A stretch of 61,776 bases of DNA from an uncultured Ectothiorhodospiraceae bacterium. Lineage in GTDB: Bacteria > Pseudomonadota > Gammaproteobacteria > Nitrococcales > Nitrococcaceae. Positions 1 to 61,776 of the stretch are shown piece after piece (positions within the stretch are counted from its first letter, which is position 1; each line of letters opens with the position of its first letter). Made by a program: the position numbers and the translations under genes. The DNA lies in assembly GCA_913056315.1 (NCBI GenBank), contig CAJXMZ010000002.1:1-61776 (forward strand), given 5' to 3'. The notes beneath the pieces were generated by a model. The model ran no database searches, was not told the origin of the DNA, and worked only from the letters and a program-made list of their open reading frames with translations.

Positions 1-39
1 ACCCCCAAAGGCCCGCGAGATCCGGTCGATTTCAATCAC
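1..39 (-). CDS. Partial CDS, N-terminus of a probable ABC transporter ATPase
   Basis: Only 13 codons lie in the window, reading VIEIDRISRAFGG from a GTG start. A strong GGAGG ribosome binding site sits about 7 nt upstream. This N-terminus resembles the first beta strand of ABC ATPase subunits (MIEI..LS..FGG). The start lies 23 bp downstream of the SlyD-like gene on the same strand, so the two are probably co-transcribed. The Walker motifs lie outside the window, so the assignment rests on the N-terminal pattern and the ribosome binding site only. Confidence 0.45.
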   Translation of the reverse strand, partial: MIEIDRISRAFGG

Positions 40-62
40 GTTGTTGCCTCCGATTCGCGATA

Positions 63-527
63 TTATTCGTGTACGTGACCGTGCTCGATTTCTTCGCTCG
101 AGGCCTCACGCACCTCGGACACCTTAACCTTGAAGTTTAGGGTCTGACCGGCAAGCGGGTGATTAGCATCCACGGTGATGTTATCGCCGCTGACTGCAGC
201 CACGGTCACCACCTGGGTGCCCGATTGAGTTTGCGCTTGAAAACGCATACCCGCTTCCACATTGTCCACGCCTTCAAACATACTCAGTGGCACGTCTTGC
301 TGAAGGCGGTCATCACGCTCGCCGTACGCTTCTTCGGGCGGAATGTTGACATCAATATCTTCGCCTGCCGTTTTGCCTTCAAGGGCTTTTTCAAGGCCGG
401 GAATGATGTTGCCGGCGCCATGCAGATACTGCAGTGGCTGGCCTTCCGGGGATGCATCGATAACCTCCCCATCGGTGTCGCGCAAGGTGTAGTCGATCGC
501 TACGACCGCGTTATCTGCAATCTGCAT
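63..527 (-). CDS. slyD: FKBP-type peptidyl-prolyl cis-trans isomerase, SlyD-like
   Basis: A 154-residue cytoplasmic FKBP-type prolyl isomerase and folding helper. The FKBP half-domain opens with VAIDYTLRDTDGEVIDAS, has the GAGNIIPGLEKALEGK core at about residues 35-50, then an inserted-flap region and the NHPLAGQTLNFKVKV segment typical of SlyD/FkpB proteins. The long His/Cys-rich metal tail of E. coli SlyD is reduced here to HGHVHE, so nickel handling is probably weak. The ATG at 527 is chosen over an upstream in-frame codon because AGAGG precedes it and the family N-terminus begins there. It is followed 23 bp later by a probable ABC ATPase gene. Confidence 0.9.
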   Translation of the reverse strand: MQIADNAVVAIDYTLRDTDGEVIDASPEGQPLQYLHGAGNIIPGLEKALEGKTAGEDIDVNIPPEEAYGERDDRLQQDVPLSMFEGVDNVEAGMRFQAQTQSGTQVVTVAAVSGDNITVDANHPLAGQTLNFKVKVSEVREASSEEIEHGHVHE

Positions 528-672
528 GAGAACCTCTAAGCAAAAATGTTTGATCGCGTAGTGTAAACGCCTGTTTTCTCGCCGACAAACCGCGATGCGC
601 TGGCCACTTGGCTGTCGAGTCGATAGGCTCATCAGCCAATTGACTAGCGCTGCACGATACAAAGGTTAAAAA

Positions 673-1566
673 ATGTCCACTCCCACTGCGAATCGCGCTT
701 GGTCTGGCTTGGCTGATCACCGCCGCGGGTTGCTCATTGCCTTTGGGGCGGTGTTGCTGATTAGTTTTGATGCGCTATTGGTGCGCCTTGCCGCGGCCGA
801 TCACTGGGATATTGTCTTTTGGCGTGGGTGGCTTATTTGCCTAACGTTGGGCGCCTGGATGTTGATCAATCGGCAACGCCTTATCCTGCCCATGGGGCGG
901 CGGGCACGCTGGCTAATTGCCGCCGCGGTGGTCATGCTCAGCGGTAATGTCATTTTGTTTGTATTGTCCGTTTCGCATACGGCGGCGGCCAACACCGTGG
1001 TGATTCTGGCAGCCGCGCCATTTTTTGCTGCCCTTTTTTCATGGATTTTCTTGCGCGAAAGAGTCGCGCTACGCACTTGGGTAGCCATTGTCGCGGCAAT
1101 GACCGGAGTGTTCATTGTCTTTAGCGGCGCGTTGCAAGGCGGCACGGCGTTGGGTGATGGGTTTGCCTTTTTGCTGGCTATTTGCGTGGGTGGGCAGCTG
1201 ACGATTTTGCGACACTTCCCCAGCTTGCCGCGGCTACCGTTGATCTGTGCCAGCGGGGCGTTGGCCGGATTAATCGCAATACCCTTTGCCGCGCCCTTTT
1301 CGCTGGATGCACAAACCTACGCGGTGGTTGCGGTGATGGGGGTTGCGCAGATGCCACTGGCTACCTTGATGCTCACAGTGGCAACGCGCTACTTACCCGC
1401 GCCTGAGGTGAGCTTGTTTTTGTTGCTTGAAACCGTACTCGCGCCGATCTGGGTGTGGTGGGTGCTCAATGAGCAAGTTCCAGCGCTTACCTTTGTCGGT
1501 GGTGGGCTGATTATGTTGACTGTCGCAACGCATGCTTGGTTAGCGCTACGAGAGGAGCGCGCTTAA
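673..1566 (+). CDS. EamA (drug/metabolite transporter family) permease
   Basis: A 297-residue inner-membrane protein with about ten hydrophobic helices in two EamA repeats (roughly residues 20-150 and 160-290). EamA proteins mostly export amino acids or other small metabolites; the substrate cannot be read from sequence. The second repeat ends with the typical EVSLFLLLETVLAPIWVWW helix. An AAGG ribosome binding site precedes the ATG. Its stop overlaps the start of the oligopeptidase gene (TAATG), so the two genes are very likely translated from one message. A second, distinct EamA gene lies at 4220-5119 on the other strand. Confidence 0.88.
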   Translation: MSTPTANRAWSGLADHRRGLLIAFGAVLLISFDALLVRLAAADHWDIVFWRGWLICLTLGAWMLINRQRLILPMGRRARWLIAAAVVMLSGNVILFVLSVSHTAAANTVVILAAAPFFAALFSWIFLRERVALRTWVAIVAAMTGVFIVFSGALQGGTALGDGFAFLLAICVGGQLTILRHFPSLPRLPLICASGALAGLIAIPFAAPFSLDAQTYAVVAVMGVAQMPLATLMLTVATRYLPAPEVSLFLLLETVLAPIWVWWVLNEQVPALTFVGGGLIMLTVATHAWLALREERA

Positions 1567-3686
1567 TGTCGTTATTGCCCGATGATTTACCTCACCCACC
1601 CATTGCTGATCGGCAACCAGTGGCCAGCACGCACCACGGGCAGACGCGGCACGACCCCTATGCGTGGTTGCGAGACCCGCAGTGGCGCGATGCAATGGCT
1701 GATCCAGATCGCTTGGATCCAGCGATTACCGCGTATTTAGAAGCGGAAAATCGCTACGCGGATGCCCTCATGCGTCCGCTTGAGCCCTTGCGTCAGGCGC
1801 TTGTGAGTGAATTGCGCGGGCGCATTCGTGAAGATGACCAAACCGTGCCAGCGGCTGATGGGCCGTGGTGTTATTACAGTCGTTATCGGCAGGGCGGGCA
1901 GCATGCGTTGATATGCCGTCAGCCGCGTGCTGGGGGTGATGAGCAGGTTATCTTTGATGGCGATGCCGAAGCCAAAGACTGCGAATATTTTCGCTTGGGC
2001 GGTGCGGTGCATAGCCCGGATCATGCGTATTTGGCCTATGCCGTGGATCGCTCGGGCGCGGAGTCGTTTACGTTGCGTATTCGCCGGCTTGCTGATGGGG
2101 TTGATCTGAATGAGCACATTGTCACCGCGCGTGGCGATTTGGCCTGGAGCGCCAATAGCCAAGCTTTTATTTACACGGTTTTAGACGAAGAACTGCGTCC
2201 GCGCTGGGTATATTGCCATTGGCTTGGGCAAGATCCAGCCAGTGATCGCTTGGTTTATGAGGAAACCGATCCGGGTTTTTTTCTGGGCGTTGAGCGCAGC
2301 GATAGTGGGCGTTATTTGTTAATTGATAGTCATGATCACACCACCTCTGAGGTGCGTTGGTTGCCGGCGGATCAGCCCGAAAGCGAGCCACAGCTCATCG
2401 CTGCGCGACAACGCGATATTGAGTACAGCGTAAGCGATCATGGCGGTCATTGGCTGATTTTGACCAACGCCGATGGCGCCGAAGACTTTTGTATTTGCCA
2501 AACGCCCATCGATGCCACGACACCTGCGGCGATTGAGGATTGGGAAGTCCTTATTCGTGAGCGCCCCGGCCGGCTCATTGAGGGGATGCAGGTCTTTGCG
2601 CGTTGGCTGGTGCGTGAAGAGCTCGAAGATGCCGAGTCGCGCATTGTCGTTCGCGATTTGGTCAGCGGCGCGGAGACGGTGATTGATCAGCCCGACCCGT
2701 GTGTTGAGGTGGGTGTGATTGCTGGGTTGGAATATGACACCAATACCCTGCGGTTTGGCTTGAGTGGATTGACCCAGCCTGCGCAAATTTTTGATTACGA
2801 CATGCATAGCGGCGAGCGTACGCTGCGCAAAACCCAAGTCGTGCCCAGCGGCCATGACCCCAGTGCCTACCTCACACAGCGATTAATGGCGGTGGCCGAA
2901 GATGGCGAAGCCGTGCCGATTTCATTGTTCTATCACCGCGATACAACGCTTGGCGACGAGACGCCGTTACTGCTCTATGGTTACGGCGCCTATGGTATTA
3001 GCGAGCTGCCCGGGTTTAGTCCGCACCGTTTGTCATTGGTGGATCGGGGGTTTGTGTATGCCATTGCGCATGTGCGCGGTGGGCGTGAGCGTGGTTACCG
3101 CTGGTACCGAGACGGCCGCGAGGCAGCTAAGCAAAATACCTTTAGTGACTTTATTGCCTGTGCCGAGCATTTAATTGCCAGCGGCTACACCGGGGCGGGA
3201 AAAATCGCCGTGCATGGCGGCAGTGCGGGCGGCATGCTCGTGGGCGCGGTGCTCAATCAGCGTCCAGCGCTGTTTCATGCCGCCATTGCGGATGTGCCCT
3301 TTGTCGATGTGCTCAATACAATGCTTGATCCGAGTCTGCCGTTGACTCCGCCGGAGTGGCCAGAGTGGGGCAACCCGCTTGAGGATGCCCAGGCCTATGC
3401 GCATATTGCCGCGTATTCGCCCTACGATAATATTGCCCCGCGGCCCTATCCCCACTTGCTGGTCACCGCTGGGGTGTCCGATCCGCGAGTCACCTATTGG
3501 GAGCCGGCTAAGTGGGTCGCGCGACTGCGCGCTGAGGCCAAGCCTACTGCCCCCATTATTTTGCGCACCAATATGAGCGCCGGTCACGGTGGGCCGGGGG
3601 GGCGATTTGAGTATTTAGAAGAAGTCGCTTACCGCTATGCGTTTTTGTTGGCCGCTTACCAAATCAAGTCATCGGGCACGGGGTGA
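1566..3686 (+). CDS. ptrB: Oligopeptidase B (S9A serine peptidase)
   Basis: A 706-residue cytoplasmic serine peptidase of the prolyl oligopeptidase family, which cleaves short peptides after basic residues. The N-terminal two thirds is the seven-bladed propeller that gates the active site. The C-terminal alpha/beta hydrolase domain starts near YGYGAYG and carries the nucleophile motif HGGSAGGML (Ser near residue 552), the Asp in TAGVSDPRVTYWEPAKW and the His in SAGHGGPGGRFEY. Length is close to the family norm. The ATG at 1566 overlaps the previous stop; an upstream in-frame start inside the exporter gene is unlikely. The 3' end overlaps the convergent DUF2058 gene by 31 bp. Confidence 0.95.
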   Translation: MSLLPDDLPHPPIADRQPVASTHHGQTRHDPYAWLRDPQWRDAMADPDRLDPAITAYLEAENRYADALMRPLEPLRQALVSELRGRIREDDQTVPAADGPWCYYSRYRQGGQHALICRQPRAGGDEQVIFDGDAEAKDCEYFRLGGAVHSPDHAYLAYAVDRSGAESFTLRIRRLADGVDLNEHIVTARGDLAWSANSQAFIYTVLDEELRPRWVYCHWLGQDPASDRLVYEETDPGFFLGVERSDSGRYLLIDSHDHTTSEVRWLPADQPESEPQLIAARQRDIEYSVSDHGGHWLILTNADGAEDFCICQTPIDATTPAAIEDWEVLIRERPGRLIEGMQVFARWLVREELEDAESRIVVRDLVSGAETVIDQPDPCVEVGVIAGLEYDTNTLRFGLSGLTQPAQIFDYDMHSGERTLRKTQVVPSGHDPSAYLTQRLMAVAEDGEAVPISLFYHRDTTLGDETPLLLYGYGAYGISELPGFSPHRLSLVDRGFVYAIAHVRGGRERGYRWYRDGREAAKQNTFSDFIACAEHLIASGYTGAGKIAVHGGSAGGMLVGAVLNQRPALFHAAIADVPFVDVLNTMLDPSLPLTPPEWPEWGNPLEDAQAYAHIAAYSPYDNIAPRPYPHLLVTAGVSDPRVTYWEPAKWVARLRAEAKPTAPIILRTNMSAGHGGPGGRFEYLEEVAYRYAFLLAAYQIKSSGTG

Positions 3687-4186
3687 TCGGGGTAGTCGTC
3701 GCTTTCATCCTGGGTTGCCCCATCGGCGGCAGTCCAAGCAATTAAAAAGGCCGCTTTCGCTTGGATTTTGACGACTAACTCATTCGGGATTAACCGGTAG
3801 CGCCCGCGCGTGCGGGCAATGGCGATCTTACCTGCGGCCAAGTCTCGGCGTTGGGCGGCACTCACATGAATGGGCCGAATTTGGCCATTGTGGCTAAATT
3901 GAAAGCGCTCTTGGCCATCGTGGGCAATTTCATTGTCGATAACCATTTGCCGAGCGGATTGCTCCGCGGCTTGGCGTTCACGCTCATCTTGGCGACGACG
4001 ATTAAGGGTTCGATCGCGCGCGCGACGATCAGCTTCGCGCTTGGCTGCTGCCTCGCTGGTCGCTGCTTGCTCTTCATCGCGCTCACCCCGTCGGCGCTTT
4101 TTGCGCTTTTGGGTTTTGGCTTGGCGCAGCGTTTGTTCGTCCGCTAGGCCGGCTTTGCGCAGTTGGTCTCGTAGGCTATCGCTCAT
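3656..4186 (-). CDS. DUF2058 family protein (YaiL-like)
   Basis: A 176-residue soluble protein starting MSDSLRDQLRKAGLADEQT, the hallmark of DUF2058 (E. coli YaiL). The first half is strongly basic and predicted helical (KTQKRKKRRRGERDEEQ followed by an Arg/Glu-rich coiled segment). The second half is a small globular domain with FSHNGQIRPIHVSAAQ and GRYRLIP. Family function is unproven; an association with nucleic acid fits the basic helix. The ATG at 4186 is preferred over one six codons upstream because it matches the family N-terminus. It is last in a minus-strand run behind the SHOCT lipoprotein and EamA genes, and it overlaps ptrB tail to tail. Confidence 0.88.
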   Translation of the reverse strand: MSDSLRDQLRKAGLADEQTLRQAKTQKRKKRRRGERDEEQAATSEAAAKREADRRARDRTLNRRRQDERERQAAEQSARQMVIDNEIAHDGQERFQFSHNGQIRPIHVSAAQRRDLAAGKIAIARTRGRYRLIPNELVVKIQAKAAFLIAWTAADGATQDESDDYPDHPVPDDLIW

Positions 4187-4219
4187 AGCCCGCAGGATAA
4201 GCACCCTAGCGCGCGCTGA

Positions 4220-5119
4220 CTAGCCCTTTGCTGTTGCTGGCACATCGCCACGCGCGACCAGTGCCACGCCGGCAACAACAACGCCAAGGCCCACTAACGC
4301 CATGGCTGAGAGCGTTTCGTCAAACAACAACCAAGCCGTTATGACCGTCAGCGGCGGTGCCAAATAGAACACCGAGGCCACCCGCGCGGCCGCACCATGG
4401 CGAATTAACAAAAATAATAGCCCCACAGCGCCCACCGATAAGACCAGCACCAACCAAGCAAAAGCAAAAATCAGTTCACCCGTCCAAATGATGGTTTGTT
4501 CTTCTGTCATGAGCGCGAGTGCACCCAAGACCACCGCACACACTGCATATTGAATGCTGCCGCCCGTGCGTAAATCACTCAGCGGGCAAAAGCGCTTTTG
4601 ATAAAGCGTGCCGCAGGTAATGCCGATAAGTGCGATGGCGGTGGCAAAAACGCTGGCAGCGCTGAGTTGCCCGCCGTCCATGCCTGAGGCAATTACCAGT
4701 GAGACACCGCCAAAACCCAGTAGCAGGCCAGTCCATTGCCATTTGCCCACGCGCTCGTGCAGCAATGGCCCTGCCAGCGTGGCCGTCAACAGCGGTTGTA
4801 GGGCTACCATGATGGCGGTAACGCCGGCTGACTGGCCACGGTCAATAGCCCAAAACACGCCACCTAAATAGGCTGCATGAACCAGCAATCCAGCCACCGC
4901 GGTATGCGCAATTGCCCCACGTTGCTTAGGCCAGGGTGCTTGGGTGAGCACTGCAATACCGGTGAGCAGGGTTGCGGCCAGCAGCATGCGAATGGCAAGG
5001 AAGGTGAGCGGCTCGATATAGGGCAGGCCGAGCTGCGCGCCGATAAAACCCGTGCTCCACAGCATGACAAATCCGCCGGGCAGGGCCAGCGTCCATAATC
5101 GGCTCGGATTGTTGTTCAC
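4220..5119 (-). CDS. EamA (drug/metabolite transporter family) permease
   Basis: A 299-residue inner-membrane protein with about ten helices and two EamA repeats. The first repeat starts LPGGFVMLWSTGFIGAQLGLPYIEPLTF, typical of the RhaT/EamA exporters. The second ends with LAPPLTVITAWLLFDETLSAMALVGLGVVVAGV. The transported metabolite is unknown. The start codon is GTG (encoding MNNNPSRLW) with a weak upstream ribosome binding site, so the exact start is less certain than the gene. It lies 12 bp after the lipoprotein gene and 33 bp before the DUF2058 gene, in one minus-strand transcription unit. Confidence 0.87.
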   Translation of the reverse strand: MNNNPSRLWTLALPGGFVMLWSTGFIGAQLGLPYIEPLTFLAIRMLLAATLLTGIAVLTQAPWPKQRGAIAHTAVAGLLVHAAYLGGVFWAIDRGQSAGVTAIMVALQPLLTATLAGPLLHERVGKWQWTGLLLGFGGVSLVIASGMDGGQLSAASVFATAIALIGITCGTLYQKRFCPLSDLRTGGSIQYAVCAVVLGALALMTEEQTIIWTGELIFAFAWLVLVLSVGAVGLLFLLIRHGAAARVASVFYLAPPLTVITAWLLFDETLSAMALVGLGVVVAGVALVARGDVPATAKG

Positions 5120-5131
5120 CTAGCCCGCCGA

Positions 5132-5689
5132 TTAGTACGCGTCGTTTAAAACCTGTTCGCGCAGTTGCTGATATTCACTATCAGTGATCAAGCCACGGGT
5201 GCGCAGGCTATCGAGCTCTTCGAGCCGGGTGGTGAGCGAGTCGGCGCTGTTGGCGCCGGAGTTGGTGGCGGTATTGGGCTGGATGTTCTCTTCGCGAAAG
5301 GCCACGCCCGTCAGCTGGAACATATCGTTATTACACAGTCCGCGACTCTCCAGCGCACCGGTGCCGAGCACCCGCACCGCATCCGCACCATCATCGGCCG
5401 CTTTGGCCTGAAGTTTTTCTAGCGTGGCTGCAAACGCTTCGCGGCGTTCTGATTCACGGTTACAGCTGGTTCGCTCATAGACGGTGTAGCGGCCGAGCTG
5501 GCGCGAGAATTGCTCAGGGCTGGAGGTAATCACTTCAACGCCAGGAAAGCGATTACCCACTGGCTCAGCCTGGCTAGTGGCCGCAGATTCGGTGTTGTCG
5601 GCTGCGGTGGAGCCACTGTTGGGCATCAGGCCGCAAGCGGTTAAAAATAAACCTGCGATCGCGACCAGCAAAAGCTTAGGCGTAGACAT
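5132..5689 (-). CDS. Outer-membrane-type lipoprotein with RcsF-like region and SHOCT domain
   Basis: A 185-residue lipoprotein. The signal peptide MSTPKLLLVAIAGLFLTAC ends in a clear lipobox (LTAC; lipid Cys at residue 19). After a Ser/Thr/Ala linker, residues about 50-130 contain two cysteines (ERTSCNRES and SRGLCNNDM) in an alpha/beta region reminiscent of RcsF/DUF4156 lipoproteins. The last 30 residues (LEELDSLRTRGLITDSEYQQL) are a SHOCT domain, a short C-terminal module found in many secreted or membrane proteins. The ATG at 5689 is chosen because GGAG lies upstream and the signal peptide begins there. The role is unknown; a cell-envelope function is likely. Confidence 0.8.
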   Translation of the reverse strand: MSTPKLLLVAIAGLFLTACGLMPNSGSTAADNTESAATSQAEPVGNRFPGVEVITSSPEQFSRQLGRYTVYERTSCNRESERREAFAATLEKLQAKAADDGADAVRVLGTGALESRGLCNNDMFQLTGVAFREENIQPNTATNSGANSADSLTTRLEELDSLRTRGLITDSEYQQLREQVLNDAY

Positions 5690-5825
5690 AAAAAAGGCTC
5701 CGTGAATCAAGCGCTGATAAAATAGTCAGATCATGCAGGAGTATCGCCGATTCACTCGGTCGTTGACTAGTCCGCTATGGTCAAAACCGGACTGAACGAG
5801 TACGGTTTAGCTCAGTTATGCCGCG

Positions 5826-5840
5826 CCACGATAATCGTGG
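5826..5840. promoter_or_regulatory. Inverted repeat upstream of the superoxide dismutase gene
   Basis: CCACGATAATCGTGG is a perfect 6-bp-arm inverted repeat with a TAA centre, 33 bp before the sod start codon. It contains GATAAT, a possible -10 element, and is followed by an AT-rich stretch. The position suits an operator that blocks the promoter. The core partly resembles Fur-type GATAATC elements, but the match is incomplete, so the regulator is not identified. The flanking gap (5690-5873) holds the divergent promoters of the lipoprotein and sod genes; nothing else is seen in it. Confidence 0.35.
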
Positions 5841-5873
5841 TTATTTAACACTTGCCAACACAAGGAGATCCTC

Positions 5874-6479
5874 ATGGCCTTTACGCTGCCGGATTTACCC
5901 TATGACTACGATGCGCTTGATCGCTCGATTGATGCGCGCACCATGGAAATACATCACACCAAGCATCACAACACCTATGTGACCAAACTCAATGATGCGA
6001 TTAGCGGCAGTGATCAAGAAGGCGCTGACCTAGAGTCAATGTTTAGCCAGGTGTCGACCCTGTCAGTCGCTGTGCGAAACAATGGCGGCGGGCACTACAA
6101 CCATTCGCTGTTTTGGAAAATGCTCTCACCCAACGGCGGCGGTCAGCCTAGTGGTGATGTGGCTGAGGCCATTAACGCAGCCTTTGGCTCGTTTGATGCC
6201 TTTCGTGAGGCATTCACCACGGAAGCGCTGGGTCGGTTTGGCTCGGGCTGGGCGTGGTTGATCAGCACCCCGGATGGCCTGCAAATCACCTCAACCCCAA
6301 ACCAAGACAACCCGCTAATGGATGTCGCACCCACGCAAGGCACCCCGGTGCTGGGCTTGGATGTATGGGAGCATGCGTATTATTTACGTTATCAAAACCG
6401 CCGGCCTGATTACGTCGAAGCGTTTTGGGACGTCGTCAATTGGGACGAGGTGAATCGTCTGCTTAGTGCGGCGGGCTAA
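5874..6479 (+). CDS. sodA: Superoxide dismutase, Mn-type
   Basis: A 201-residue cytoplasmic superoxide dismutase that converts superoxide to hydrogen peroxide and oxygen. Metal ligands are visible as His in [11 protein letters not shown], His in [11 protein letters not shown], and Asp/His in [12 protein letters not shown]. The residues [13 protein letters not shown] and [10 protein letters not shown] match the manganese group (E. coli SodA has NNAGGHANHSLFW and STANQDSPLM) rather than the iron group, although cambialistic use cannot be excluded. There is a strong AAGGAG ribosome binding site and an inverted repeat 33 bp upstream. A Mn/Zn-type importer encoded at 37.9-41.7 kb could supply the metal. 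The 3' end overlaps the deacetylase gene by 17 bp. Confidence 0.93.
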
Positions 6480-7140
6480 AGCGCCTTAAGTCAGCCCATA
6501 GCGCATCGGCAAGCGGGAGCTGTGCATCATCGGGGTGAAGCCCAATGCGCAGTCCCGTGCGCTGAGCGCGTTGGCGATTAACCGCATTACTCACACGCAG
6601 TGCGTAGTGCTGCAACCGATTGCCCGCCTCATAACCCAGTAGTGCGCCATGACTCCATTGGCCGCTGGCAACGTGAATAATCCCACGCAAGGTTTCTACC
6701 TCAGCGAAGGGCTGTTGTTTTAAATCCTTAATGCTGACCGGCCCAAGTGCCCAAGCAGGCGGTACATAGCGGGTGGGGGTGGCTAAGTCCTGCTCACCAA
6801 ACCAAGCATAGCAGCGCTGCATGAGCGCAATAATGGCATTGGCGTTAAGGCTTAGATGCTCGGCAACTTGGCGTGATAGGAAGGCCGCATGTAGGCGATG
6901 TTTTAACCCGCCGTAGCCGCTAATGCGATGAAACCAACCATGACCGGCGAGTTCATGGCCCTCTGCCTGCCAGCGGTGAAGTTGTCTTATGCCGGCGGCA
7001 TCCCAGTCTAACCCGGGCACAACGAGTAAAAGCGGCGGTGGCCAGCCGAGTGCTTGGCTTTGGTTAATCAGTGATTGCACCGCGGTTAGACGGTTTGGCA
7101 TTACATCGTGAATACTTAATTCAACGCTAGGCCGATGCAT
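6463..7140 (-). CDS. DUF2334 polysaccharide-deacetylase-fold protein
   Basis: A 225-residue protein of the NodB-like/DUF2334 deacetylase group. It has the SIHDVMPN motif near the start (metal-binding His-Asp) and [12 protein letters not shown] near residue 60 (His pair), as expected for metal-dependent removal of acyl groups from sugars. There is no signal peptide, so it should act in the cytoplasm on a lipid-linked or soluble glycan precursor. It overlaps the end of the sulfotransferase-glycosyltransferase gene by 14 bp, indicating coupled translation and a shared pathway. The 3' end overlaps sodA. Confidence 0.85.
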
Positions 7141-9409
7141 TGGCTGGCGCCTCGTCGGTAATTAGCCCTGCCCAGTGATCAACACAGTCAGCGGCCATTT
7201 GATGGGCTTGATAGCGACCTTGGTCAGCGCGTTGCGCGAGTTGTTCGGGGGCTTGATTTATCAGCCGCTCAATCGCCCCGGTTAGGGGTTCATCGTTGTG
7301 CATGACTTCGAGTCCATCGGCAAAAGCGGGCCAATCGGCAATGCCGCAGCCTGCTGATACAAGCGTTATCCGGCCTCGTGCCATGGCTTCTAGGGCAACG
7401 GTGCCAAAGGCTTCGACCTGTGAGGGCAAAACCAATAAGTCAGTCGCATCCAGGGCATCTCGAATGCCGTCGCGCGTGAGCCAGCCGGCATAAGTCAAGT
7501 TGGGTAGTGCCTGGGCGGCGGACTCCACCTGCTCGCGCAATGGCCCTTCGCCGGCAATGACAAATGCCAAAGTGGGATGATTTTTTGCCGCCTCAAGCAC
7601 AGCTTCAACGCGTTTTTCAGCGGCTAGGCGACCCACAAACAACACCCGTTGGGGTGGGGTGTTTAAGGCGGTCACCGGGGTGTCGATAAAGGCTCGCGGT
7701 ATCGGCGTTTGGACGCGTTTTGCTTGGCGGGCGCCTTTGCGCTTGGCCAGCGCATGCATGGGCTGGGAGTTACTTACCACCAAAGCCGCTTGATAAAACA
7801 ACACCCGGTTGACCATCGCCATGCCCAGACGGTTAATCAGGCCAAACGTTCGGCGCCAATACAATCCAGCCAGGGCTTCATAATCGGTATGCAGCCCAAA
7901 AATAATCCGCGCGCCATAGCGTCGAGCGGCCATACCAGCAAGGATTCCATAGGGGCCTGGCGTAGCGATAATCACCACATGGGGTTGATGTTTAACAAGG
8001 GTTTGGTTGAACGCCCACGGTGAGGGAATCACTAGGGATTGCGTACGATCGCCGGGCAGGGCGATAGCCCCCCATTGTGGAATCTTATTGTCGCCATGCG
8101 TGGGAGCAATCAGCGTGAGACTGGCAAAGCGATCAGTAAGATGTTCGATAAGATCAGCATAGTAGCTACCCACACCATTACGCTCGGGCGCTGCGTCTGA
8201 GACCACCACGACGCGGGTTTGCTTGCGGGGCAACGCCGCGACTTGATCAGCGGCGATGGGGCTAGGGTGGGTCATATCGATGGCTGCGTTGACATCGCTA
8301 AAGGCATGCGCGATATCCGCATGGCTTAAGCCATAATCACTGAGTTGATGCGCATGTCCGGATTGATGGCTACGCGCTTGTTGGTCCAAATGCGCAAGCT
8401 GGGCATCAAAGGCCGGGCGTCGGGGTAAGTGAAAGCGGTGATAGATAGCGCGAACGGCCTGGGCAAGATGACCGCGTTGGGCGGCGAGTGGCAAAAATAC
8501 CGCACGCGTTGCCAGTCTATTGGGCAATACGCGCAACAGCTCGCGGTAGGCGGTGTGCAGTTGTTCGATCATGCGCTGGGTTAAGGCGTCTCGATCAACC
8601 CCGCCATGCAGTGCATTAAGCGCGGGTTCGATGCTTGCGATTTGCGATGAGACAACCCGCTCAGGCTCACGCAGGCAGGCGATGATGCGGGCATCAGGAA
8701 AGCGCCCGGCCAGTGACTCAGCCAATACCGCAAAGCTGGCGTTTTTAGCCAAATAGGTCCGGCTTTGACCATGATAGTAAAGGTGGCGCTGAATGCTGGC
8801 GCGATACTGGCGCATCAGTCGATCCCGGGCGGGTGGCGATAAGGCCGTATCGCCGCGACCAAGCCGCCACAATCGCGCTGAGTGAGGGAAAATCACCACC
8901 AAAATAAACGCTGATAAATACGGTAACAGCGCAAGATAGTCCTCTTCGGGGGCAGTCGCCTTGAGTGGGTGCGCTTGCGTAAGCGATGCCAACCAACGCC
9001 GGTTAACCCAACCGGCGCAGCGGCGCAGCGGCGCACCGAGCCGTTGATCTGCCTGGGCTAGGGCATGCCAACACCAGCGATGGGTAATGGATGGGGCCAG
9101 CAGGCATTCCCAAGTGCGTTGGGTAGTGAACTGGGTATCCTGGGCGAGTGCTTCATGCAGGGCAGTGGTGCCGCTTCGTGGCACGCCGAGAATAAACACC
9201 GGTTGTTTGATGGCAACGCGTCGATAGCCGCGAAAGAAAATCTCATCAAGGCCCAAGCCAAGCCAGTAGTAGGCCAGCACAATCGGCAGCGCCAAGCCAG
9301 CGCCCACCGTCACCAACCCATGCCGCAGTCGGCGTTGGATGAGCGGCTGGGCAGTGGGGGTGAGTCCCGAGGCAATCAGACCTAGTGCGTCGACAAGCAG
9401 TCTGAGCAT
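7127..9409 (-). CDS. Sulfotransferase-GT4 glycosyltransferase fusion protein
   Basis: A 760-residue two-domain protein in one uninterrupted frame. Residues about 70-375 form a PAPS-dependent sulfotransferase: the 5'-phosphosulfate loop is FILGVPRSGTTAL (72-84) and the 3'-phosphate region is ARIIACLREPERVVSSQ (240-256). A hydrophobic stretch at residues 32-55 could anchor it to the membrane. Residues about 398-750 form a GT4 glycosyltransferase, opening VVVVSDAAPERNGVGSYYADL, with VLFVGRLAAEKR (589-600) and the donor-sugar motif EAFGTVALEAMA (666-677). Together with the overlapping deacetylase it is predicted to build a sulfated, deacetylated glycolipid or surface sugar. Acceptor and donor are unknown. 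The ribosome binding site is weak, so the start could lie slightly downstream. Confidence 0.82.
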   Translation of the reverse strand: MLRLLVDALGLIASGLTPTAQPLIQRRLRHGLVTVGAGLALPIVLAYYWLGLGLDEIFFRGYRRVAIKQPVFILGVPRSGTTALHEALAQDTQFTTQRTWECLLAPSITHRWCWHALAQADQRLGAPLRRCAGWVNRRWLASLTQAHPLKATAPEEDYLALLPYLSAFILVVIFPHSARLWRLGRGDTALSPPARDRLMRQYRASIQRHLYYHGQSRTYLAKNASFAVLAESLAGRFPDARIIACLREPERVVSSQIASIEPALNALHGGVDRDALTQRMIEQLHTAYRELLRVLPNRLATRAVFLPLAAQRGHLAQAVRAIYHRFHLPRRPAFDAQLAHLDQQARSHQSGHAHQLSDYGLSHADIAHAFSDVNAAIDMTHPSPIAADQVAALPRKQTRVVVVSDAAPERNGVGSYYADLIEHLTDRFASLTLIAPTHGDNKIPQWGAIALPGDRTQSLVIPSPWAFNQTLVKHQPHVVIIATPGPYGILAGMAARRYGARIIFGLHTDYEALAGLYWRRTFGLINRLGMAMVNRVLFYQAALVVSNSQPMHALAKRKGARQAKRVQTPIPRAFIDTPVTALNTPPQRVLFVGRLAAEKRVEAVLEAAKNHPTLAFVIAGEGPLREQVESAAQALPNLTYAGWLTRDGIRDALDATDLLVLPSQVEAFGTVALEAMARGRITLVSAGCGIADWPAFADGLEVMHNDEPLTGAIERLINQAPEQLAQRADQGRYQAHQMAADCVDHWAGLITDEAPANASA

Positions 9410-9477
9410 GCGCTGAGGTTGCCTTGGTTCAATGACAGTTTAGTGACGCCGGCCCACTGCGTGTTCGATCGGTGGGC

Positions 9478-10044
9478 TCATTGGTTGGCTGAAGCTTGTA
9501 CATCGCTCAGCGCGGCAGAAAAGCCGAGCAGTGACAAAGGCAACTGAATCTCTTGTCCTTGCGGATCGGCGATAGTCAGTTGGGCTTGACTGCCCGCGCG
9601 CAGCTGGCGGGTCAGATCGTCGCTGAGCGCAATATTAGCCCGGCAGCCACCGCGCAAGCAGATTTGGATAGGAAAGTTGATCGGCTCATTGTTATCGACG
9701 CGCAGCGCAACACCCGGGGGTAAACGCATACCCAGCGGTAAGTTAAATAAGGCGATCGGCTGATCCGCGCCTTGCGGATAGCCAATCACCACTTCAAGTA
9801 CCGTTTGTTGGCTATTTTGCTCGCTAACTTGCTGGTACATCTCACAAAGCTCACCGGCGCCAAACGCGTCTTCTGGCGCGGGTTGACAGCGCACTACCCA
9901 GTCCTGGTGCTCGGCGCGAATTTCAGCCTGCGCTGGTTGTGGTGCCGCTTGATCATCCGCTGATTGCGCCCAGCTCACTGTGCTAGCGATCGCGAAAACA
10001 AGGGCGATGAGAAAGACAGGGTATTGGGGTTTGTACTGTGTCAT
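9478..10044 (-). CDS. Invasion-associated locus B (IalB) family secreted protein
   Basis: A 188-residue protein with a signal peptide (hydrophobic run FLIALVFAIASTVSWAQS, predicted cleavage after SWA). The mature part matches the IalB family: HQDWVVRCQPAPEDAFGAGELCEMYQ, then LPLGMRLPPGVALRVDN and PIQICLRGGCRANIAL, with four conserved cysteines likely forming two disulfides in the periplasm. The name comes from Bartonella, but the family is common in non-pathogens and its biochemical role is unresolved. It sits between metH (54 bp downstream on the same strand) and the fusion glycosyltransferase. An AAAGGA ribosome binding site precedes the ATG. Confidence 0.85.
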   Translation of the reverse strand: MTQYKPQYPVFLIALVFAIASTVSWAQSADDQAAPQPAQAEIRAEHQDWVVRCQPAPEDAFGAGELCEMYQQVSEQNSQQTVLEVVIGYPQGADQPIALFNLPLGMRLPPGVALRVDNNEPINFPIQICLRGGCRANIALSDDLTRQLRAGSQAQLTIADPQGQEIQLPLSLLGFSAALSDVQASANQ

Positions 10045-10098
10045 GGGTGAGCAATCCTTTATGTTCTTTGCGCGCCGAGTGTGCCCGAGGTCGGCGTG

Positions 10099-13000
10099 CT
10101 ATGCCAATTCGCGCTCTTCAGGTTCATAACCCAAGTTTGGCGACAGCCAGCGCTCAATTTCGCGAACGGGCAGGCCTTTGCGCTTGGCATAGTCCTCGAC
10201 TTGATCGCGGTAAATGCGCCCTAAACCAAAGTAGCGAGCGTCTGGGTGGCCGAAATACCATCCGGACACCGCCGCCGTTGGGTACATGGCTCGACTTTCG
10301 GTCAACCTAAGCCCAATGGCTGCCTCGACGTCGAGCAACTCCCAAAGCCGATCTTTTTCGGTGTGATCCGGGCAGGCGGGATAGCCCGGTGCCGGACGAA
10401 TACCTTCGTAACGCTCAGCAATAAGTGCTGCGTTATCGAGGGTTTCATCGGCCCGGTAACCCCAGTATTCGCGTCGGACTTTTTGGTGGAGCATTTCGGC
10501 AAATGCCTCGGCAAGCCGATCCGCGAGGGCTTTGACCATAATGGCGCTATAGTCATCGTTATCGGCTTCAAATCGGGCTACCGGTTCATCAATGCCAATG
10601 CCGGTTGTCACGGCAAAGGCCCCCATCCAATCGGGTTGTGCCGTATCGGCCGGCGCCAGAAAATCAGCGAGTGACTGGTTTGGGCGACCGGCGGGCTTTT
10701 CGTTTTGCTGGCGCAGATGATGCAAGGTCATGCGCACGCTTGAGCGGCTTTCGTCGGTATAAATTGGCGTATCATCGCCAACCGCATTAGCCGGGAATAG
10801 GCCAAAGACACCGCGAGCGGTGAGCCATTTCTCAGCCACTAATTGCTCGAGCATGTCGCGGGCATCGGCGAGCAGCTTGCGCGCTTCTTCTCCCACCACG
10901 GCATCGTCAAGAATTTTTGGATACGACCCGGCCAGCTCCCAAGCATGAAAAAACGGCGTCCAATCGATGTACGCCAGCAATTCATCCAGGCTGGGCTCAA
11001 TAATCTGAACACCGGGCGTTTTGGGTTGGATGGGCTGCCAATCAGACCAATCAATCGCAGTACGATTGGCGCGAGCGGCCTCGAGGCTGATCCATTTTTG
11101 CCGCTTTTGCCGGCCCGCGTGTTGCTCGCGCACCTGTTCGTACTCGCGCCGCAGATCATCGGCAAAGGCTTGGTAGCGGGTGTCGCTGACCAGGTTGCTG
11201 GCTACGCCCACGGCACGCGAGGCGTCTTTGACGTAAATCACATCTCCGTCGTAGCGCGGTGCAATTTTCACCGCGGTGTGCACCCGCGAGGTGGTCGCTC
11301 CACCAATGAGCAGCGGGATCTTAAGCCCGCGGCGTTGCATTTCTTTGGCGACATTCACCATTTCATCGAGCGAGGGCGTAATGAGGCCCGACAAGCCAAT
11401 AATGTCGACTTTATTTTCAATGGCGGTATCGATAATTTTTTCGGCAGCAACCATTACGCCTAAGTCGGTGACCGCAAAGTTATTGCACTGAAGCACTACA
11501 CCGACAATGTTTTTGCCAATGTCGTGAACATCGCCTTTGACCGTTGCCATCAGGATACGGCCGGCGGGCTCATCGTCGACAACGCCATTGGCGGCTTTTT
11601 CTTCTTCGATATACGGCAGTAAATACGCCACGGCTTTTTTCATGACCCGGGCTGATTTCACCACTTGGGGTAAAAACATTTTGCCCTCGCCAAACAAATC
11701 ACCAACGACATTCATACCATCCATGAGCGGGCCTTCAATCACCTCAATGGGGCGATTAACCTGTTGCCGCGCTTGTTCGACATCATCGTCGGTGTAATCA
11801 GCAATGCCCTTGACCAACGCATGCTCAAGGCGCTTCGTCACGGGCTGTTCTCGCCAACTTAAGTCAGCGACTTTTTGCTTGCCGCCTTGGTTTTTGTAGC
11901 GCTCGGCTAAATCGAGCAAGCGCTCGGTGGCATCGTCGCGCCGGGCCAACACAACATCTTCGACATGCTCACGCAGCTCGGGGTCGATGTCGTCGTACAC
12001 TTCTAGCTGGCCGGCATTAACGATGGCCATATCAAGGCCTTCGCGAATGGCATGGTAGAGAAATACCGAGTGCATGGCTTCGCGCACGGCGTTATTGCCA
12101 CGAAATGAGAACGAGAGGTTCGACAGCCCACCGCTGACTTTGGCGTGCGGTAGGTTTTGTTTTATCCAGCGTGTTGCGTCAATAAAGTCAATTGCATAGC
12201 GATCATGCTCAGCAATGCCGGTGGCAACCGGGAAAATATTGGGGTCAAAAATAATATCTTCAGGCGGAAAGTCGAGGCGCTCAATCAACAGGTTATAGGC
12301 GCGTTGGCAAATTTGAATGCGCCGCTCGTAGGTATCGGCTTGGCCGTCTTCGTCAAACGCCATAATGACCACCGCTGCACCGTGACGGCGCAACTCAGCA
12401 GCTTGCGCTAAAAACCCGCGCTCGCCTTCTTTAAGCGAAATCGAATTAACGACTGATTTGCCTTGGATGCACTTAATGCCGGCGATCATCGCGTCCCATT
12501 TCGATGAATCGACCATCACCGGTACCCGCGAGATGTCCGGCTCTGAGGCGACTAGCTTGAGGTAGCTTTGCATTGCGGCCGTGGCATCGAGCATGCCCTC
12601 GTCCATATTGACGTCGATAATTTGCGCGCCGCCATCCACTTGATCACGCGCGACTTCCAGCGCGGTGTCGTAGTCCTCTTCCATGATTAGGCGCTTAAAG
12701 CGTGCTGAGCCGGTTACGTTAGTGCGCTCACCGATATTAACGAACAGCGAATCGGCCCCGATGTTGCAAGGTTCAAGCCCCGATAGCCGCATCGCCGGTT
12801 TGGGCGCGGGAATTGGCCGCGGTGGCAAACCCTCGACGGCATCAGCAAGGGCGCGAATGTGCGCAGGTGTCGTGCCGCAGCAGCCCCCGATAATGTTGAC
12901 AAAGCCGCTTTGCGCGAACTCTTTCATAATCCCCGCCATAAACTCTGCCGAATGGTCGTATTCACCAAACTCGTTGGGCAGGCCGGCGTTGGGATAGATC

Positions 13001-13809
13001 GTGACAAAGGTATCGGCAACCCGGCTGAGCTCTTGGACAAACGGGCGCATGAGATCGGCGCCTAATGCGCAGTTGAGTCCAACGCTAAAGGGCCGAGCAT
13101 GGCGAATGGCGTTCCAAAAGGCTTCGGTGGTTTGTCCAGATAGTGTGCGCCCAGAGGCATCAGTGATGGTGCCGGAGATCATCACAGGCATGCGCGAACC
13201 GTGCTCATCGAACAGTTGCTCGAGGGCGTAAATGGCGGCCTTGGCGTTGAGCGTGTCAAAAATGGTTTCGATTAATAGTAGATCGGCGCCGCCCTCAATT
13301 AGGCCCTCGGCCGCCTCGCGATAGGCGATCACCAATTCATCAAAGCTGACATTGCGCTTGCCCGGGTCATTGACGTCGGGCGAAATCGAGGCGGTGCGGT
13401 TGGTCGGGCCGATGGCGCCGGCCACTAACCGTGGCGTGCTAGGGTCTTTGGCTTCAAATTCGTCGCACGCCTCGCGGGCAAGGCGAGCCGCAGCGACGTT
13501 AATTTCGCGCGCGGTTTGCTCAAGGCCGTAGTCGGCTTGCGCAATCGTAGTCGCCGAAAAGGTGTTGGTCTCGAGAATATGCGCGCCTGCGGCCAAATTG
13601 TCGCGGTGAATCTCAGAAATTATGTCAGGCTGGGTGAGGACTAATAAGTCATTGTTGCCGTTGAGGTCTTTGCTATGGTGCGCAAAGCGTTCGCCGCGAA
13701 AATCGGCTTCTTCTAGTTCATAAGACTGAATCATCGTGCCCATGGCACAGTCGAGCAATAAAATGCGCTCAGCAAGGGCATCGCGCAGCCGATCGAGGCG
13801 ATCAGACAT
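10099..13809 (-). CDS. metH: Cobalamin-dependent methionine synthase
   Basis: A 1236-residue full-length MetH, which transfers a methyl group from 5-methyltetrahydrofolate to homocysteine through cobalamin. Domains in order are homocysteine-binding (about 1-330, zinc ligands in GLNCALG and [10 protein letters not shown]), pterin-binding (about 355-610, [13 protein letters not shown]), cobalamin-binding (about 655-895, with the axial-ligand motif [14 protein letters not shown]), and the C-terminal SAM reactivation domain (about 900-1236, [12 protein letters not shown]). Only 88 bp separates it from the divergent gene at 13898, too little for a full cobalamin riboswitch plus promoter. It fits with purU and glyA nearby in one-carbon metabolism. 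Confidence 0.97.
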
Positions 13810-13897
13810 TAGGCGTTCACTCCAAAACAGGTGGTATACCCCATCATACGTAGAACACGGGGTTCTCGCAGGCGCATTCTAGGCTCATACTCAAACG

Positions 13898-14254
13898 ATG
13901 AAAACGCTAATTGAACGATTAATGGCTTATTGGTTTGCGTTATGGCATCTACGTCAAACCCCGCTGCGTGATGCGTCTAAAAGCGAACGTGCGGCCTGGA
14001 TACGCGATCATAGTGGGCAGTTTGCGGCGCGCTGGTTTGCCGTCGGGGCGGGGCTTTGGTTGTTGTTTATGACGCCGTTTGTGAGTTTTTGGCCGATCGC
14101 GGTGGTTGGGTTATTTGGCTTGGTCATGGGCATGTGGCACATCAGTTGGCAGATCGTGGCGCAAAAGCAGGCAGGCCCGCCTCCCATTGAGCCACCGGTT
14201 GAGTTTCGCGATGTTAAGCCGTCGTCAAAAGACCATGACGCTGATGCCCACTAA
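13898..14254 (+). CDS. Small membrane protein of unknown function
   Basis: A 118-residue protein I do not recognise. It has an N-terminal amphipathic region (MKTLIERLMAYWFALWHLRQ), two adjacent membrane segments at about residues 45-85 (WFAVGAGLWLLFMTPFVSFW and PIAVVGLFGLVMGMW), and a charged Pro-rich C-terminal tail, so it is probably an inner-membrane hairpin with both ends in the cytoplasm. It is divergent from metH, and its last codons overlap the start of the M48 metalloprotease lipoprotein gene, suggesting co-expression with that envelope protease. Confidence 0.7.
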   Translation: MKTLIERLMAYWFALWHLRQTPLRDASKSERAAWIRDHSGQFAARWFAVGAGLWLLFMTPFVSFWPIAVVGLFGLVMGMWHISWQIVAQKQAGPPPIEPPVEFRDVKPSSKDHDADAH

Positions 14255-15083
14255 TTGGCCTAAACGCTGGGCACGCGCACTCACTGCGCTTAGCGCGGTG
14301 GCATTGCTGAGTGCCTGTGCGACTTCGCCAACCGGGCGCACCCAGCTGCAGTTTTTTCCTGACTCACAAATGCAGCGAATGGGCATCGAGGCCTATGGCC
14401 AAATGAAAGACCAAGAGCCGGTGATCACCACCGGAGGGGTCGTTGATTATGTGCAATGTGTCACCGATGCCATTGTTGAGCACGTGCCGCGCGAATATGC
14501 CGATGCGCAGTGGGAAGTGAGCGTTTTTGACAGCGAAGCGGTGAACGCCTTTGCGCTGCCCGGCGGCAAGATGGGTGTTTATACCGGGCTGCTGGATGTT
14601 GCGCAAAACGCCAATCAGCTGGCGGCGGTAATTGGTCATGAAATTGCCCATGTGATGGCGGAGCATGCCAATGAGCGGATGTCGACGCAGTTTGCAACGG
14701 CAGTGGGTTTGGGCGCGTTACAGGTGGCGGCGGGTGACGATCGTGATCGTCAGCGGGTATTGGCCGCACTGGGTGTAGGTGCCCAAGTGGGCATCATCTT
14801 ACCGTTTAGCCGGTTGCATGAATCCGAAGCCGACGTGATTGGCCTTGAGCTCATGGCGCACGCGGGGTTTGATCCGCAGGCCAGCGTTGCGTTGTGGCGC
14901 AATATGGCCAAAGCCAATGGCGACGGGCCGCCGGAATTTCTCTCGACTCACCCGTCAAAAGATCGGCGGATCAGCGATCTGCAAGCGGCCATGCCACGCG
15001 CGTTATATTTGTATGAACAGGCGCTTGAGATGGCGCCGGCACCTGACTGCCAGCGCCCGGCCGAGCTATCTGGCGCTAGCTAA
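14235..15083 (+). CDS. M48 family metalloprotease lipoprotein (LoiP/BepA-like)
   Basis: About 282 residues. The N-terminus WARALTALSAVALLSAC is a lipoprotein signal peptide with lipobox LSAC, so the enzyme is predicted to be anchored in the outer membrane facing the periplasm. The zinc motif HEIAH (within AAVIGHEIAHVMAEHAN) and the third ligand Glu in HESEADVIGLELM are intact, as is the downstream FLSTHPSKDRRISDL motif of the LoiP/OMA1 group. It probably acts in outer-membrane protein quality control. The start is ambiguous between ATG codons at 14235 and 14244; both overlap the previous gene. The 3' end overlaps purU by 8 bp. Confidence 0.88.
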   Translation: MTLMPTNWPKRWARALTALSAVALLSACATSPTGRTQLQFFPDSQMQRMGIEAYGQMKDQEPVITTGGVVDYVQCVTDAIVEHVPREYADAQWEVSVFDSEAVNAFALPGGKMGVYTGLLDVAQNANQLAAVIGHEIAHVMAEHANERMSTQFATAVGLGALQVAAGDDRDRQRVLAALGVGAQVGIILPFSRLHESEADVIGLELMAHAGFDPQASVALWRNMAKANGDGPPEFLSTHPSKDRRISDLQAAMPRALYLYEQALEMAPAPDCQRPAELSGAS

Positions 15084-15939
15084 AGACAATTGTGCGGTTT
15101 TGGTAGACCAAAGTTTTGTGGCGCAAATGCGCCAAAATGCCGCGGGCGAGAATGACCTTTTCTAAATCCTGACCCTTACGCACAAGCTCTTCAATGGAAT
15201 CGCGGTGCGAAATGCGCGCGACATCCTGTTCAATAATCGGTCCAGCATCCAACGACTCCGTAACGTAGTGACAGGTCGCGCCAATGGTTTTAACACCGCG
15301 TGCATGCGCGGCGTGGTAGGGCTTGGCCCCAGCGAATGCCGGCAGTGAGGAGTGATGAATATTAATTATGCGGTGGGGGAAGGTCTCGATGAGTTGAGGG
15401 CTAACCACCTGCATGTACCGAGCCAGCACCACAAAGTCGACTTCGTGCTGTTTCAGCAGCGCAAGCTCTTTGGCCTCTTGCTCAGCTTTGTTCTCTGGGG
15501 TAATCGGAAAATAGTGGTAAGGCAGGCCAAATTGCTCAACCACCGGCCGCAGTGTCTCGTGATTACTAATCACCAGCGGAATATCAACCCGCCACTCGCC
15601 GGCTTGCCAGCGTGAGAGCAGGTCATACAGGCAGTGTGAAATCTTGGATACAAACAACGCCATGCGCTGCGGGCGAGGGTCATAGTGCAGCTGCCAAACC
15701 ATATCAAAGCGCTTGGCGAGCTTTTGCTCAAATGCCTCATTGAGCGCCTCAGCGCTCATAGTAAAGCCCTCGAGCTCCCAGTTCACGCGCATAAAGAACA
15801 CGCCCTGAGCCCGATCGACGTGCTGTTCAAGGTCGATGATGTTAGCGCCAAAGCCACTGAGAAAGTCGGTGACATTGGCAATAAGCCCCGGCTGGTCGGG
15901 GCAATGCATTAACAGTGTGGCCGTTCGGATCGAGCTCAT
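15076..15939 (-). CDS. purU: Formyltetrahydrofolate deformylase
   Basis: A 287-residue enzyme that hydrolyses 10-formyltetrahydrofolate to formate and tetrahydrofolate, balancing one-carbon pools. The N-terminal ACT regulatory domain (about 1-85, TATLLMHCPDQPGLIANVTDFL) is followed by a formyltransferase-like catalytic domain with NIHHSSLPAFAGAKPYHAAH and ATCHYVTESLDAGPIIEQD, carrying the catalytic Asn/His/Asp set shared with PurN. It starts 6 bp after ettA on the same strand, suggesting one transcript. The neighbouring glyA and metH belong to the same metabolic area. Confidence 0.96.
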   Translation of the reverse strand: MSSIRTATLLMHCPDQPGLIANVTDFLSGFGANIIDLEQHVDRAQGVFFMRVNWELEGFTMSAEALNEAFEQKLAKRFDMVWQLHYDPRPQRMALFVSKISHCLYDLLSRWQAGEWRVDIPLVISNHETLRPVVEQFGLPYHYFPITPENKAEQEAKELALLKQHEVDFVVLARYMQVVSPQLIETFPHRIINIHHSSLPAFAGAKPYHAAHARGVKTIGATCHYVTESLDAGPIIEQDVARISHRDSIEELVRKGQDLEKVILARGILAHLRHKTLVYQNRTIVFS

Positions 15940-15945
15940 AATGGT

Positions 15946-17613
15946 TTAACCCGCTAAGCGTTTGTATTTAATTCGATGCGGATTCAGTGCTTCATCGCCA
16001 AAGCGCTTGCGCCGATCCTCTTCATATTCCTGATAATTGCCCTCAAACCAAGTCACTTGGCTATCGCCCTCAAAGGCAAGAATGTGGGTGGCAATGCGGT
16101 CTAAAAACCACCGATCATGGGAAATCACCATGGCCGAACCCGGAAACACCAGCAAGGCCTCTTCTAGCGCGCGCAGGGTTTCGACATCGAGGTCGTTGGT
16201 CGGCTCGTCGAGCAGCAGTAAATTACCGCCACGCTGTAATAGTTTGGCCAGATGCACGCGATTGCGCTCACCACCGGACAGATCGCCAATGCGTTTTTGT
16301 TGGTCTTGGCCTTTAAAGTTAAAGCGCCCGACATAGGCACGTGAGCTGACTTCGTACTTGCCGACTTGCAAAATGTCGTGGCCGTCGGAGATTTCTTCCC
16401 AAACTGTTTTGCCGCCATCGAGATGATCACGGCTTTGGTCAACATAGGCCAAGTCAACGGTCTCGCCTAAGCGAACGGCACCCTCATCAGGCTGCTCTTG
16501 GCCAACGAGCATGCGAAATAGCGTGGTTTTACCGGCACCATTGGGTCCGATGATGCCGACGATGCCGCCGGGTGGCAGGGCAAACGACAAGCCATCCACC
16601 AGCAAGGTATCGGCAAAGCCTTTGCGCACGGTATCGGCCTCGACCACCACGTTGCCTAAGCGAGGGCCCGGGGGGATATAAATTTCGTTGGTCTCGTTAC
16701 GGGCTTGAAATTCGCGTGACTGCAAATCGTCAAACTGCTTAAGCCGTGCTTTGCTTTTTGACTGCCGGCCTTTCGGGTTAGATCGCACCCACTCAAGCTC
16801 GGCTTGCATGGCTTTTTGGTGGGCCGCTTGTTCGCGGGCTTCTTGGGCAAGCCGTTGTTCTTTTTGCTCAAGCCATGACGAGTAGTTGCCTTGCCATGGA
16901 ATGCCATGGCCGCGATCGAGCTCTAAAATCCAGCCGGCGACGTTATCGAGAAAGTAGCGATCATGAGTGACCGCGACGACAGTGCCGTCGAACTCAGCTA
17001 AGAAGCGCTCAAGCCAAGCGACCGACTCGGCATCCAAGTGGTTGGTTGGCTCATCGAGTAGCAACATGTCGGGGTTGGATAATAGCAATCGGCACAGGGC
17101 CACACGGCGTTTTTCACCACCCGATAGCGTGTTGACGTCTGCTTCCCAGGCCGGCAAGCGCAAGGCGTCGGCGGCTTGCTCGAGTTTGCGTTCCAAATCC
17201 CACGCATCCGCGGCGTCGATTTTATCTTGCAGCTTACCCTGTTGAGCCATGAGCGCTTCAAAGTCAGCGTCCGGGTCGGCGAATTGCGCGGACACCGCAT
17301 TAAACTCGTCGATTAGGGCTTTGGTCTCGGCAACGCCTTCTTCGACGTTGCCGCGAACATCTTTGCTGGTATTGAGCTCAGGCTCTTGGGCGAGGTAGCC
17401 AATATTAATGCCCGCCTGCGGCCGCGCTTCGCCCTCAATGTCGGTATCAATGCCCGCCATGATGCGCAGTAGCGTTGATTTTCCCGAGCCATTGAGCCCA
17501 AGAACGCCAATTTTGGCGCCGGGGAAAAACGACAACGAAATGTCTTTGAGGATGTGTTTTTTGGGCGGGACAACTTTGCCCACCTGATTCATTGTGTAGA
17601 TGTACTGTGCCAT
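15946..17613 (-). CDS. ettA: Energy-dependent translational throttle protein EttA (ABC-F)
   Basis: A 555-residue soluble ABC-F ATPase that binds the ribosomal E site and slows translation when the ATP/ADP ratio is low. There are two ATPase domains with Walker A motifs GLNGSGKST and GPNGAGKTT, and signature motifs [15 protein letters not shown] and [15 protein letters not shown]. The charged helical linker between them (about residues 245-305, [19 protein letters not shown]) is the tRNA-interacting P-site arm. No membrane segments are present. Length matches E. coli EttA (555). It is transcribed away from glyA, with purU directly downstream. Confidence 0.96.
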
Positions 17614-17749
17614 TGGCGTAGTCTACGAATTATCGAGCGGGTAGAGAAGCGTAAATCGACCGCGCACACAGACATGAGCATGCACTTCGAAGCGCTATCC
17701 TTTACCATGAGCCAATTCAATACCTCAGTAAGAAAAAAGAGGATGTGCC

Positions 17750-19018
17750 ATGTATTCGAGCGATATGACGGTGGCTGGGTTCGACCCTGAGCTTGCCGAG
17801 GCAATTAACAATGAGCGCCGACGCCAAGAGCAGCACATTGAGCTAATTGCTTCGGAAAACTATGCAAGCCCGCGTGTGCTTGAAATGCAGGGCAGTGTGC
17901 TGACCAATAAGTATGCTGAGGGTTATCCGGGTAAGCGCTATTATGGTGGTTGCGAGTTTGTTGACGTTGCCGAGGACTTGGCGATCGAACGGGCTAAAGC
18001 GCTGTTTGGTGCGGCCTATGCCAATGTTCAGCCGCATTCTGGTTCGGGCGCGAATTTAGCCGTCTTTATGGCGCTGGCTAAGCCTGGCGATACGCTGCTG
18101 GGGCTAAGTCTTGATCATGGTGGGCATTTGACGCACGGCGCCAAGCCCAATTTTTCAGGCAAAATCTACAACCCGGTGCAATACGGCGTGCAAGCCGACA
18201 ACGGCGAGATTGATTACGCCGAAGTCGAACGGCTGGCCCATGAGCACAAGCCAAAAATTATCGTCGCCGGCTTTTCTGCCTACTCGCGCATCATCCATTG
18301 GGCGCGTTTTCGCGCGATTGCCGATGACGTGGGCGCCTATTTGGTGGCCGATATGGCGCATGTTGCGGGTTTGGTGGCCGCCGGTGTCTACCCAAGTCCC
18401 GTACCGTATGCGGATGTGGTGACCACCACGACCCATAAGAGCTTGCGCGGACCGCGCGGTGGTTTGATTTTGGCCCGCGAAAACCCTGACTTAACCAAAA
18501 AGTTTCAATCGCTGATTTTCCCGGGTACGCAAGGTGGCCCGCTGATGCACGCGATTGCCGGTAAAGCGGTGGCTTTTCGCGAAGCCCAAGACCCAGCCTT
18601 TCGGGTTTATCAAGAAAAGGTCATCGCAAACGCCAAAGCAATGGCCAATGCGGTGATGGAGCGCGGCTACTCGGTGGTCTCGGGCGGAACGGATAACCAC
18701 CTCTTTTTAATGGACCTAGTGAACAAGGGCCTGACCGGTAAAGCCGGTGATGCCGCCCTGGGCGATGCCCATATTACCGTGAACAAAAACACCGTACCCA
18801 ACGACCCGCAGTCGCCGTTTGTGACCTCTGGTCTGCGCATTGGCACCCCTGCCATTACCACACGTGGGTTTGGCGAGACCGAAAGCCATGATTTGGGTAA
18901 TTGGATTTGCGATGTGCTGGATGACATCGACAATGAGGCGGTTCGAGCTCAAGTGCGCGATCGCGTCACCGAGGTTTGCGCGCGCTTCCCGGTCTACGAG
19001 TCGTTGCAGGGAGTGTAG
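17750..19018 (+). CDS. glyA: Serine hydroxymethyltransferase
   Basis: A 422-residue PLP enzyme interconverting serine and glycine with transfer of a one-carbon unit to tetrahydrofolate. It has the family N-terminus ([15 protein letters not shown]), the substrate segment [16 protein letters not shown] and the PLP-lysine motif [16 protein letters not shown]. The start is fixed by AAGAGGA about 7 nt upstream of ATG 17750. The 136-bp gap to ettA holds the divergent promoters. No glycine-riboswitch-like structure was recognised there. nrdR follows after 9 bp. Confidence 0.97.
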
Positions 19019-19027
19019 TTAACCGGC

Positions 19028-19513
19028 ATGCGCTGTCCGTTTTGCCATACCCAAGACACCCGCGTAATCGACTCGCGTTTGGCGACCGAGGGCGATCAGG
19101 TTCGTCGTCGGCGTGAGTGCGTGGGCTGTGCCGAGCGATTCACCACCTATGAATCAGCAGAGTTGGTTATGCCGCGGGTGGTTAAGCGCGACGGCACTCG
19201 GGTTGTGTTTGATGAAGCCCGATTGCGCAGTGGGATGATGCGCGCATTAGAAAAACGCCCGGTGGCAACCGAAGCCGTTGAGGCCGCGCTCAATCGCATT
19301 CGTCAACGCATTCAATCGCTGGGTGAAGGTGAAGTGGCCGCCAGCGCAATTGGTGATTGGGTAATGGAAGAGCTGCGCGAGCTCGATCAAGTGGCTTACG
19401 TGCGCTTTGCCTCGGTTTATCGCAGCTTTCAGGACGTCAGCGCCTTTCGCGAGGTGATTGAGGGCCTAGAAGGCAATCCGGAGAGCGTTGGCGATATCGG
19501 CCGTCAATCGTGA
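19028..19513 (+). CDS. nrdR: Transcriptional repressor NrdR
   Basis: A 161-residue repressor of ribonucleotide reductase genes. Its N-terminal zinc ribbon is complete ([17 protein letters not shown] with the second Cys pair in [10 protein letters not shown]), and an ATP-cone domain (about 49-139) senses ATP/dATP. The glyA-nrdR-ribD order is widespread in Gammaproteobacteria. It overlaps ribD by 4 nt (GTGA), so the regulator is probably translated with the riboflavin genes. Confidence 0.97.
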
Positions 19514-20625
19514 GCGAGTTTAACGCCGCTGACCACGCCTGGATGGCGCGGGCGCTGCGCTTAGCTCAGCGCGGGCAGTGGACGGCCGATCCCAACCCAC
19601 GGGTGGGCTGTGTTTTGGTGCGTGATGGCGTGTGTGTAGGGGAGGCTTGGCACGAACGCGCTGGCGAAGCGCATGCCGAAATTCTTGCCCTGCGCGCGGC
19701 GGGCGACCAAAGCACTGGAGCCACGGCCTACGTCACGCTCGAGCCGTGCAGTCATTATGGACGCACGCCCCCGTGTGCCGATTCGCTCATAGAGGCAGGC
19801 GTTGCGCGCGTGGTGGCTGGCGCTACCGATCCCAATCCTCGAGTTTCAGGACAAGGCTTAGAGCGGCTGCGCCAAGCCGGGGTGGCGGTAGCAGCTGGGT
19901 TAATGGCCGAACAAAGCGAGCGCCTCAACCCCGGGTTCTTTCGGCGTATGCGCGCTGGCTTGCCCTATGTGCGCGCCAAAATCGCCGCCAGTCTCGATGG
20001 TCGAACGGCGATGGCCTCGGGTGAGAGTCAGTGGATTACTGGCGCACCGGCCCGACGCGATGTTCACCGACTGCGCGCTGGCAGCAGCGCGATTGTGACC
20101 GGCGTGGATACGCTCATTGCGGATAACCCGCAGCTGACTGCGCGTGATGTTGAGGCAGATTTTATCGCCCCGCGTCGGGTCATTATCGACACCGATTTAC
20201 GCACCCCCACTGATGCGGGCGTGCTCAGTGACGAGCGCGGCGTCGTCGTGATTCATGGTGGTGCTATGCCTAGCCGCGAAAACGACTTAGTCCATGCAGG
20301 CGCCGAGCTCTGGCAAGCCATGCCGGGCGATGATGGTCATATCAGCCCGAGCAGCGCGCTCGAGGCAATGGCCGCAGCCGAGCTCAATGAAGTGTTATTA
20401 GAAGCCGGCCCTCGGCTGACCGGTGCGTGGTTACAAGCTGGCGTTGTGGATGAGTTGATCGTGTATTTCGCCCCCCATTTGATGGGCCACGAGGGCCGAC
20501 CCTTGCTTGCGCTCAATGGTTTAGAGTCGCTGGCACAACGACTGCCCTTAACCCTGCTGGATGAGCGCCGAGTGGGTGATGACCTACGCTTGCGCTGGCG
20601 GGTGGGTGAAGGTGAGGAGGTATAG
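19510..20625 (+). CDS. ribD: Bifunctional pyrimidine deaminase/reductase RibD
   Basis: A 371-residue enzyme carrying out steps two and three of riboflavin synthesis. The deaminase domain (about 1-150) has the zinc motifs HAEILAL and [12 protein letters not shown]. The NADPH-dependent reductase domain (about 150-371) starts [16 protein letters not shown]. The GTG start overlaps the nrdR stop by 4 nt. The stop is followed immediately by the ribE ATG. Confidence 0.96.
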
Positions 20626-21282
20626 ATGTTTACGGGCGTTATTGAAGCCACTGGGCAGTTGGCCGAGAGCCTTGCTACCGGATCTGATCGGCGCTTACGC
20701 ATCGACACGCAGGGCGTTGATTTAAGCCATGTTCAACTAGGCGATAGCATTGCGGTGAATGGCTGTTGCTTAACCGCGGTTGATCTGGATGGCAATAGCT
20801 TTGCCGCGGATGTCTCTATCGAAAGCCTCGAGCGCACGACCTTAGGTGGGCTGTCGATTGGCGATCGGGTCAACTTAGAGCGTGCGCTCACGCTGGCCAC
20901 TCCGCTGGGTGGGCATTTGGTTAGTGGCCATGTTGATGGGGTGGGTGAAGTCGTTAGTCGAACACCTGCCGGGCGCTCTGAAGTATGGCGGTTTCGGGCA
21001 CCCGATTCGCTTGCCCACTACATCGCTGAAAAAGGCTCGGTTGCCATTGACGGGATTAGCCTAACGGTCAACGAAGTGGCGGGGGGTGAGTTTGCGGTAA
21101 ATATTGTGCCGCACACCGCTGCAGTTACCACCTTGGGTGATTATCAGCCCGGTCATTTGATTAATATTGAAGTGGATTTGGTGGCGCGCTATCTCGAGCG
21201 TTTGTTGCAAGGCAATGCCGCGACAGCAACCGGCGGCGTGAGTGAGGCGTTGCTGCGGCGAAACGGATTTTTGAAGGACTGA
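20626..21282 (+). CDS. ribE: Riboflavin synthase (alpha subunit)
   Basis: A 218-residue enzyme that dismutates two lumazines into riboflavin. The two lumazine-binding repeats are visible: MFTGVIEATGQL with SIAVNGCCLTAVD, and HLVSGHVDGVGEV with SVAIDGISLTVNE. It begins directly after the ribD stop, with the GGAGG-like site inside the end of ribD (GGTGAGGAGG). The gene is also called ribC in E. coli. Confidence 0.96.
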   Translation: MFTGVIEATGQLAESLATGSDRRLRIDTQGVDLSHVQLGDSIAVNGCCLTAVDLDGNSFAADVSIESLERTTLGGLSIGDRVNLERALTLATPLGGHLVSGHVDGVGEVVSRTPAGRSEVWRFRAPDSLAHYIAEKGSVAIDGISLTVNEVAGGEFAVNIVPHTAAVTTLGDYQPGHLINIEVDLVARYLERLLQGNAATATGGVSEALLRRNGFLKD

Positions 21283-21284
21283 TT

Positions 21285-22424
21285 ATGGAATTTGATGCCA
21301 TTGAGTCAATCGTAAGTGACATCCGTGAGGGCAAGATGGTGCTCATGCTCGACGATGAAGATCGCGAGAATGAGGGTGACTTGGTTATGGCCGCTTCCAT
21401 GGTGCGGCCTGATGACATTAACTTTATGGCGCGCTACGGGCGTGGCTTAATTTGTCTCACACTCACCCGCGAGCGCTGCGAGCAGCTGCGTTTGCCATTA
21501 ATGGTCAGCGGCTCGAGTGACCACCAAGGCACGCGCTTTACCGTGAGTATTGAGGCAGCGCAAGGCGTGACAACGGGCATTTCCGCGGCCGATCGAGCAC
21601 GAACGATTCAAACCGCAGTGGCTCCGGAAGCCCAACCGGACGATCTGCTACAGCCTGGGCATGTGTTCCCGTTAATGGCGCAGCCTGGCGGTGTGCTCAC
21701 CCGGGCCGGACACACCGAGGCAGGTTGTGACTTAGCGCGCATGGCAGGCTTCGAGCCATCGGCAGCGATTGTCGAGATCTTAAATGAAGACGGCACCATG
21801 GCGCGCCGCGATGACCTATTGGCCTTTGCCCGCGAGCACGGCCTGCGGATTGGCACGGTTGCCGATTTAATCGCCTATCGAATTCGCAACGAACGCACCG
21901 TTGAGCGGGTTGCCGACTGTGAGTTGCCCACTGAGTATGGTTTGTTTCACTTATACGCCTACCAAGACACGGTGAATGATGCGCTGCACTTTGCGTTGCT
22001 GCGTGGTCAGACGCACCCTGACAAACCCGCGGTAGTGCGAGTGCAAATTGAAAATACGCTGGCCGATCTTTTTGCTGCTACGGCACCCGATCAAACCTGG
22101 TCGTTGCGCGAAGCGCTAAGCGAAATTGCCGATACACCCAGTGAGCCGGTGTGTTTGGTGATGCTGCGGCGGGCCAATGATCAGCATGAGGTGCTTACCC
22201 GCATGCGGGAATTTCAAAAGCTCGCGCTCAATGGCGAACTCACGCCAGAGCCGCGCGAGGCCAGTGAGCAGGCCGAGGCGCTGCGCACCTATGGCATTGG
22301 CGCGCAAATACTAACGGATCTGGGTATTCGGCGGATGCGCGTTCTGTCGACTCCTAAAATTATGGTCGGCTTGTCAGGCTTTGGTATGGAAGTGGTTGAC
22401 TACATTCAGGCTGCCCCCGAATAG
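21285..22424 (+). CDS. RibB with degenerate GTP cyclohydrolase II-like domain (RibBX type)
   Basis: 379 residues. The N-terminal about 200 residues are a complete 3,4-dihydroxy-2-butanone 4-phosphate synthase ([28 protein letters not shown]), supplying the four-carbon unit for lumazine. The C-terminal about 170 residues are homologous in outline to GTP cyclohydrolase II ([32 protein letters not shown]) but lack the zinc-binding cysteines expected after the VRV strand (here [13 protein letters not shown]). This half is therefore probably not a cyclohydrolase. Such RibBX proteins are known in Proteobacteria. A genuine ribA should be encoded elsewhere. Confidence 0.92.
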
Positions 22425-22526
22425 CCAATACCCGAGTGACAGGCGCTTTTGGCGTCGATTGTGGTTCCAACTTGAGGCTGCGCAGTTTACCCTTGCATCT
22501 ATCTTTGATGAGAACACGGTAAGACC

Positions 22527-22988
22527 ATGAAAACGCTCGAAGGCGATCTAACGGCAAGCAACGCGCGTATTGCGATCATCGCAACGCGCTTTAACGACTT
22601 TATTGTTGACTCTCTCGTCGGTGGCGCAAGCGATACCTTGCGCCGGCACGGTGTCGCTGATGAGGCGCTCACCCTTATTCGTGTGCCAGGGGCGTGGGAG
22701 CTGCCGATGGTGGCTGATCGCGCAGCGGCCAGTGGACATTACGACGGTATTGTCGCGCTTGGCTGTGTTATTCGCGGTGGTACGCCACATTTTGAATACG
22801 TGGCCGGCGAGTGCGCCAAGGGCTTGGGCATGATCGGCCAGCAGCGCGGTATTCCCGTGGCTTTTGGGGTGCTCACAACCGATAGCATTGAGCAGGCCAT
22901 CGAGCGAGCTGGCACCAAAGCCGGCAACAAAGGCGCTGATGCGGCGATGTCGATGCTTGAGATGATCAGCTTATTGCGCCAACTGTGA
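22527..22988 (+). CDS. ribH: 6,7-dimethyl-8-ribityllumazine synthase
   Basis: A 153-residue penultimate riboflavin enzyme, which normally assembles into pentamers or icosahedral shells. Family motifs are [34 protein letters not shown] and [20 protein letters not shown] (catalytic His). It follows ribBX after 102 bp, the longest gap in this operon; I see no FMN riboswitch or terminator in it. It overlaps nusB by 4 nt (GTGA), the usual RibH-NusB coupling. Confidence 0.97.
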
Positions 22989-23431
22989 GGCAAAGCGAGG
23001 CGAATCAAAGCCGTGCTCGGGCGCGGCGGCGCATTTTGCAAGCGCTGTATCAGTGGCAGCTAACTGATCAAGACCCCAACGATATTGCCCGCCAGTTTTA
23101 TAATGATCATCGCCTTGGGCGAACCGACCTGGCCTACTTTTCGGAAGTGTTTCAGGGCGTTTGCACTGAAGTCACAGCGCTTGACGCGAGCTTTGATGGC
23201 TATTTGGATCGGCCTGCACGCACGCTCGACCCCGTTGAGCTGTCCTTACTGCGGCTAGGCACCTACGAATTACAAAATCGCTTCGAAGTGCCTTATCGCG
23301 TTTGTATTGATCAGGCGATTGAATTAGCCAAATCATTTGGGGCGGAGCAAAGCCATCGCTTTATTAACGGCATACTCGATCGCGTGGGACGCGATGTTGC
23401 CCTGCGAAAAGCCGAACTCGCAAAGCGCTAA
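22985..23431 (+). CDS. nusB: Transcription antitermination factor NusB
   Basis: A 148-residue all-helical RNA-binding protein that, with NusE (S10), binds boxA in rRNA leaders. Its basic N-terminus ([19 protein letters not shown]) and the [18 protein letters not shown] helix are characteristic. The GTG start overlaps the ribH stop. It is 23 bp before thiL. Confidence 0.96.
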
Positions 23432-23454
23432 ACGCAAACAACAAAGTGGGTGGC

Positions 23455-24414
23455 ATGGCCGAATGTTCTGAGTTTGAACTCATTGCGCGTTATTTGACTG
23501 GTCTTGGGGCTGCGCGCGCCGATGTCGAACTCGGGGTGGGTGATGATGCCGCCATCGTGCGCGGTGATCATGGCCGCTGTGTTTTCGCTCTGGATACCTT
23601 AATTGAAGGGGTACACTTTCCAGCCGATTTACCTGCAGCTGCTGTGGGTTACCGGGCGCTGGCGGTTAACCTCAGTGATATGGCGGCGATGGGCGCTAGC
23701 CCGTTGTGGGCGCTCATGGGTTTAACGCTACCGTGGGTTGACGAGGATTGGGTGGCGGCATTTGCCAAGGGTATTGATGGCATTGCTCGCGCCCATGGTG
23801 TGGCTATCATTGGGGGCGATGTCACCCGCGGGCCGCTGGGCGTGAGCCTACAAATTACCGGTTCAGTGGACTCACCCTTGCGCCGTGATGGCGCGCAAGC
23901 CGGTGATCAGTTGTGGGTGTCTGGCCGCCCAGGCGAGGCTGCAGCCGGATTGGCCTTATGGCAAGCCAATCAGCGTCACCAGCCGGCAAGCCAGGGCCTG
24001 GTTCAGGCGTTTTGTTATCCGCGACCAAAAATTGCACTGGGGCAATCACTCGCCGGCATCGCCACCGCCGCGATCGATGTGTCTGACGGGCTGGCCGCAG
24101 ACGCCGGGCATATTGCCGAGCAAAGCCATTTGGCGGTGGTTTTTGAGCGTGCGGCCTGTCGAGCGTCAGCGCGATTAATTGCCCAGGTTGGCCTGAATCA
24201 AGCCCAAGCCTATTGGTTGGGTGGCGGTGATGACTACGAGCTTTGCTTTAGCGCCTCAGCCGCCGCTCGACCCGCGGTTGAAGCGGCGGCGCGTCAGGCA
24301 CGTACCGCCGTGCGGCCTATAGGTTGGCTACGCGAGGGGCAGGGGGTGTGGTTAGACGATCAGCGTTTGGCGCCGGGTCAGCAGGCCGGCTACCAGCATT
24401 TCGGTCAGGCATAA
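23455..24414 (+). CDS. thiL: Thiamine-monophosphate kinase
   Basis: A 319-residue PurM-like ATPase that phosphorylates thiamine monophosphate to the active cofactor. Motifs are ELGVGDDAAIV, the DTLIEGVHF segment, NLSDMAAMGA and IDVSDGLAADAGHIA. The ATG at 23455 is preferred; an in-frame GTG three codons earlier (23446) is possible. Its end lies 10 bp from the convergent sufT gene. The nusB-thiL order is conserved in the class. Confidence 0.95.
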   Translation: MAECSEFELIARYLTGLGAARADVELGVGDDAAIVRGDHGRCVFALDTLIEGVHFPADLPAAAVGYRALAVNLSDMAAMGASPLWALMGLTLPWVDEDWVAAFAKGIDGIARAHGVAIIGGDVTRGPLGVSLQITGSVDSPLRRDGAQAGDQLWVSGRPGEAAAGLALWQANQRHQPASQGLVQAFCYPRPKIALGQSLAGIATAAIDVSDGLAADAGHIAEQSHLAVVFERAACRASARLIAQVGLNQAQAYWLGGGDDYELCFSASAAARPAVEAAARQARTAVRPIGWLREGQGVWLDDQRLAPGQQAGYQHFGQA

Positions 24415-24424
24415 CCGCCTAAGG

Positions 24425-24976
24425 CTACATCATCCCCGTTTGTAGTTTTGCCGCCTCTGACATCATTTCAATGCCCCAAGGCGGGTCAAAAACAATTTCC
24501 ACGCTCGCTTCATTAACCGTGGGCACTTGTTTGACCTTTTCTTTGACGTCGTAGGCCAGAATATCGCCCATGCCGCAGCCTGGTGCGGTTAGAGTCATAT
24601 CGATATCAACCCGGCGAGAGCCATCGTCTAAGACGTTTATATCGCAGCGGTAGACAAGCCCGAGCTCCACGACGTTAATTGGAATTTCCGGGTCGTAGCA
24701 GCGGCGCATTTGGTCCCAGACCAACTGCTCTACATCACTTTCTGAGGCGTTTTCAGGCAGCTCAGGCGTTGGCTCGGGCTCTTTGCCAATGGCATCAGCG
24801 TCTTTGCCGTCAATACGAAACAAATTGCCTTGGATATACACCGTGTAGCTGCCGCCCAAGGCTTGCGTAATCATGCCTTCGGCGCCCTTGGGAATGGTGC
24901 CGGTGTCACCGGCTGGAATCAGGGCGGCCTCGCAGTCGCGCTCAAACGTTACCGGCTCGTTGCTTTGCATCGCCAT
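24425..24976 (-). CDS. sufT: Fe-S cluster assembly/maturation protein SufT
   Basis: A 183-residue SufT-type protein: an N-terminal region (RDCEAALIPAGDTGTIPKGAEGMITQALGGSYTV) fused to a DUF59/MIP18 domain (about 80-175) with DPEIPINVVELGLVY, the conserved Cys in TAPGCGMGDIL and the closing VFDPPWG. DUF59 proteins help mature iron-sulfur enzymes. The gene is not embedded in a suf operon here. Alternative ATG codons two residues apart make the exact start slightly uncertain. Confidence 0.93.
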   Translation of the reverse strand: MAMQSNEPVTFERDCEAALIPAGDTGTIPKGAEGMITQALGGSYTVYIQGNLFRIDGKDADAIGKEPEPTPELPENASESDVEQLVWDQMRRCYDPEIPINVVELGLVYRCDINVLDDGSRRVDIDMTLTAPGCGMGDILAYDVKEKVKQVPTVNEASVEIVFDPPWGIEMMSEAAKLQTGMM

Positions 24977-25033
24977 AATCTGCCTCGTCGTCCAAAATCA
25001 TCTTAGGTTATAGGATAGCATTGCGGTGTTAGT

Positions 25034-25050
25034 GGTCAGAAATTATGACC
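25034..25050. promoter_or_regulatory. Possible operator upstream of the class III aminotransferase gene
   Basis: GGTCA and TGACC form a 5-bp inverted repeat around a 7-bp AT-rich centre, 76 bp before the aminotransferase start. Spaced palindromes of this kind suit GntR- or LysR-type regulators, but no such regulator gene lies in the window. The surrounding 150-bp gap (24977-25126) holds the divergent promoter region. No other structure was recognised in it. Confidence 0.25.
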
Positions 25051-25126
25051 GCGCCGTACGGGAAGAAATCGCCGGCAGGATCTAGTATCCTTTTAGACAC
25101 ATTCGTATTAGCCAGGAGGCTATGGC

Positions 25127-26431
25127 ATGAGTGACAACGTTCACCATCTCTCGCCGCTATTGCGCCAGTCCAGTGATGTGCTGGTCGATCACGCCCAAGG
25201 CATGTATGTCTATGCCGAAGACGGGCGTAAGTACATGGACTTTGCTTCAGGCATTGGCGTGTTGAGCACAGGGCATTGCCACCCCCGGGTGGTTGAGGCA
25301 GCCAAAGCCCAAATTGATCGCGTTGTGCACGCGCAGTACGCGATTATGAAACATCAACCGATTTTGGATTTATCCGATCGGCTGGTTGAGCTACTGCCCG
25401 ACGCCATTGACAGTGTGTTTTTCTCAAACGCAGGCACTGAAGCGGTTGAGGCGTCCATTCGGTTAGCGCGTCAGGCCACCGGCAAACCCAATATTATTGC
25501 GTTTCGTGGTTGTTTCCACGGCCGCACCATGGGCTCGCTGGCGACAACCAGCTCTAGCGCGGCGGTGCGCCAAGGCGTGCAGCCCCTGATGGGTGGTGTG
25601 GTCACCGCCCCCTTCCCCGATACCAATTGGTACAACATGAGTGAGGATGAGGCGGCAGATTTTTGTTTGCGCGAGCTCGACTACATCCTTCAGGTACAAA
25701 GCGTGCCGATGGAAACCGCTGCGATGCTCATTGAGCCCATTCAAGGCGAAGCCGGGTATATTCCCGCCAACACCAAGTTTATGCAGGGCCTCCAAGAGCG
25801 CTGCAATAAGCATGGCATTTTGTTGATTATGGACGAGGTCCAGTCCGGCAACGGGCGCTCAGGGTTGCAGTGGGGTTATGAGCATTTTCAGGTTGAACCG
25901 GATGTCGTGGTGTCAGCCAAAGGCGTGGCCAGTGGCTTTCAGCTGTCATTCATGGCGGCGCCTGCCGAACTGATGAGTCGGGCCTTGCCGGGCTCGCAGG
26001 GCGGTACCTACGGCGGTAACGCAGTGGCCTGTGCCGCCGGGCTTGCCACGCTAGATGTCATGCGCGACGAAAACTTAGTCGAAAACGCGGCTAAGCTTGG
26101 CGAGCATTTGCGCGCTCGCCTCGAAGATGTCCAAAGCCGTCATCCTGAAATTGGCAACATCACCGGCAAAGGCCTGATGATTGGCACACACTTGGTTGAT
26201 GGTCACGGCAAACCGGACGGTGATCGCGGCATGAAAATGCTCAAAGCCTGTGAACATCGCGGGCTGCTGATGATTCGTTGCGGGCCCTGGGGCGGTAACG
26301 TCGTGCGTTGGATTCCACCGCTGATTGTGACCGCTGAAGAAATCGACTGGGCAGTTGATCAATTTGAAGATGCCCTGCGTGAGACCGGCGACGGCAGCCA
26401 GCGCACGAGCAAAATGCGTAGCACGGGCTAA
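25127..26431 (+). CDS. Class III PLP aminotransferase (4-aminobutyrate aminotransferase-like)
   Basis: A 434-residue fold-type I PLP enzyme. The class III pattern is clear: FFSNAGTEAVEASIRLAR, GCFHGRTMGSLA, LIMDEVQSGNGRSG and the PLP lysine in VVVSAKGVASGF. Overall similarity is to omega-aminotransferases such as GabT. With a succinate-semialdehyde-type dehydrogenase 1.3 kb away on the other strand, a role in degrading 4-aminobutyrate or a related omega-amino acid is likely but not proven. There is a GGAGG ribosome binding site at the start, and an intrinsic terminator follows the gene. Confidence 0.88.
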   Translation: MSDNVHHLSPLLRQSSDVLVDHAQGMYVYAEDGRKYMDFASGIGVLSTGHCHPRVVEAAKAQIDRVVHAQYAIMKHQPILDLSDRLVELLPDAIDSVFFSNAGTEAVEASIRLARQATGKPNIIAFRGCFHGRTMGSLATTSSSAAVRQGVQPLMGGVVTAPFPDTNWYNMSEDEAADFCLRELDYILQVQSVPMETAAMLIEPIQGEAGYIPANTKFMQGLQERCNKHGILLIMDEVQSGNGRSGLQWGYEHFQVEPDVVVSAKGVASGFQLSFMAAPAELMSRALPGSQGGTYGGNAVACAAGLATLDVMRDENLVENAAKLGEHLRARLEDVQSRHPEIGNITGKGLMIGTHLVDGHGKPDGDRGMKMLKACEHRGLLMIRCGPWGGNVVRWIPPLIVTAEEIDWAVDQFEDALRETGDGSQRTSKMRSTG

Positions 26432-26461
26432 ATCGCTCTGTCGGTTGTTATGCCACACTCG

Positions 26462-26492
26462 AAGGCCCGGCCCGTCCGGGCCTTTTCTTTTT
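26462..26492 (+). terminator. Rho-independent terminator after the aminotransferase gene
   Basis: A perfect 9-bp stem (AAGGCCCGG / CCGGGCCTT) with a 5-nt loop is followed by a T-rich tract, 30 bp after the aminotransferase stop. It is the only clear intrinsic terminator I found in the window. It separates the aminotransferase from the MFS gene that starts 35 bp further on. Confidence 0.9.
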
Positions 26493-26526
26493 TCGCTTCA
26501 GTATCACCCAGGATCTATCGATCGGT

Positions 26527-27789
26527 ATGAAAGCCCTTTGGCGCGAACTTCGTGCGCACCGCTTTTTGCTTAGCTTTGGCTTTTTAATGGTGTTCCTATC
26601 AGGGCACGGGCAGACATTCTTGCTTTCGCTGTATGGCGGAGTCCTTCGCGAGACCTTTACTTTGAGTCATTCAGGCTATGGTGGGCTCTACTCATTGGCA
26701 ACGTTAATGAGCGGGCTGCTGGTTATTTGGCTCGGTCGGGCAATCGACCGCATCCCACTGGCGCGCTTTACCACAGCGGTGATTGTTGGCGCGGCGTGTG
26801 GGGCGGTGTTGCTGGCGACTGCCTCGGTGGCTTGGATGTTAATTCCTGCGTTTTTACTTTTGCGCTTATGTGGCCAAGGGCTCATGGCGCATACCGCGCA
26901 AACAACCATTGCTCGGCGCATTGAGCGGCGTCGAGGTACCGCCTTGAGCGCGATTAATTTAGGTTTTCCACTGGCCGAGGCGCTGATGCCGATTACGGTC
27001 GTGGCGCTAATGCTGGCAGTGGGTTGGCGTACCAGCTGGTGGGTTCTTGCCGGTGGGCTCTTATTGCTGGCTTTGCCGCTGGCACTTTGGCTGCTGCGTG
27101 CTCAGGCAAGGGTTAGTGCGCCCACGCTGGCAGATCAATCCACGGAATCGGTTCAGACGGATGACACTCAGGTCTCAGACTTAGAGGCGATGAGTTGGAC
27201 GCGGGCCGACGTGCTTCAAGACCGGCGGTTTTATCAAATCCTGCCCGCACTGCTGGCGCCGCCGATTTTAATTACCGCGTTATTTTTTCATCAGGTGCCG
27301 ATCGCCCAAGCTAAAGGCTGGAGTTTAGCGTTGGTTTCGAGCGCTTTTAGCGTTTTTGCAGCCAGTCATATCGCCGCGCTGGTCTTTGTTGGGCCCTTAA
27401 TTGATCGCGTTGGTGCACGACGCCTGCTGGGCGTGTATTTGCTGCCCTTGGTGGTCGCACTCGGCGTGGTGGGGTATTGGCCGGGGGCGATTGCCGCTCC
27501 GATTTATTTGGGGCTGGCCGGGCTGTGTGTCGGCACATCGGGTACGCTGATGGGCGCGTTGTGGCCCGAGCTTTATGGTATCCGCCACTTGGGCGGTATT
27601 CGCGCCATGGTTCATGGCGCCATGGTTTTAGGCACTGCCGCCGGGCCGGTGCTAATCGGGCTATTGCTGGACGCTGGTTTAACGGTGGCGGAGTTATCGC
27701 TGGTAATGGCGACCTACTTGGTGGTCGCCATTGTGTTGGTTTGGCCAGTGGCGCTTGCTAGCCCACCGGCACCGTCTGCGCCTCGGTAA
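26527..27789 (+). CDS. Major facilitator superfamily transporter
   Basis: A 420-residue inner-membrane protein with twelve predicted helices and a central cytoplasmic loop (about residues 195-235, ARVSAPTLADQSTESVQTDD). The MFS loop 2-3 signature is visible in relaxed form as LVIWLGRAIDRIPLARF. The substrate is unknown; the flanking aminotransferase and semialdehyde dehydrogenase suggest an amino acid, amine or organic acid. The 3' end overlaps the convergent dehydrogenase gene by 32 bp. Confidence 0.85.
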   Translation: MKALWRELRAHRFLLSFGFLMVFLSGHGQTFLLSLYGGVLRETFTLSHSGYGGLYSLATLMSGLLVIWLGRAIDRIPLARFTTAVIVGAACGAVLLATASVAWMLIPAFLLLRLCGQGLMAHTAQTTIARRIERRRGTALSAINLGFPLAEALMPITVVALMLAVGWRTSWWVLAGGLLLLALPLALWLLRAQARVSAPTLADQSTESVQTDDTQVSDLEAMSWTRADVLQDRRFYQILPALLAPPILITALFFHQVPIAQAKGWSLALVSSAFSVFAASHIAALVFVGPLIDRVGARRLLGVYLLPLVVALGVVGYWPGAIAAPIYLGLAGLCVGTSGTLMGALWPELYGIRHLGGIRAMVHGAMVLGTAAGPVLIGLLLDAGLTVAELSLVMATYLVVAIVLVWPVALASPPAPSAPR

Positions 27790-29197
27790 ACTCCAGTAGG
27801 CCCTCAAGCCCACCCTCACGGCCGTAGCCCGATTGCTTCATGCCACCAAAGGGTGCCTCGGGGGTTGGCCCGCTGCCGGTATTTAAGGCGGCGTGACCAA
27901 AGCGTAGCCGTTCGATCACTTTTTGCCCGCGCGCTTCGTCGGCGGTAAAGACATAGCAAGCCAGCCCAAAGTCGGTGTCATTGGCCATGCGCACCACCTC
28001 GGGTTCATCGGCAAAGGTAATGATGGGCACTAGCGGGCCAAAGGTTTCTTCGCGATAGCACGCGGCGTTCGCAGGCACATCTAATAAAACCGTTGGCGGG
28101 TGGAAGGTGCCCGCCAAACCACTGGCATCGCCTTGATAGATAAGCTTGGCGCCCTTGTTAATTGCATCATCCACATGGCGAGCCACTTTTTTGACTGCAT
28201 TTTCGTCGATCAGTGGCCCCAGGGTGGTGCCGGGTTGCATACCATCACCGATTTGTAAGGCCTCTACCCGCTGAGCCAGTTTCTCGGCAAAGACTGGTGC
28301 AACATCGGCGTGGACAAAGATGCGGTTGGCGCACACGCAGGTTTGGCCGCCACCACGAAATTTATTGGCCATCAGCTGATCGGCAGCCCGATCTAAATCG
28401 GCATCGGCAAATATAATGTAGGGCGCGTTGCCGCCCAGCTCGAGCGTTAAGCGTTTGACACCTGGTGCGGCTTGGCGAATCAGCTCACGGCCAACTTCGG
28501 TAGAACCGGTAAAGCTAATAACCCGAACCGATGGCGCGGCAAACAGTGCCTCGGTGATGGGTCCGGCTGAGCCCATGACGAGGTTGGCCTTGCCCGCGGG
28601 CAACTTGACCTCGCGCTCGAGCAAAGTGAATAGCGCAATCATGGTCAGTGGGGTTTTCGACGAGGGTTTGATCACACTCGAGCAATCGGCGGCGATGGCG
28701 GATGAAAGCTTTTTCGCAATCATGCCGATCGGAAAATTCCAGGGGGTGATGAGTCCAACCACACCCGCCGGGCGGTGGTGGATGGTCCAGCGACAATCTC
28801 GCGGCTGCTCATCGAGCGTGCGCGGCGCTAGGACATCGATATGGTTGGCCGCATAGCGGAAAAAGCCCGCGGCATAATCGACTTCGCCCTGCGCTTCAGC
28901 CAGCGGTTTACCGTGCTCTAAGCACAGCAGGCGGCCGATTTCTTCGCGGTTTTGAGTCAATGCATCGGCGATGGCGTTTAACCAATCCCGGCGTTGCTCA
29001 AGACTGGCTGGCCGTTCTAGGGCTTGCTCAGCTGCGGCAATGGCGCGCTCGGTTTCTGGCTGGCCCATAGCGGCCACGTCGGCAAGCTCACTGTGATCGA
29101 CGGGGTTGGTGACGGTGAGGGTTTTGCCGCTATCGGCCATCACCCATTCGCCGTTGATGTAGCCGCCAAGCGTTGGAAGGAGCGCAGAATCAATCAT
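27758..29197 (-). CDS. NAD(P)-dependent succinate-semialdehyde dehydrogenase (GabD-like)
   Basis: A 479-residue aldehyde dehydrogenase. The cofactor domain has ITPWNFPIGMIAKKLSSAIA and ITFTGS-type ISFTGSTEVGRELI. The catalytic Glu is in LTLELGGNAPYI and the catalytic Cys in RGGGQTCVCANRIFVH, a stretch typical of the GabD group. It probably oxidises succinate semialdehyde, acting after the GabT-like enzyme. It lies 24 bp upstream of the 2-hydroxyacid dehydrogenase gene's 3' end, in line with it on the same strand. Confidence 0.88.
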   Translation of the reverse strand: MIDSALLPTLGGYINGEWVMADSGKTLTVTNPVDHSELADVAAMGQPETERAIAAAEQALERPASLEQRRDWLNAIADALTQNREEIGRLLCLEHGKPLAEAQGEVDYAAGFFRYAANHIDVLAPRTLDEQPRDCRWTIHHRPAGVVGLITPWNFPIGMIAKKLSSAIAADCSSVIKPSSKTPLTMIALFTLLEREVKLPAGKANLVMGSAGPITEALFAAPSVRVISFTGSTEVGRELIRQAAPGVKRLTLELGGNAPYIIFADADLDRAADQLMANKFRGGGQTCVCANRIFVHADVAPVFAEKLAQRVEALQIGDGMQPGTTLGPLIDENAVKKVARHVDDAINKGAKLIYQGDASGLAGTFHPPTVLLDVPANAACYREETFGPLVPIITFADEPEVVRMANDTDFGLACYVFTADEARGQKVIERLRFGHAALNTGSGPTPEAPFGGMKQSGYGREGGLEGLLEFTEAQTVPVG

Positions 29198-29221
29198 GGC
29201 GTTGGCCTCGAAGTTTGAAAT

Positions 29222-30205
29222 TTAGGTGTTATTGGTGACAAAGCCGTGTGCCTTGTCGACGACGTTATGCAGTGCTTCGCCGGCTGCCCAGCGATGGAAG
29301 TTGTCAATAAATTGCATGGACAGCGAGCGCTTCCAGCCAATGTAATCCCCCGCCATATGAGCCGAGATACGCACACTGGGTATATCCCATAGCGGGTGAT
29401 CGGCCGGCAGGGGCTCTTGCTCAAATACATCGAGGGCTGCGCCGTTAATTTGGCCTGTTTGCAAGGCATAAACGAGGGCATCGGTTTGTACGATTGGGCC
29501 ACGCCCAATGTTAATGAATCGCGCGCTGGGTTGCATCGCGGCGAATTCCGCTGCCCCGAACAAGCCTTGCGTATCGGGTGTGAGCGGCGCGGCAATCACC
29601 ACAAAGTCATAGTCCGGCAAAATAGAAAGTAAGTCGGTCTGCGCATAAATGGCGCCAAAGTCTTCATCACCCGGGCGCGCGCGCCGACCCACGCCATCAA
29701 CCTCCATGCCCACTGCACCACACAAGCGCGCGGTTTGCCGGCCAATTGATCCCGCGCCAACCACTAATACGCGACGATCGGCAACGGGTTCGGTCTCGCG
29801 ATGCTGCCATTGATGGGCCTGTTGTAAGCGCTCGTTGCCAATGAAGTCTTTGCAAAACGCAATGATTTGCCCAAGCACATACTCCGCAATGCACTGATCG
29901 AAAATGCCCCGCGCGTTGGTCACGGGGATGTCGCTCGCGCGAACATCTTTGGTCAAAATGGCATCAACGCCGGCGCTTGTGGCATGAATCCACTCAAGCG
30001 CATTGGCTGCTGGCCAGGCTGGGGTGATGGCGTCGGTGCGAAAATCGGTAACGCAAAGCACCTGAGCGTCAGGAATGGCCTCACGTAGGCTTTCACCATC
30101 GTGAGCAAGGGCTAGCTCGGCATGCGGTTTTAATGCCTCCATACCCTGCGGAAAACCCTCGCCCGGTGGGGTGAGAACCACAATTTTCGGCTGCGTTTGG
30201 GCCAT
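29222..30205 (-). CDS. D-2-hydroxyacid dehydrogenase family protein
   Basis: A 327-residue NAD-binding oxidoreductase of the D-isomer-specific family. The Rossmann motif is VLVVGAGSIGRQTARL. The catalytic Arg lies in NIGRGPIVQ, the Glu in DVFEQEPLPADHPLW and the His in ISAHMAG. The substrate could be glyoxylate, hydroxypyruvate or another 2-keto acid. The ATG at 30205 is chosen because GGAG lies 8 nt upstream, whereas the longer upstream extension has no family similarity. It precedes the GabD-like gene on the same strand by 24 bp, so the two probably form an operon. Confidence 0.86.
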   Translation of the reverse strand: MAQTQPKIVVLTPPGEGFPQGMEALKPHAELALAHDGESLREAIPDAQVLCVTDFRTDAITPAWPAANALEWIHATSAGVDAILTKDVRASDIPVTNARGIFDQCIAEYVLGQIIAFCKDFIGNERLQQAHQWQHRETEPVADRRVLVVGAGSIGRQTARLCGAVGMEVDGVGRRARPGDEDFGAIYAQTDLLSILPDYDFVVIAAPLTPDTQGLFGAAEFAAMQPSARFINIGRGPIVQTDALVYALQTGQINGAALDVFEQEPLPADHPLWDIPSVRISAHMAGDYIGWKRSLSMQFIDNFHRWAAGEALHNVVDKAHGFVTNNT

Positions 30206-30297
30206 CGTGCCAGCTCCGCTTGCAATGATTGAATGCTGCGGAAGGTACCGACCTCGATGACATCCCGTCAACTGCATGAGAATGCGCTTTTTGGGGC

Positions 30298-30326
30298 TTG
30301 ACCCTGGGTGCTTCGAGGTCTAGCTT
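30298..30326 (+). promoter_or_regulatory. Candidate sigma-70 promoter for the class I aminotransferase gene
   Basis: TTGACC and TAGCTT are separated by 17 bp, about 55 bp before the aminotransferase start, in the 173-bp gap between divergent genes. The -35 element matches well and the -10 only partly. No other structure was seen in this gap. Confidence 0.35.
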
Positions 30327-30378
30327 CAGCGCTTTGGTTCGGCGTATTACATCACTGCAACATTTAGGGGTAGCTCTC

Positions 30379-31584
30379 ATGGTGAATCCGGTCGAGATGG
30401 ATCAGGGCGATCAAGCCGAAGGCCCACTCTTTAGCCCATCGCTGCAAGCCATTCCAATGCCCGGCATTCGGCGGATGATTAATACCGCGGCGGGCATTGA
30501 TGATGTGATTCATTTGTCCATCGGACAGCCGGATTTTCCGACGCCTAAACATATTATTGACGCCCATGTGGAGGCGCTGCACTCGGGTATGACCGGCTAC
30601 ACCATGGATGCCGGGCTGCCCGAGCTGCTGACCGAGCTGGCAAGCTATTACAGCAAGCGCTACGAGCGGGAGTTGACCGAAGATAACTTTTTGGTCACCA
30701 CCGGCGCGACCGAGGCCATGTACCTGGCGCTAACCGCAACCGCCGCGCCTGGGCGGCAATTTATCGTGACCGACCCAACGTTTTTGCTCTACGCCCCGTT
30801 AATTCGTATGAACGGCGGTGAGGTTAAACTAATTCCCACCCGCCCAGAGCATGGTCACCAAATCGACCCGCAAGAGGTGATCGATGCCATTGGTATGCGC
30901 ACGTTTGCCATTGTGCTCAACTCACCGAGTAACCCCAGCGGCGCGGTCTACCCGCGTGAAACCATTGAAGCCATCGTCCAAGAGGCCGCTTATCGTGGCG
31001 TCTACGTCTTTGCTGATGAGGTCTATGACCACATTTTGTTAGAAGAGGGGATGGAGTTTCCGAGCGTGATTAACTGCACCTCGGATCTCGATCATGTGAT
31101 GTCCATTTCTAGCTTTTCTAAAACCTTTAGCATGGCCGGCTTTCGCATTGGCTGGATGATCTCGTCTCAGGGCGCGATTAAAAAGCTTCGTCGCTATCAC
31201 ATGTTCACAACAACGGTGGCTAGCACGCCGGCGCAGTGGGCCGGGGTGGCCGCGTTGCGCGGCAGTATGGACTGTGTCGATGAGATGAATGCGGAGTACC
31301 GCCGACGGCGTGATCGGGTGGTTGAGCTCGTGAGCGAGACGCCGCATTTGACCGGTTATGTCCCGCAGGGGGCGTTTTATATCTTCCCCTCGCTACCGCC
31401 GCGCACCGATGGCAGCGATCTGGCATTGCGTATGCTGGAGGACACCGGCGTGTGTGTTATCCCGGGGGATGCGTTTGGCGATACCTGTGGTAATGCGATT
31501 CGCATTAGCTTTTCCAATTCTATGGAAAATATCGAAGCCGCATTTGAGCGTATGCAACCGTGGCTTGCTCAACAAAAGTTCTAG
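30379..31584 (+). CDS. Class I/II PLP aminotransferase
   Basis: A 401-residue aspartate-aminotransferase-superfamily enzyme. Visible motifs are LSIGQPDFPTPKHI, LNSPSNPSGAVYPRE, FADEVYDHILLE and the PLP lysine in SISSFSKTFSMAGFRIGWM, with the closing Arg in NAIRISFSN. The amino donor is not predictable. The ATG at 30379 is supported by AGGGG 7 nt upstream; the longer frame upstream lacks family similarity. The 3' end overlaps the GNAT-nitrilase gene by 4 bp. Confidence 0.9.
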   Translation: MVNPVEMDQGDQAEGPLFSPSLQAIPMPGIRRMINTAAGIDDVIHLSIGQPDFPTPKHIIDAHVEALHSGMTGYTMDAGLPELLTELASYYSKRYERELTEDNFLVTTGATEAMYLALTATAAPGRQFIVTDPTFLLYAPLIRMNGGEVKLIPTRPEHGHQIDPQEVIDAIGMRTFAIVLNSPSNPSGAVYPRETIEAIVQEAAYRGVYVFADEVYDHILLEEGMEFPSVINCTSDLDHVMSISSFSKTFSMAGFRIGWMISSQGAIKKLRRYHMFTTTVASTPAQWAGVAALRGSMDCVDEMNAEYRRRRDRVVELVSETPHLTGYVPQGAFYIFPSLPPRTDGSDLALRMLEDTGVCVIPGDAFGDTCGNAIRISFSNSMENIEAAFERMQPWLAQQKF

Positions 31585-33125
31585 TCTTCGAGCCAATGCA
31601 CCCGGTAGAGGTCAAGACGCCGGTCTTTGGCGTTTTGAACCGAGCCTTCGGCGCGTAGCTGCTTGAGCTTGTCCATATCGAGGTCGACCACCAAGGTCAT
31701 TTCGGTATTGGGGGTCGACTCGCTCACGATGCCATCGTGAGGGAAGGCAAAATCCGAGGGCGAGAACACCGCGGCTTGGGCGTATTGAATTTCGATGTTT
31801 TCCACCCGGGGTAAGTTGCCAACACTGCCGGTGATGGCGACATAGCATTCGTTTTCAATGGCGCGCGCTTGCGCACATCGGCGAACCCGTAGGTAGGCGT
31901 TTTTGGTATCGGTCCAAAAGGGCACAAACAAAATTTGCATGCCTTGGTCAGCGAGCAGCCGGCAGGCCTCGGGAAATTCGACGTCGTAGCAAACCAAGAT
32001 GCCAATTTTGCCCACATCGGTATCGAAAGCTTTGAGCGCATCTCCCCCTTGTACGCCCCAATAAAACCGCTCATCGGGTGTGGCATGGAGTTTGTAGTGG
32101 TGATCAACGGTGCCATCACGACGACATAAATAGGCCACGTTATACAACACGTTGTCGTCGTAGACCGGCATCGAACCGGCAATAATATTAATGTTGTAAG
32201 TCACCGCCATGCGGCTCATCGAGTCAGTGATTTCGCTGGTGTACTGCGCGAGTCCGCGCATCGCCTCCGCCGGGTCTTCTTGGTTGAACTGCGCGAGCAG
32301 CGGGGCGTTAAACAGCTCAGGAAAGAGAATAAAGTCGCAGTTGTAACCGGCCATGGCATCGACGAAGAACTCAATGTTGCTCATTAAATCTTCGAAGTTG
32401 GTTACCCGGCGCATTTGCCACTGAACCGTGCCCACGCGAACGGTCGACTTTTGCCCCCCAATGAGTGGCGATTCGGCTCGTTCGTAGAAAATATTGTCCC
32501 ATTGCAAGAGCGTGGCGTAGGCCATCGACTCCTCGTCTTCGGGTAAATAGGCGGTGATGACGCGGCGGACGTGAAAATCATTTGCCAGTTGAAAGGAAAG
32601 GATCGGGTCGTAGAGCTCGCGGCGTTTGACCAGATCAATATATTCCTCAGGCTTCATTTCAGCCGCGTGTTGCTGGTAATTGGGCATTCGCCCACCGGCA
32701 ACAATGGCGCGTAAATTTAAGCTACGGCAGAGCTCTTTGCGCGCGTCGTATAAACGCCGTCCCAGGCGCATGCCCCGGTACTCCGGGTCAACAAAAATAT
32801 CCACACCGTAGAGCACGTCGCCGTTGGGGTCGTGGTTGCTGAGGTAGCCATTGCTGGTGATTTGATTGTACTTGTGGCGATCACCATAGCGATCGTAGTC
32901 AACGATCATGGCGATGGCCCCCGCGACCACCCGTCCGTTGTCTTCGATGCAAATTTGCCCATCGGAAAAGCGGTTGATTTGGGCGCTAAATTGTTTGCGC
33001 GTCCACGCACCGCCAAGGTCGGGGTAGACCTGATCCATGATGTGTTTGACATCGGCATAGTCGGTTAGCCGCAGGTGCCGTAATTGCAGCCGATGTTCGT
33101 CGCTATTGGTGTCCTGTTCGCTCAT
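31581..33125 (-). CDS. GNAT acetyltransferase-nitrilase (carbon-nitrogen hydrolase) fusion
   Basis: A 514-residue two-domain protein. Residues about 14-190 form a GNAT domain (FVDPEYRGMRLGRRLYDARKE, acetyl-CoA binding loop). Residues about 225-500 form a nitrilase-superfamily amidase with all three catalytic residues: Glu in ILFPELFNAP, Lys in HHYKLHATPDE and Cys in ILVCYDVEFPE. This architecture is known in bacteria, but its substrates are not established. It presumably cleaves an amide and acetylates an amine in a linked way. It lies 24 bp downstream of rhlB on the same strand. Confidence 0.93.
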   Translation of the reverse strand: MSEQDTNSDEHRLQLRHLRLTDYADVKHIMDQVYPDLGGAWTRKQFSAQINRFSDGQICIEDNGRVVAGAIAMIVDYDRYGDRHKYNQITSNGYLSNHDPNGDVLYGVDIFVDPEYRGMRLGRRLYDARKELCRSLNLRAIVAGGRMPNYQQHAAEMKPEEYIDLVKRRELYDPILSFQLANDFHVRRVITAYLPEDEESMAYATLLQWDNIFYERAESPLIGGQKSTVRVGTVQWQMRRVTNFEDLMSNIEFFVDAMAGYNCDFILFPELFNAPLLAQFNQEDPAEAMRGLAQYTSEITDSMSRMAVTYNINIIAGSMPVYDDNVLYNVAYLCRRDGTVDHHYKLHATPDERFYWGVQGGDALKAFDTDVGKIGILVCYDVEFPEACRLLADQGMQILFVPFWTDTKNAYLRVRRCAQARAIENECYVAITGSVGNLPRVENIEIQYAQAAVFSPSDFAFPHDGIVSESTPNTEMTLVVDLDMDKLKQLRAEGSVQNAKDRRLDLYRVHWLED

Positions 33126-33149
33126 GCAATGAGGATATCACGCGGTGCT

Positions 33150-34394
33150 TTAACTGCGCCGCCCACCGCGGTTACCACCACCGGCTGGCGGCCGGCGGTT
33201 GTTCATGCGCGCGGCCGGTTTGATATCGGTCGCGACGAGGTCTGCTGGCGCCATTTGCGAAGGAATTTTCTGATCAATGTACTTTTCAATGTCGGGCAGC
33301 GAATACACATAGCTCTCGCAGGCAAAGCTAATGGCTTCTCCTGCCTCACCCGCGCGAGCGGTTCGGCCGATGCGGTGGACGTAGTCTTCGGCATCTTGCG
33401 GTAGGTCATAGTTAATGACGTGACTGACATCAGGAATATGCAGTCCGCGTGCTGCGACATCGGTGGCAACCAAAATCGGCAGCTCGCCGTCTTGGAATTT
33501 ACCCAAAAGCTGCTCGCGTTTATTTTGCGGGATATCCCCGGAGATCACCGCGGCTTTAATGTCGTTGCCAAGTAAATACCCGGTCACCCGATCAGCATCG
33601 CGTTTGGTGTTCACAAAAATTAGCGTCCGAACCGGGTCTTGCTGCTTGAGTACGCCCAGCAATAAGCCAATTTTTTGGTTGTTTTCGACGTGGTACAACG
33701 TTTGCCGTACGCGATCCGCGGTGATCGACTCAGACTCAATCTTCACAGACTCAGGCTCGTTCATATGCTCGTAGGCCAGCTCGCGCACACGCTCTGAGAG
33801 TGTTGCTGAGAACAGCATGTTGAGTCGCTGATCGGGGGCGGGCATGCGCCGTAGCAAATAACGAATATCGGCAATAAAGCCCATATCGAACATGCGGTCG
33901 GCCTCATCGAGAATGCAGACTTCGATGTTATCGAGGGTAAACACGCCTTGTTTGAAAAAGTCGATGATGCGCCCTGGGGTGCCGATTAAAATGTCGGTGC
34001 CGCGCTCGAGTGATTTGCGCTGGCTTTCATAACCGGTCCCGCCGTAAATGCAGGCAAAGTCCATGCCCGTAAACCAGCCCAAGCGCTCGGCGTCTTTGTG
34101 AATTTGCAACGCCAGCTCGCGGGTAGGTGCCAAAATGATCGCCCATGGCCCGGTCTTGTCCGCGGCCACCGGCGTGGTCATTAGCCGGTGCATGCAGGCC
34201 AGCAAAAACGCCGCTGACTTACCGGTGCCGGTTTGTGCCTGACCCGCGACATCACGGCCCTTGAGCGCGATGGGCAATGCCGCGGCTTGGATTGGCGTGC
34301 ACTGGGTAAAGCCGGCTTCTTGCAGCCCGGTCAAAAGTGATTCGTGGAGTTCGAGTGTCTCGAAGCGAGTATCGGATAAGTGATTTTGTTCCAT
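33150..34394 (-). CDS. rhlB: DEAD-box ATP-dependent RNA helicase RhlB-like
   Basis: A 414-residue RNA helicase. Motifs in order are Q-motif FTQCTPIQAAALP, Walker A AQTGTGKS, PTRELA, GTPGR, DEAD in ILDEADRMFDMGF, SAT, and HRIGRTARAG. The N-terminus and the RRMPAPDQRLNMLFSATLSERVRELA segment closely resemble RhlB, the RNA-degradosome helicase. The tail is short, basic and Gly/Arg-rich (PPAGGGNRGGRRS), fitting RNA contact. Confidence 0.92.
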   Translation of the reverse strand: MEQNHLSDTRFETLELHESLLTGLQEAGFTQCTPIQAAALPIALKGRDVAGQAQTGTGKSAAFLLACMHRLMTTPVAADKTGPWAIILAPTRELALQIHKDAERLGWFTGMDFACIYGGTGYESQRKSLERGTDILIGTPGRIIDFFKQGVFTLDNIEVCILDEADRMFDMGFIADIRYLLRRMPAPDQRLNMLFSATLSERVRELAYEHMNEPESVKIESESITADRVRQTLYHVENNQKIGLLLGVLKQQDPVRTLIFVNTKRDADRVTGYLLGNDIKAAVISGDIPQNKREQLLGKFQDGELPILVATDVAARGLHIPDVSHVINYDLPQDAEDYVHRIGRTARAGEAGEAISFACESYVYSLPDIEKYIDQKIPSQMAPADLVATDIKPAARMNNRRPPAGGGNRGGRRS

Positions 34395-34488
34395 GGGCGC
34401 GGAGGATACCGTATTGGCGAGCGTTTTGCCCTCGCCGATGACAAATTCAATCCGTACAATGTGGGTACAGATTTACTAGGGAGCCATT

Positions 34489-34818
34489 ATGAGCGACGTA
34501 CAAGAGACTATTCGCGGCCAAGTCCAAGGCAATCCGGTCATTCTTTATATGAAAGGATCACCGCAATTTCCGCAATGTGGTTTTTCGATGCGGGCGGCCC
34601 AAGCCCTTGCCGGCTGCGGGGTTGAGTTTGCGTATGTGAATGTTTTGGATGATGAGGATATTCGCCAAGGCGTCAAAGAATACGGCGACTGGCCAACCAT
34701 TCCTCAGCTGTATGTCGGCGGTGAACTGCTGGGTGGTTGCGACATCATCATGGAAATGTATGAAAGCGGTGATTTAGAAAAAGCCGTTAAAGCCGCCGGT
34801 GCGAACGAGCCGAGCTAA
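34489..34818 (+). CDS. grxD: Monothiol glutaredoxin GrxD
   Basis: A 109-residue monothiol glutaredoxin with the CGFS active site (QFPQCGFSMRAAQ) and the glutathione-binding DWPTIPQLYVGGELLGGCDI region. Such proteins carry or sense iron-sulfur clusters with BolA-type partners. AGGGAG precedes the ATG. The gene ends exactly where rnt ends on the other strand, with no intervening base. Confidence 0.96.
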   Translation: MSDVQETIRGQVQGNPVILYMKGSPQFPQCGFSMRAAQALAGCGVEFAYVNVLDDEDIRQGVKEYGDWPTIPQLYVGGELLGGCDIIMEMYESGDLEKAVKAAGANEPS

Positions 34819-35451
34819 CTAGACCGGGTTGCTGTAGTCGGGGTGCCCGTTCAGGGCATCCCACTGATTAACGATCGTGCAAAACAACGCCGCGGTTTTC
34901 TCAGCGTCGTAAATGGCCGAATGCGCCTCGCGCGCGTCCCACCCAATGCCGGCTGCGGCCACACCCCGCGCCAAAACGGTTTGGCCAAAAGCCAAGCCCG
35001 ACAAGGTGGCGGTGTCAAAGCATGAAAAAGGATGGAACGGATTGCGCTTAACGGCGCAGCGTTGTGCCGCGGCATTAAGAAATCCCAAATCAAACCAAGC
35101 GTTGTGGCCCACTAGCACGGCTCGGGTGCAGTCGGTCTCTCGAATCGCTGCGCGAATGGGCTGAAAAATTTGTCGCAAAGCCTCGTCTTCGGGCACCGCC
35201 ATTCTTAACGGATGGTCCGGATCAATACCGTTAAACTCTAGCGACTTGGGATCGAGGTTGGCGCCCGCAAACGGCTCGACATGCGTGGTGTAAGTCTCGC
35301 CGGGGTGCAGGGTGCCCTGCTCGTCCATATCCACCATCACGGCGGCGATTTGCAGCACAGCGTCGGTCTTGGCCACCACGCCGCCGGTTTCGATATCCAC
35401 CACCACCGGCAAAAATCCCCGAAAGCGCTGATTGATCTGTCGTGCGGTCAT
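34819..35451 (-). CDS. rnt: Ribonuclease T
   Basis: A 210-residue DEDD-family 3'-5' exoribonuclease that trims the CCA ends of tRNA and other stable RNAs. The Exo I motif is VVDIETGG, Exo II lies in [12 protein letters not shown] and Exo III in [16 protein letters not shown]. The RNase T segment [24 protein letters not shown] is typical when read in parts (RNPFHPF, FDTATL). It starts 11 bp after pyrC, the usual pyrC-rnt pair. Confidence 0.96.
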
Positions 35452-35462
35452 TCTTGGCTCCG

Positions 35463-36515
35463 TTACGCTGAGTGGGGGTTGGGTGTAGCCACTCGCCAGG
35501 CAATGTCGTGGCCACCATGCAACGGCACAATGGTGCTATCACCGTAGGGCAAGCTCGCCGGGATCGCTTGGGCGGCGCGCTCAAGCGTGATGGTTTGCGT
35601 GTTTCGTGGCAGGCCATAGAAATCGGCACCAAAGTGACTGGCAAACCCTTCTAAGCGCTCCAGTGCGCCGGCTTGGTCAAATGCCTGGGCATAAAGCTCC
35701 AAGGCGATTGGTGCGGTGAAAATGCCAGCACAACCACACCCGGTTTCTTTGGCTTCTAGGGCATGGGGCGCGCTATCAGTCCCTAAGAAAAAGCGCGGAT
35801 GCCCCGAAGTTGCCGCGGCAATAAGCGCCTCGCGATCGCGCTCACGCTTTAAAATGGGCAAACAGTAGTGATGCGGGCGAATGCCGCCTGCCAGCAAGTC
35901 ATTACGATTCATGAGCAAATGCTGCGGGGTGATCGTCGCGCCTAATCGACTGGGACCTTCGCGAACAAAGTCGACCGCTGCCTTGGTTGTTAAATGCTCA
36001 AGCACCACGCGTAGCGTTGGGTGCTGGTCAAGCAACGGCGCAAGGCGTTGTTCAAGAAACAGCGCCTCACGATCAAAAATATCGGTATGCGGGTGGGTGA
36101 CTTCACCATGAATGCACAAAGTCAGGTCATGCGCGGCAATGGCCTCGAGGGCCTCGGCGCAATGGGCAATATCGGTCACGCCGGAATCTGAATTGGTCGT
36201 TGCACCCGCTGGGTAGAGTTTTATTGCCTGAATAACGCCACTGGCGGCGGCGCGAGCGATTTCCTCAGCGGGTGTGTTATCCGTGAGATAAAGCGTCATT
36301 AAGGGGTCAAAATCACTGCCCGGTGGCAGTGCAGCCATAATGCGCTCACGATAGGCAATAGCCGCCTGCGTGGTTGTTACGGGTGGCACAAGGTTGGGCA
36401 TAATAATGGCGCGGCCAAAGCGTGCAGCGCTCCAGTGCACAACGTCTTTGAGCACGGCGCCATCGCGCACGTGCAGATGCCAATCATCGGGCCGGGTCAG
36501 CGTTATTGTGTCCAT
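35463..36515 (-). CDS. pyrC: Dihydroorotase (PyrC, class II)
   Basis: A 350-residue zinc amidohydrolase forming dihydroorotate in pyrimidine synthesis. The metal motif is [10 protein letters not shown]. The carboxylated Lys lies in [17 protein letters not shown], further His ligands in CIHGEVTHP and LEHLTT, and the catalytic Asp in FLGTDSAPH. Length and N-terminus match E. coli PyrC. It is transcribed with rnt and is divergent from argG. Confidence 0.97.
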
Positions 36516-36541
36516 CTGGCTATTGTAGCAGTCGAGCCGCC

Positions 36542-36570
36542 TTGATTATCGCGACTGGGCCGTCGATCAT
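36542..36570 (+). promoter_or_regulatory. Candidate sigma-70 promoter for argG
   Basis: TTGATT and GATCAT (each four of six consensus positions) are separated by 17 bp, about 50 bp before the argG start. Two TGAAT half-sites (near 36580 and 36599) downstream could belong to an ArgR-type box, but they are not arranged as a convincing palindrome. Confidence 0.3.
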
Positions 36571-36618
36571 TGCAAGCTGAATAACCTCTGGCTGTTTGTG
36601 AATTAAAGAGTGCATTTG

Positions 36619-37836
36619 ATGAGTGATATTAAAAAGGTCGTTCTTGCCTACTCGGGCGGATTAGATACATCGGTTATTTTGCAGTGGCTGCGCGATCACT
36701 ACCACTGTGAGGTCGTTACCTTTACCGCTGATTTGGGGCAAGGCGAAGAGCTTGAGCCGGCGCGGGCCAAAGCCCAGGCACTTGGCGTTGAGGAAATCTA
36801 CATCGACGATCTGCGCGAGCCCTTTGTGCGCGATTATGTGTTTCCGATGTTTCGGGCCAATACCCTTTATGAGGGCGAATATCTGCTGGGCACGTCAATT
36901 GCTCGGCCACTCATCGCCAAACGCCAAATTGAGATTGCTCGTCAGACGGGAGCCGACGCGGTATGCCATGGGGCAACCGGTAAGGGCAACGATCAGGTGC
37001 GCTTTGAGCTGGGCTATTATGGCTTGGAGCCAGGCATTCAGGTGATCGCGCCCTGGCGCGAGTGGGATTTAAACTCACGCGAGCGCTTGCTTGCGTATGC
37101 GCAAGAGCGCGGCATTCCCATCGAGGGTAAAAAACCCGGCGGCGGATCGCCGTATTCAATGGATGCCAATTTGCTGCATATCTCTTATGAAGGCGGCGTG
37201 CTTGAAGATACTTGGACGCCGGCTGAAGATGATATGTGGCGCTGGAGCGTTGCGCCTGAACAAGCACCCGATACGCCGGTGACGCTTGATATTGAATATC
37301 GCAGCGGTGATCCGGTCGCAATCGATGGGCAGGCGATGGCGCCCCATGAGCTGCTCGCGCGGCTTAATCAAATGGGCGGCGATAACGGCATTGGCCGGAT
37401 TGATATTGTTGAAAACCGTTATGTGGGCATGAAGTCACGTGGTTGTTACGAAACCCCCGGTGGCACGATTTTGCTGCGCGCCCACCGCGCGATTGAATCC
37501 ATTACGCTAGATCGGGAGTCGGCGCACTTAAAAGATGAGCTCATGCCGCGCTATGCCGAGCTGATTTATAATGGCTATTGGTGGAGCCCTGAGCGCGAGG
37601 CGTTGCAAGCGCTTATCGATCACACCCAAACCCGCGTTAATGGTGTGGTGCGGCTAAAACTCTACAAAGGCAACGTTATTGTCGTGGGCCGACGCTCCGA
37701 GTCGGATAGTTTGTTTGATGACAACATTGCGACGTTTGAAGACGATGCTGGCGCCTATGACCAAAAAGACGCTGAAGGCTTTATTAAGCTCAATGCCCTG
37801 CGACTGCGGCTGGGCGCAAGGCGTGCCAAGCCATGA
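36619..37836 (+). CDS. argG: Argininosuccinate synthase
   Basis: A 405-residue enzyme joining citrulline and aspartate in arginine synthesis. The N-type ATP pyrophosphatase loop is [18 protein letters not shown]. Other signatures are [15 protein letters not shown] and [18 protein letters not shown]. The ATG at 36619 has AAAGAG 8 nt upstream and the expected [14 protein letters not shown]-terminus; a GTG three codons earlier is less likely. A metal-transport operon begins 67 bp downstream, behind a palindrome. Confidence 0.97.
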
Positions 37837-37869
37837 TGGGTTGCGGTTGACCGCATCGGCTTTAAACCA

Positions 37870-37892
37870 TAGTTTGGAAGTTTTCCAAACTA
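37870..37892. promoter_or_regulatory. Perfect 23-bp palindrome before the metal ABC transporter operon
   Basis: The arms TAGTTTGGAA (37870-37879) and TTCCAAACTA (37883-37892) are perfect 10-bp inverted repeats around a GTT centre. The palindrome ends directly against the AGAGGA ribosome binding site of the solute-binding-protein gene, 11 bp before its GTG start. The length and symmetry suit an operator for a dimeric metal-dependent repressor (MntR/DtxR or Fur/Zur type). It could also fold as an RNA hairpin that hides the ribosome binding site, or end the argG message, although no T tract follows. Confidence 0.6.
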
Positions 37893-37903
37893 GAGGATCG
37901 GCC

Positions 37904-38857
37904 GTGGTTTCAAAACTCGCCGGATTGTTGTTGGTCATGGGCTTGTCATTGACTAGTGCGCTGGCCAGCGCAACAACGTCACCGCCACCGGTGTTGGCGA
38001 CAACGGGCATGATTGCCGACCTAGCCGAGCGTGTGGGTGGCGAGTGTATTGCGGTGACTGGGTTAATGGGACCAGGTGTTGACCCGCATCTTTATCAACC
38101 GTCGGCCGCTGATGTGCGGCGTTTTCAGCATGCCGAGCTGGTGCTCTACAACGGATTGGGTTTGGAGGGTCAGCTCGATCCGGTGCTCAAGCGCTTTGGG
38201 CAGCGTCGGGTGACCTTGGCGGTGGCAGAGGCAGCCGCTACGAATGGTCCACGACAAACCCTGCCCAGTGCCGATGGCCGCAGCGTTGATCCGCATGTAT
38301 GGATGGATGCGCGGTTTTGGGCACAAGCAATCACCCCGGTGAGCCAGGCGCTAGCTGACGTTGCCCCCGACTGCGCTCAGGCGATCGAGGCCCGCGCGCA
38401 GCGCTACCGCCGCGAGCTATTGGCCCTTGATCAATGGATGGCCGAGTCGATTGCCACCATCCCGTCTGCTCAGCGTATTTTAATGACCGCTCACGATGCA
38501 TTTGGCTATTTTGGCCGGGCCTATGACATTGAAGTGCGCGGTATCCAGGGTATTAGCACCTCGGCTGAAGCGGGCGTGGGCGATATTCAAGCCATGGCAA
38601 CGTTAATTCTCGAGCGCCAAGTACCGGCGGTGTTTGTTGAGAGCACGATTAATCCCCGCACGATCGAAGCCGTGATTGAAGCGGTGCGCGAGCGGGGCTT
38701 TCGGGTTAAAAAAGGCGGCATGCTCTACGGGGATGCCCTAGGCCAGCCCGGCACACCCGTGGATACCTTGGTGGGTATGCTCAGTTATAACGTGCAAACA
38801 ATCACTCAAGCCCTGGGGGGTACCCCTAGACCTTTGCCAGCGATAGTCCTGCCATGA
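37904..38857 (+). CDS. Mn/Zn-type ABC transporter, solute-binding protein
   Basis: A 317-residue periplasmic metal-binding protein (TroA/ZnuA family). The signal peptide runs LAGLLLVMGLSLTSALASA. Metal ligands are seen in DPHLYQP, DPHVWMD and TAHDAFGYFGRAYDI, with the ISTSAEAGVGDIQ and FVESTINPRT segments characteristic of Mn/Fe-type members. It lacks the His-rich loop usual in ZnuA. The GTG start is chosen because AGAGGA lies 6-7 nt upstream and the signal peptide begins there; the frame reads further upstream into argG. It overlaps the ATPase gene by 4 nt. Manganese is the favoured substrate, given the Mn-type SodA. Confidence 0.9.
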   Translation: MVSKLAGLLLVMGLSLTSALASATTSPPPVLATTGMIADLAERVGGECIAVTGLMGPGVDPHLYQPSAADVRRFQHAELVLYNGLGLEGQLDPVLKRFGQRRVTLAVAEAAATNGPRQTLPSADGRSVDPHVWMDARFWAQAITPVSQALADVAPDCAQAIEARAQRYRRELLALDQWMAESIATIPSAQRILMTAHDAFGYFGRAYDIEVRGIQGISTSAEAGVGDIQAMATLILERQVPAVFVESTINPRTIEAVIEAVRERGFRVKKGGMLYGDALGQPGTPVDTLVGMLSYNVQTITQALGGTPRPLPAIVLP

Positions 38858-39654
38858 GTCATTCCCCGAGTGATCCGGATGTTCATCACGACCCCTCGAT
38901 TGCGCTGCATTTAGAGGATCTCACCGTGAGCTACGGTGAGCGCCCGGCGTTATGGGATATTGATCTCGACGTTCCCGCCGGGGTGATGGCTGGCATTATT
39001 GGCCCGAATGGCGCGGGTAAAAGCACATTAATTAAAGCCATCTTGGGTCTTGTGCCGGTGTCAGCGGGTCACATCCGCCTATTTGGCGAGCCCTATGGGC
39101 AACAACGCCGGCGGGTGGGGTATGTACCACAGCGCTCGAGTGTGGATTGGGAGTTTCCCACGACCGCGGTTGATGTGGTGACGATGGGTTTATATGGCCA
39201 GCTTAGTTGGTGGCGTTGGCCGGGCCGTGGTGAGCGTGATCAAGCTTTGCGTGCGCTCGAGCAGGTCTCAATGGAGTCACTCGCTGATCGTCAGATTAGC
39301 GAGCTGTCTGGCGGCCAGCAGCAGCGCGTGTTTATTGCCCGGGCGTTGGTTCAAAACCCCGACATTCTGTTGCTCGATGAACCCATGGCCGGTGTGGATG
39401 CAACCACAGAGCGGCAAATTATTGATTTATTGCGCCGCTTACGCGATGACGGGCGCACGGTGATTGTGGTTCACCATGATTTACAAACGGTGCAGCGCTA
39501 TTTTGATTGGTTGGCGTTTTTAAACGTGCGCATCATTGCTGCGGGCGCGCTGGAGCATGTCTACACCGCCAATAACCTACGCCGGGCGTATGGCGGTCAA
39601 GTTGCTCTTTTAGACGAGGCGCAAAACCGCCCGAACGCGCCCAGCGATGCTTAG
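38854..39654 (+). CDS. Mn/Zn-type ABC transporter, ATPase
   Basis: A 266-residue cytoplasmic ATPase of the metal importer. It has Walker A GPNGAGKST, the Q-loop in YVPQRSSVDWEFP, signature ELSGGQQQRVFIARAL, Walker B ILLLDEPMAGVD and the switch His in VIVVHHDLQ. The VPQRSSVDWEFP segment is typical of Mn/Fe-type (MntB/SitB) ATPases. It overlaps both neighbours (ATGA upstream and 8 bp with the permease). Confidence 0.93.
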   Translation: MSHSPSDPDVHHDPSIALHLEDLTVSYGERPALWDIDLDVPAGVMAGIIGPNGAGKSTLIKAILGLVPVSAGHIRLFGEPYGQQRRRVGYVPQRSSVDWEFPTTAVDVVTMGLYGQLSWWRWPGRGERDQALRALEQVSMESLADRQISELSGGQQQRVFIARALVQNPDILLLDEPMAGVDATTERQIIDLLRRLRDDGRTVIVVHHDLQTVQRYFDWLAFLNVRIIAAGALEHVYTANNLRRAYGGQVALLDEAQNRPNAPSDA

Positions 39655-40801
39655 CTTTTTAACTGACTACACGTTGCAAAATGTCATGATCGGGGCAGCC
39701 CTGATTGGCATTATTAGCGGCGTGCTGGGTTGCTTTGCAGTGCTTCGTCGACAAAGCCTGCTGGGCGATACGCTCTCGCATGCTGCCCTTCCCGGGGTGT
39801 GCTTGGGCTTTTTATGGGCGGGCAGTCGGTCTATGGAAAGCCTCATGGCCGGGGCTTTATTCAGTGGCGCTGTGGCCACCGTGATAATGCTTACGCTGAC
39901 GCGGCGCACCCGATTAAAAATGGATGCCGCGCTCGCGGTAACGCTAAGCCTGGGCTTTGCTTTGGGTGTGGTGTTGCTTACCTTTATTCAAAATCGGGGT
40001 GGAGCTGCTCAAGCCGGGCTCGATAGCTTCTTATTTGGTCAGGCCGCCGCGACGGTGCGTGGCGATCTCTATCCCATGGCGGTCATTGTCTTAATCGGGT
40101 TGAGTTTGGTCGTGGTGTTTTGGAAGCCACTCAAACTTATGACCTTTGATCCAGAGTATGCCGCGGTAAGTGGCTTGCCCGTGCGCCTGCTTGAGCTTTT
40201 TCTCACCGGCATGATCGCCTTGGCCGTGGTGGTGGGGCTGCAAATGGTGGGGGTGATTTTAATGACCGCCATGGTCATTGCCCCGGGGGCGGCGGCGCGG
40301 CAGTGGTCGGGTAGTTTGTTAGGGATGTTGTTATTAGCGGCATTTTTTGGCGCGACGGCCGGGATCAGTGGCGGGGTGATTAGTGCGCTGGCGCCGGGGC
40401 TTTCAACGGGTCCGGTGGTGGTTTTGGTTGCTAGCGCGATTGCCTTATTTTCCTTGTTGTTTGCCCCGCAGCGTGGCCTGATTCCAAGCCGCTGGCGGCG
40501 TCGCCATAAGCGCAGTCATACCTCCAGTGATCGTATTTTGCTTACCGTCTACGAACTGGCTCGCGAACATGGGGATTGGTCCTATCGCGTCGAACAAGGC
40601 GCGGTTGATGCCTATTACGGTATGGTTACTGAGCCGCTGTTACAGGCGTTGGCGCAACGTGATTTGCTCAAGGCCGCTGATCACATGCCGGATGAAGGCC
40701 CGCATTGGCAACTGACCCAAAGCGGGTGTGAATACGCCGCGGCGCGCTCGCGCGACCAAAGCCGCACGCGCCGCCTGCGCCAAGTCGAACGTCCGGCATG
40801 A
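39647..40801 (+). CDS. Mn/Zn-type ABC permease with C-terminal winged-helix-like domain
   Basis: 384 residues. Residues about 1-280 are an ABC-3 family metal permease with eight or nine membrane helices (NVMIGAALIGIISGVLGCFAV, RQSLLGDTLSHAALPG). Residues 285-384 form an extra soluble cytoplasmic domain absent from ordinary permeases. It opens with basic RRHKRSHTSSDR, then ILLTVYELAREHG and TEPLLQALAQRDLLK helices and a wing-like HWQLTQSGCEYA segment, resembling a winged helix-turn-helix of the DtxR/MarR kind. Chlamydial YtgCR is a known permease-DtxR repressor fusion; here only the DNA-binding-like part appears present. It overlaps the next permease gene by 4 nt. Confidence 0.88.
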   Translation: MLSFLTDYTLQNVMIGAALIGIISGVLGCFAVLRRQSLLGDTLSHAALPGVCLGFLWAGSRSMESLMAGALFSGAVATVIMLTLTRRTRLKMDAALAVTLSLGFALGVVLLTFIQNRGGAAQAGLDSFLFGQAAATVRGDLYPMAVIVLIGLSLVVVFWKPLKLMTFDPEYAAVSGLPVRLLELFLTGMIALAVVVGLQMVGVILMTAMVIAPGAAARQWSGSLLGMLLLAAFFGATAGISGGVISALAPGLSTGPVVVLVASAIALFSLLFAPQRGLIPSRWRRRHKRSHTSSDRILLTVYELAREHGDWSYRVEQGAVDAYYGMVTEPLLQALAQRDLLKAADHMPDEGPHWQLTQSGCEYAAARSRDQSRTRRLRQVERPA

Positions 40802-41694
40802 GTTTAGTCGACCCCACCATTGCGATTTTAATCACCGGCGCGTTGGTCGGCATGACCGGGGCGTTGCTGGGGAGCTTTTTGGTCTTGCGTGGCAACAGTA
40901 TGTTGGCCGATGCCATTAGTCATTCGATTCTTTTTGGCATTGCGGTGGCTTGGCTTTTAACCGGGCAAACCAGTGGCCCGGTGCAAATCATTGGCGCGGC
41001 ACTCAGCGGGGTGTTGGCGGTCTTTTTAATTGAGTTGCTCACGCGCACACGGCGCTTACGTGACGATGCGGCCATCGGTTTGGTGTTTCCGGCACTGTTT
41101 TCTGCTGGCGTGGTGTTAATTAACGTCTACGCCCGCGATGTGCATTTAGATGAACACACCGTGTTGCTAGGTGAAATTGGCTTTGTTTGGCTCGACACAC
41201 TCACCATTGCAGGCATGGAAATACCGCGAGCCATGCTCACCCTGAGCGTGATGTTATTGGTTGATGCGCTGTTTGTGTTGGCGTTTTTTAAGACACTCAA
41301 GCTTGCCACGTTTGATGCCGACTTAGCGCGGGTCCTTGGGCTGATGCCAGGCCTGATTTTTTATGCGCATTTATCCTTACTCAGTGGCACGGCAGTCGCG
41401 GCATTTGATGCGGTCGGCGTGGTGCTATTTATTAGTTTTGTGGTGGTGCCGCCGGCTGCGGCGTATTTGGTCACGCAACGATTGGTGAGTTTAATTGCAC
41501 TGGCCATGTTGATTGCCGCCGCCAGCGCGCCGATTGGTTATTGGATGGCGGTGTGGCTGGATGTCTCAATCGGTGGAATGATGGCGCTGAGTACGGGGGG
41601 TTTTCTACTGCTGGCTTATTGTTGGCGGCGGTTGAGGGATCACCGCCATTATCGCTCGCGCTCACTTGAACCACCCCCCGCCTCATCGGCGTAG
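40798..41694 (+). CDS. Mn/Zn-type ABC transporter, second permease
   Basis: A 298-residue ABC-3 family permease with about eight or nine membrane helices. Motifs are ALVGMTGALLGSFLVLRGNSMLADAISHS and VVPPAAAYLV. It lacks the soluble domain of its partner. Two different permeases in one operon are usual for MntABCD/SitABCD-type importers and point to a heterodimeric channel. The 3' end overlaps the convergent nth gene by 46 bp. Confidence 0.91.
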   Translation: MSLVDPTIAILITGALVGMTGALLGSFLVLRGNSMLADAISHSILFGIAVAWLLTGQTSGPVQIIGAALSGVLAVFLIELLTRTRRLRDDAAIGLVFPALFSAGVVLINVYARDVHLDEHTVLLGEIGFVWLDTLTIAGMEIPRAMLTLSVMLLVDALFVLAFFKTLKLATFDADLARVLGLMPGLIFYAHLSLLSGTAVAAFDAVGVVLFISFVVVPPAAAYLVTQRLVSLIALAMLIAAASAPIGYWMAVWLDVSIGGMMALSTGGFLLLAYCWRRLRDHRHYRSRSLEPPPASSA

Positions 41695-42323
41695 CGATGA
41701 CGATCGGCAAACTCGCATAGATCATAAATTGGGCAGGCCCCGCAACGCGGCCGGCGTGCAACGCAAATGTAGCGTCCATGCAAAATAAGCCAGTGATGGG
41801 CGTTATATAAAAACGCCTTTGGCACCCAACGCAGCAGCCGATCCTCAACCTCGCGTACCGTTTTACCCCGAGCAATTCCGGTACGGTTAGCCACCCGATC
41901 AATGTGCGTATCGACGGCCATGGTGGGCTCACCAAACGCGGTGTTCAGCACGACATTGGCGGTTTTTCGCCCTACGCCGGGTAGCGCTTCGAGGGCTTGG
42001 CGCTGGGCGGGTACCTCGCCATCGTGCTCGTCCACCAATGCCTGACAAGTCGCCATAATGTTTTTGGCTTTGCTGTTGAATAGACCAATTGTGCGGATGT
42101 GTTGCTTAACCTGGGCTTCGCCCAGCGCCAAGATGGCGGCAGGCGTATTGGCCCGCGCGAACAAAGGCGCAGTGGCTTTGTTAACGCTTCGGTCCGTGGC
42201 TTGGGCGGATAAAATTACCGCGATGAGTAATTCAAATGCCGAGTTGTAGGCCAGTTCGGTGGTTGGGTTGGGATTCGCCTCGGCAAGCCGGGCGAAGATT
42301 GCGTGGCGCTTAGCGGCATTCAT
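41649..42323 (-). CDS. nth: Endonuclease III
   Basis: A 224-residue base-excision repair glycosylase/AP lyase for oxidised pyrimidines. The helix-hairpin-helix is LPGVGRKTANVVLN with the catalytic Lys, and the catalytic Asp is in VDTHIDRVANR. The 4Fe-4S cluster ligands are in CVARRPRCGACPIYDLC (C-X6-C-X2-C-X5-C). It is last in the run shikimate kinase-like, metG, rsxB, nth, 2 bp after rsxB. Confidence 0.96.
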   Translation of the reverse strand: MNAAKRHAIFARLAEANPNPTTELAYNSAFELLIAVILSAQATDRSVNKATAPLFARANTPAAILALGEAQVKQHIRTIGLFNSKAKNIMATCQALVDEHDGEVPAQRQALEALPGVGRKTANVVLNTAFGEPTMAVDTHIDRVANRTGIARGKTVREVEDRLLRWVPKAFLYNAHHWLILHGRYICVARRPRCGACPIYDLCEFADRHRYADEAGGGSSERER

Positions 42324-42325
42324 GG

Positions 42326-43003
42326 TCAGTTAGGCGAATTTTTGGCTTTGCGCCGCTCGCGAGCGCGCTCGAGTGCGGCTTGAGCTACCGCACGGCGTTG
42401 CTCACGATTGGGCAGTGCGCTGGCATCGGCTGACGTGGGGTTTTGTCGCGCGTGGCGATCGGCGCGGCGTTGTCGGCGACGCTCGGCCTGCGCGGCTTTG
42501 CGTTTTGCCAAGCGTTGGTTACGGTTTTGATAGGCCCTGCGCGCTTGATCGCGACGGGCTTGTTGCTGCGCTACAGGCTCAACGTCACGCTGTGTGGGGT
42601 GCATTTCAATGCAGTCGACTGGGCAAGGCGCTAGGCACAAATCACAACCCGTGCAGGCCTCGGTGATTACCGTGTGCATGAGCTGCCGGGCGCCGACAAT
42701 GGCGTCCACTGGGCAGGCCTGAATACATTTGGTACAGCCAATACAAACCGTTTCATCAATCCAAGCCACTCGGGCGGGTAAGGTCTCGCCATGGGCCCGG
42801 TTAAGCGGCTTGCTTGGCTGGTTGAGCAGCGCGGCAAGGGCATCGACACCGCTTTGTCCACCGGGGGGGCATTGATTGATGTCAGCCTCGCCGTTAGCGA
42901 TGGCTTGCGCATACGGAAAACACCCGGGGTAGCCGCATTGCTCGCAGTGGGTTTGCGGCAGCAAAGCATCAATTTGCCAGGTGGTCTCGTCGGTCGTGCT
43001 CAT
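42326..43003 (-). CDS. rsxB: RsxB/RnfB-type ferredoxin without membrane anchor
   Basis: 225 residues. The N-terminal 4Fe-4S domain ([16 protein letters not shown] and QCPPGG) is followed by two classical clusters ([16 protein letters not shown] and [16 protein letters not shown]). The N-terminal membrane helix of E. coli RsxB is missing; the protein starts directly at the iron-sulfur domain. After about residue 138 there is a long, strongly basic helical tail ([17 protein letters not shown]). No other rnf/rsx subunit gene is adjacent. It may act as a soluble electron carrier. It overlaps metG by 4 nt and precedes nth, an iron-sulfur enzyme. Confidence 0.88.
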
Positions 43004-44652
43004 GTGGGTTTTAGATTGTCGCGTGACTCACTCACCATGGCTTCGATGGCAGCTGGGTCAACGCGGGTGACCAGTGGTTTAAATGCATTGAGCTGGTGAT
43101 CAAGCAACGGCTGCCCGGCATCGCTCCAATCCATAGGCGCTGTGTTGAGAAACTCCTCAGCGGCTGCGGCGGTGTCTGGCAGTACCGGTTTGAGATACAG
43201 CATGAGCAGTCGAAACAGGTTAATCCCGGTGGTGCACACCGTGTGCACTGCGTCGGCCTGATCGGGGTCTTTGGCTAGCACCCAAGGCTTTTTCTCATCG
43301 ATGTATTGATTGGCTTCATCCGCCAGCGCCATGACTTCCCGAATGACGCGCGCATATTCGCGCTGCTCATACAGTAGGGCAATGCTTTGGGCATGCGCGC
43401 TGGTGTGGCGGAATAAATCCGGCGCATCGAGCCGCGGGCCGAGTTGGCCATCAAAGCGCTTGTGGATAAAGCCCGCACAGCGGCTAGCAATGTTGACTAA
43501 CTTACCGACGAGGTCGGCGTTAACCCGTTGGGTGAAGTCTTCAAGGCTTAGATCGATGTCGTGGACACCGTTACCGAGTTTGGCTGCAAAGTAATAGCGT
43601 AGATATTCGGGGTTGAGATGACGCAGGTAGGTATCGGCCATAATAAATGTGCCGCGCGATTTTGACATTTTGGCGCCATCGACAGTTAAAAAGCCGTGCG
43701 CGCAAACCCGCGTGGGCGTGCGAAAGCCTGCGCCACTGAGCATGGCCGGCCAAAACAGCGCATGAAAGTAAACGATGTCTTTGCCGATGAAGTGGTAGAG
43801 CTCGGCAGTGGAGTCTTGTCCCCACCACTGATCAAAGTCCATGCCCTGCCGATTGCAGAGGTCTTTAAAGCTGGCCATGTAACCAATCGGCGCATCCAGC
43901 CAGACATAAAAGTATTTACCGGGGGCGTCGGGTATTTCAAAGCCAAAATACGGTGCGTCACGCGAGATATCCCAGGCCCTGAGCCCAGCATCAAACCACT
44001 CTTGGAGTTTGTTGGCGACTTCGTCTTGTAGCCCCTCGCTAGCGGCCCACTCACGTAGCATGGGCTCAAAGTCTTGCAAGCGAAAAAAGTAATGTTCTGA
44101 GGCTTTTTCGACTGGCGCTTCGCCAGAGATAACAGACACCGGGTTAACCAGCTCATCGGGTGAGTAGCTTGCTCCGCAGGCCTCGCAGTTATCGCCATAT
44201 TGATCGCTGGCATGGCAGCGCGGGCAGGTACCCTTGATGTAGCGATCGGGTAAGAACATGCCCTCATGGGCGTCGTAGGCTTGGGTAATGGTTTGCCGGT
44301 CAATCCAGCCGCCATCACGCAAGCGGGTATAGATAAGTTCTGCGAACTCGCGGTTTTCGCTCGAGTGGGTTGTGTAGTAGTTATCAAACCCAATATTAAA
44401 ACCAGCAAAATCTTGTCGATGCGCCTTTCCCACTTGCTCGATTAACGCTTCGGGCGTTATGCCCAGCTCGCGCGCTTTGAGCATAATCGGGGTGCCGTGC
44501 GCATCGTCAGCGCAAACATACCAACACGCATTGCCCTGCAGGCGCTGAAAGCGCACCCAGATGTCAGTTTGGATGTACTCAACCAAGTGGCCTAGGTGAA
44601 TCGGGCCATTGGCATAGGGCAGGGCACTGGTTACCAGTATCTTGCGGGTCAT
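43000..44652 (-). CDS. metG: Methionyl-tRNA synthetase, short form
   Basis: 550 residues. This class I synthetase has the signature [12 protein letters not shown] (HIGH-like), the zinc-knuckle pairs [17 protein letters not shown], and KMSKSRGTF. It ends just after the anticodon-binding helical domain ([18 protein letters not shown]) and lacks the about 110-residue C-terminal dimerisation/tRNA-binding domain of E. coli MetG (677 residues). The stop overlaps the rsxB start (ATGA), so this looks like a natural short form rather than a frameshift in the window. The gene upstream (shikimate-kinase-like) is 32 bp away. Confidence 0.95.
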
Positions 44653-44684
44653 GGACGCTCCGCGCAGTCGCTTCTAGAAACCGC

Positions 44685-45224
44685 CTAGTATGCCAGAGCT
44701 GGCGGCAAGAGATGGGCCGCACTCAGCGCCTGTTCGATGGCGGTGGTGGCTTGTTCTTCATTGGCTTGGCTTACATCAACGCTAATCTCAGCGTACTGCC
44801 GATACAAAGCGTCGCGCTCGGCATAGAGCTCAGCCATGCTCTGGCCAGCTGCCCGGGCAATGCCGCGGGTATTAAAGTTATGTACGCGTGCAGCAATGAC
44901 CGCAAGCTCGACATATAAATGCACGATAACGCCGTGCGCTTGCAGCGCGGCCATGGCCTTTGCGCTATAGACTGCGCTGCCGCCAGTGGCAATCACATGA
45001 CGATCACAGACTAGGTCTGCTAGCAATTCGGCTTCGATTTCACGTAACGCTTGATGGCCTTGGTGGTCAACAATGGTCTGCAAAGACACACCTTGATCGG
45101 TTTCAATGAGCGTGTCGGTATCGGTAAAACCCAGACCTAAACGTTGGGCCAGACGCTGGCCAACCGTGCTTTTGCCAGCGCCGGGCATGCCAATTAAAAC
45201 GATGTTGTTGCGCGCTGTTGTCAT
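44685..45224 (-). CDS. Shikimate kinase family protein, variant
   Basis: A 179-residue P-loop kinase with Walker A GMPGAGKST, FTDTDTLIE (the shikimate-binding Asp in canonical enzymes) and ALREIEAELL with the expected Arg. Two features differ from standard AroK: the GGG substrate motif reads ATGGSAV, and the lid region is NFNTRGIARAAGQSMAELYAER. It could be the cell's shikimate kinase or a relative with another acceptor. The ATG at 45224 matches the family N-terminus; the longer frame upstream does not. It is first in the run leading to metG, rsxB and nth. Confidence 0.75.
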   Translation of the reverse strand: MTTARNNIVLIGMPGAGKSTVGQRLAQRLGLGFTDTDTLIETDQGVSLQTIVDHQGHQALREIEAELLADLVCDRHVIATGGSAVYSAKAMAALQAHGVIVHLYVELAVIAARVHNFNTRGIARAAGQSMAELYAERDALYRQYAEISVDVSQANEEQATTAIEQALSAAHLLPPALAY

Positions 45225-45347
45225 GGGTGCAATGTGCCGCAGGCGCGGGGTGCCGGCAACCCTTAGCGTGGCCATCGACCATGCAGTGTATTTCGCGCCT
45301 CGCGCCCGCCGGGTAGACTAGCGGTTTTATTCAACGGACCAAGACTT

Positions 45348-45914
45348 ATGGCAATTAAATCTGATCGCTGGATTCGTGAGATGGCCGCTGGCGGCATGAT
45401 TGAGCCTTTTGAGGCCGGTCAGGTGCGCGACAATGCTGCCGGTGATCGCATGATTTCCTATGGCACCTCAAGCTATGGCTACGATGTGCGGTGTGCTGAT
45501 CACTTTAAAATCTTTACCAACATCAACTCAGCAGTTGTCGACCCGAAGGGGTTTGATGAAGGCAGTTTTGTTGATGTGCGCTCAGATGTTTGCATCATCC
45601 CGCCCAACAGCTTTGCTCTGGCCAGTACCGTTGAGTACTTTCGTATTCCGCGCAACGTGCTAACCATTTGCTTAGGCAAATCCACTTACGCTCGTTGCGG
45701 AATCATCGTTAACGTCACGCCGCTCGAACCCGAATGGGAAGGGCATGTGACGTTGGAGTTTTCAAACACCACGACCTTGCCGGCGAAAATCTATGCCAAT
45801 GAGGGCGTCGCGCAAATGTTGTTTTTGGAGTCTGACGAGGTCTGCGAGCAATCCTATAAAGACCGCGCCGGCAAATATATGGGGCAGCGCGGGGTTACTT
45901 TGCCTCGGCCGTAG
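45348..45914 (+). CDS. dcd: dCTP deaminase
   Basis: A 188-residue trimeric enzyme converting dCTP to dUTP, the main dTMP supply route in many Gammaproteobacteria. Hallmarks are [69 protein letters not shown] (catalytic Glu) and the C-terminal [11 protein letters not shown]. The 3' end overlaps the DUF3108 gene by 20 bp. Confidence 0.97.
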
Positions 45915-46650
45915 TGATGTCCATACCCTCAACCCCGGTGAGGGCAAGGCGAAAGTTCAACCCGCCGTCCTCCCACTGCTCGACCTGAACGGCTAGGTAG
46001 TCCAGTTCGGGCGCACACCACAAGTGGGTCTCGCGATCGCTGTCTGTATCGCGCCGGCGTATGTGTAGGGCACGAAAGCGGCCCGCCGGCGTTTCAATGG
46101 TCTGCTCGCCTTCAATGGTGAGTAAATAGGTCTTGAGTCGCCCGCCATCGGCAATGCGATAGGTCAAACGCGCTTGGCCTGGGTCGCGGTTGGCGAGGTC
46201 ATGCATGAGTTGCAGCGGGCTAATCACCCGATCGATGGTGTCGGGGGTAATGTCCATACGCCACGGATAGGCGGCCACATCATTTAGCACTTCAAGGGCT
46301 TGCCAATCAAAGCGCAGTTCTGCGCGGCGGGCTTTGTCATCACCCCGGCGCTCGTAGTGATAGGTCGTTGGTTGAAAGCCCGTGTCAACAATTTTGCCGC
46401 GGCTACGCTCAATGACTTCGCTTGATACCATTAATCGAGCAACGCCGACGGCGGTGGTGCGCAAGCGATAGTCATAGTATCCAGGAACAGGTTGCCGAAA
46501 ACGCAGGGTGGCGCGACCCATGGTGAGCCCGGCTTTTTCAACACCGTAATAGGCATCGAAATCGGGCGGCGGTTGGGCAAACGCGCTGCAGGCTAGCAAC
46601 GCGCTGCTCAACAGTAATCCCAAGCCTAGGCATCCCCTGTTCATTGGCAT
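45895..46650 (-). CDS. DUF3108 family periplasmic protein
   Basis: About 251 residues with a signal peptide ([19 protein letters not shown]). The mature region is a beta-rich DUF3108 domain ([46 protein letters not shown]), a fold related to lipid- or glycan-handling envelope proteins; no function is established. The start overlaps the purN stop (TGATG); a TTG one codon earlier and an ATG three codons later are alternatives. The purM-purN-DUF3108 order is common in related bacteria. Confidence 0.87.
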
Positions 46651-47303
46651 CAATCCATTGATAAGCGACGCGGTGATGGCTGAACCACACGGTCGAATAA
46701 GACTTGATCGTCGTGCAGCGCCACTCGGCCAGCGGTCATCCAGCTAATGACGGCGGGGTAGAGCTGGTGTTCTAGGGCTTGAACGCGATTGGCGAGTTGC
46801 TCAGCGTCCTCGCTTGGCTGCACGGTGAGCATGGCCTGAGCAATGACCGGGCCGGCATCTAAATCGGGGGTGACGTAATGCACGCTGCAACCATGCTGTT
46901 GATCACCCGCTGCAAGCACGCGGGCGTGCGTGTCGCGGCCACGGTAGGCCGGCAGCAGTGAGGGGTGGATATTAATCAGCTGCCCACGAAAGCGCTCGAC
47001 AAACGCAGCGCTTAAAATGCGCATAAAGCCGGCTAAGACGATAATCGTGGGGTTGAGCGCTTCAAGCCGATCCGCCAAAGCCTGATCAAACGCTGCGCGC
47101 TCGGCATAGGCTTGATGGTCGATGACGTCGGTTGCAATGCCGGCAGCTTGGGCACGCTGTAATCCATAGGCATTGGGGCGATTGCTTATTACCCGAACAA
47201 TGCGCGCTGATGTATCGCTTTGGTCCAAGTGATCGATAATGGCTTGTAAGTTGCTGCCATTACCTGAGATAAGGACGACGATATCAACGGCAGGCTGGTT
47301 CAC
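46650..47303 (-). CDS. purN: Phosphoribosylglycinamide formyltransferase (PurN)
   Basis: A 217-residue enzyme transferring a formyl group to GAR in purine synthesis. Motifs are [15 protein letters not shown], the catalytic region [12 protein letters not shown] (His) and [15 protein letters not shown] (Asp). The GTG start overlaps the purM stop by 4 nt. Formyl-THF is also the substrate of the PurU enzyme at 15.1-15.9 kb. Confidence 0.97.
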
Positions 47304-48355
47304 AGTGTGTCTCGATACACTACGCTAGTGGTGTCTTGCGCTGCGACCACATCGCCCATAACCCAGGCTTGCTCGCCGGCGGCGTGCATCGCTGTTAAAA
47401 CCGCTTGGGCATGGTCGGCTGCCACGACCAGCACCATGCCCACGCCGCAATTAAAGGTGCGTCGCATTTCAGCGGTGTCGACATTGCCGGTTTGTTGCAA
47501 CCAATCAAACAGCGCCGGCCACTGCCAGCTGTTGATATCAACGCGGGCATTTACGCCTGGCGGGAGGATGCGCGGCAAATTCTCAGTCAGCCCGCCGCCG
47601 GTAATGTGGCAAATCCCGTTGATGCGGGTTTGCGCTAGAACATGGGCGATTGAGCGGGCGTAAATGCGGGTTGGTGCGAGTAGCCATTCGCCGAGATCGC
47701 GACCATCGATTTGGCGCTGCAGGGCATCGGGATCGCGCTCGAGAATAGAGCGCACTAACGAGTATCCGTTGGCATGCACGCCACTACTGGCTAAGCCAAT
47801 CAGTTGGTCACCGGGCTGAATGTTTTGACCATCAATGAGTTGATCGCGCTCGACAACGCCGACACAAAAGCCGGCCAAGTCATAATCGCCGGCTTGATAC
47901 ATGCCGGGCATTTCGGCGGTTTCGCCACCAACTAAACCCGCACCGGCTTCGCGGCAACCGGCGGCAATGCCGCGAATAACGCGCTCGGCAACGTCAACAT
48001 CCAGCTGCCCGGTGGCGTAGTAGTCCAAGAAAAACAGCGGTTCGGCACCCGTGACAATCACGTCATTAACGCACATAGCCACCAAATCAATGCCAATTCC
48101 ATCGTGTTGATTGGTCTGCAAAGCGAGTTTTAGTTTGGTGCCCACGCCATCGGTACCGGATACCAAAACGGGTTTTTGATAGCGATCGACGGGCAGTTCA
48201 AACAACCCACCAAAGCCGCCCAGGCTGCCTAGCATGCCCGGGCGTTGCGTGGTCGCAACATCATCGCGAATGCGTTCAACCAGCTCAGCGCCTGCGTCAA
48301 TATCAACGCCGGCTTGTCGGTAACTCAGGCCTTTGGATGGGTCAGATGCGCTCAA
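47300..48355 (-). CDS. purM: Phosphoribosylformylglycinamidine cyclo-ligase (AIR synthetase)
   Basis: A 351-residue ATP-dependent cyclase of purine synthesis. Motifs are [45 protein letters not shown] and [16 protein letters not shown]. The likely start is a TTG at 48355 (MSASDPSKG...) because GGAG lies about 9 nt upstream and the resulting N-terminus fits the family; another in-frame TTG five codons earlier lacks a ribosome binding site. It is divergent from the DUF2066 gene. Confidence 0.95.
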
Positions 48356-48438
48356 AACGTTGCACTCCAAGCTAGCAATTGATCGTTCCTATTAGGCCAT
48401 CATGGTACCTTAAAAGGCCTTTTGTGACGGCCAGTTTT

Positions 48439-49497
48439 ATGCCGATGAAGATGATGCATCGTTGGGGTTGCGTGGTGTTGCTGATCGCGGCGTTGGCCGT
48501 GAGCGCACCGGCGTGGGCCATGACCGAGTCTGGGCAAATTGAAGTGCCCGTTGCTGATGAATCCCCGAGCGCGCGGCCACCGGCTGTGGCCAAGGCGATC
48601 GGCGCGTTATTGGTGCGCTTAACCGGGCGGCCTGATGTGGTGGACTTGCCCGTTGGTGAGCGCATTCGTGCCCAAGCCTCGAGTTACCTGCAAGGTTTTT
48701 CTTATCGCCAAGGCCCGGCGGCGACAGACCAAACCAACGCGGATTCTGCCGAGCAGACATGGCTAAACACCCGGTTTGATGCCAGCCGCTTGCGCGACAT
48801 TTTGGTCCGCCGTGGCATTGAAGTATGGCCTGAGCGACCACCACGGTTATTGGTGTGGATTGCAATTGAAGATGGAGCGCAGCGGCGTTTTAGTCATGCC
48901 GAAATGGATGCCCCATTGCAGCGCGCTTTGCGCGAACAAGCCCAGGCGTTGGGCGTGCAGGTGATGTTTCCACTGCTCGATTTAGAAGATCTGCGCGCGC
49001 TGCGCCCGGCTGATGTTGCCGCGGGTTTTGCGCAACCGATTCAAGCCGCGTCGGCGCGCTATGCGCCAGATCGCATTATGAGCGTGCGGCTTAACGACTT
49101 AAATGCGCAGCGGGTGACCGGCCGCTGGACGCTTATGAGTGACGAGGCGGTGTTGCAGCGTTGGCGTACCGCTGACGCTGCGCTCGATACCAGCGTTGAG
49201 CACAGTACCCAGCGCGTTGTGGCTCAGCTACGTCAAGCCCTGGCTTATTTACCGGATCTTTTTGCCAGTGGCCGGCTGCAGATTGTGGTGGCTGGCATTG
49301 ATGGACTCATGACGCACGATCGCATCGCCCAGCGGCTGGAATCGCTGGCCGGGGTAGAGCGCGTGACGACCTTAGCCATCGAGGGCGATGCCGTGCGCTA
49401 TGGGCTAGCAATCACAACGCCTGAGGCTGGCGTGCGTGAAGCCATCGAACGCGATAGCCGATTGCTTGCCGATGGCGAGCAATACCGCTGGCAATAA
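48439..49497 (+). CDS. DUF2066 family exported protein
   Basis: About 352 residues. The signal sequence is HRWGCVVLLIAALAVSAPAWA. The mature part begins with the DUF2066 pattern (QIEVPVADESPSARPPAVAKAIGALLVRLTGR) and includes RFDASRLRDILVRRGIEVW. The family has no assigned function and often sits directly upstream of hda in Gammaproteobacteria, as here (5-bp gap). The start is uncertain among clustered ATG codons at 48439, 48448 and 48451. Confidence 0.85.
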   Translation: MPMKMMHRWGCVVLLIAALAVSAPAWAMTESGQIEVPVADESPSARPPAVAKAIGALLVRLTGRPDVVDLPVGERIRAQASSYLQGFSYRQGPAATDQTNADSAEQTWLNTRFDASRLRDILVRRGIEVWPERPPRLLVWIAIEDGAQRRFSHAEMDAPLQRALREQAQALGVQVMFPLLDLEDLRALRPADVAAGFAQPIQAASARYAPDRIMSVRLNDLNAQRVTGRWTLMSDEAVLQRWRTADAALDTSVEHSTQRVVAQLRQALAYLPDLFASGRLQIVVAGIDGLMTHDRIAQRLESLAGVERVTTLAIEGDAVRYGLAITTPEAGVREAIERDSRLLADGEQYRWQ

Positions 49498-49502
49498 ACG
49501 CA

Positions 49503-50197
49503 ATGACCGAGCACAGCGAGCAGTTAGCGCTGAACTTTCGTTGGAACCATGCGGCCGATTTTGCCGGTTTTGTGGCCGATGATAACGAACAGGTGATCGC
49601 CGCATTGCGCACCTTGCCTGCTGCGCAGTCAGAGTCGATGTATTTAGCCGGGCCGGCCGGCAGTGGCAAAAGCCATCTGCTGCAAGCGGCTTGTTCCCAG
49701 GTTAGTGCCAATGGCGGCACCGCGGTGTATATCCCGTTGGCGCAGCATATCCATGGCGCAGCCGAGCAACTGGATGGGCTTGAGGCGCTAACGCTGGTTG
49801 CGATCGATGACCTTAATGAGCTTGCCGGCAATGCGCGGTGGCAAGAAAGCCTTTTTTATTGCTACAACCGCATTCGCGATCGCGGCGGCCGGCTGTTGGT
49901 TGCCGCGCGCTCGGCGCCACCTGCCCTGGGCCTAGATCTGGATGACTTAACCTCGCGCTTACAAGCATTGCTGCGCTGGCGCTTAAGCCCACCCGATGAT
50001 GCTCGTCGGCGTAAAATTTTGGCGCATTTAGTCGCACGTCGTGGCTTGGATTTGCCCGATCGTAGTGCAAATTACCTGCTGCGTTATCAAGCCCGCGATA
50101 GCACGAATTTGCTGAGCGTGGTGGAGCGCCTAGATCAGGCGTCCTTGCAAACAGGCCGGCGGCTAACCGTTCCGTTTATTAAGCAAGTCTTAAGTGA

Positions 50198-50201
<4 letters not shown>
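49503..50201 (+). CDS. hda: DnaA regulatory inactivator Hda
   Basis: A 232-residue AAA+ protein that, bound to the sliding clamp, triggers ATP hydrolysis on DnaA and prevents re-initiation. The N-terminal clamp-binding motif is QLALNF. Walker A is GPAGSGKSH, Walker B lies in LVAIDDLNEL, and the arginine-containing sensor region is LDLDDLTSRLQALLRWRL. The 3' end overlaps the convergent DUF2069 gene by 4 bp. Confidence 0.95.
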
Positions 50202-51204
<1,003 letters not shown>

Positions 51205-51318
51205 CTAAATCATTCATGGTTGCTTGGTTGAGTGCAAGCGCGGTGAAACACGCTTTCTGACTTTACCGTCATCGCGATCCGTGGAACTATATGCGCGGTA
51301 ATCGGGAAGAGGATCACG

Positions 51319-51654
51319 ATGAAAGCTTTGCGTCTATTTGCGTTGGCCGCTGGCCTAACCCTGTTTCTAACGCCCGCGCTTAGTATGGCGCAGGGTGATA
51401 TCGAGGCGGGTCGGGCTAAAGCCTACACTTGCCTTGGCTGTCATGGGGTTGATGGGTATCGCAATGCCTACCCCTCTTTTCGTGTGCCCAAGCTTGGTGG
51501 CCAGCATGCCGCTTACATTGTCTCCGCGCTAAAGGCGTATAAAGCCGGTGATCGTGAGCACACGACCATGCAGGCGCTAGCCGGAACGCTCAGCGAACAA
51601 GATATGCAGGATATCGCGGCCTATTTTGAAGCCGCCGGTCGGGGGAATCAGTAA
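51319..51654 (+). CDS. Class I cytochrome c, c4-half-like (first of two)
   Basis: A 111-residue periplasmic monoheme cytochrome. The signal peptide LFALAAGLTLFLTPALSMAQ is followed by the heme motif CLGCH, GGQHAAYIVSALKAYKAGDR and the distal Met in TTMQALAGTLSEQDMQDIAAYF. This pattern is that of one half of diheme cytochrome c4. A GAAGAGGA ribosome binding site is present. The stop overlaps the start of a second, similar cytochrome (TAATG), implying the two work together as electron carriers. Confidence 0.9.
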   Translation: MKALRLFALAAGLTLFLTPALSMAQGDIEAGRAKAYTCLGCHGVDGYRNAYPSFRVPKLGGQHAAYIVSALKAYKAGDREHTTMQALAGTLSEQDMQDIAAYFEAAGRGNQ

Positions 51655-52010
51655 TGCGACGTTGGTTATTGATTGGCTGTTTACTGATGGTCGCGGGTTT
51701 GAGTCTGCCTGCATTGGCACAACCGATTGGTGATATTGAAGCTGGGCGTGAAAAATCGCAAAGCTGCGTGGCATGCCACGGCGCCAAAGGCGCAGCGGAT
51801 AACCCAGCCTTTCCGATGCTCGCCGGCCAGCATGCGGATTATTTGCTGCATGCGCTTAAGGCTTATCGCAGCGGTGATCGCAATAACGCCATTATGAACG
51901 GCCAAGCCGCCGCACTCAGTGATGAGGATATGCGCGACTTGGCGGCTTATTACTCGGCTCAAGACTCAGCGGTTTACGGATTACGCCGCGGCACAGCCAA
52001 CAACGACTGA
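51654..52010 (+). CDS. Class I cytochrome c, c4-half-like (second of two)
   Basis: A 118-residue periplasmic monoheme cytochrome. It has its own signal peptide (LLIGCLLMVAGLSLPALAQ), the heme motif CVACH, FPMLAGQHADYLLHALKAYRSGDR and the distal Met in AIMNGQAAALSDEDMRDLAAYY. It is clearly a paralogue of the preceding gene, most likely from tandem duplication. The two together resemble a cytochrome c4 split into separate chains. The 3' end overlaps the convergent epimerase-like gene by 37 bp. Confidence 0.9.
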   Translation: MRRWLLIGCLLMVAGLSLPALAQPIGDIEAGREKSQSCVACHGAKGAADNPAFPMLAGQHADYLLHALKAYRSGDRNNAIMNGQAAALSDEDMRDLAAYYSAQDSAVYGLRRGTANND

Positions 52011-52822
52011 TAACCGCTGATAAAACTCGGATAGCGCAGCGTATAACCACTTGCCTTGAGTCGGGCATTGTCGCAGCGCCGACCCGCGTTTTCCCCGCCA
52101 TCTCGGGGCGGGCGTTCTACCTTGAGTGCCTTGGCAAGCCAGTCCATGACTTCGCACTGCGGACAGGGGTAGTCATCAACCCCAATGTAGAGCGGGTCGG
52201 GATTATCCAACCCCCCGATATGCGCCAACATTCCCACACAGTCATCGCTATGTATACGGTTGGTATAGCGTGTTGGCTGGTTTTGGCAGGGTTTGCCGGC
52301 CTTCACCCGGCGAATGAGCGCCTCGCGTCCAGGCCCGTAAATGCCCGCAAACCGCAACCGAATCGAGCGCCCTGGGTATTGAGTTAGCCGGTGTTCAGCC
52401 TCGAGCAAGCACTGGCCATTAAAGCCAGTCGGTTGGGTTGGGCTGTGTTCATCCACCCAGTCGCCGGCGTTTTGTCCATAGACGGCAGTGCTTGAGACAA
52501 AAATAAGCCGCGGCGCTTGGCTTGGCTGACGTTCTAGCGCCGCCATCAAATGACTCAGGCCATGGATGTAGGCATCGCGATAACCGGCTTCGTCGCGTTG
52601 GCTGGGGGTGAGAATGTAATAGACGCGGTCAAGCGAGCTGGGTAGGTTGGCGGTCAGCTGCGCGGGTTGAAGTAAGTCCGCCCGAAGCCCGATTACGCCC
52701 GGGTCGAGCTTGCTGGCACTGCGGCGCAGGCCATAGACGGTGTGGCCGGCATTGGTTAGCACGCGGCTTAATTGACGACCGAGTTGGCCATAGCCAGCAA
52801 TGAGTATGCGTTCGCCTGCCAT
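51974..52822 (-). CDS. NAD-dependent epimerase/dehydratase family protein (YeeZ-like)
   Basis: A 282-residue short-chain Rossmann protein. The nucleotide motif is ILIAGYGQLGRQLSRVL. A region resembling the SDR active site is FVSSTAVYGQNAGDWVDE (Ser and Tyr). Later come IRLRFAGIYGPGRE and NRIHSDDCVGMLAHI. The family (E. coli YeeZ) has no firmly known substrate. The ATG at 52822 is chosen because the Rossmann strand begins there, but no strong ribosome binding site is seen. It is divergent from trmH with a 41-bp gap. Confidence 0.82.
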   Translation of the reverse strand: MAGERILIAGYGQLGRQLSRVLTNAGHTVYGLRRSASKLDPGVIGLRADLLQPAQLTANLPSSLDRVYYILTPSQRDEAGYRDAYIHGLSHLMAALERQPSQAPRLIFVSSTAVYGQNAGDWVDEHSPTQPTGFNGQCLLEAEHRLTQYPGRSIRLRFAGIYGPGREALIRRVKAGKPCQNQPTRYTNRIHSDDCVGMLAHIGGLDNPDPLYIGVDDYPCPQCEVMDWLAKALKVERPPRDGGENAGRRCDNARLKASGYTLRYPSFISGYQSLLAVPRRNP

Positions 52823-52863
52823 CGCACTAGAATACCGATTCACAAGTTGTTGAGGATATTGTT

Positions 52864-53520
52864 TTGAGCGCGCATCGCTTAGCTCGGTTTCGTGAAACAC
52901 TAAATCGCCGCCAGCCTGACTTGCGAGTCCTGCTCGATGGCGTGCACAAGCCACACAATTTAAGCGCTATTTTGCGCACTTGCGATGCGGTAGGCGTTGC
53001 CAAGGCCCATGCCGTAAGCGCCGCCATGCAGCTGCCTATTCATCGGCATTGCGCCTCAGGCGCCGGTCAGTATGTAGAAACCCAGTTTCATTCCACCACC
53101 GCCGAGGCGATTGAGTCACTGCAAGCGCAAGGTTTGCGGGTTTATGCCGCGCACTATAGTGCCAGCGCCATCGATTTTCGTGACATCGACTACACCGTAC
53201 CCAGCGCGGTGCTGATGGGTGCCGAGCTTTGGGGGGTGAGTACAGCCGGTGAACAGCTGGCGGATGCGTGTATTTATATTCCCATGATGGGGCTTGTTGA
53301 ATCGCTTAATGTGTCCGTGGCAACGGCCATCATTTTGTTTGAAGCCCAACGCCAGCGCCAAGCTGCTGGGCTTTATGACAGTCCGCGCCTTGAGGCTGAG
53401 CGCTACGAGCGCACGCTATTTGAGTGGTTGCATCCGCGCATTGCCGCTGATTGTCGTGAGCGCGGTCAGCCTTATCCGGCGATTGACGACGAGGGTGATC
53501 CCATTCGCTCGATAAGTTGA
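52864..53520 (+). CDS. trmH: tRNA (guanosine(18)-2'-O)-methyltransferase TrmH
   Basis: A 218-residue SPOUT methyltransferase that modifies G18 in the tRNA D loop. Motif 1 is DGVHKPHNLSAILRTCDAVG. The knotted SAM site is IPMMGLVESLNVSVATAIILFEAQRQR when read in parts (IPMMGLVESLNVS, ILFEAQRQR). The start is a TTG preceded by GAGGA 7 nt upstream. It overlaps proS tail to tail by 49 bp, the longest such overlap in the window. Confidence 0.93.
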   Translation: MSAHRLARFRETLNRRQPDLRVLLDGVHKPHNLSAILRTCDAVGVAKAHAVSAAMQLPIHRHCASGAGQYVETQFHSTTAEAIESLQAQGLRVYAAHYSASAIDFRDIDYTVPSAVLMGAELWGVSTAGEQLADACIYIPMMGLVESLNVSVATAIILFEAQRQRQAAGLYDSPRLEAERYERTLFEWLHPRIAADCRERGQPYPAIDDEGDPIRSIS

Positions 53521-55202
53521 GATACAACAGAGTCGATCGCTAGGTCTTCATTGTGCTCAGCATGCCGCGCTCGGTATTCAACCGTGCCATTGGCTAGCCC
53601 GCGCTCGCCCACAACAATGCGATGGGGGATGCCAATGAGTTCCATATCCGCGAATTTCACTCCGGGTCGGGCTTCACGGTCATCAAGCAGTGGTTCTACG
53701 CCAGCCGTTTGCAAGGCGGTGTAGAGCTGCTCAGCGGCTTGCGCCACCGCTTCTGAGCGCTCGGCGCCAATGCTAACAATGGCAACATCAAAGGGCGCGA
53801 GCGGTTGTGGCCATTGGATGCCTTGATCGTCGTGGTTTTGTTCAATGGCCGCGGCAACAATGCGCGAAATACCGATGCCGTAGCAGCCCATGAGCAGCGC
53901 CTGTTGCTCGCCTTGCTCATCGAGTACCCGAGCGTTCATGGCTTGGCTGTATTTGCTGCCAAGCTGGAAGATGTGGCCAACCTCGATGCCGCGCTGAATT
54001 TCGATCACTCCTTGATCACAGTGTGGACAGCCTTCGCCCGCCTGAGCCGTGCGCAAATCAGCCACTGCCGGTAGCGGCATGTCGCGCTCCCAGTTGAGGT
54101 TAATCCAATGCCAGTCGGCGCGTCCCGCGCCGCTAGAGAAGTTCATCAGTTGCGCGGCGCGCTTATCCACGTATTGCGTTAGGCCCTCGGGTAGGCCTTT
54201 GGGGCCGATAAAACCATTGGGCATGCCAGTGGCCGCCACGGCTTCGTTGGCTTCGGCCATGCGTAAATGATCAACCCCAAGGGCATGCGCGGCTTTCACT
54301 TCGTTGAGTTCATCATCACCGCAGACAAACAACACCGCGGGCTGCTCATCGGCCATCACCACTAGCGTCTTGACCACTTGCGCGGGGCTAATGTCTAACA
54401 GGGCCGATTGCTCCGCCACAGTGGTAATACCCGGGGTGTGACGTTCTTCGAGTGCGGCCAGTGGCGCGTCATTGGCTAGGTTTGGCCGGCTTTGGGCCAG
54501 CTCGGTGTTGGCGGCGTAGTCACAGGCGCTGCAGCTGGCAATGGCGTCTTCACCCGAATCGGCAAGCACCATAAACTCCTCAGAAACGCTGCCACCAATC
54601 GCGCCACTATCGGCGCCTACCGACCGTGCCTTTAAGCCTAAGCGGGCAAAGATCCGCGTATACGCTTGATGCATATCGGCATAGGTTTGCGCCAACGAGG
54701 CCTGATCTAGGTGGAAGGAATAGGCATCTTTCATGACAAATTCCCGCGCGCGCATCACGCCAAAGCGCGGGCGGATTTCATCGCGAAATTTTGTTTGGAT
54801 TTGGTAATAAGTCAGCGGCAGTTGGCGATAGCTGCGCAGTTCGCGGCGCAGGTAGTCGGTGATGACCTCTTCATGCGTGGGGCCAATGCAAAAGTCACGC
54901 TCGTGACGGTCTGTCAGGCGCAGCAGCTCAGCGCCGTAGATGTCCCAGCGACCGGACTCTTGCCATAGTTCGGCGGGCTGAACCGCGGGCATTAACACCT
55001 CAAGGCCGCCTAGGCGGTCCATTTCTTCGCGCACAATACGCTCAACGCGCCGTAGCACACGTAACCCAAGTGGCTGCCAGGTGTAGAGACCGGCGCCGAG
55101 CTTTTCTATCAGCCCAGCGCGCAGCATGAGCTGATGGCTCACTATCTCGGCATCAGCCGGCGTTTGTTTGCTTGTGAATAGCGGAAAACGGCTTGCGCGC
55201 AT
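53472..55202 (-). CDS. proS: Prolyl-tRNA synthetase
   Basis: A 576-residue class II synthetase of the bacterial type. It has the N-terminal catalytic core (MRASRFPLFTSKQTPADAEI, GLYTWQPLGLRVLRRVERIV), an inserted editing domain between motifs 2 and 3 (about residues 230-400, with MNFSSGAGRADWHW) and a C-terminal anticodon-binding domain (VEPLLDDREARPGVKFADMELIG, in parts). The ATG at 55202 gives the family N-terminus; a TTG further upstream is in frame but unlikely. Confidence 0.96.
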   Translation of the reverse strand: MRASRFPLFTSKQTPADAEIVSHQLMLRAGLIEKLGAGLYTWQPLGLRVLRRVERIVREEMDRLGGLEVLMPAVQPAELWQESGRWDIYGAELLRLTDRHERDFCIGPTHEEVITDYLRRELRSYRQLPLTYYQIQTKFRDEIRPRFGVMRAREFVMKDAYSFHLDQASLAQTYADMHQAYTRIFARLGLKARSVGADSGAIGGSVSEEFMVLADSGEDAIASCSACDYAANTELAQSRPNLANDAPLAALEERHTPGITTVAEQSALLDISPAQVVKTLVVMADEQPAVLFVCGDDELNEVKAAHALGVDHLRMAEANEAVAATGMPNGFIGPKGLPEGLTQYVDKRAAQLMNFSSGAGRADWHWINLNWERDMPLPAVADLRTAQAGEGCPHCDQGVIEIQRGIEVGHIFQLGSKYSQAMNARVLDEQGEQQALLMGCYGIGISRIVAAAIEQNHDDQGIQWPQPLAPFDVAIVSIGAERSEAVAQAAEQLYTALQTAGVEPLLDDREARPGVKFADMELIGIPHRIVVGERGLANGTVEYRARHAEHNEDLAIDSVVSQLIERMGSPSSSIAG

Positions 55203-55288
55203 GCCTAAGGTGCCTTTTGCGTCGGTCAAAGTTGCCAATAGGTTAGCCGACCGTAAGCAAGCCGCCCACCCCTATTCGTACGTGCGCC

Positions 55289-55317
55289 TTGACGCCCACC
55301 GCCGCGCGCCGTAACTT
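55289..55317 (+). promoter_or_regulatory. Candidate sigma-70 promoter for the ilvH-ilvC-pssA-leuA run
   Basis: TTGACG (five of six consensus positions) and TAACTT (about three of six) are separated by 17 bp, 54 bp before the ilvH start. The 169-bp gap between proS and ilvH (55203-55371) contains no leader peptide rich in Leu/Ile/Val codons and no clear attenuator hairpin. Confidence 0.35.
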
Positions 55318-55371
55318 TAAAGGCTTTCGCCGTACATTAACTCGGGGACAGCCGGGCGCCGGTCATTCGCT

Positions 55372-56906
<1,535 letters not shown>

Positions 56907-56968
56907 ACGCAGCACTATGATCTGGACGGTTGCCGGCGCGTGCCGGCGACCGGCCCGTTGAGGGCGAA

Positions 56969-57739
56969 ATGACTGACCAACCCCCTGACACCCGGCGGCG
57001 TCGCGGTATTTATTTACTGCCCAACCTGATTACCACGCTGGCGTTGTTTTTTGGCTTCTATGCGGTTGTTTCCGCGCAATCCGGCCTGTATGAAACTGCC
57101 GCCATCGCTATTTTTGTGGCCATGGTCATGGACGGGCTGGATGGCCGTGTGGCGCGTTTGACCAACACCCAGAGCGATTTTGGCGTGCAATATGACAGCA
57201 TCGCCGACATGGTCTCGTTTGGCGTGGCACCGGCTATGGTGGTCTATCTGTGGGCGTTGAATGATCTTGGCGCACTAGGCGATCTGGCTGACAAGTTGGG
57301 GTGGCTCGGGGCGTTTGTTTACACCGCCTGCGCGGGGCTGCGTCTAGCGCGGTTTAACACACAGGTGGGCGTGGCGGATAAGCGCTATTTTCAAGGCCTG
57401 CCAAGTCCGGCGGCCGCCGCAGCCATTGCCGGTATGGTGTGGGCGGGGGATCGGTTGGAGTTTGGCGGCTGGCCGGCCGGTCTGCCGGCATTGGTGATTA
57501 CCACGCTGGCGGGCATTTTGATGGTCAGCAATGTGCGCTACGACAGCTTTAAAGAAATTGATTTTCGCTACCGAGTGCCCTTTGTCGTGATCGTCCTGGG
57601 CGTGTTGGGCGTGGCGCTTATGTCTGTGCATCCGCCGACCGTATTATTTGGCCTTGCTTTGGCCTATATGGTGTCGGGGCCGGTGCTCACGGTGGTGCGG
57701 CGTCGACGACGCCGCCGCAAACGTCGTCATGCAGGGTAG
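56969..57739 (+). CDS. pssA: CDP-diacylglycerol-serine O-phosphatidyltransferase
   Basis: A 256-residue membrane enzyme of phosphatidylserine synthesis, leading to phosphatidylethanolamine. The CDP-alcohol phosphotransferase motif D-G-X2-A-R-X8-G-X3-D-X3-D is seen starting at DGLDGRVAR. There are several membrane helices and a very basic tail (VVRRRRRRRKRRHAG). The ATG at 56969 has AGGG upstream; the longer frame lacks family similarity. The ilvC-pssA-leuA order occurs in other Gammaproteobacteria. Confidence 0.94.
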   Translation: MTDQPPDTRRRRGIYLLPNLITTLALFFGFYAVVSAQSGLYETAAIAIFVAMVMDGLDGRVARLTNTQSDFGVQYDSIADMVSFGVAPAMVVYLWALNDLGALGDLADKLGWLGAFVYTACAGLRLARFNTQVGVADKRYFQGLPSPAAAAAIAGMVWAGDRLEFGGWPAGLPALVITTLAGILMVSNVRYDSFKEIDFRYRVPFVVIVLGVLGVALMSVHPPTVLFGLALAYMVSGPVLTVVRRRRRRRKRRHAG

Positions 57740-57778
57740 AATGGAATAAAGCGCACAATGACCAGAGGGGAAACTGCC

Positions 57779-59332
57779 ATGGGTGAGACGGATCGGTTGA
57801 TCATCTTTGACACCACGCTTCGCGATGGTGAGCAAAGCCCAGGCGCGTCAATGACGCGCGAAGAAAAGGTTCGCATTGCTCGGGCCCTAGAGCGCCTCAA
57901 GGTCGACGTCATTGAAGCCGGTTTTCCGGCTGCCAGTCGGGGTGATTTTGAGTCGGTTCAAGCGGTTGCGCAGAGCATTAAGGATTCACGCATTTGTGGT
58001 CTAGCGCGCGCCTTTGAAGCCGACATTGAACGCGCAGGCGAGGCGATTGCACCGGCAGCGGCCGGGCGCATTCATACCTTTATTGCGACCTCGCCGGTGC
58101 ATATGGAAAAAAAGCTCAACCTCAGCCCCGATGAGGTTTTGGATCGAGCGGTTGCTGCGGTTAAGCAAGCGCGTAACTTGTGCGATGACGTGGAGTTTTC
58201 GCCCGAGGATGCCGGGCGCTCCGAGGCTGATTTTCTCTGCCGCATTATTGAGGCCGCCATTGATGCAGGCGCGACCACCATTAATATTCCCGACACCGTG
58301 GGCTATAACTTGCCACGGCAGTTTGCCGGGCTTATTCACGAGCTGCGTAGCCGCGTTCCTAACGCCGATCGCGCGGTGTGGTCGGTGCATTGCCACAATG
58401 ATTTAGGGTTGGCGGTAGCCAACTCATTGGCCGCTGTACGCGAAGGGGCCCGGCAAATTGAGTGCACCATCAATGGGTTGGGTGAGCGCGCGGGCAATGC
58501 TGCGCTTGAAGAAATTGTGATGGCCTTGCGTACCCGGCAAGATGACTTTCCGGTGGATACGCGTATCGAAACGCGCGAAATCTTGCCGACCTCGCGTTTA
58601 GTATCGAATGTCACGGGTTTTCAGGTTCAGCCCAACAAAGCCATTGTCGGTATCAATGCGTTTGCGCACGAGTCGGGTATCCACCAAGACGGCGTGCTCA
58701 AGCATCGTGAAACCTACGAAATTATGCGCGCTGAGGACGTGGGCTGGGGCACCAATCGCATGGTGCTTGGCAAGCACTCGGGGCGGAATGCATTTCGCAG
58801 CCGTTGCGATGAGCTTGGCATTCAGTTTGATACCGCCGGCCAACTCAATGAGGCGTTTCAGCGCTTTAAAGATTTGGCTGACAAAAAACACGAAATCTTT
58901 GATGAAGACTTACAAGCGCTGGCCACTGAAGCGGTGGCCGCGCTGGAGGATGATCAAAGCGTGAGCTTGGTTGCGTTTCGCTGCTGTTCTGAGACCGGCG
59001 AGACCCCGGTTGCCGATGTCACGCTGCTCGTCGATGGCGAGGAGCAGCGGCACTCGGCCGAGGGCGATGGCCCGGTGGACGCGGGTTTTAAAGCCATCGA
59101 GGGTATTTTGCAGGTTGATGCGCAGTTGCTGTTGTACTCAGTGAGCAACATCACCAGCGGGACTGATGCCCAAGGTGAAGTGACCGTGCGGGTTGAGCGT
59201 GGCGGGCGTACAGTCAATGGGCAGGGGTCTGATACCGATATTGTGATTGCCTCGGCCAAAGCCTACATCAACGCGCTTAACCGGCTGCGTACACGGGCGC
59301 AGCGCACGCATCCACAAAATGAGGGCGTCTAA
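57779..59332 (+). CDS. leuA: 2-isopropylmalate synthase
   Basis: A 517-residue first enzyme of leucine synthesis. The N-terminal TIM barrel has [19 protein letters not shown] (metal-binding Asp), the His motif in [17 protein letters not shown] and [14 protein letters not shown]. The C-terminal leucine-sensing domain (about 395-510) is present, so feedback control is expected. The ATG at 57779 is chosen because AGAGGGG lies 8 nt upstream; an ATG seven codons earlier lacks such a site. Confidence 0.97.
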
Positions 59333-59347
59333 GCCCGGCGCTATGCA

Positions 59348-59845
59348 ATGAGCAGGCTGGATGCGCGTCGTCAGCGGTTGTTAGCCGCCATGGGTATTAC
59401 CGCCTGGCAACCGCGCGTGAGTGAGCAAGAACGCGCAGCCAGCGCGCTGATGATTGTTGCGGGCGCGCCGCCGGTTGAGACCGGCCCCGTGGGTGAATTA
59501 CTCAACAACATGCGGCTGGCTTTGGGTGCCCAGCATCAACAGCACGTTGTGCTCAGCGCGGCGGAGTCGGATACAGCGCAAGAAAAAACCCGCCTAGCGC
59601 AAGAAATTAAGCGAATCCAGCCAGCCATGGTCTTGGCATTAGGCCAATCGGCCGCGCAAATACTCACCGGTAACAACTTAGATGAGCTTGAGGCTTTGCG
59701 CGGACGCTGGCATGCGTTCGATGCAACCGCTACCCCGGTTTATGTGAGCTTTCACCCAGCTGACTTACTGGCTGATCCGCGGGTTAAGGCTAAAGCCTGG
59801 GAGGACCTGCTCGCCGTGCAAAGCGCACTGCCGGAGGCGGCGTGA
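59348..59845 (+). CDS. HolD-like (DNA polymerase III psi) protein with uracil-glycosylase-like fold
   Basis: 165 residues. The N-terminal segment RRQRLLAAMGITAWQPR (7-23) closely resembles the conserved clamp-loader-binding segment of E. coli HolD (LQQLGITQWSLRRP). The rest (MIVAGAPPVETGPVGELLNNM at 35-55, VLALGQSAAQIL, FHPADLL at 135-141) has the layout of a degenerate family-4 uracil-DNA glycosylase without the cluster cysteines. It sits directly upstream of rimI, exactly as holD does in E. coli, and overlaps it by 4 nt. A psi-type clamp-loader subunit is the best reading; enzyme activity is doubtful. Confidence 0.72.
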   Translation: MSRLDARRQRLLAAMGITAWQPRVSEQERAASALMIVAGAPPVETGPVGELLNNMRLALGAQHQQHVVLSAAESDTAQEKTRLAQEIKRIQPAMVLALGQSAAQILTGNNLDELEALRGRWHAFDATATPVYVSFHPADLLADPRVKAKAWEDLLAVQSALPEAA

Positions 59846-60333
59846 CGGCAGGCTCGGGCGATTATCTACCGGTCATTCGACCCATGCGACCCGGCGATAT
59901 TGAGTCGGTGTTCGCGGTTGAAACCAGCGCCTATGATTACCCTTGGACGCTGACCATCTTTCGTGACTGCCTGCGCATGGGCTATGAATGCTGGGTGCAG
60001 TTAGCCACCGATAAAATTGTTGGTCACTTTGTTCTAGCAATGGGCCCAGGCGAGGCGCATGTGCTCAACCTTGCGGTCCATCCGCAGTGGAATAATCGCG
60101 GCCTAGGCCGGGCGTTGTTGCGTCGCGCCTTAGATCAAGCGGAGCGGCTGGGAGCTGAATCGGTGTATTTAGAGGTTAGACCAAGCAACACACCGGCGGT
60201 GCACCTGTATCGCAGCCAGGGGTTTCGACGCGTGGGTCGACGGCGTGATTACTATCCCACGATTGATGGCCGCGAGGATGCGTTTGTCATGCGTTATGAC
60301 CTGCGCGAGGTGGCGCCGGCAGGGCGGCAATGA
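59842..60333 (+). CDS. rimI: Ribosomal protein S18-alanine N-acetyltransferase RimI
   Basis: A 163-residue GNAT enzyme acetylating the N-terminus of ribosomal protein S18. It starts with IRPMRPGDIESVFAVETSAYDYPWTLTIFRDCL, read in parts; the acetyl-CoA loop is VHPQWNNRGLGRALLRRAL, followed by LEVRPSNTPAVHLYRSQGF. The GTG start overlaps the upstream stop, with GGAGGCG as ribosome binding site. The stop overlaps the next gene (ATGA). Confidence 0.94.
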   Translation: MTAGSGDYLPVIRPMRPGDIESVFAVETSAYDYPWTLTIFRDCLRMGYECWVQLATDKIVGHFVLAMGPGEAHVLNLAVHPQWNNRGLGRALLRRALDQAERLGAESVYLEVRPSNTPAVHLYRSQGFRRVGRRRDYYPTIDGREDAFVMRYDLREVAPAGRQ

Positions 60334-61607
60334 GCACCCAGCACTCACGCCGGCAGATCTGGGCGTGGGCATTCTACGATTGGGCTAACTCGGGCTTTGC
60401 CACGGTCGTGCTGGCCGGGTTTTTTCCGCTGGTCTTTCAAGACTATTGGAGTGCGGCGGTTGAACCGGCGCAGGCGAATCTTCGGCTTGGGTTGGGTAAT
60501 GGCGCCGCATCGCTTTGTATTGTTTTGCTGGCCCCGCTTATCGGGGCAATGGCCGATCGAACGGGCACAAAAAAACGCGCGCTGCTGGCTTTTGCCTTGC
60601 TCGGCGCATTGTTAACGGCAGGCTTTGCGCTCGTGCCGCAAGGGCAGTGGCTTTGGGCGTTGGGCCTATTTGTGTTGGCCACGCTGGGCTTTATGGCCGC
60701 TAACTTATTTTATGACGCCCTGCTGATCAGCGTTGCTCCGCGGCAACGCTGGCATGCGGTGTCCGGGCTAGGCTTTGCGCTGGGTTACTTGGGCGGCGGC
60801 CTGCTCTACTTAGGCTGTGTGGTGGCGGTGCTGCGGCCTGAGTGGCTGGGATTTGCTGGTGCGATTCATGCCGCATTAGCTGCGTTTGTCGCCACCGGTG
60901 TGTGGTGGGCGGTGTTTAGCCTGCCCTTGGCAGTGAGTGTGTCCGAGCCACCCGCATTGCAGGCCAATCGTGCAGCGCTGGCCGGTGGGCTGCAACAAGT
61001 TTGGCAAACGCTCACGCATTTGCGCGCAAACCGCCCGGTGTGGATGTTTTTAATTGCTTACTGGCTCTACATTGACGCCCTAGGGACAACCATTCGAATG
61101 GCTGTGGCCTATGGCCGTAGCCTAGGCTTTGCCCAAGCCGATTTGATTGTCGCGCTATTAATCACCCAGTTTGTTGGCTTTCCTGCGGCATTGCTCATGG
61201 GTTGGCTGGGTCAGCGGATTGGTCCACGCCGGGGCATTTTGCTGGGCATTGGGGTGTATATCGTGATTTGTGTGTGGGCGGCGTTTATTCAAGCACCGTG
61301 GGAGTTCTATGCCATCGCGGCGTTGGTTGGCTTAGTCCAAGGGGGCGTGCAGGCGCTTAGCCGCTCACTGTATGCGGGGTTGATACCGCCGGCGCGTGCG
61401 GGTGAGTTTTTTGGTTTTTATAATTTATTAGGTAAATTCGCCGCACTCATCGGGCCGCCATTGTTTGGGCTGTTCGGCGTGTGGTTCGGGGATGTGCGCT
61501 ATTCGATGTTGGCGCTTATTCTATTATTTATTGCCGGGGCGTTGATGCTGACCCGGGTCGACTTACAGGAAGCCAACAATGACGCAGGCGCAGCGCCAAA
61601 CCGATGA
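60330..61607 (+). CDS. MFS transporter, Atg22/UMF1-like
   Basis: A 425-residue membrane protein with about twelve helices. The N-terminus WAWAFYDWANSGFATVVL is characteristic of the Atg22/UMF1 branch of the major facilitator superfamily, whose eukaryotic members export amino acids from the vacuole. DRTGTKKRALL is the loop 2-3 motif. The bacterial substrate is unknown. It overlaps rimI by 4 nt and the DUF2970 gene by 29 nt. Confidence 0.87.
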   Translation: MSTQHSRRQIWAWAFYDWANSGFATVVLAGFFPLVFQDYWSAAVEPAQANLRLGLGNGAASLCIVLLAPLIGAMADRTGTKKRALLAFALLGALLTAGFALVPQGQWLWALGLFVLATLGFMAANLFYDALLISVAPRQRWHAVSGLGFALGYLGGGLLYLGCVVAVLRPEWLGFAGAIHAALAAFVATGVWWAVFSLPLAVSVSEPPALQANRAALAGGLQQVWQTLTHLRANRPVWMFLIAYWLYIDALGTTIRMAVAYGRSLGFAQADLIVALLITQFVGFPAALLMGWLGQRIGPRRGILLGIGVYIVICVWAAFIQAPWEFYAIAALVGLVQGGVQALSRSLYAGLIPPARAGEFFGFYNLLGKFAALIGPPLFGLFGVWFGDVRYSMLALILLFIAGALMLTRVDLQEANNDAGAAPNR

Positions 61608-61776
61608 TCAGCAACCACTCACGCTGTGGCAGGTGGTCAAAAGCACGCTGGCCGCAGCGCTTGGCGTGCAAACTGAAGAGGCAAGACAGCGTGACTTTAG
61701 TCGCGGTAGCCCAGCGGTGTTTATTATTGCTGGGCTGACCTTTACCGCGATTTTTGTCGTGGTGCTGGGGGTTATC
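61579..61776 (+). CDS. DUF2970 family small membrane protein, cut by the window end
   Basis: 66 codons are visible and the frame is open at the window edge. The sequence LTLWQVVKSTLAAALGVQ followed by RDFSRGSPAVFIIAGLTFTA matches DUF2970, short proteins with an amphipathic N-terminus and one C-terminal membrane helix. The family has no known function. AGGA precedes the ATG, inside the end of the MFS gene. The protein is probably only a few residues longer than shown. Confidence 0.8.
   Translation, partial: MTQAQRQTDDQQPLTLWQVVKSTLAAALGVQTEEARQRDFSRGSPAVFIIAGLTFTAIFVVVLGVI

Follow-up and report, generated by a model that had tools for sequence, protein, structure and literature searches.

The window, that is, the whole stretch of DNA analysed here (61,776 nucleotides from an uncultured Ectothiorhodospiraceae bacterium), carries a four-gene importer operon on the forward strand. 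A gene for a ZnuA-family binding protein (37904–38857) is followed by genes for an ABC_tran ATP-binding protein (38854–39654), permease 1 (39647–40801) and permease 2 (40798–41694). The binding protein matched the NCBIfam models AztC and MntC, both below cut-off, and its GTG start at 37904 was proposed by eye from a signal-peptide-like N-terminus. The top NCBIfam model for the ATPase was the manganese protein MntA, again below cut-off. Permease 1 (384 aa) is a member of the ABC-3 family: residues 8–272 matched PF00950 with an E-value of 3.5e-72 and 243.5 bits (cut-off 20.1). Residues 37–199 matched PsaBC (7kyp) with Z 12.6, 77 aligned residues and 35% identity, a match that covers part of the membrane domain only and leaves the tail outside. 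Permease 2 (298 aa) ends 24 residues past residue 274, and in the nine other genomes of the genus whose permease 1 bears the tail described below it ends 21–29 residues past this point. The order of binding protein, ATPase, permease and permease is that of SitABCD and MntABCD. We infer an importer of this type, with manganese or iron as its probable metal.

Permease 1 continues past its membrane part into a C-terminal domain of residues 285–384, which we call WH1 (40499–40798; the first base of codon 285 is 40499). These residues lie outside the ABC-3 match. An earlier sequence-only reading had placed a separate soluble domain here, after the last membrane helix and with a basic start. Both points were borne out: the ABC-3 match ends at residue 272, the tail is predicted to fold, and residues 281–291 have a net charge of +6. 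Alignment and charge count put the basic linker at residues 281–290 (40487–40516). Two further segments stand out by conservation, H308–E316 between helix 1 and helix 2 (40568–40594) and the wing segment HMPDEGPH from H346 to H353 (40682–40705).

The same reading had suspected a winged-helix-like fold, and structure prediction followed by comparison with MarR and DtxR proteins agreed with it. AlphaFold2, run on the tail with 20 homologues, gave a model with pLDDT 86.3 and pTM 0.74 in the order helix-strand-helix-helix-strand-strand-helix. Counting residue 281 as 1, the helices are 2–28, 37–44, 49–57 and 78–101 and the strands 34–36, 61–64 and 73–76; the same tail elements appeared in the model of the full 384-residue permease. 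The top Foldseek match of the tail model was ZitR of L. lactis (E 9.4e-4), the sole match at E≤0.001. VIA-align superposed the model on PadR 5h20 (Z 11.6, rmsd 2.5, 92 residues aligned), on several MarR proteins (Z near 11) and on E. coli MntR 2h09 (Z 10.6, rmsd 2.5, 95 residues aligned, 18% identity). A search of the PDB with a sequence profile of 21 tails found MarR-family chains at E 0.005, with ZitR among them at 0.006–0.013. No match at E≤0.001 was found to the tail fold in a viral structure library. The helix-strand-helix-helix-strand-strand arrangement of the model and its matches to solved winged helices support a winged-helix fold for WH1.

A Pfam search with the tail of permease 1 alone returned nothing at E≤5. 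PF01325 (Fe_dep_repress) matched neither permease 1 nor its tail at E≤5, and it was not among the families listed for the 21 tails at E≤1. The Pfam MarR models did not match the window's tail; MarR_2 matched 5 of the 21 tails, with a top E-value of 0.0092 (cut-offs are not shown for these matches). In the DtxR/MntR family the winged helix is followed by a domain for metal binding and dimerisation. No such domain is present in permease 1, which stops 24 residues past G360, either inside the final winged-helix helix or directly behind it. No cysteine is conserved in the 24 aligned WH1 domains.

Conservation in WH1 was assessed on 24 full-length tails. L298, T300, L304, H308, E316, L332, L335, W354, T357 and G360 are invariant, and D310 and Y313 occur in 22 of the 24. 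H346 and H353 are each found in 22 as well and are missing together in the other two (loci L008 and L044). The conserved polar residues H308, E316, H346 and H353 all lie outside the recognition helix, and from the strand order they may meet in space. The exposed positions of that helix (329–331, 333, 334, 336 and 337) had a mean entropy of 2.32 vs 1.32 for the core. The corresponding helix of 19 MntR-type proteins, a set with many near-identical sequences from Halomonas, differed little in conservation from the remainder of the domain (0.94 vs 0.88).

By the sequence-only reading, a domain without any positively charged recognition surface would count against its proposal. The recognition helix of the window's WH1 has a net charge of 0 and the core of the domain one of −6, which comes close to such a case. 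Across the genus this helix is uncharged or slightly acidic, except in G005 (+1). When the charge of helix 3 was compared between WH1 sequences with a domain on the partner permease (WH2, described below) and those with WH1 only, the means were +2.42 (n=12) and −0.55 (n=11), groups that are also largely clades.

To compare constraint on the tail and the membrane part, we calculated median dN/dS. For ten Spiribacter-type genomes the tail gave 0.205 (26 of 45 pairs usable) and the membrane part 0.186 (34 of 45); on the 25 pairs usable for both, the values were 0.200 and 0.171. WH1 is therefore under purifying selection within the genus, with a constraint nearly that of the membrane part. Five Rhodobacteraceae gave 0.256 for the tail and 0.167 for the membrane part (10 pairs). 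Among 17 sequences of the Halomonas group (here Halomonas, Vreelandella and Halovibrio) the tail gave 0.243 (46 of 136 usable) and the membrane part 0.054 (134 of 136). The tails of this group are shortened: in the 7 of the 17 that were aligned, neither the stretch of helix 2 nor the histidines of the wing are present. The shortened-tail loci are L012–L016, L018–L024 and L026–L030, and there the tail evolves faster than the membrane part.

How far the extension is shared was surveyed, as the sequence-only reading had envisaged. A scan of a genome collection with query peptide patterns, of which two came from the tail, is biased to close relatives; it found 31 loci, of which 30 have some form of WH1 tail; the exception is L031 from Exiguobacterium. 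The full tail was found in 14 of 59 relatives, namely ten genomes of the genus (window included), G017, G018, G035 and G040. In a tree of the membrane part, several deeper nodes of which are weak (0.19–0.78), the genus members with an operon but no WH1, three genomes in all, fall inside the WH1 clade, adjoining Rhodobacteraceae (support 0.97). Because they nest there, the tree suggests that WH1 was lost in these three genomes.

A broad distribution was considered and rejected: the WH1 profile A3 found true tails in only 3 of 369 genomes of the class and 2 of 398 of the phylum, with the window's own genome counted in both tallies. The other A3 matches (1 in the class, 17 in the phylum) were weak; five of these 18 were examined and proved to be four SufR-like proteins and one short MarR-like frame. 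One of the SufR-like proteins was named by TIGR02702, below the cut-off of the model. All four (L176, L177, L179 and L181) have a wing motif close to HWxLT, in common with the WH1 tail. The WH2 profile A5 gave four weak matches in the 398 phylum genomes. A plasmid search returned two Paracoccus aestuarii records, each match lying within a metal ABC permease.

That the partner permease lacks such a domain, as the sequence-only reading had stated, is true of the window but not of the wider group. At the same place in permease 2, 15 of the 47 loci examined have a tail of 76–110 residues, which we call WH2 (L005–L010, L017, L025, L032, L072 and L074–L078). The 47 include three repeats (L063, L064 and L067 are the same as L003, L002 and L004), and the contig of L011 ends inside the permease 2 gene. 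By profile, WH2 matched in 6 of the 59 relatives (G004, G007, G011, G017, G035 and G040). The pairing of WH1 with WH2 is a new result of this analysis. The genus was represented by 14 genomes: WH1 alone is present in ten and WH2 alone in three, while the remaining one (G002) is without the operon, only a distant permease having been found there. At L076, L077 and L078 (G004, G011 and G007, all of the window's genus) WH2 is present in place of WH1. In G004 and G011 an mntR gene adjoins the operon on the other strand, and in G007 the contig starts within the ATPase gene, which leaves the flank of the operon out of view.

The two domains were aligned with each other and with regulator families by hhalign, and each of these scores lay above those of all 60 column-shuffled controls. 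WH1 against WH2 scored 38.8 (probability 91) and WH2 against MntR 50.1 (probability 95). WH1 scored 46.9 (probability 93) against the four SufR-like proteins, a set itself chosen through the WH1-profile search, and 28.0 (probability 29) against the 19 MntR-type proteins. In the PDB, 21 of the 33 matches of WH2 were of DtxR/IdeR type, with a best E-value of 0.014, although a single protein accounts for many of these chains through its variants; a phage-like scaffolding protein outranked these chains (0.008 and 0.011). In the numbering of WH2 itself, the conserved residues are H19 (14 of 15), H23, E32 and H41 (13 of 15 each) and W44 (15 of 15). By these sequence profiles WH2 is homologous to WH1 and closer to DtxR/MntR, and it is predicted to be a winged-helix-like domain. 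The DtxR-type kinship that the sequence-only reading had drawn from YtgCR is therefore weak for WH1 (29) and shifts to the WH2 of relatives (95, and the 21 of 33 PDB matches). We also considered that a neighbouring mntR had been fused into permease 1, and rejected it: WH1 reaches a probability of 29 with MntR, and the domain that reaches 95 is on the other permease.

Upstream of the operon lies a perfect inverted repeat with 10-base arms and a 3-base spacer (37870–37892), which ends 11 bases 5′ of the proposed GTG of the binding-protein gene. Its core is TTGGAA-N3-TTCCAA and it forms a 7-1-7 dyad. The palindrome pointed out by the sequence-only reading is thus real, and a like dyad is similarly placed in most tail-bearing operons of the genus. 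Scored against the consensus TTGNAATNATTNCAA, which was written after seeing the sites, and with mononucleotide shuffling, the dyad had p≤0.015 at nine of the ten WH1-bearing operons (window 0.015); the exception was G009 (0.305). The exact core occurs in 5 of 20 genomes, once in each: four times at this operon and in G005 before dps, 35 bases upstream of that gene (L164, positions 1501–1515). The looser pattern TTNGAA-N3-TTCNAA has matches in 5 of 14 genomes. That the dyad is an operator private to this operon was rejected. In a control, the reversed pattern turned up at a similar rate, with one or two matches in 19 of 20 genomes; a single match is therefore not rare in itself, and it is the position that counts.

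The dyad was then scored at dps, which is not linked to the operon. Eleven dps genes (L193–L203) were found across 13 genomes of the genus, and eight have the dyad at p<0.05 (G001, G002, G003, G004, G005, G008, G010 and G012). Two of these eight genomes, G002 and G004, are without WH1. The dps upstream regions of the window's genome (G000, 0.246), G007 (0.278) and G011 (0.056) did not show the dyad at p<0.05, and that of G025, from another genus, gave 0.174. The sites before dps and the operon could mark a small iron regulon, possibly regulated by IrrA.

Other lineages have other operators. In G004 and G011, the WH1-less genomes with an adjoining mntR, MntR-like boxes precede the operon, and the mntR product of G004 is MntR above the NCBIfam cut-off. 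The 17 short-tail operons of the Halomonas group have TTAGCCAAGGCTAT-like boxes (p 0.000–0.030), and the WH1-bearing operon of G035 has the box TTAGCAGAGGCTAA (p 0.000). The L007 operon has the MntR-like box TTAGAGACGGCTAA (p 0.000). This locus has both tails as well, and full-length MntR was not found in its MAG, a bin that may be incomplete. Weaker boxes fitted a looser MntR pattern at L005 (p 0.035), L008 (p 0.040) and G040 (p 0.010), and the Pelagibacterium operon L006 had a weak dyad match (p 0.010). The operons of G017, G018 and Rhodobacteraceae fitted neither the dyad nor the MntR pattern. On the simplest account of these upstream sequences, operator type changes with lineage and does not follow the tail, and soluble regulators would read the operators. 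Since the operators vary by lineage and the dyad is shared with dps, a link between the domain and the operator is not supported. Together with the non-basic recognition helix, this speaks indirectly against the proposal of the sequence-only reading that WH1 acts on the palindrome.

Candidate regulators were searched for in the same genomes. The window's genome encodes Fur and IrrA above the NCBIfam cut-offs and Zur below its cut-off, and Fur-family proteins were found in 30 of 30 genomes searched. We infer that IrrA may be the reader of the 7-1-7 dyad. Full-length MntR matched in 18 of 18 Halomonas-group genomes and in 1 of 9 alphaproteobacterial genomes (G420). Within the genus, a full-length PF01325 match occurs only where WH1 is missing (G004 and G011). 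In the ten WH1 genomes the PF01325 match is partial in six (G000, G001, G003, G006, G012 and G013), those of G012 and G013 being at or just above the cut-off, and there is none in four. That the fused domain and a stand-alone MntR strictly exclude each other was rejected, as beyond the genus G017, G035, G040, G420 and all 18 Halomonas-group genomes combine a tail, in one form or another, with a full-length MntR match. In G420, contig C75 (L005 and L150) holds a two-tailed operon as well as a full-length mntR match, which shows that the tails can coexist with a neighbouring mntR.

Our preferred explanation, held tentatively and with slightly less than even confidence as a whole, is that WH1, a winged-helix domain that one importer permease extends into the cytoplasm, is half of an ancestral WH1/WH2 pair and controls the importer at the protein level. 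In the window's lineage, presumably Spiribacter, WH2 is absent. Here WH1 would sit next to the ATPase at the cytoplasmic side of the permease, sense cytosolic metal through its conserved His and Glu residues, and gate or stabilise the importer in the manner reported for FeoC and FeoB. Transcription of the operon would be left to a soluble Fur-family regulator at the 7-1-7 dyad, with IrrA as the best candidate. The fold, conservation, constraint, WH2 pairing and shared dyad were computed; metal binding by WH1, its contact with the ATPase and gating are proposals. A protein-level role is preferred because there is presumably one WH1 per transporter, the recognition helix is not basic, and conserved His and Glu residues lie at helix 1–helix 2 and in the wing. 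It is possible that WH1 senses transport state, as the sequence-only reading had suggested, and this is close to the explanation we prefer. Several observations go against it. Where WH2 co-occurs, most WH1 sequences have a basic helix 3. As MntR and WH1 are also not found together in the genus, DNA binding may be the ancestral role of WH1; MntR only in WH1-less genomes would also be expected from a regulator swap. The dyad is missing before dps in G000, the genome of the window, and in R. sphaeroides, according to the portion of the report available, Irr failed to bind the sitA upstream region (PMC3413700).

The same evidence bears on the other explanations. We consider it unlikely that WH1 is a transcriptional autoregulator like YtgCR, membrane-tethered or cleaved, that sits on its own operator when metal is plentiful. 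The modelled winged helix would suit such a role, as would the nearness of the WH2 profile to MntR/DtxR, the post hoc dyad at nine of ten WH1 operons, full-length MntR only where WH1 is missing in the genus, and the basic recognition helix in most WH1 sequences with WH2. However, like dyads precede dps even in WH1-less genomes, MntR-like boxes stand instead of the dyad at the 17 Halomonas-group operons, G035 and L007, and MntR is present in all 18 Halomonas-group genomes. The recognition helix of the genus is variable as well as almost without positive charge, WH1 has no DtxR dimerisation domain, and one WH1 per putative heterodimer would give no symmetric dimer for a palindrome. A related view, which we find improbable, is that each permease of a heterodimeric metal importer bears one cytoplasmic winged helix, one MarR/SufR-like and the other DtxR-like. 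The transporter itself would then serve as a sensor with two winged helices, or as a transcription factor bound to the membrane, and would link gene control with the state of transport. On this view the lineage of the window would be derived, having kept one half and turned it to transport control.

A tail for assembly or stability, which keeps the two permeases or the ATPase joined or blocks proteolysis of the permease and senses nothing, is a somewhat doubtful but reasonable alternative. Purifying selection alongside a variable recognition helix fits it, and sister lineages manage with WH2 alone or with the shortened form, but the strict conservation of H308, E316, H346 and H353 seems to go beyond the needs of a scaffold. 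That WH1 is a functionless remnant of a former regulator is very unlikely. Its loss from three genomes of the genus and the faster evolving Halomonas-group tails (0.243 vs 0.054), in which the stretch of helix 2 and the two histidines of the wing are gone, would agree with decay, whereas the window's tail retains H308, E316, H346 and H353, and in its lineage the tail is constrained almost as strongly as the membrane part (0.205 vs 0.186).

Among known systems, YtgCR of Chlamydia trachomatis is an ABC-type permease fused to a DtxR-like repressor, from which YtgR is cleaved, and it is described in the accessible portions of two papers as a fusion that acts as a true repressor (PMC7755916, PMC5599777). 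Like it, permease 1 is a metal permease of a four-gene operon with a C-terminal winged-helix domain resembling a regulator. Unlike it, the WH1 tail is only about 100 aa, is without the DtxR metal and dimerisation domain and has weak DtxR kinship; moreover, like dyads lie before dps, and relatives of the window have a domain on both permeases. YtgCR was the only permease-regulator fusion of this sort found in the literature searched. Papers on permease fusions to DtxR or winged-helix domains dealt with Chlamydia and other intracellular bacteria and none with these proteobacterial domains, in a search with most subscription journals outside its scope; the part of a Bacteroidetes iron-response paper that could be consulted had no such fusion.

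The nearest precedent for a winged helix acting on a transporter is FeoC. It is reported to bind FeoB and to protect it from proteolysis in Klebsiella pneumoniae, and the same paper, in the part available, calls the function of FeoC unknown and its role in Y. pestis uncertain (PMC5519574). Both FeoC and WH1 are winged helices tied to a metal transporter, a likeness in the proposed mode of working only, whereas FeoC stands alone and contains an Fe-S cluster and WH1 is fused and has no conserved cysteine. In fold WH1 also resembles the MarR, PadR and SufR types, with a profile probability of 93 for the SufR-like proteins, a name that comes from one of the four and below cut-off. ZitR, AdcR and SufR are soluble regulators, in contrast to the fused WH1. 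A fusion of a transporter with a winged helix need not, then, be a DNA-binding repressor. Relatives with both domains, with either alone or with the shortened form are natural experiments, through which one can test whether a winged helix attached to a transporter senses metal, gates transport or controls genes. Many of the relatives of the window with tails come from halophile genera.
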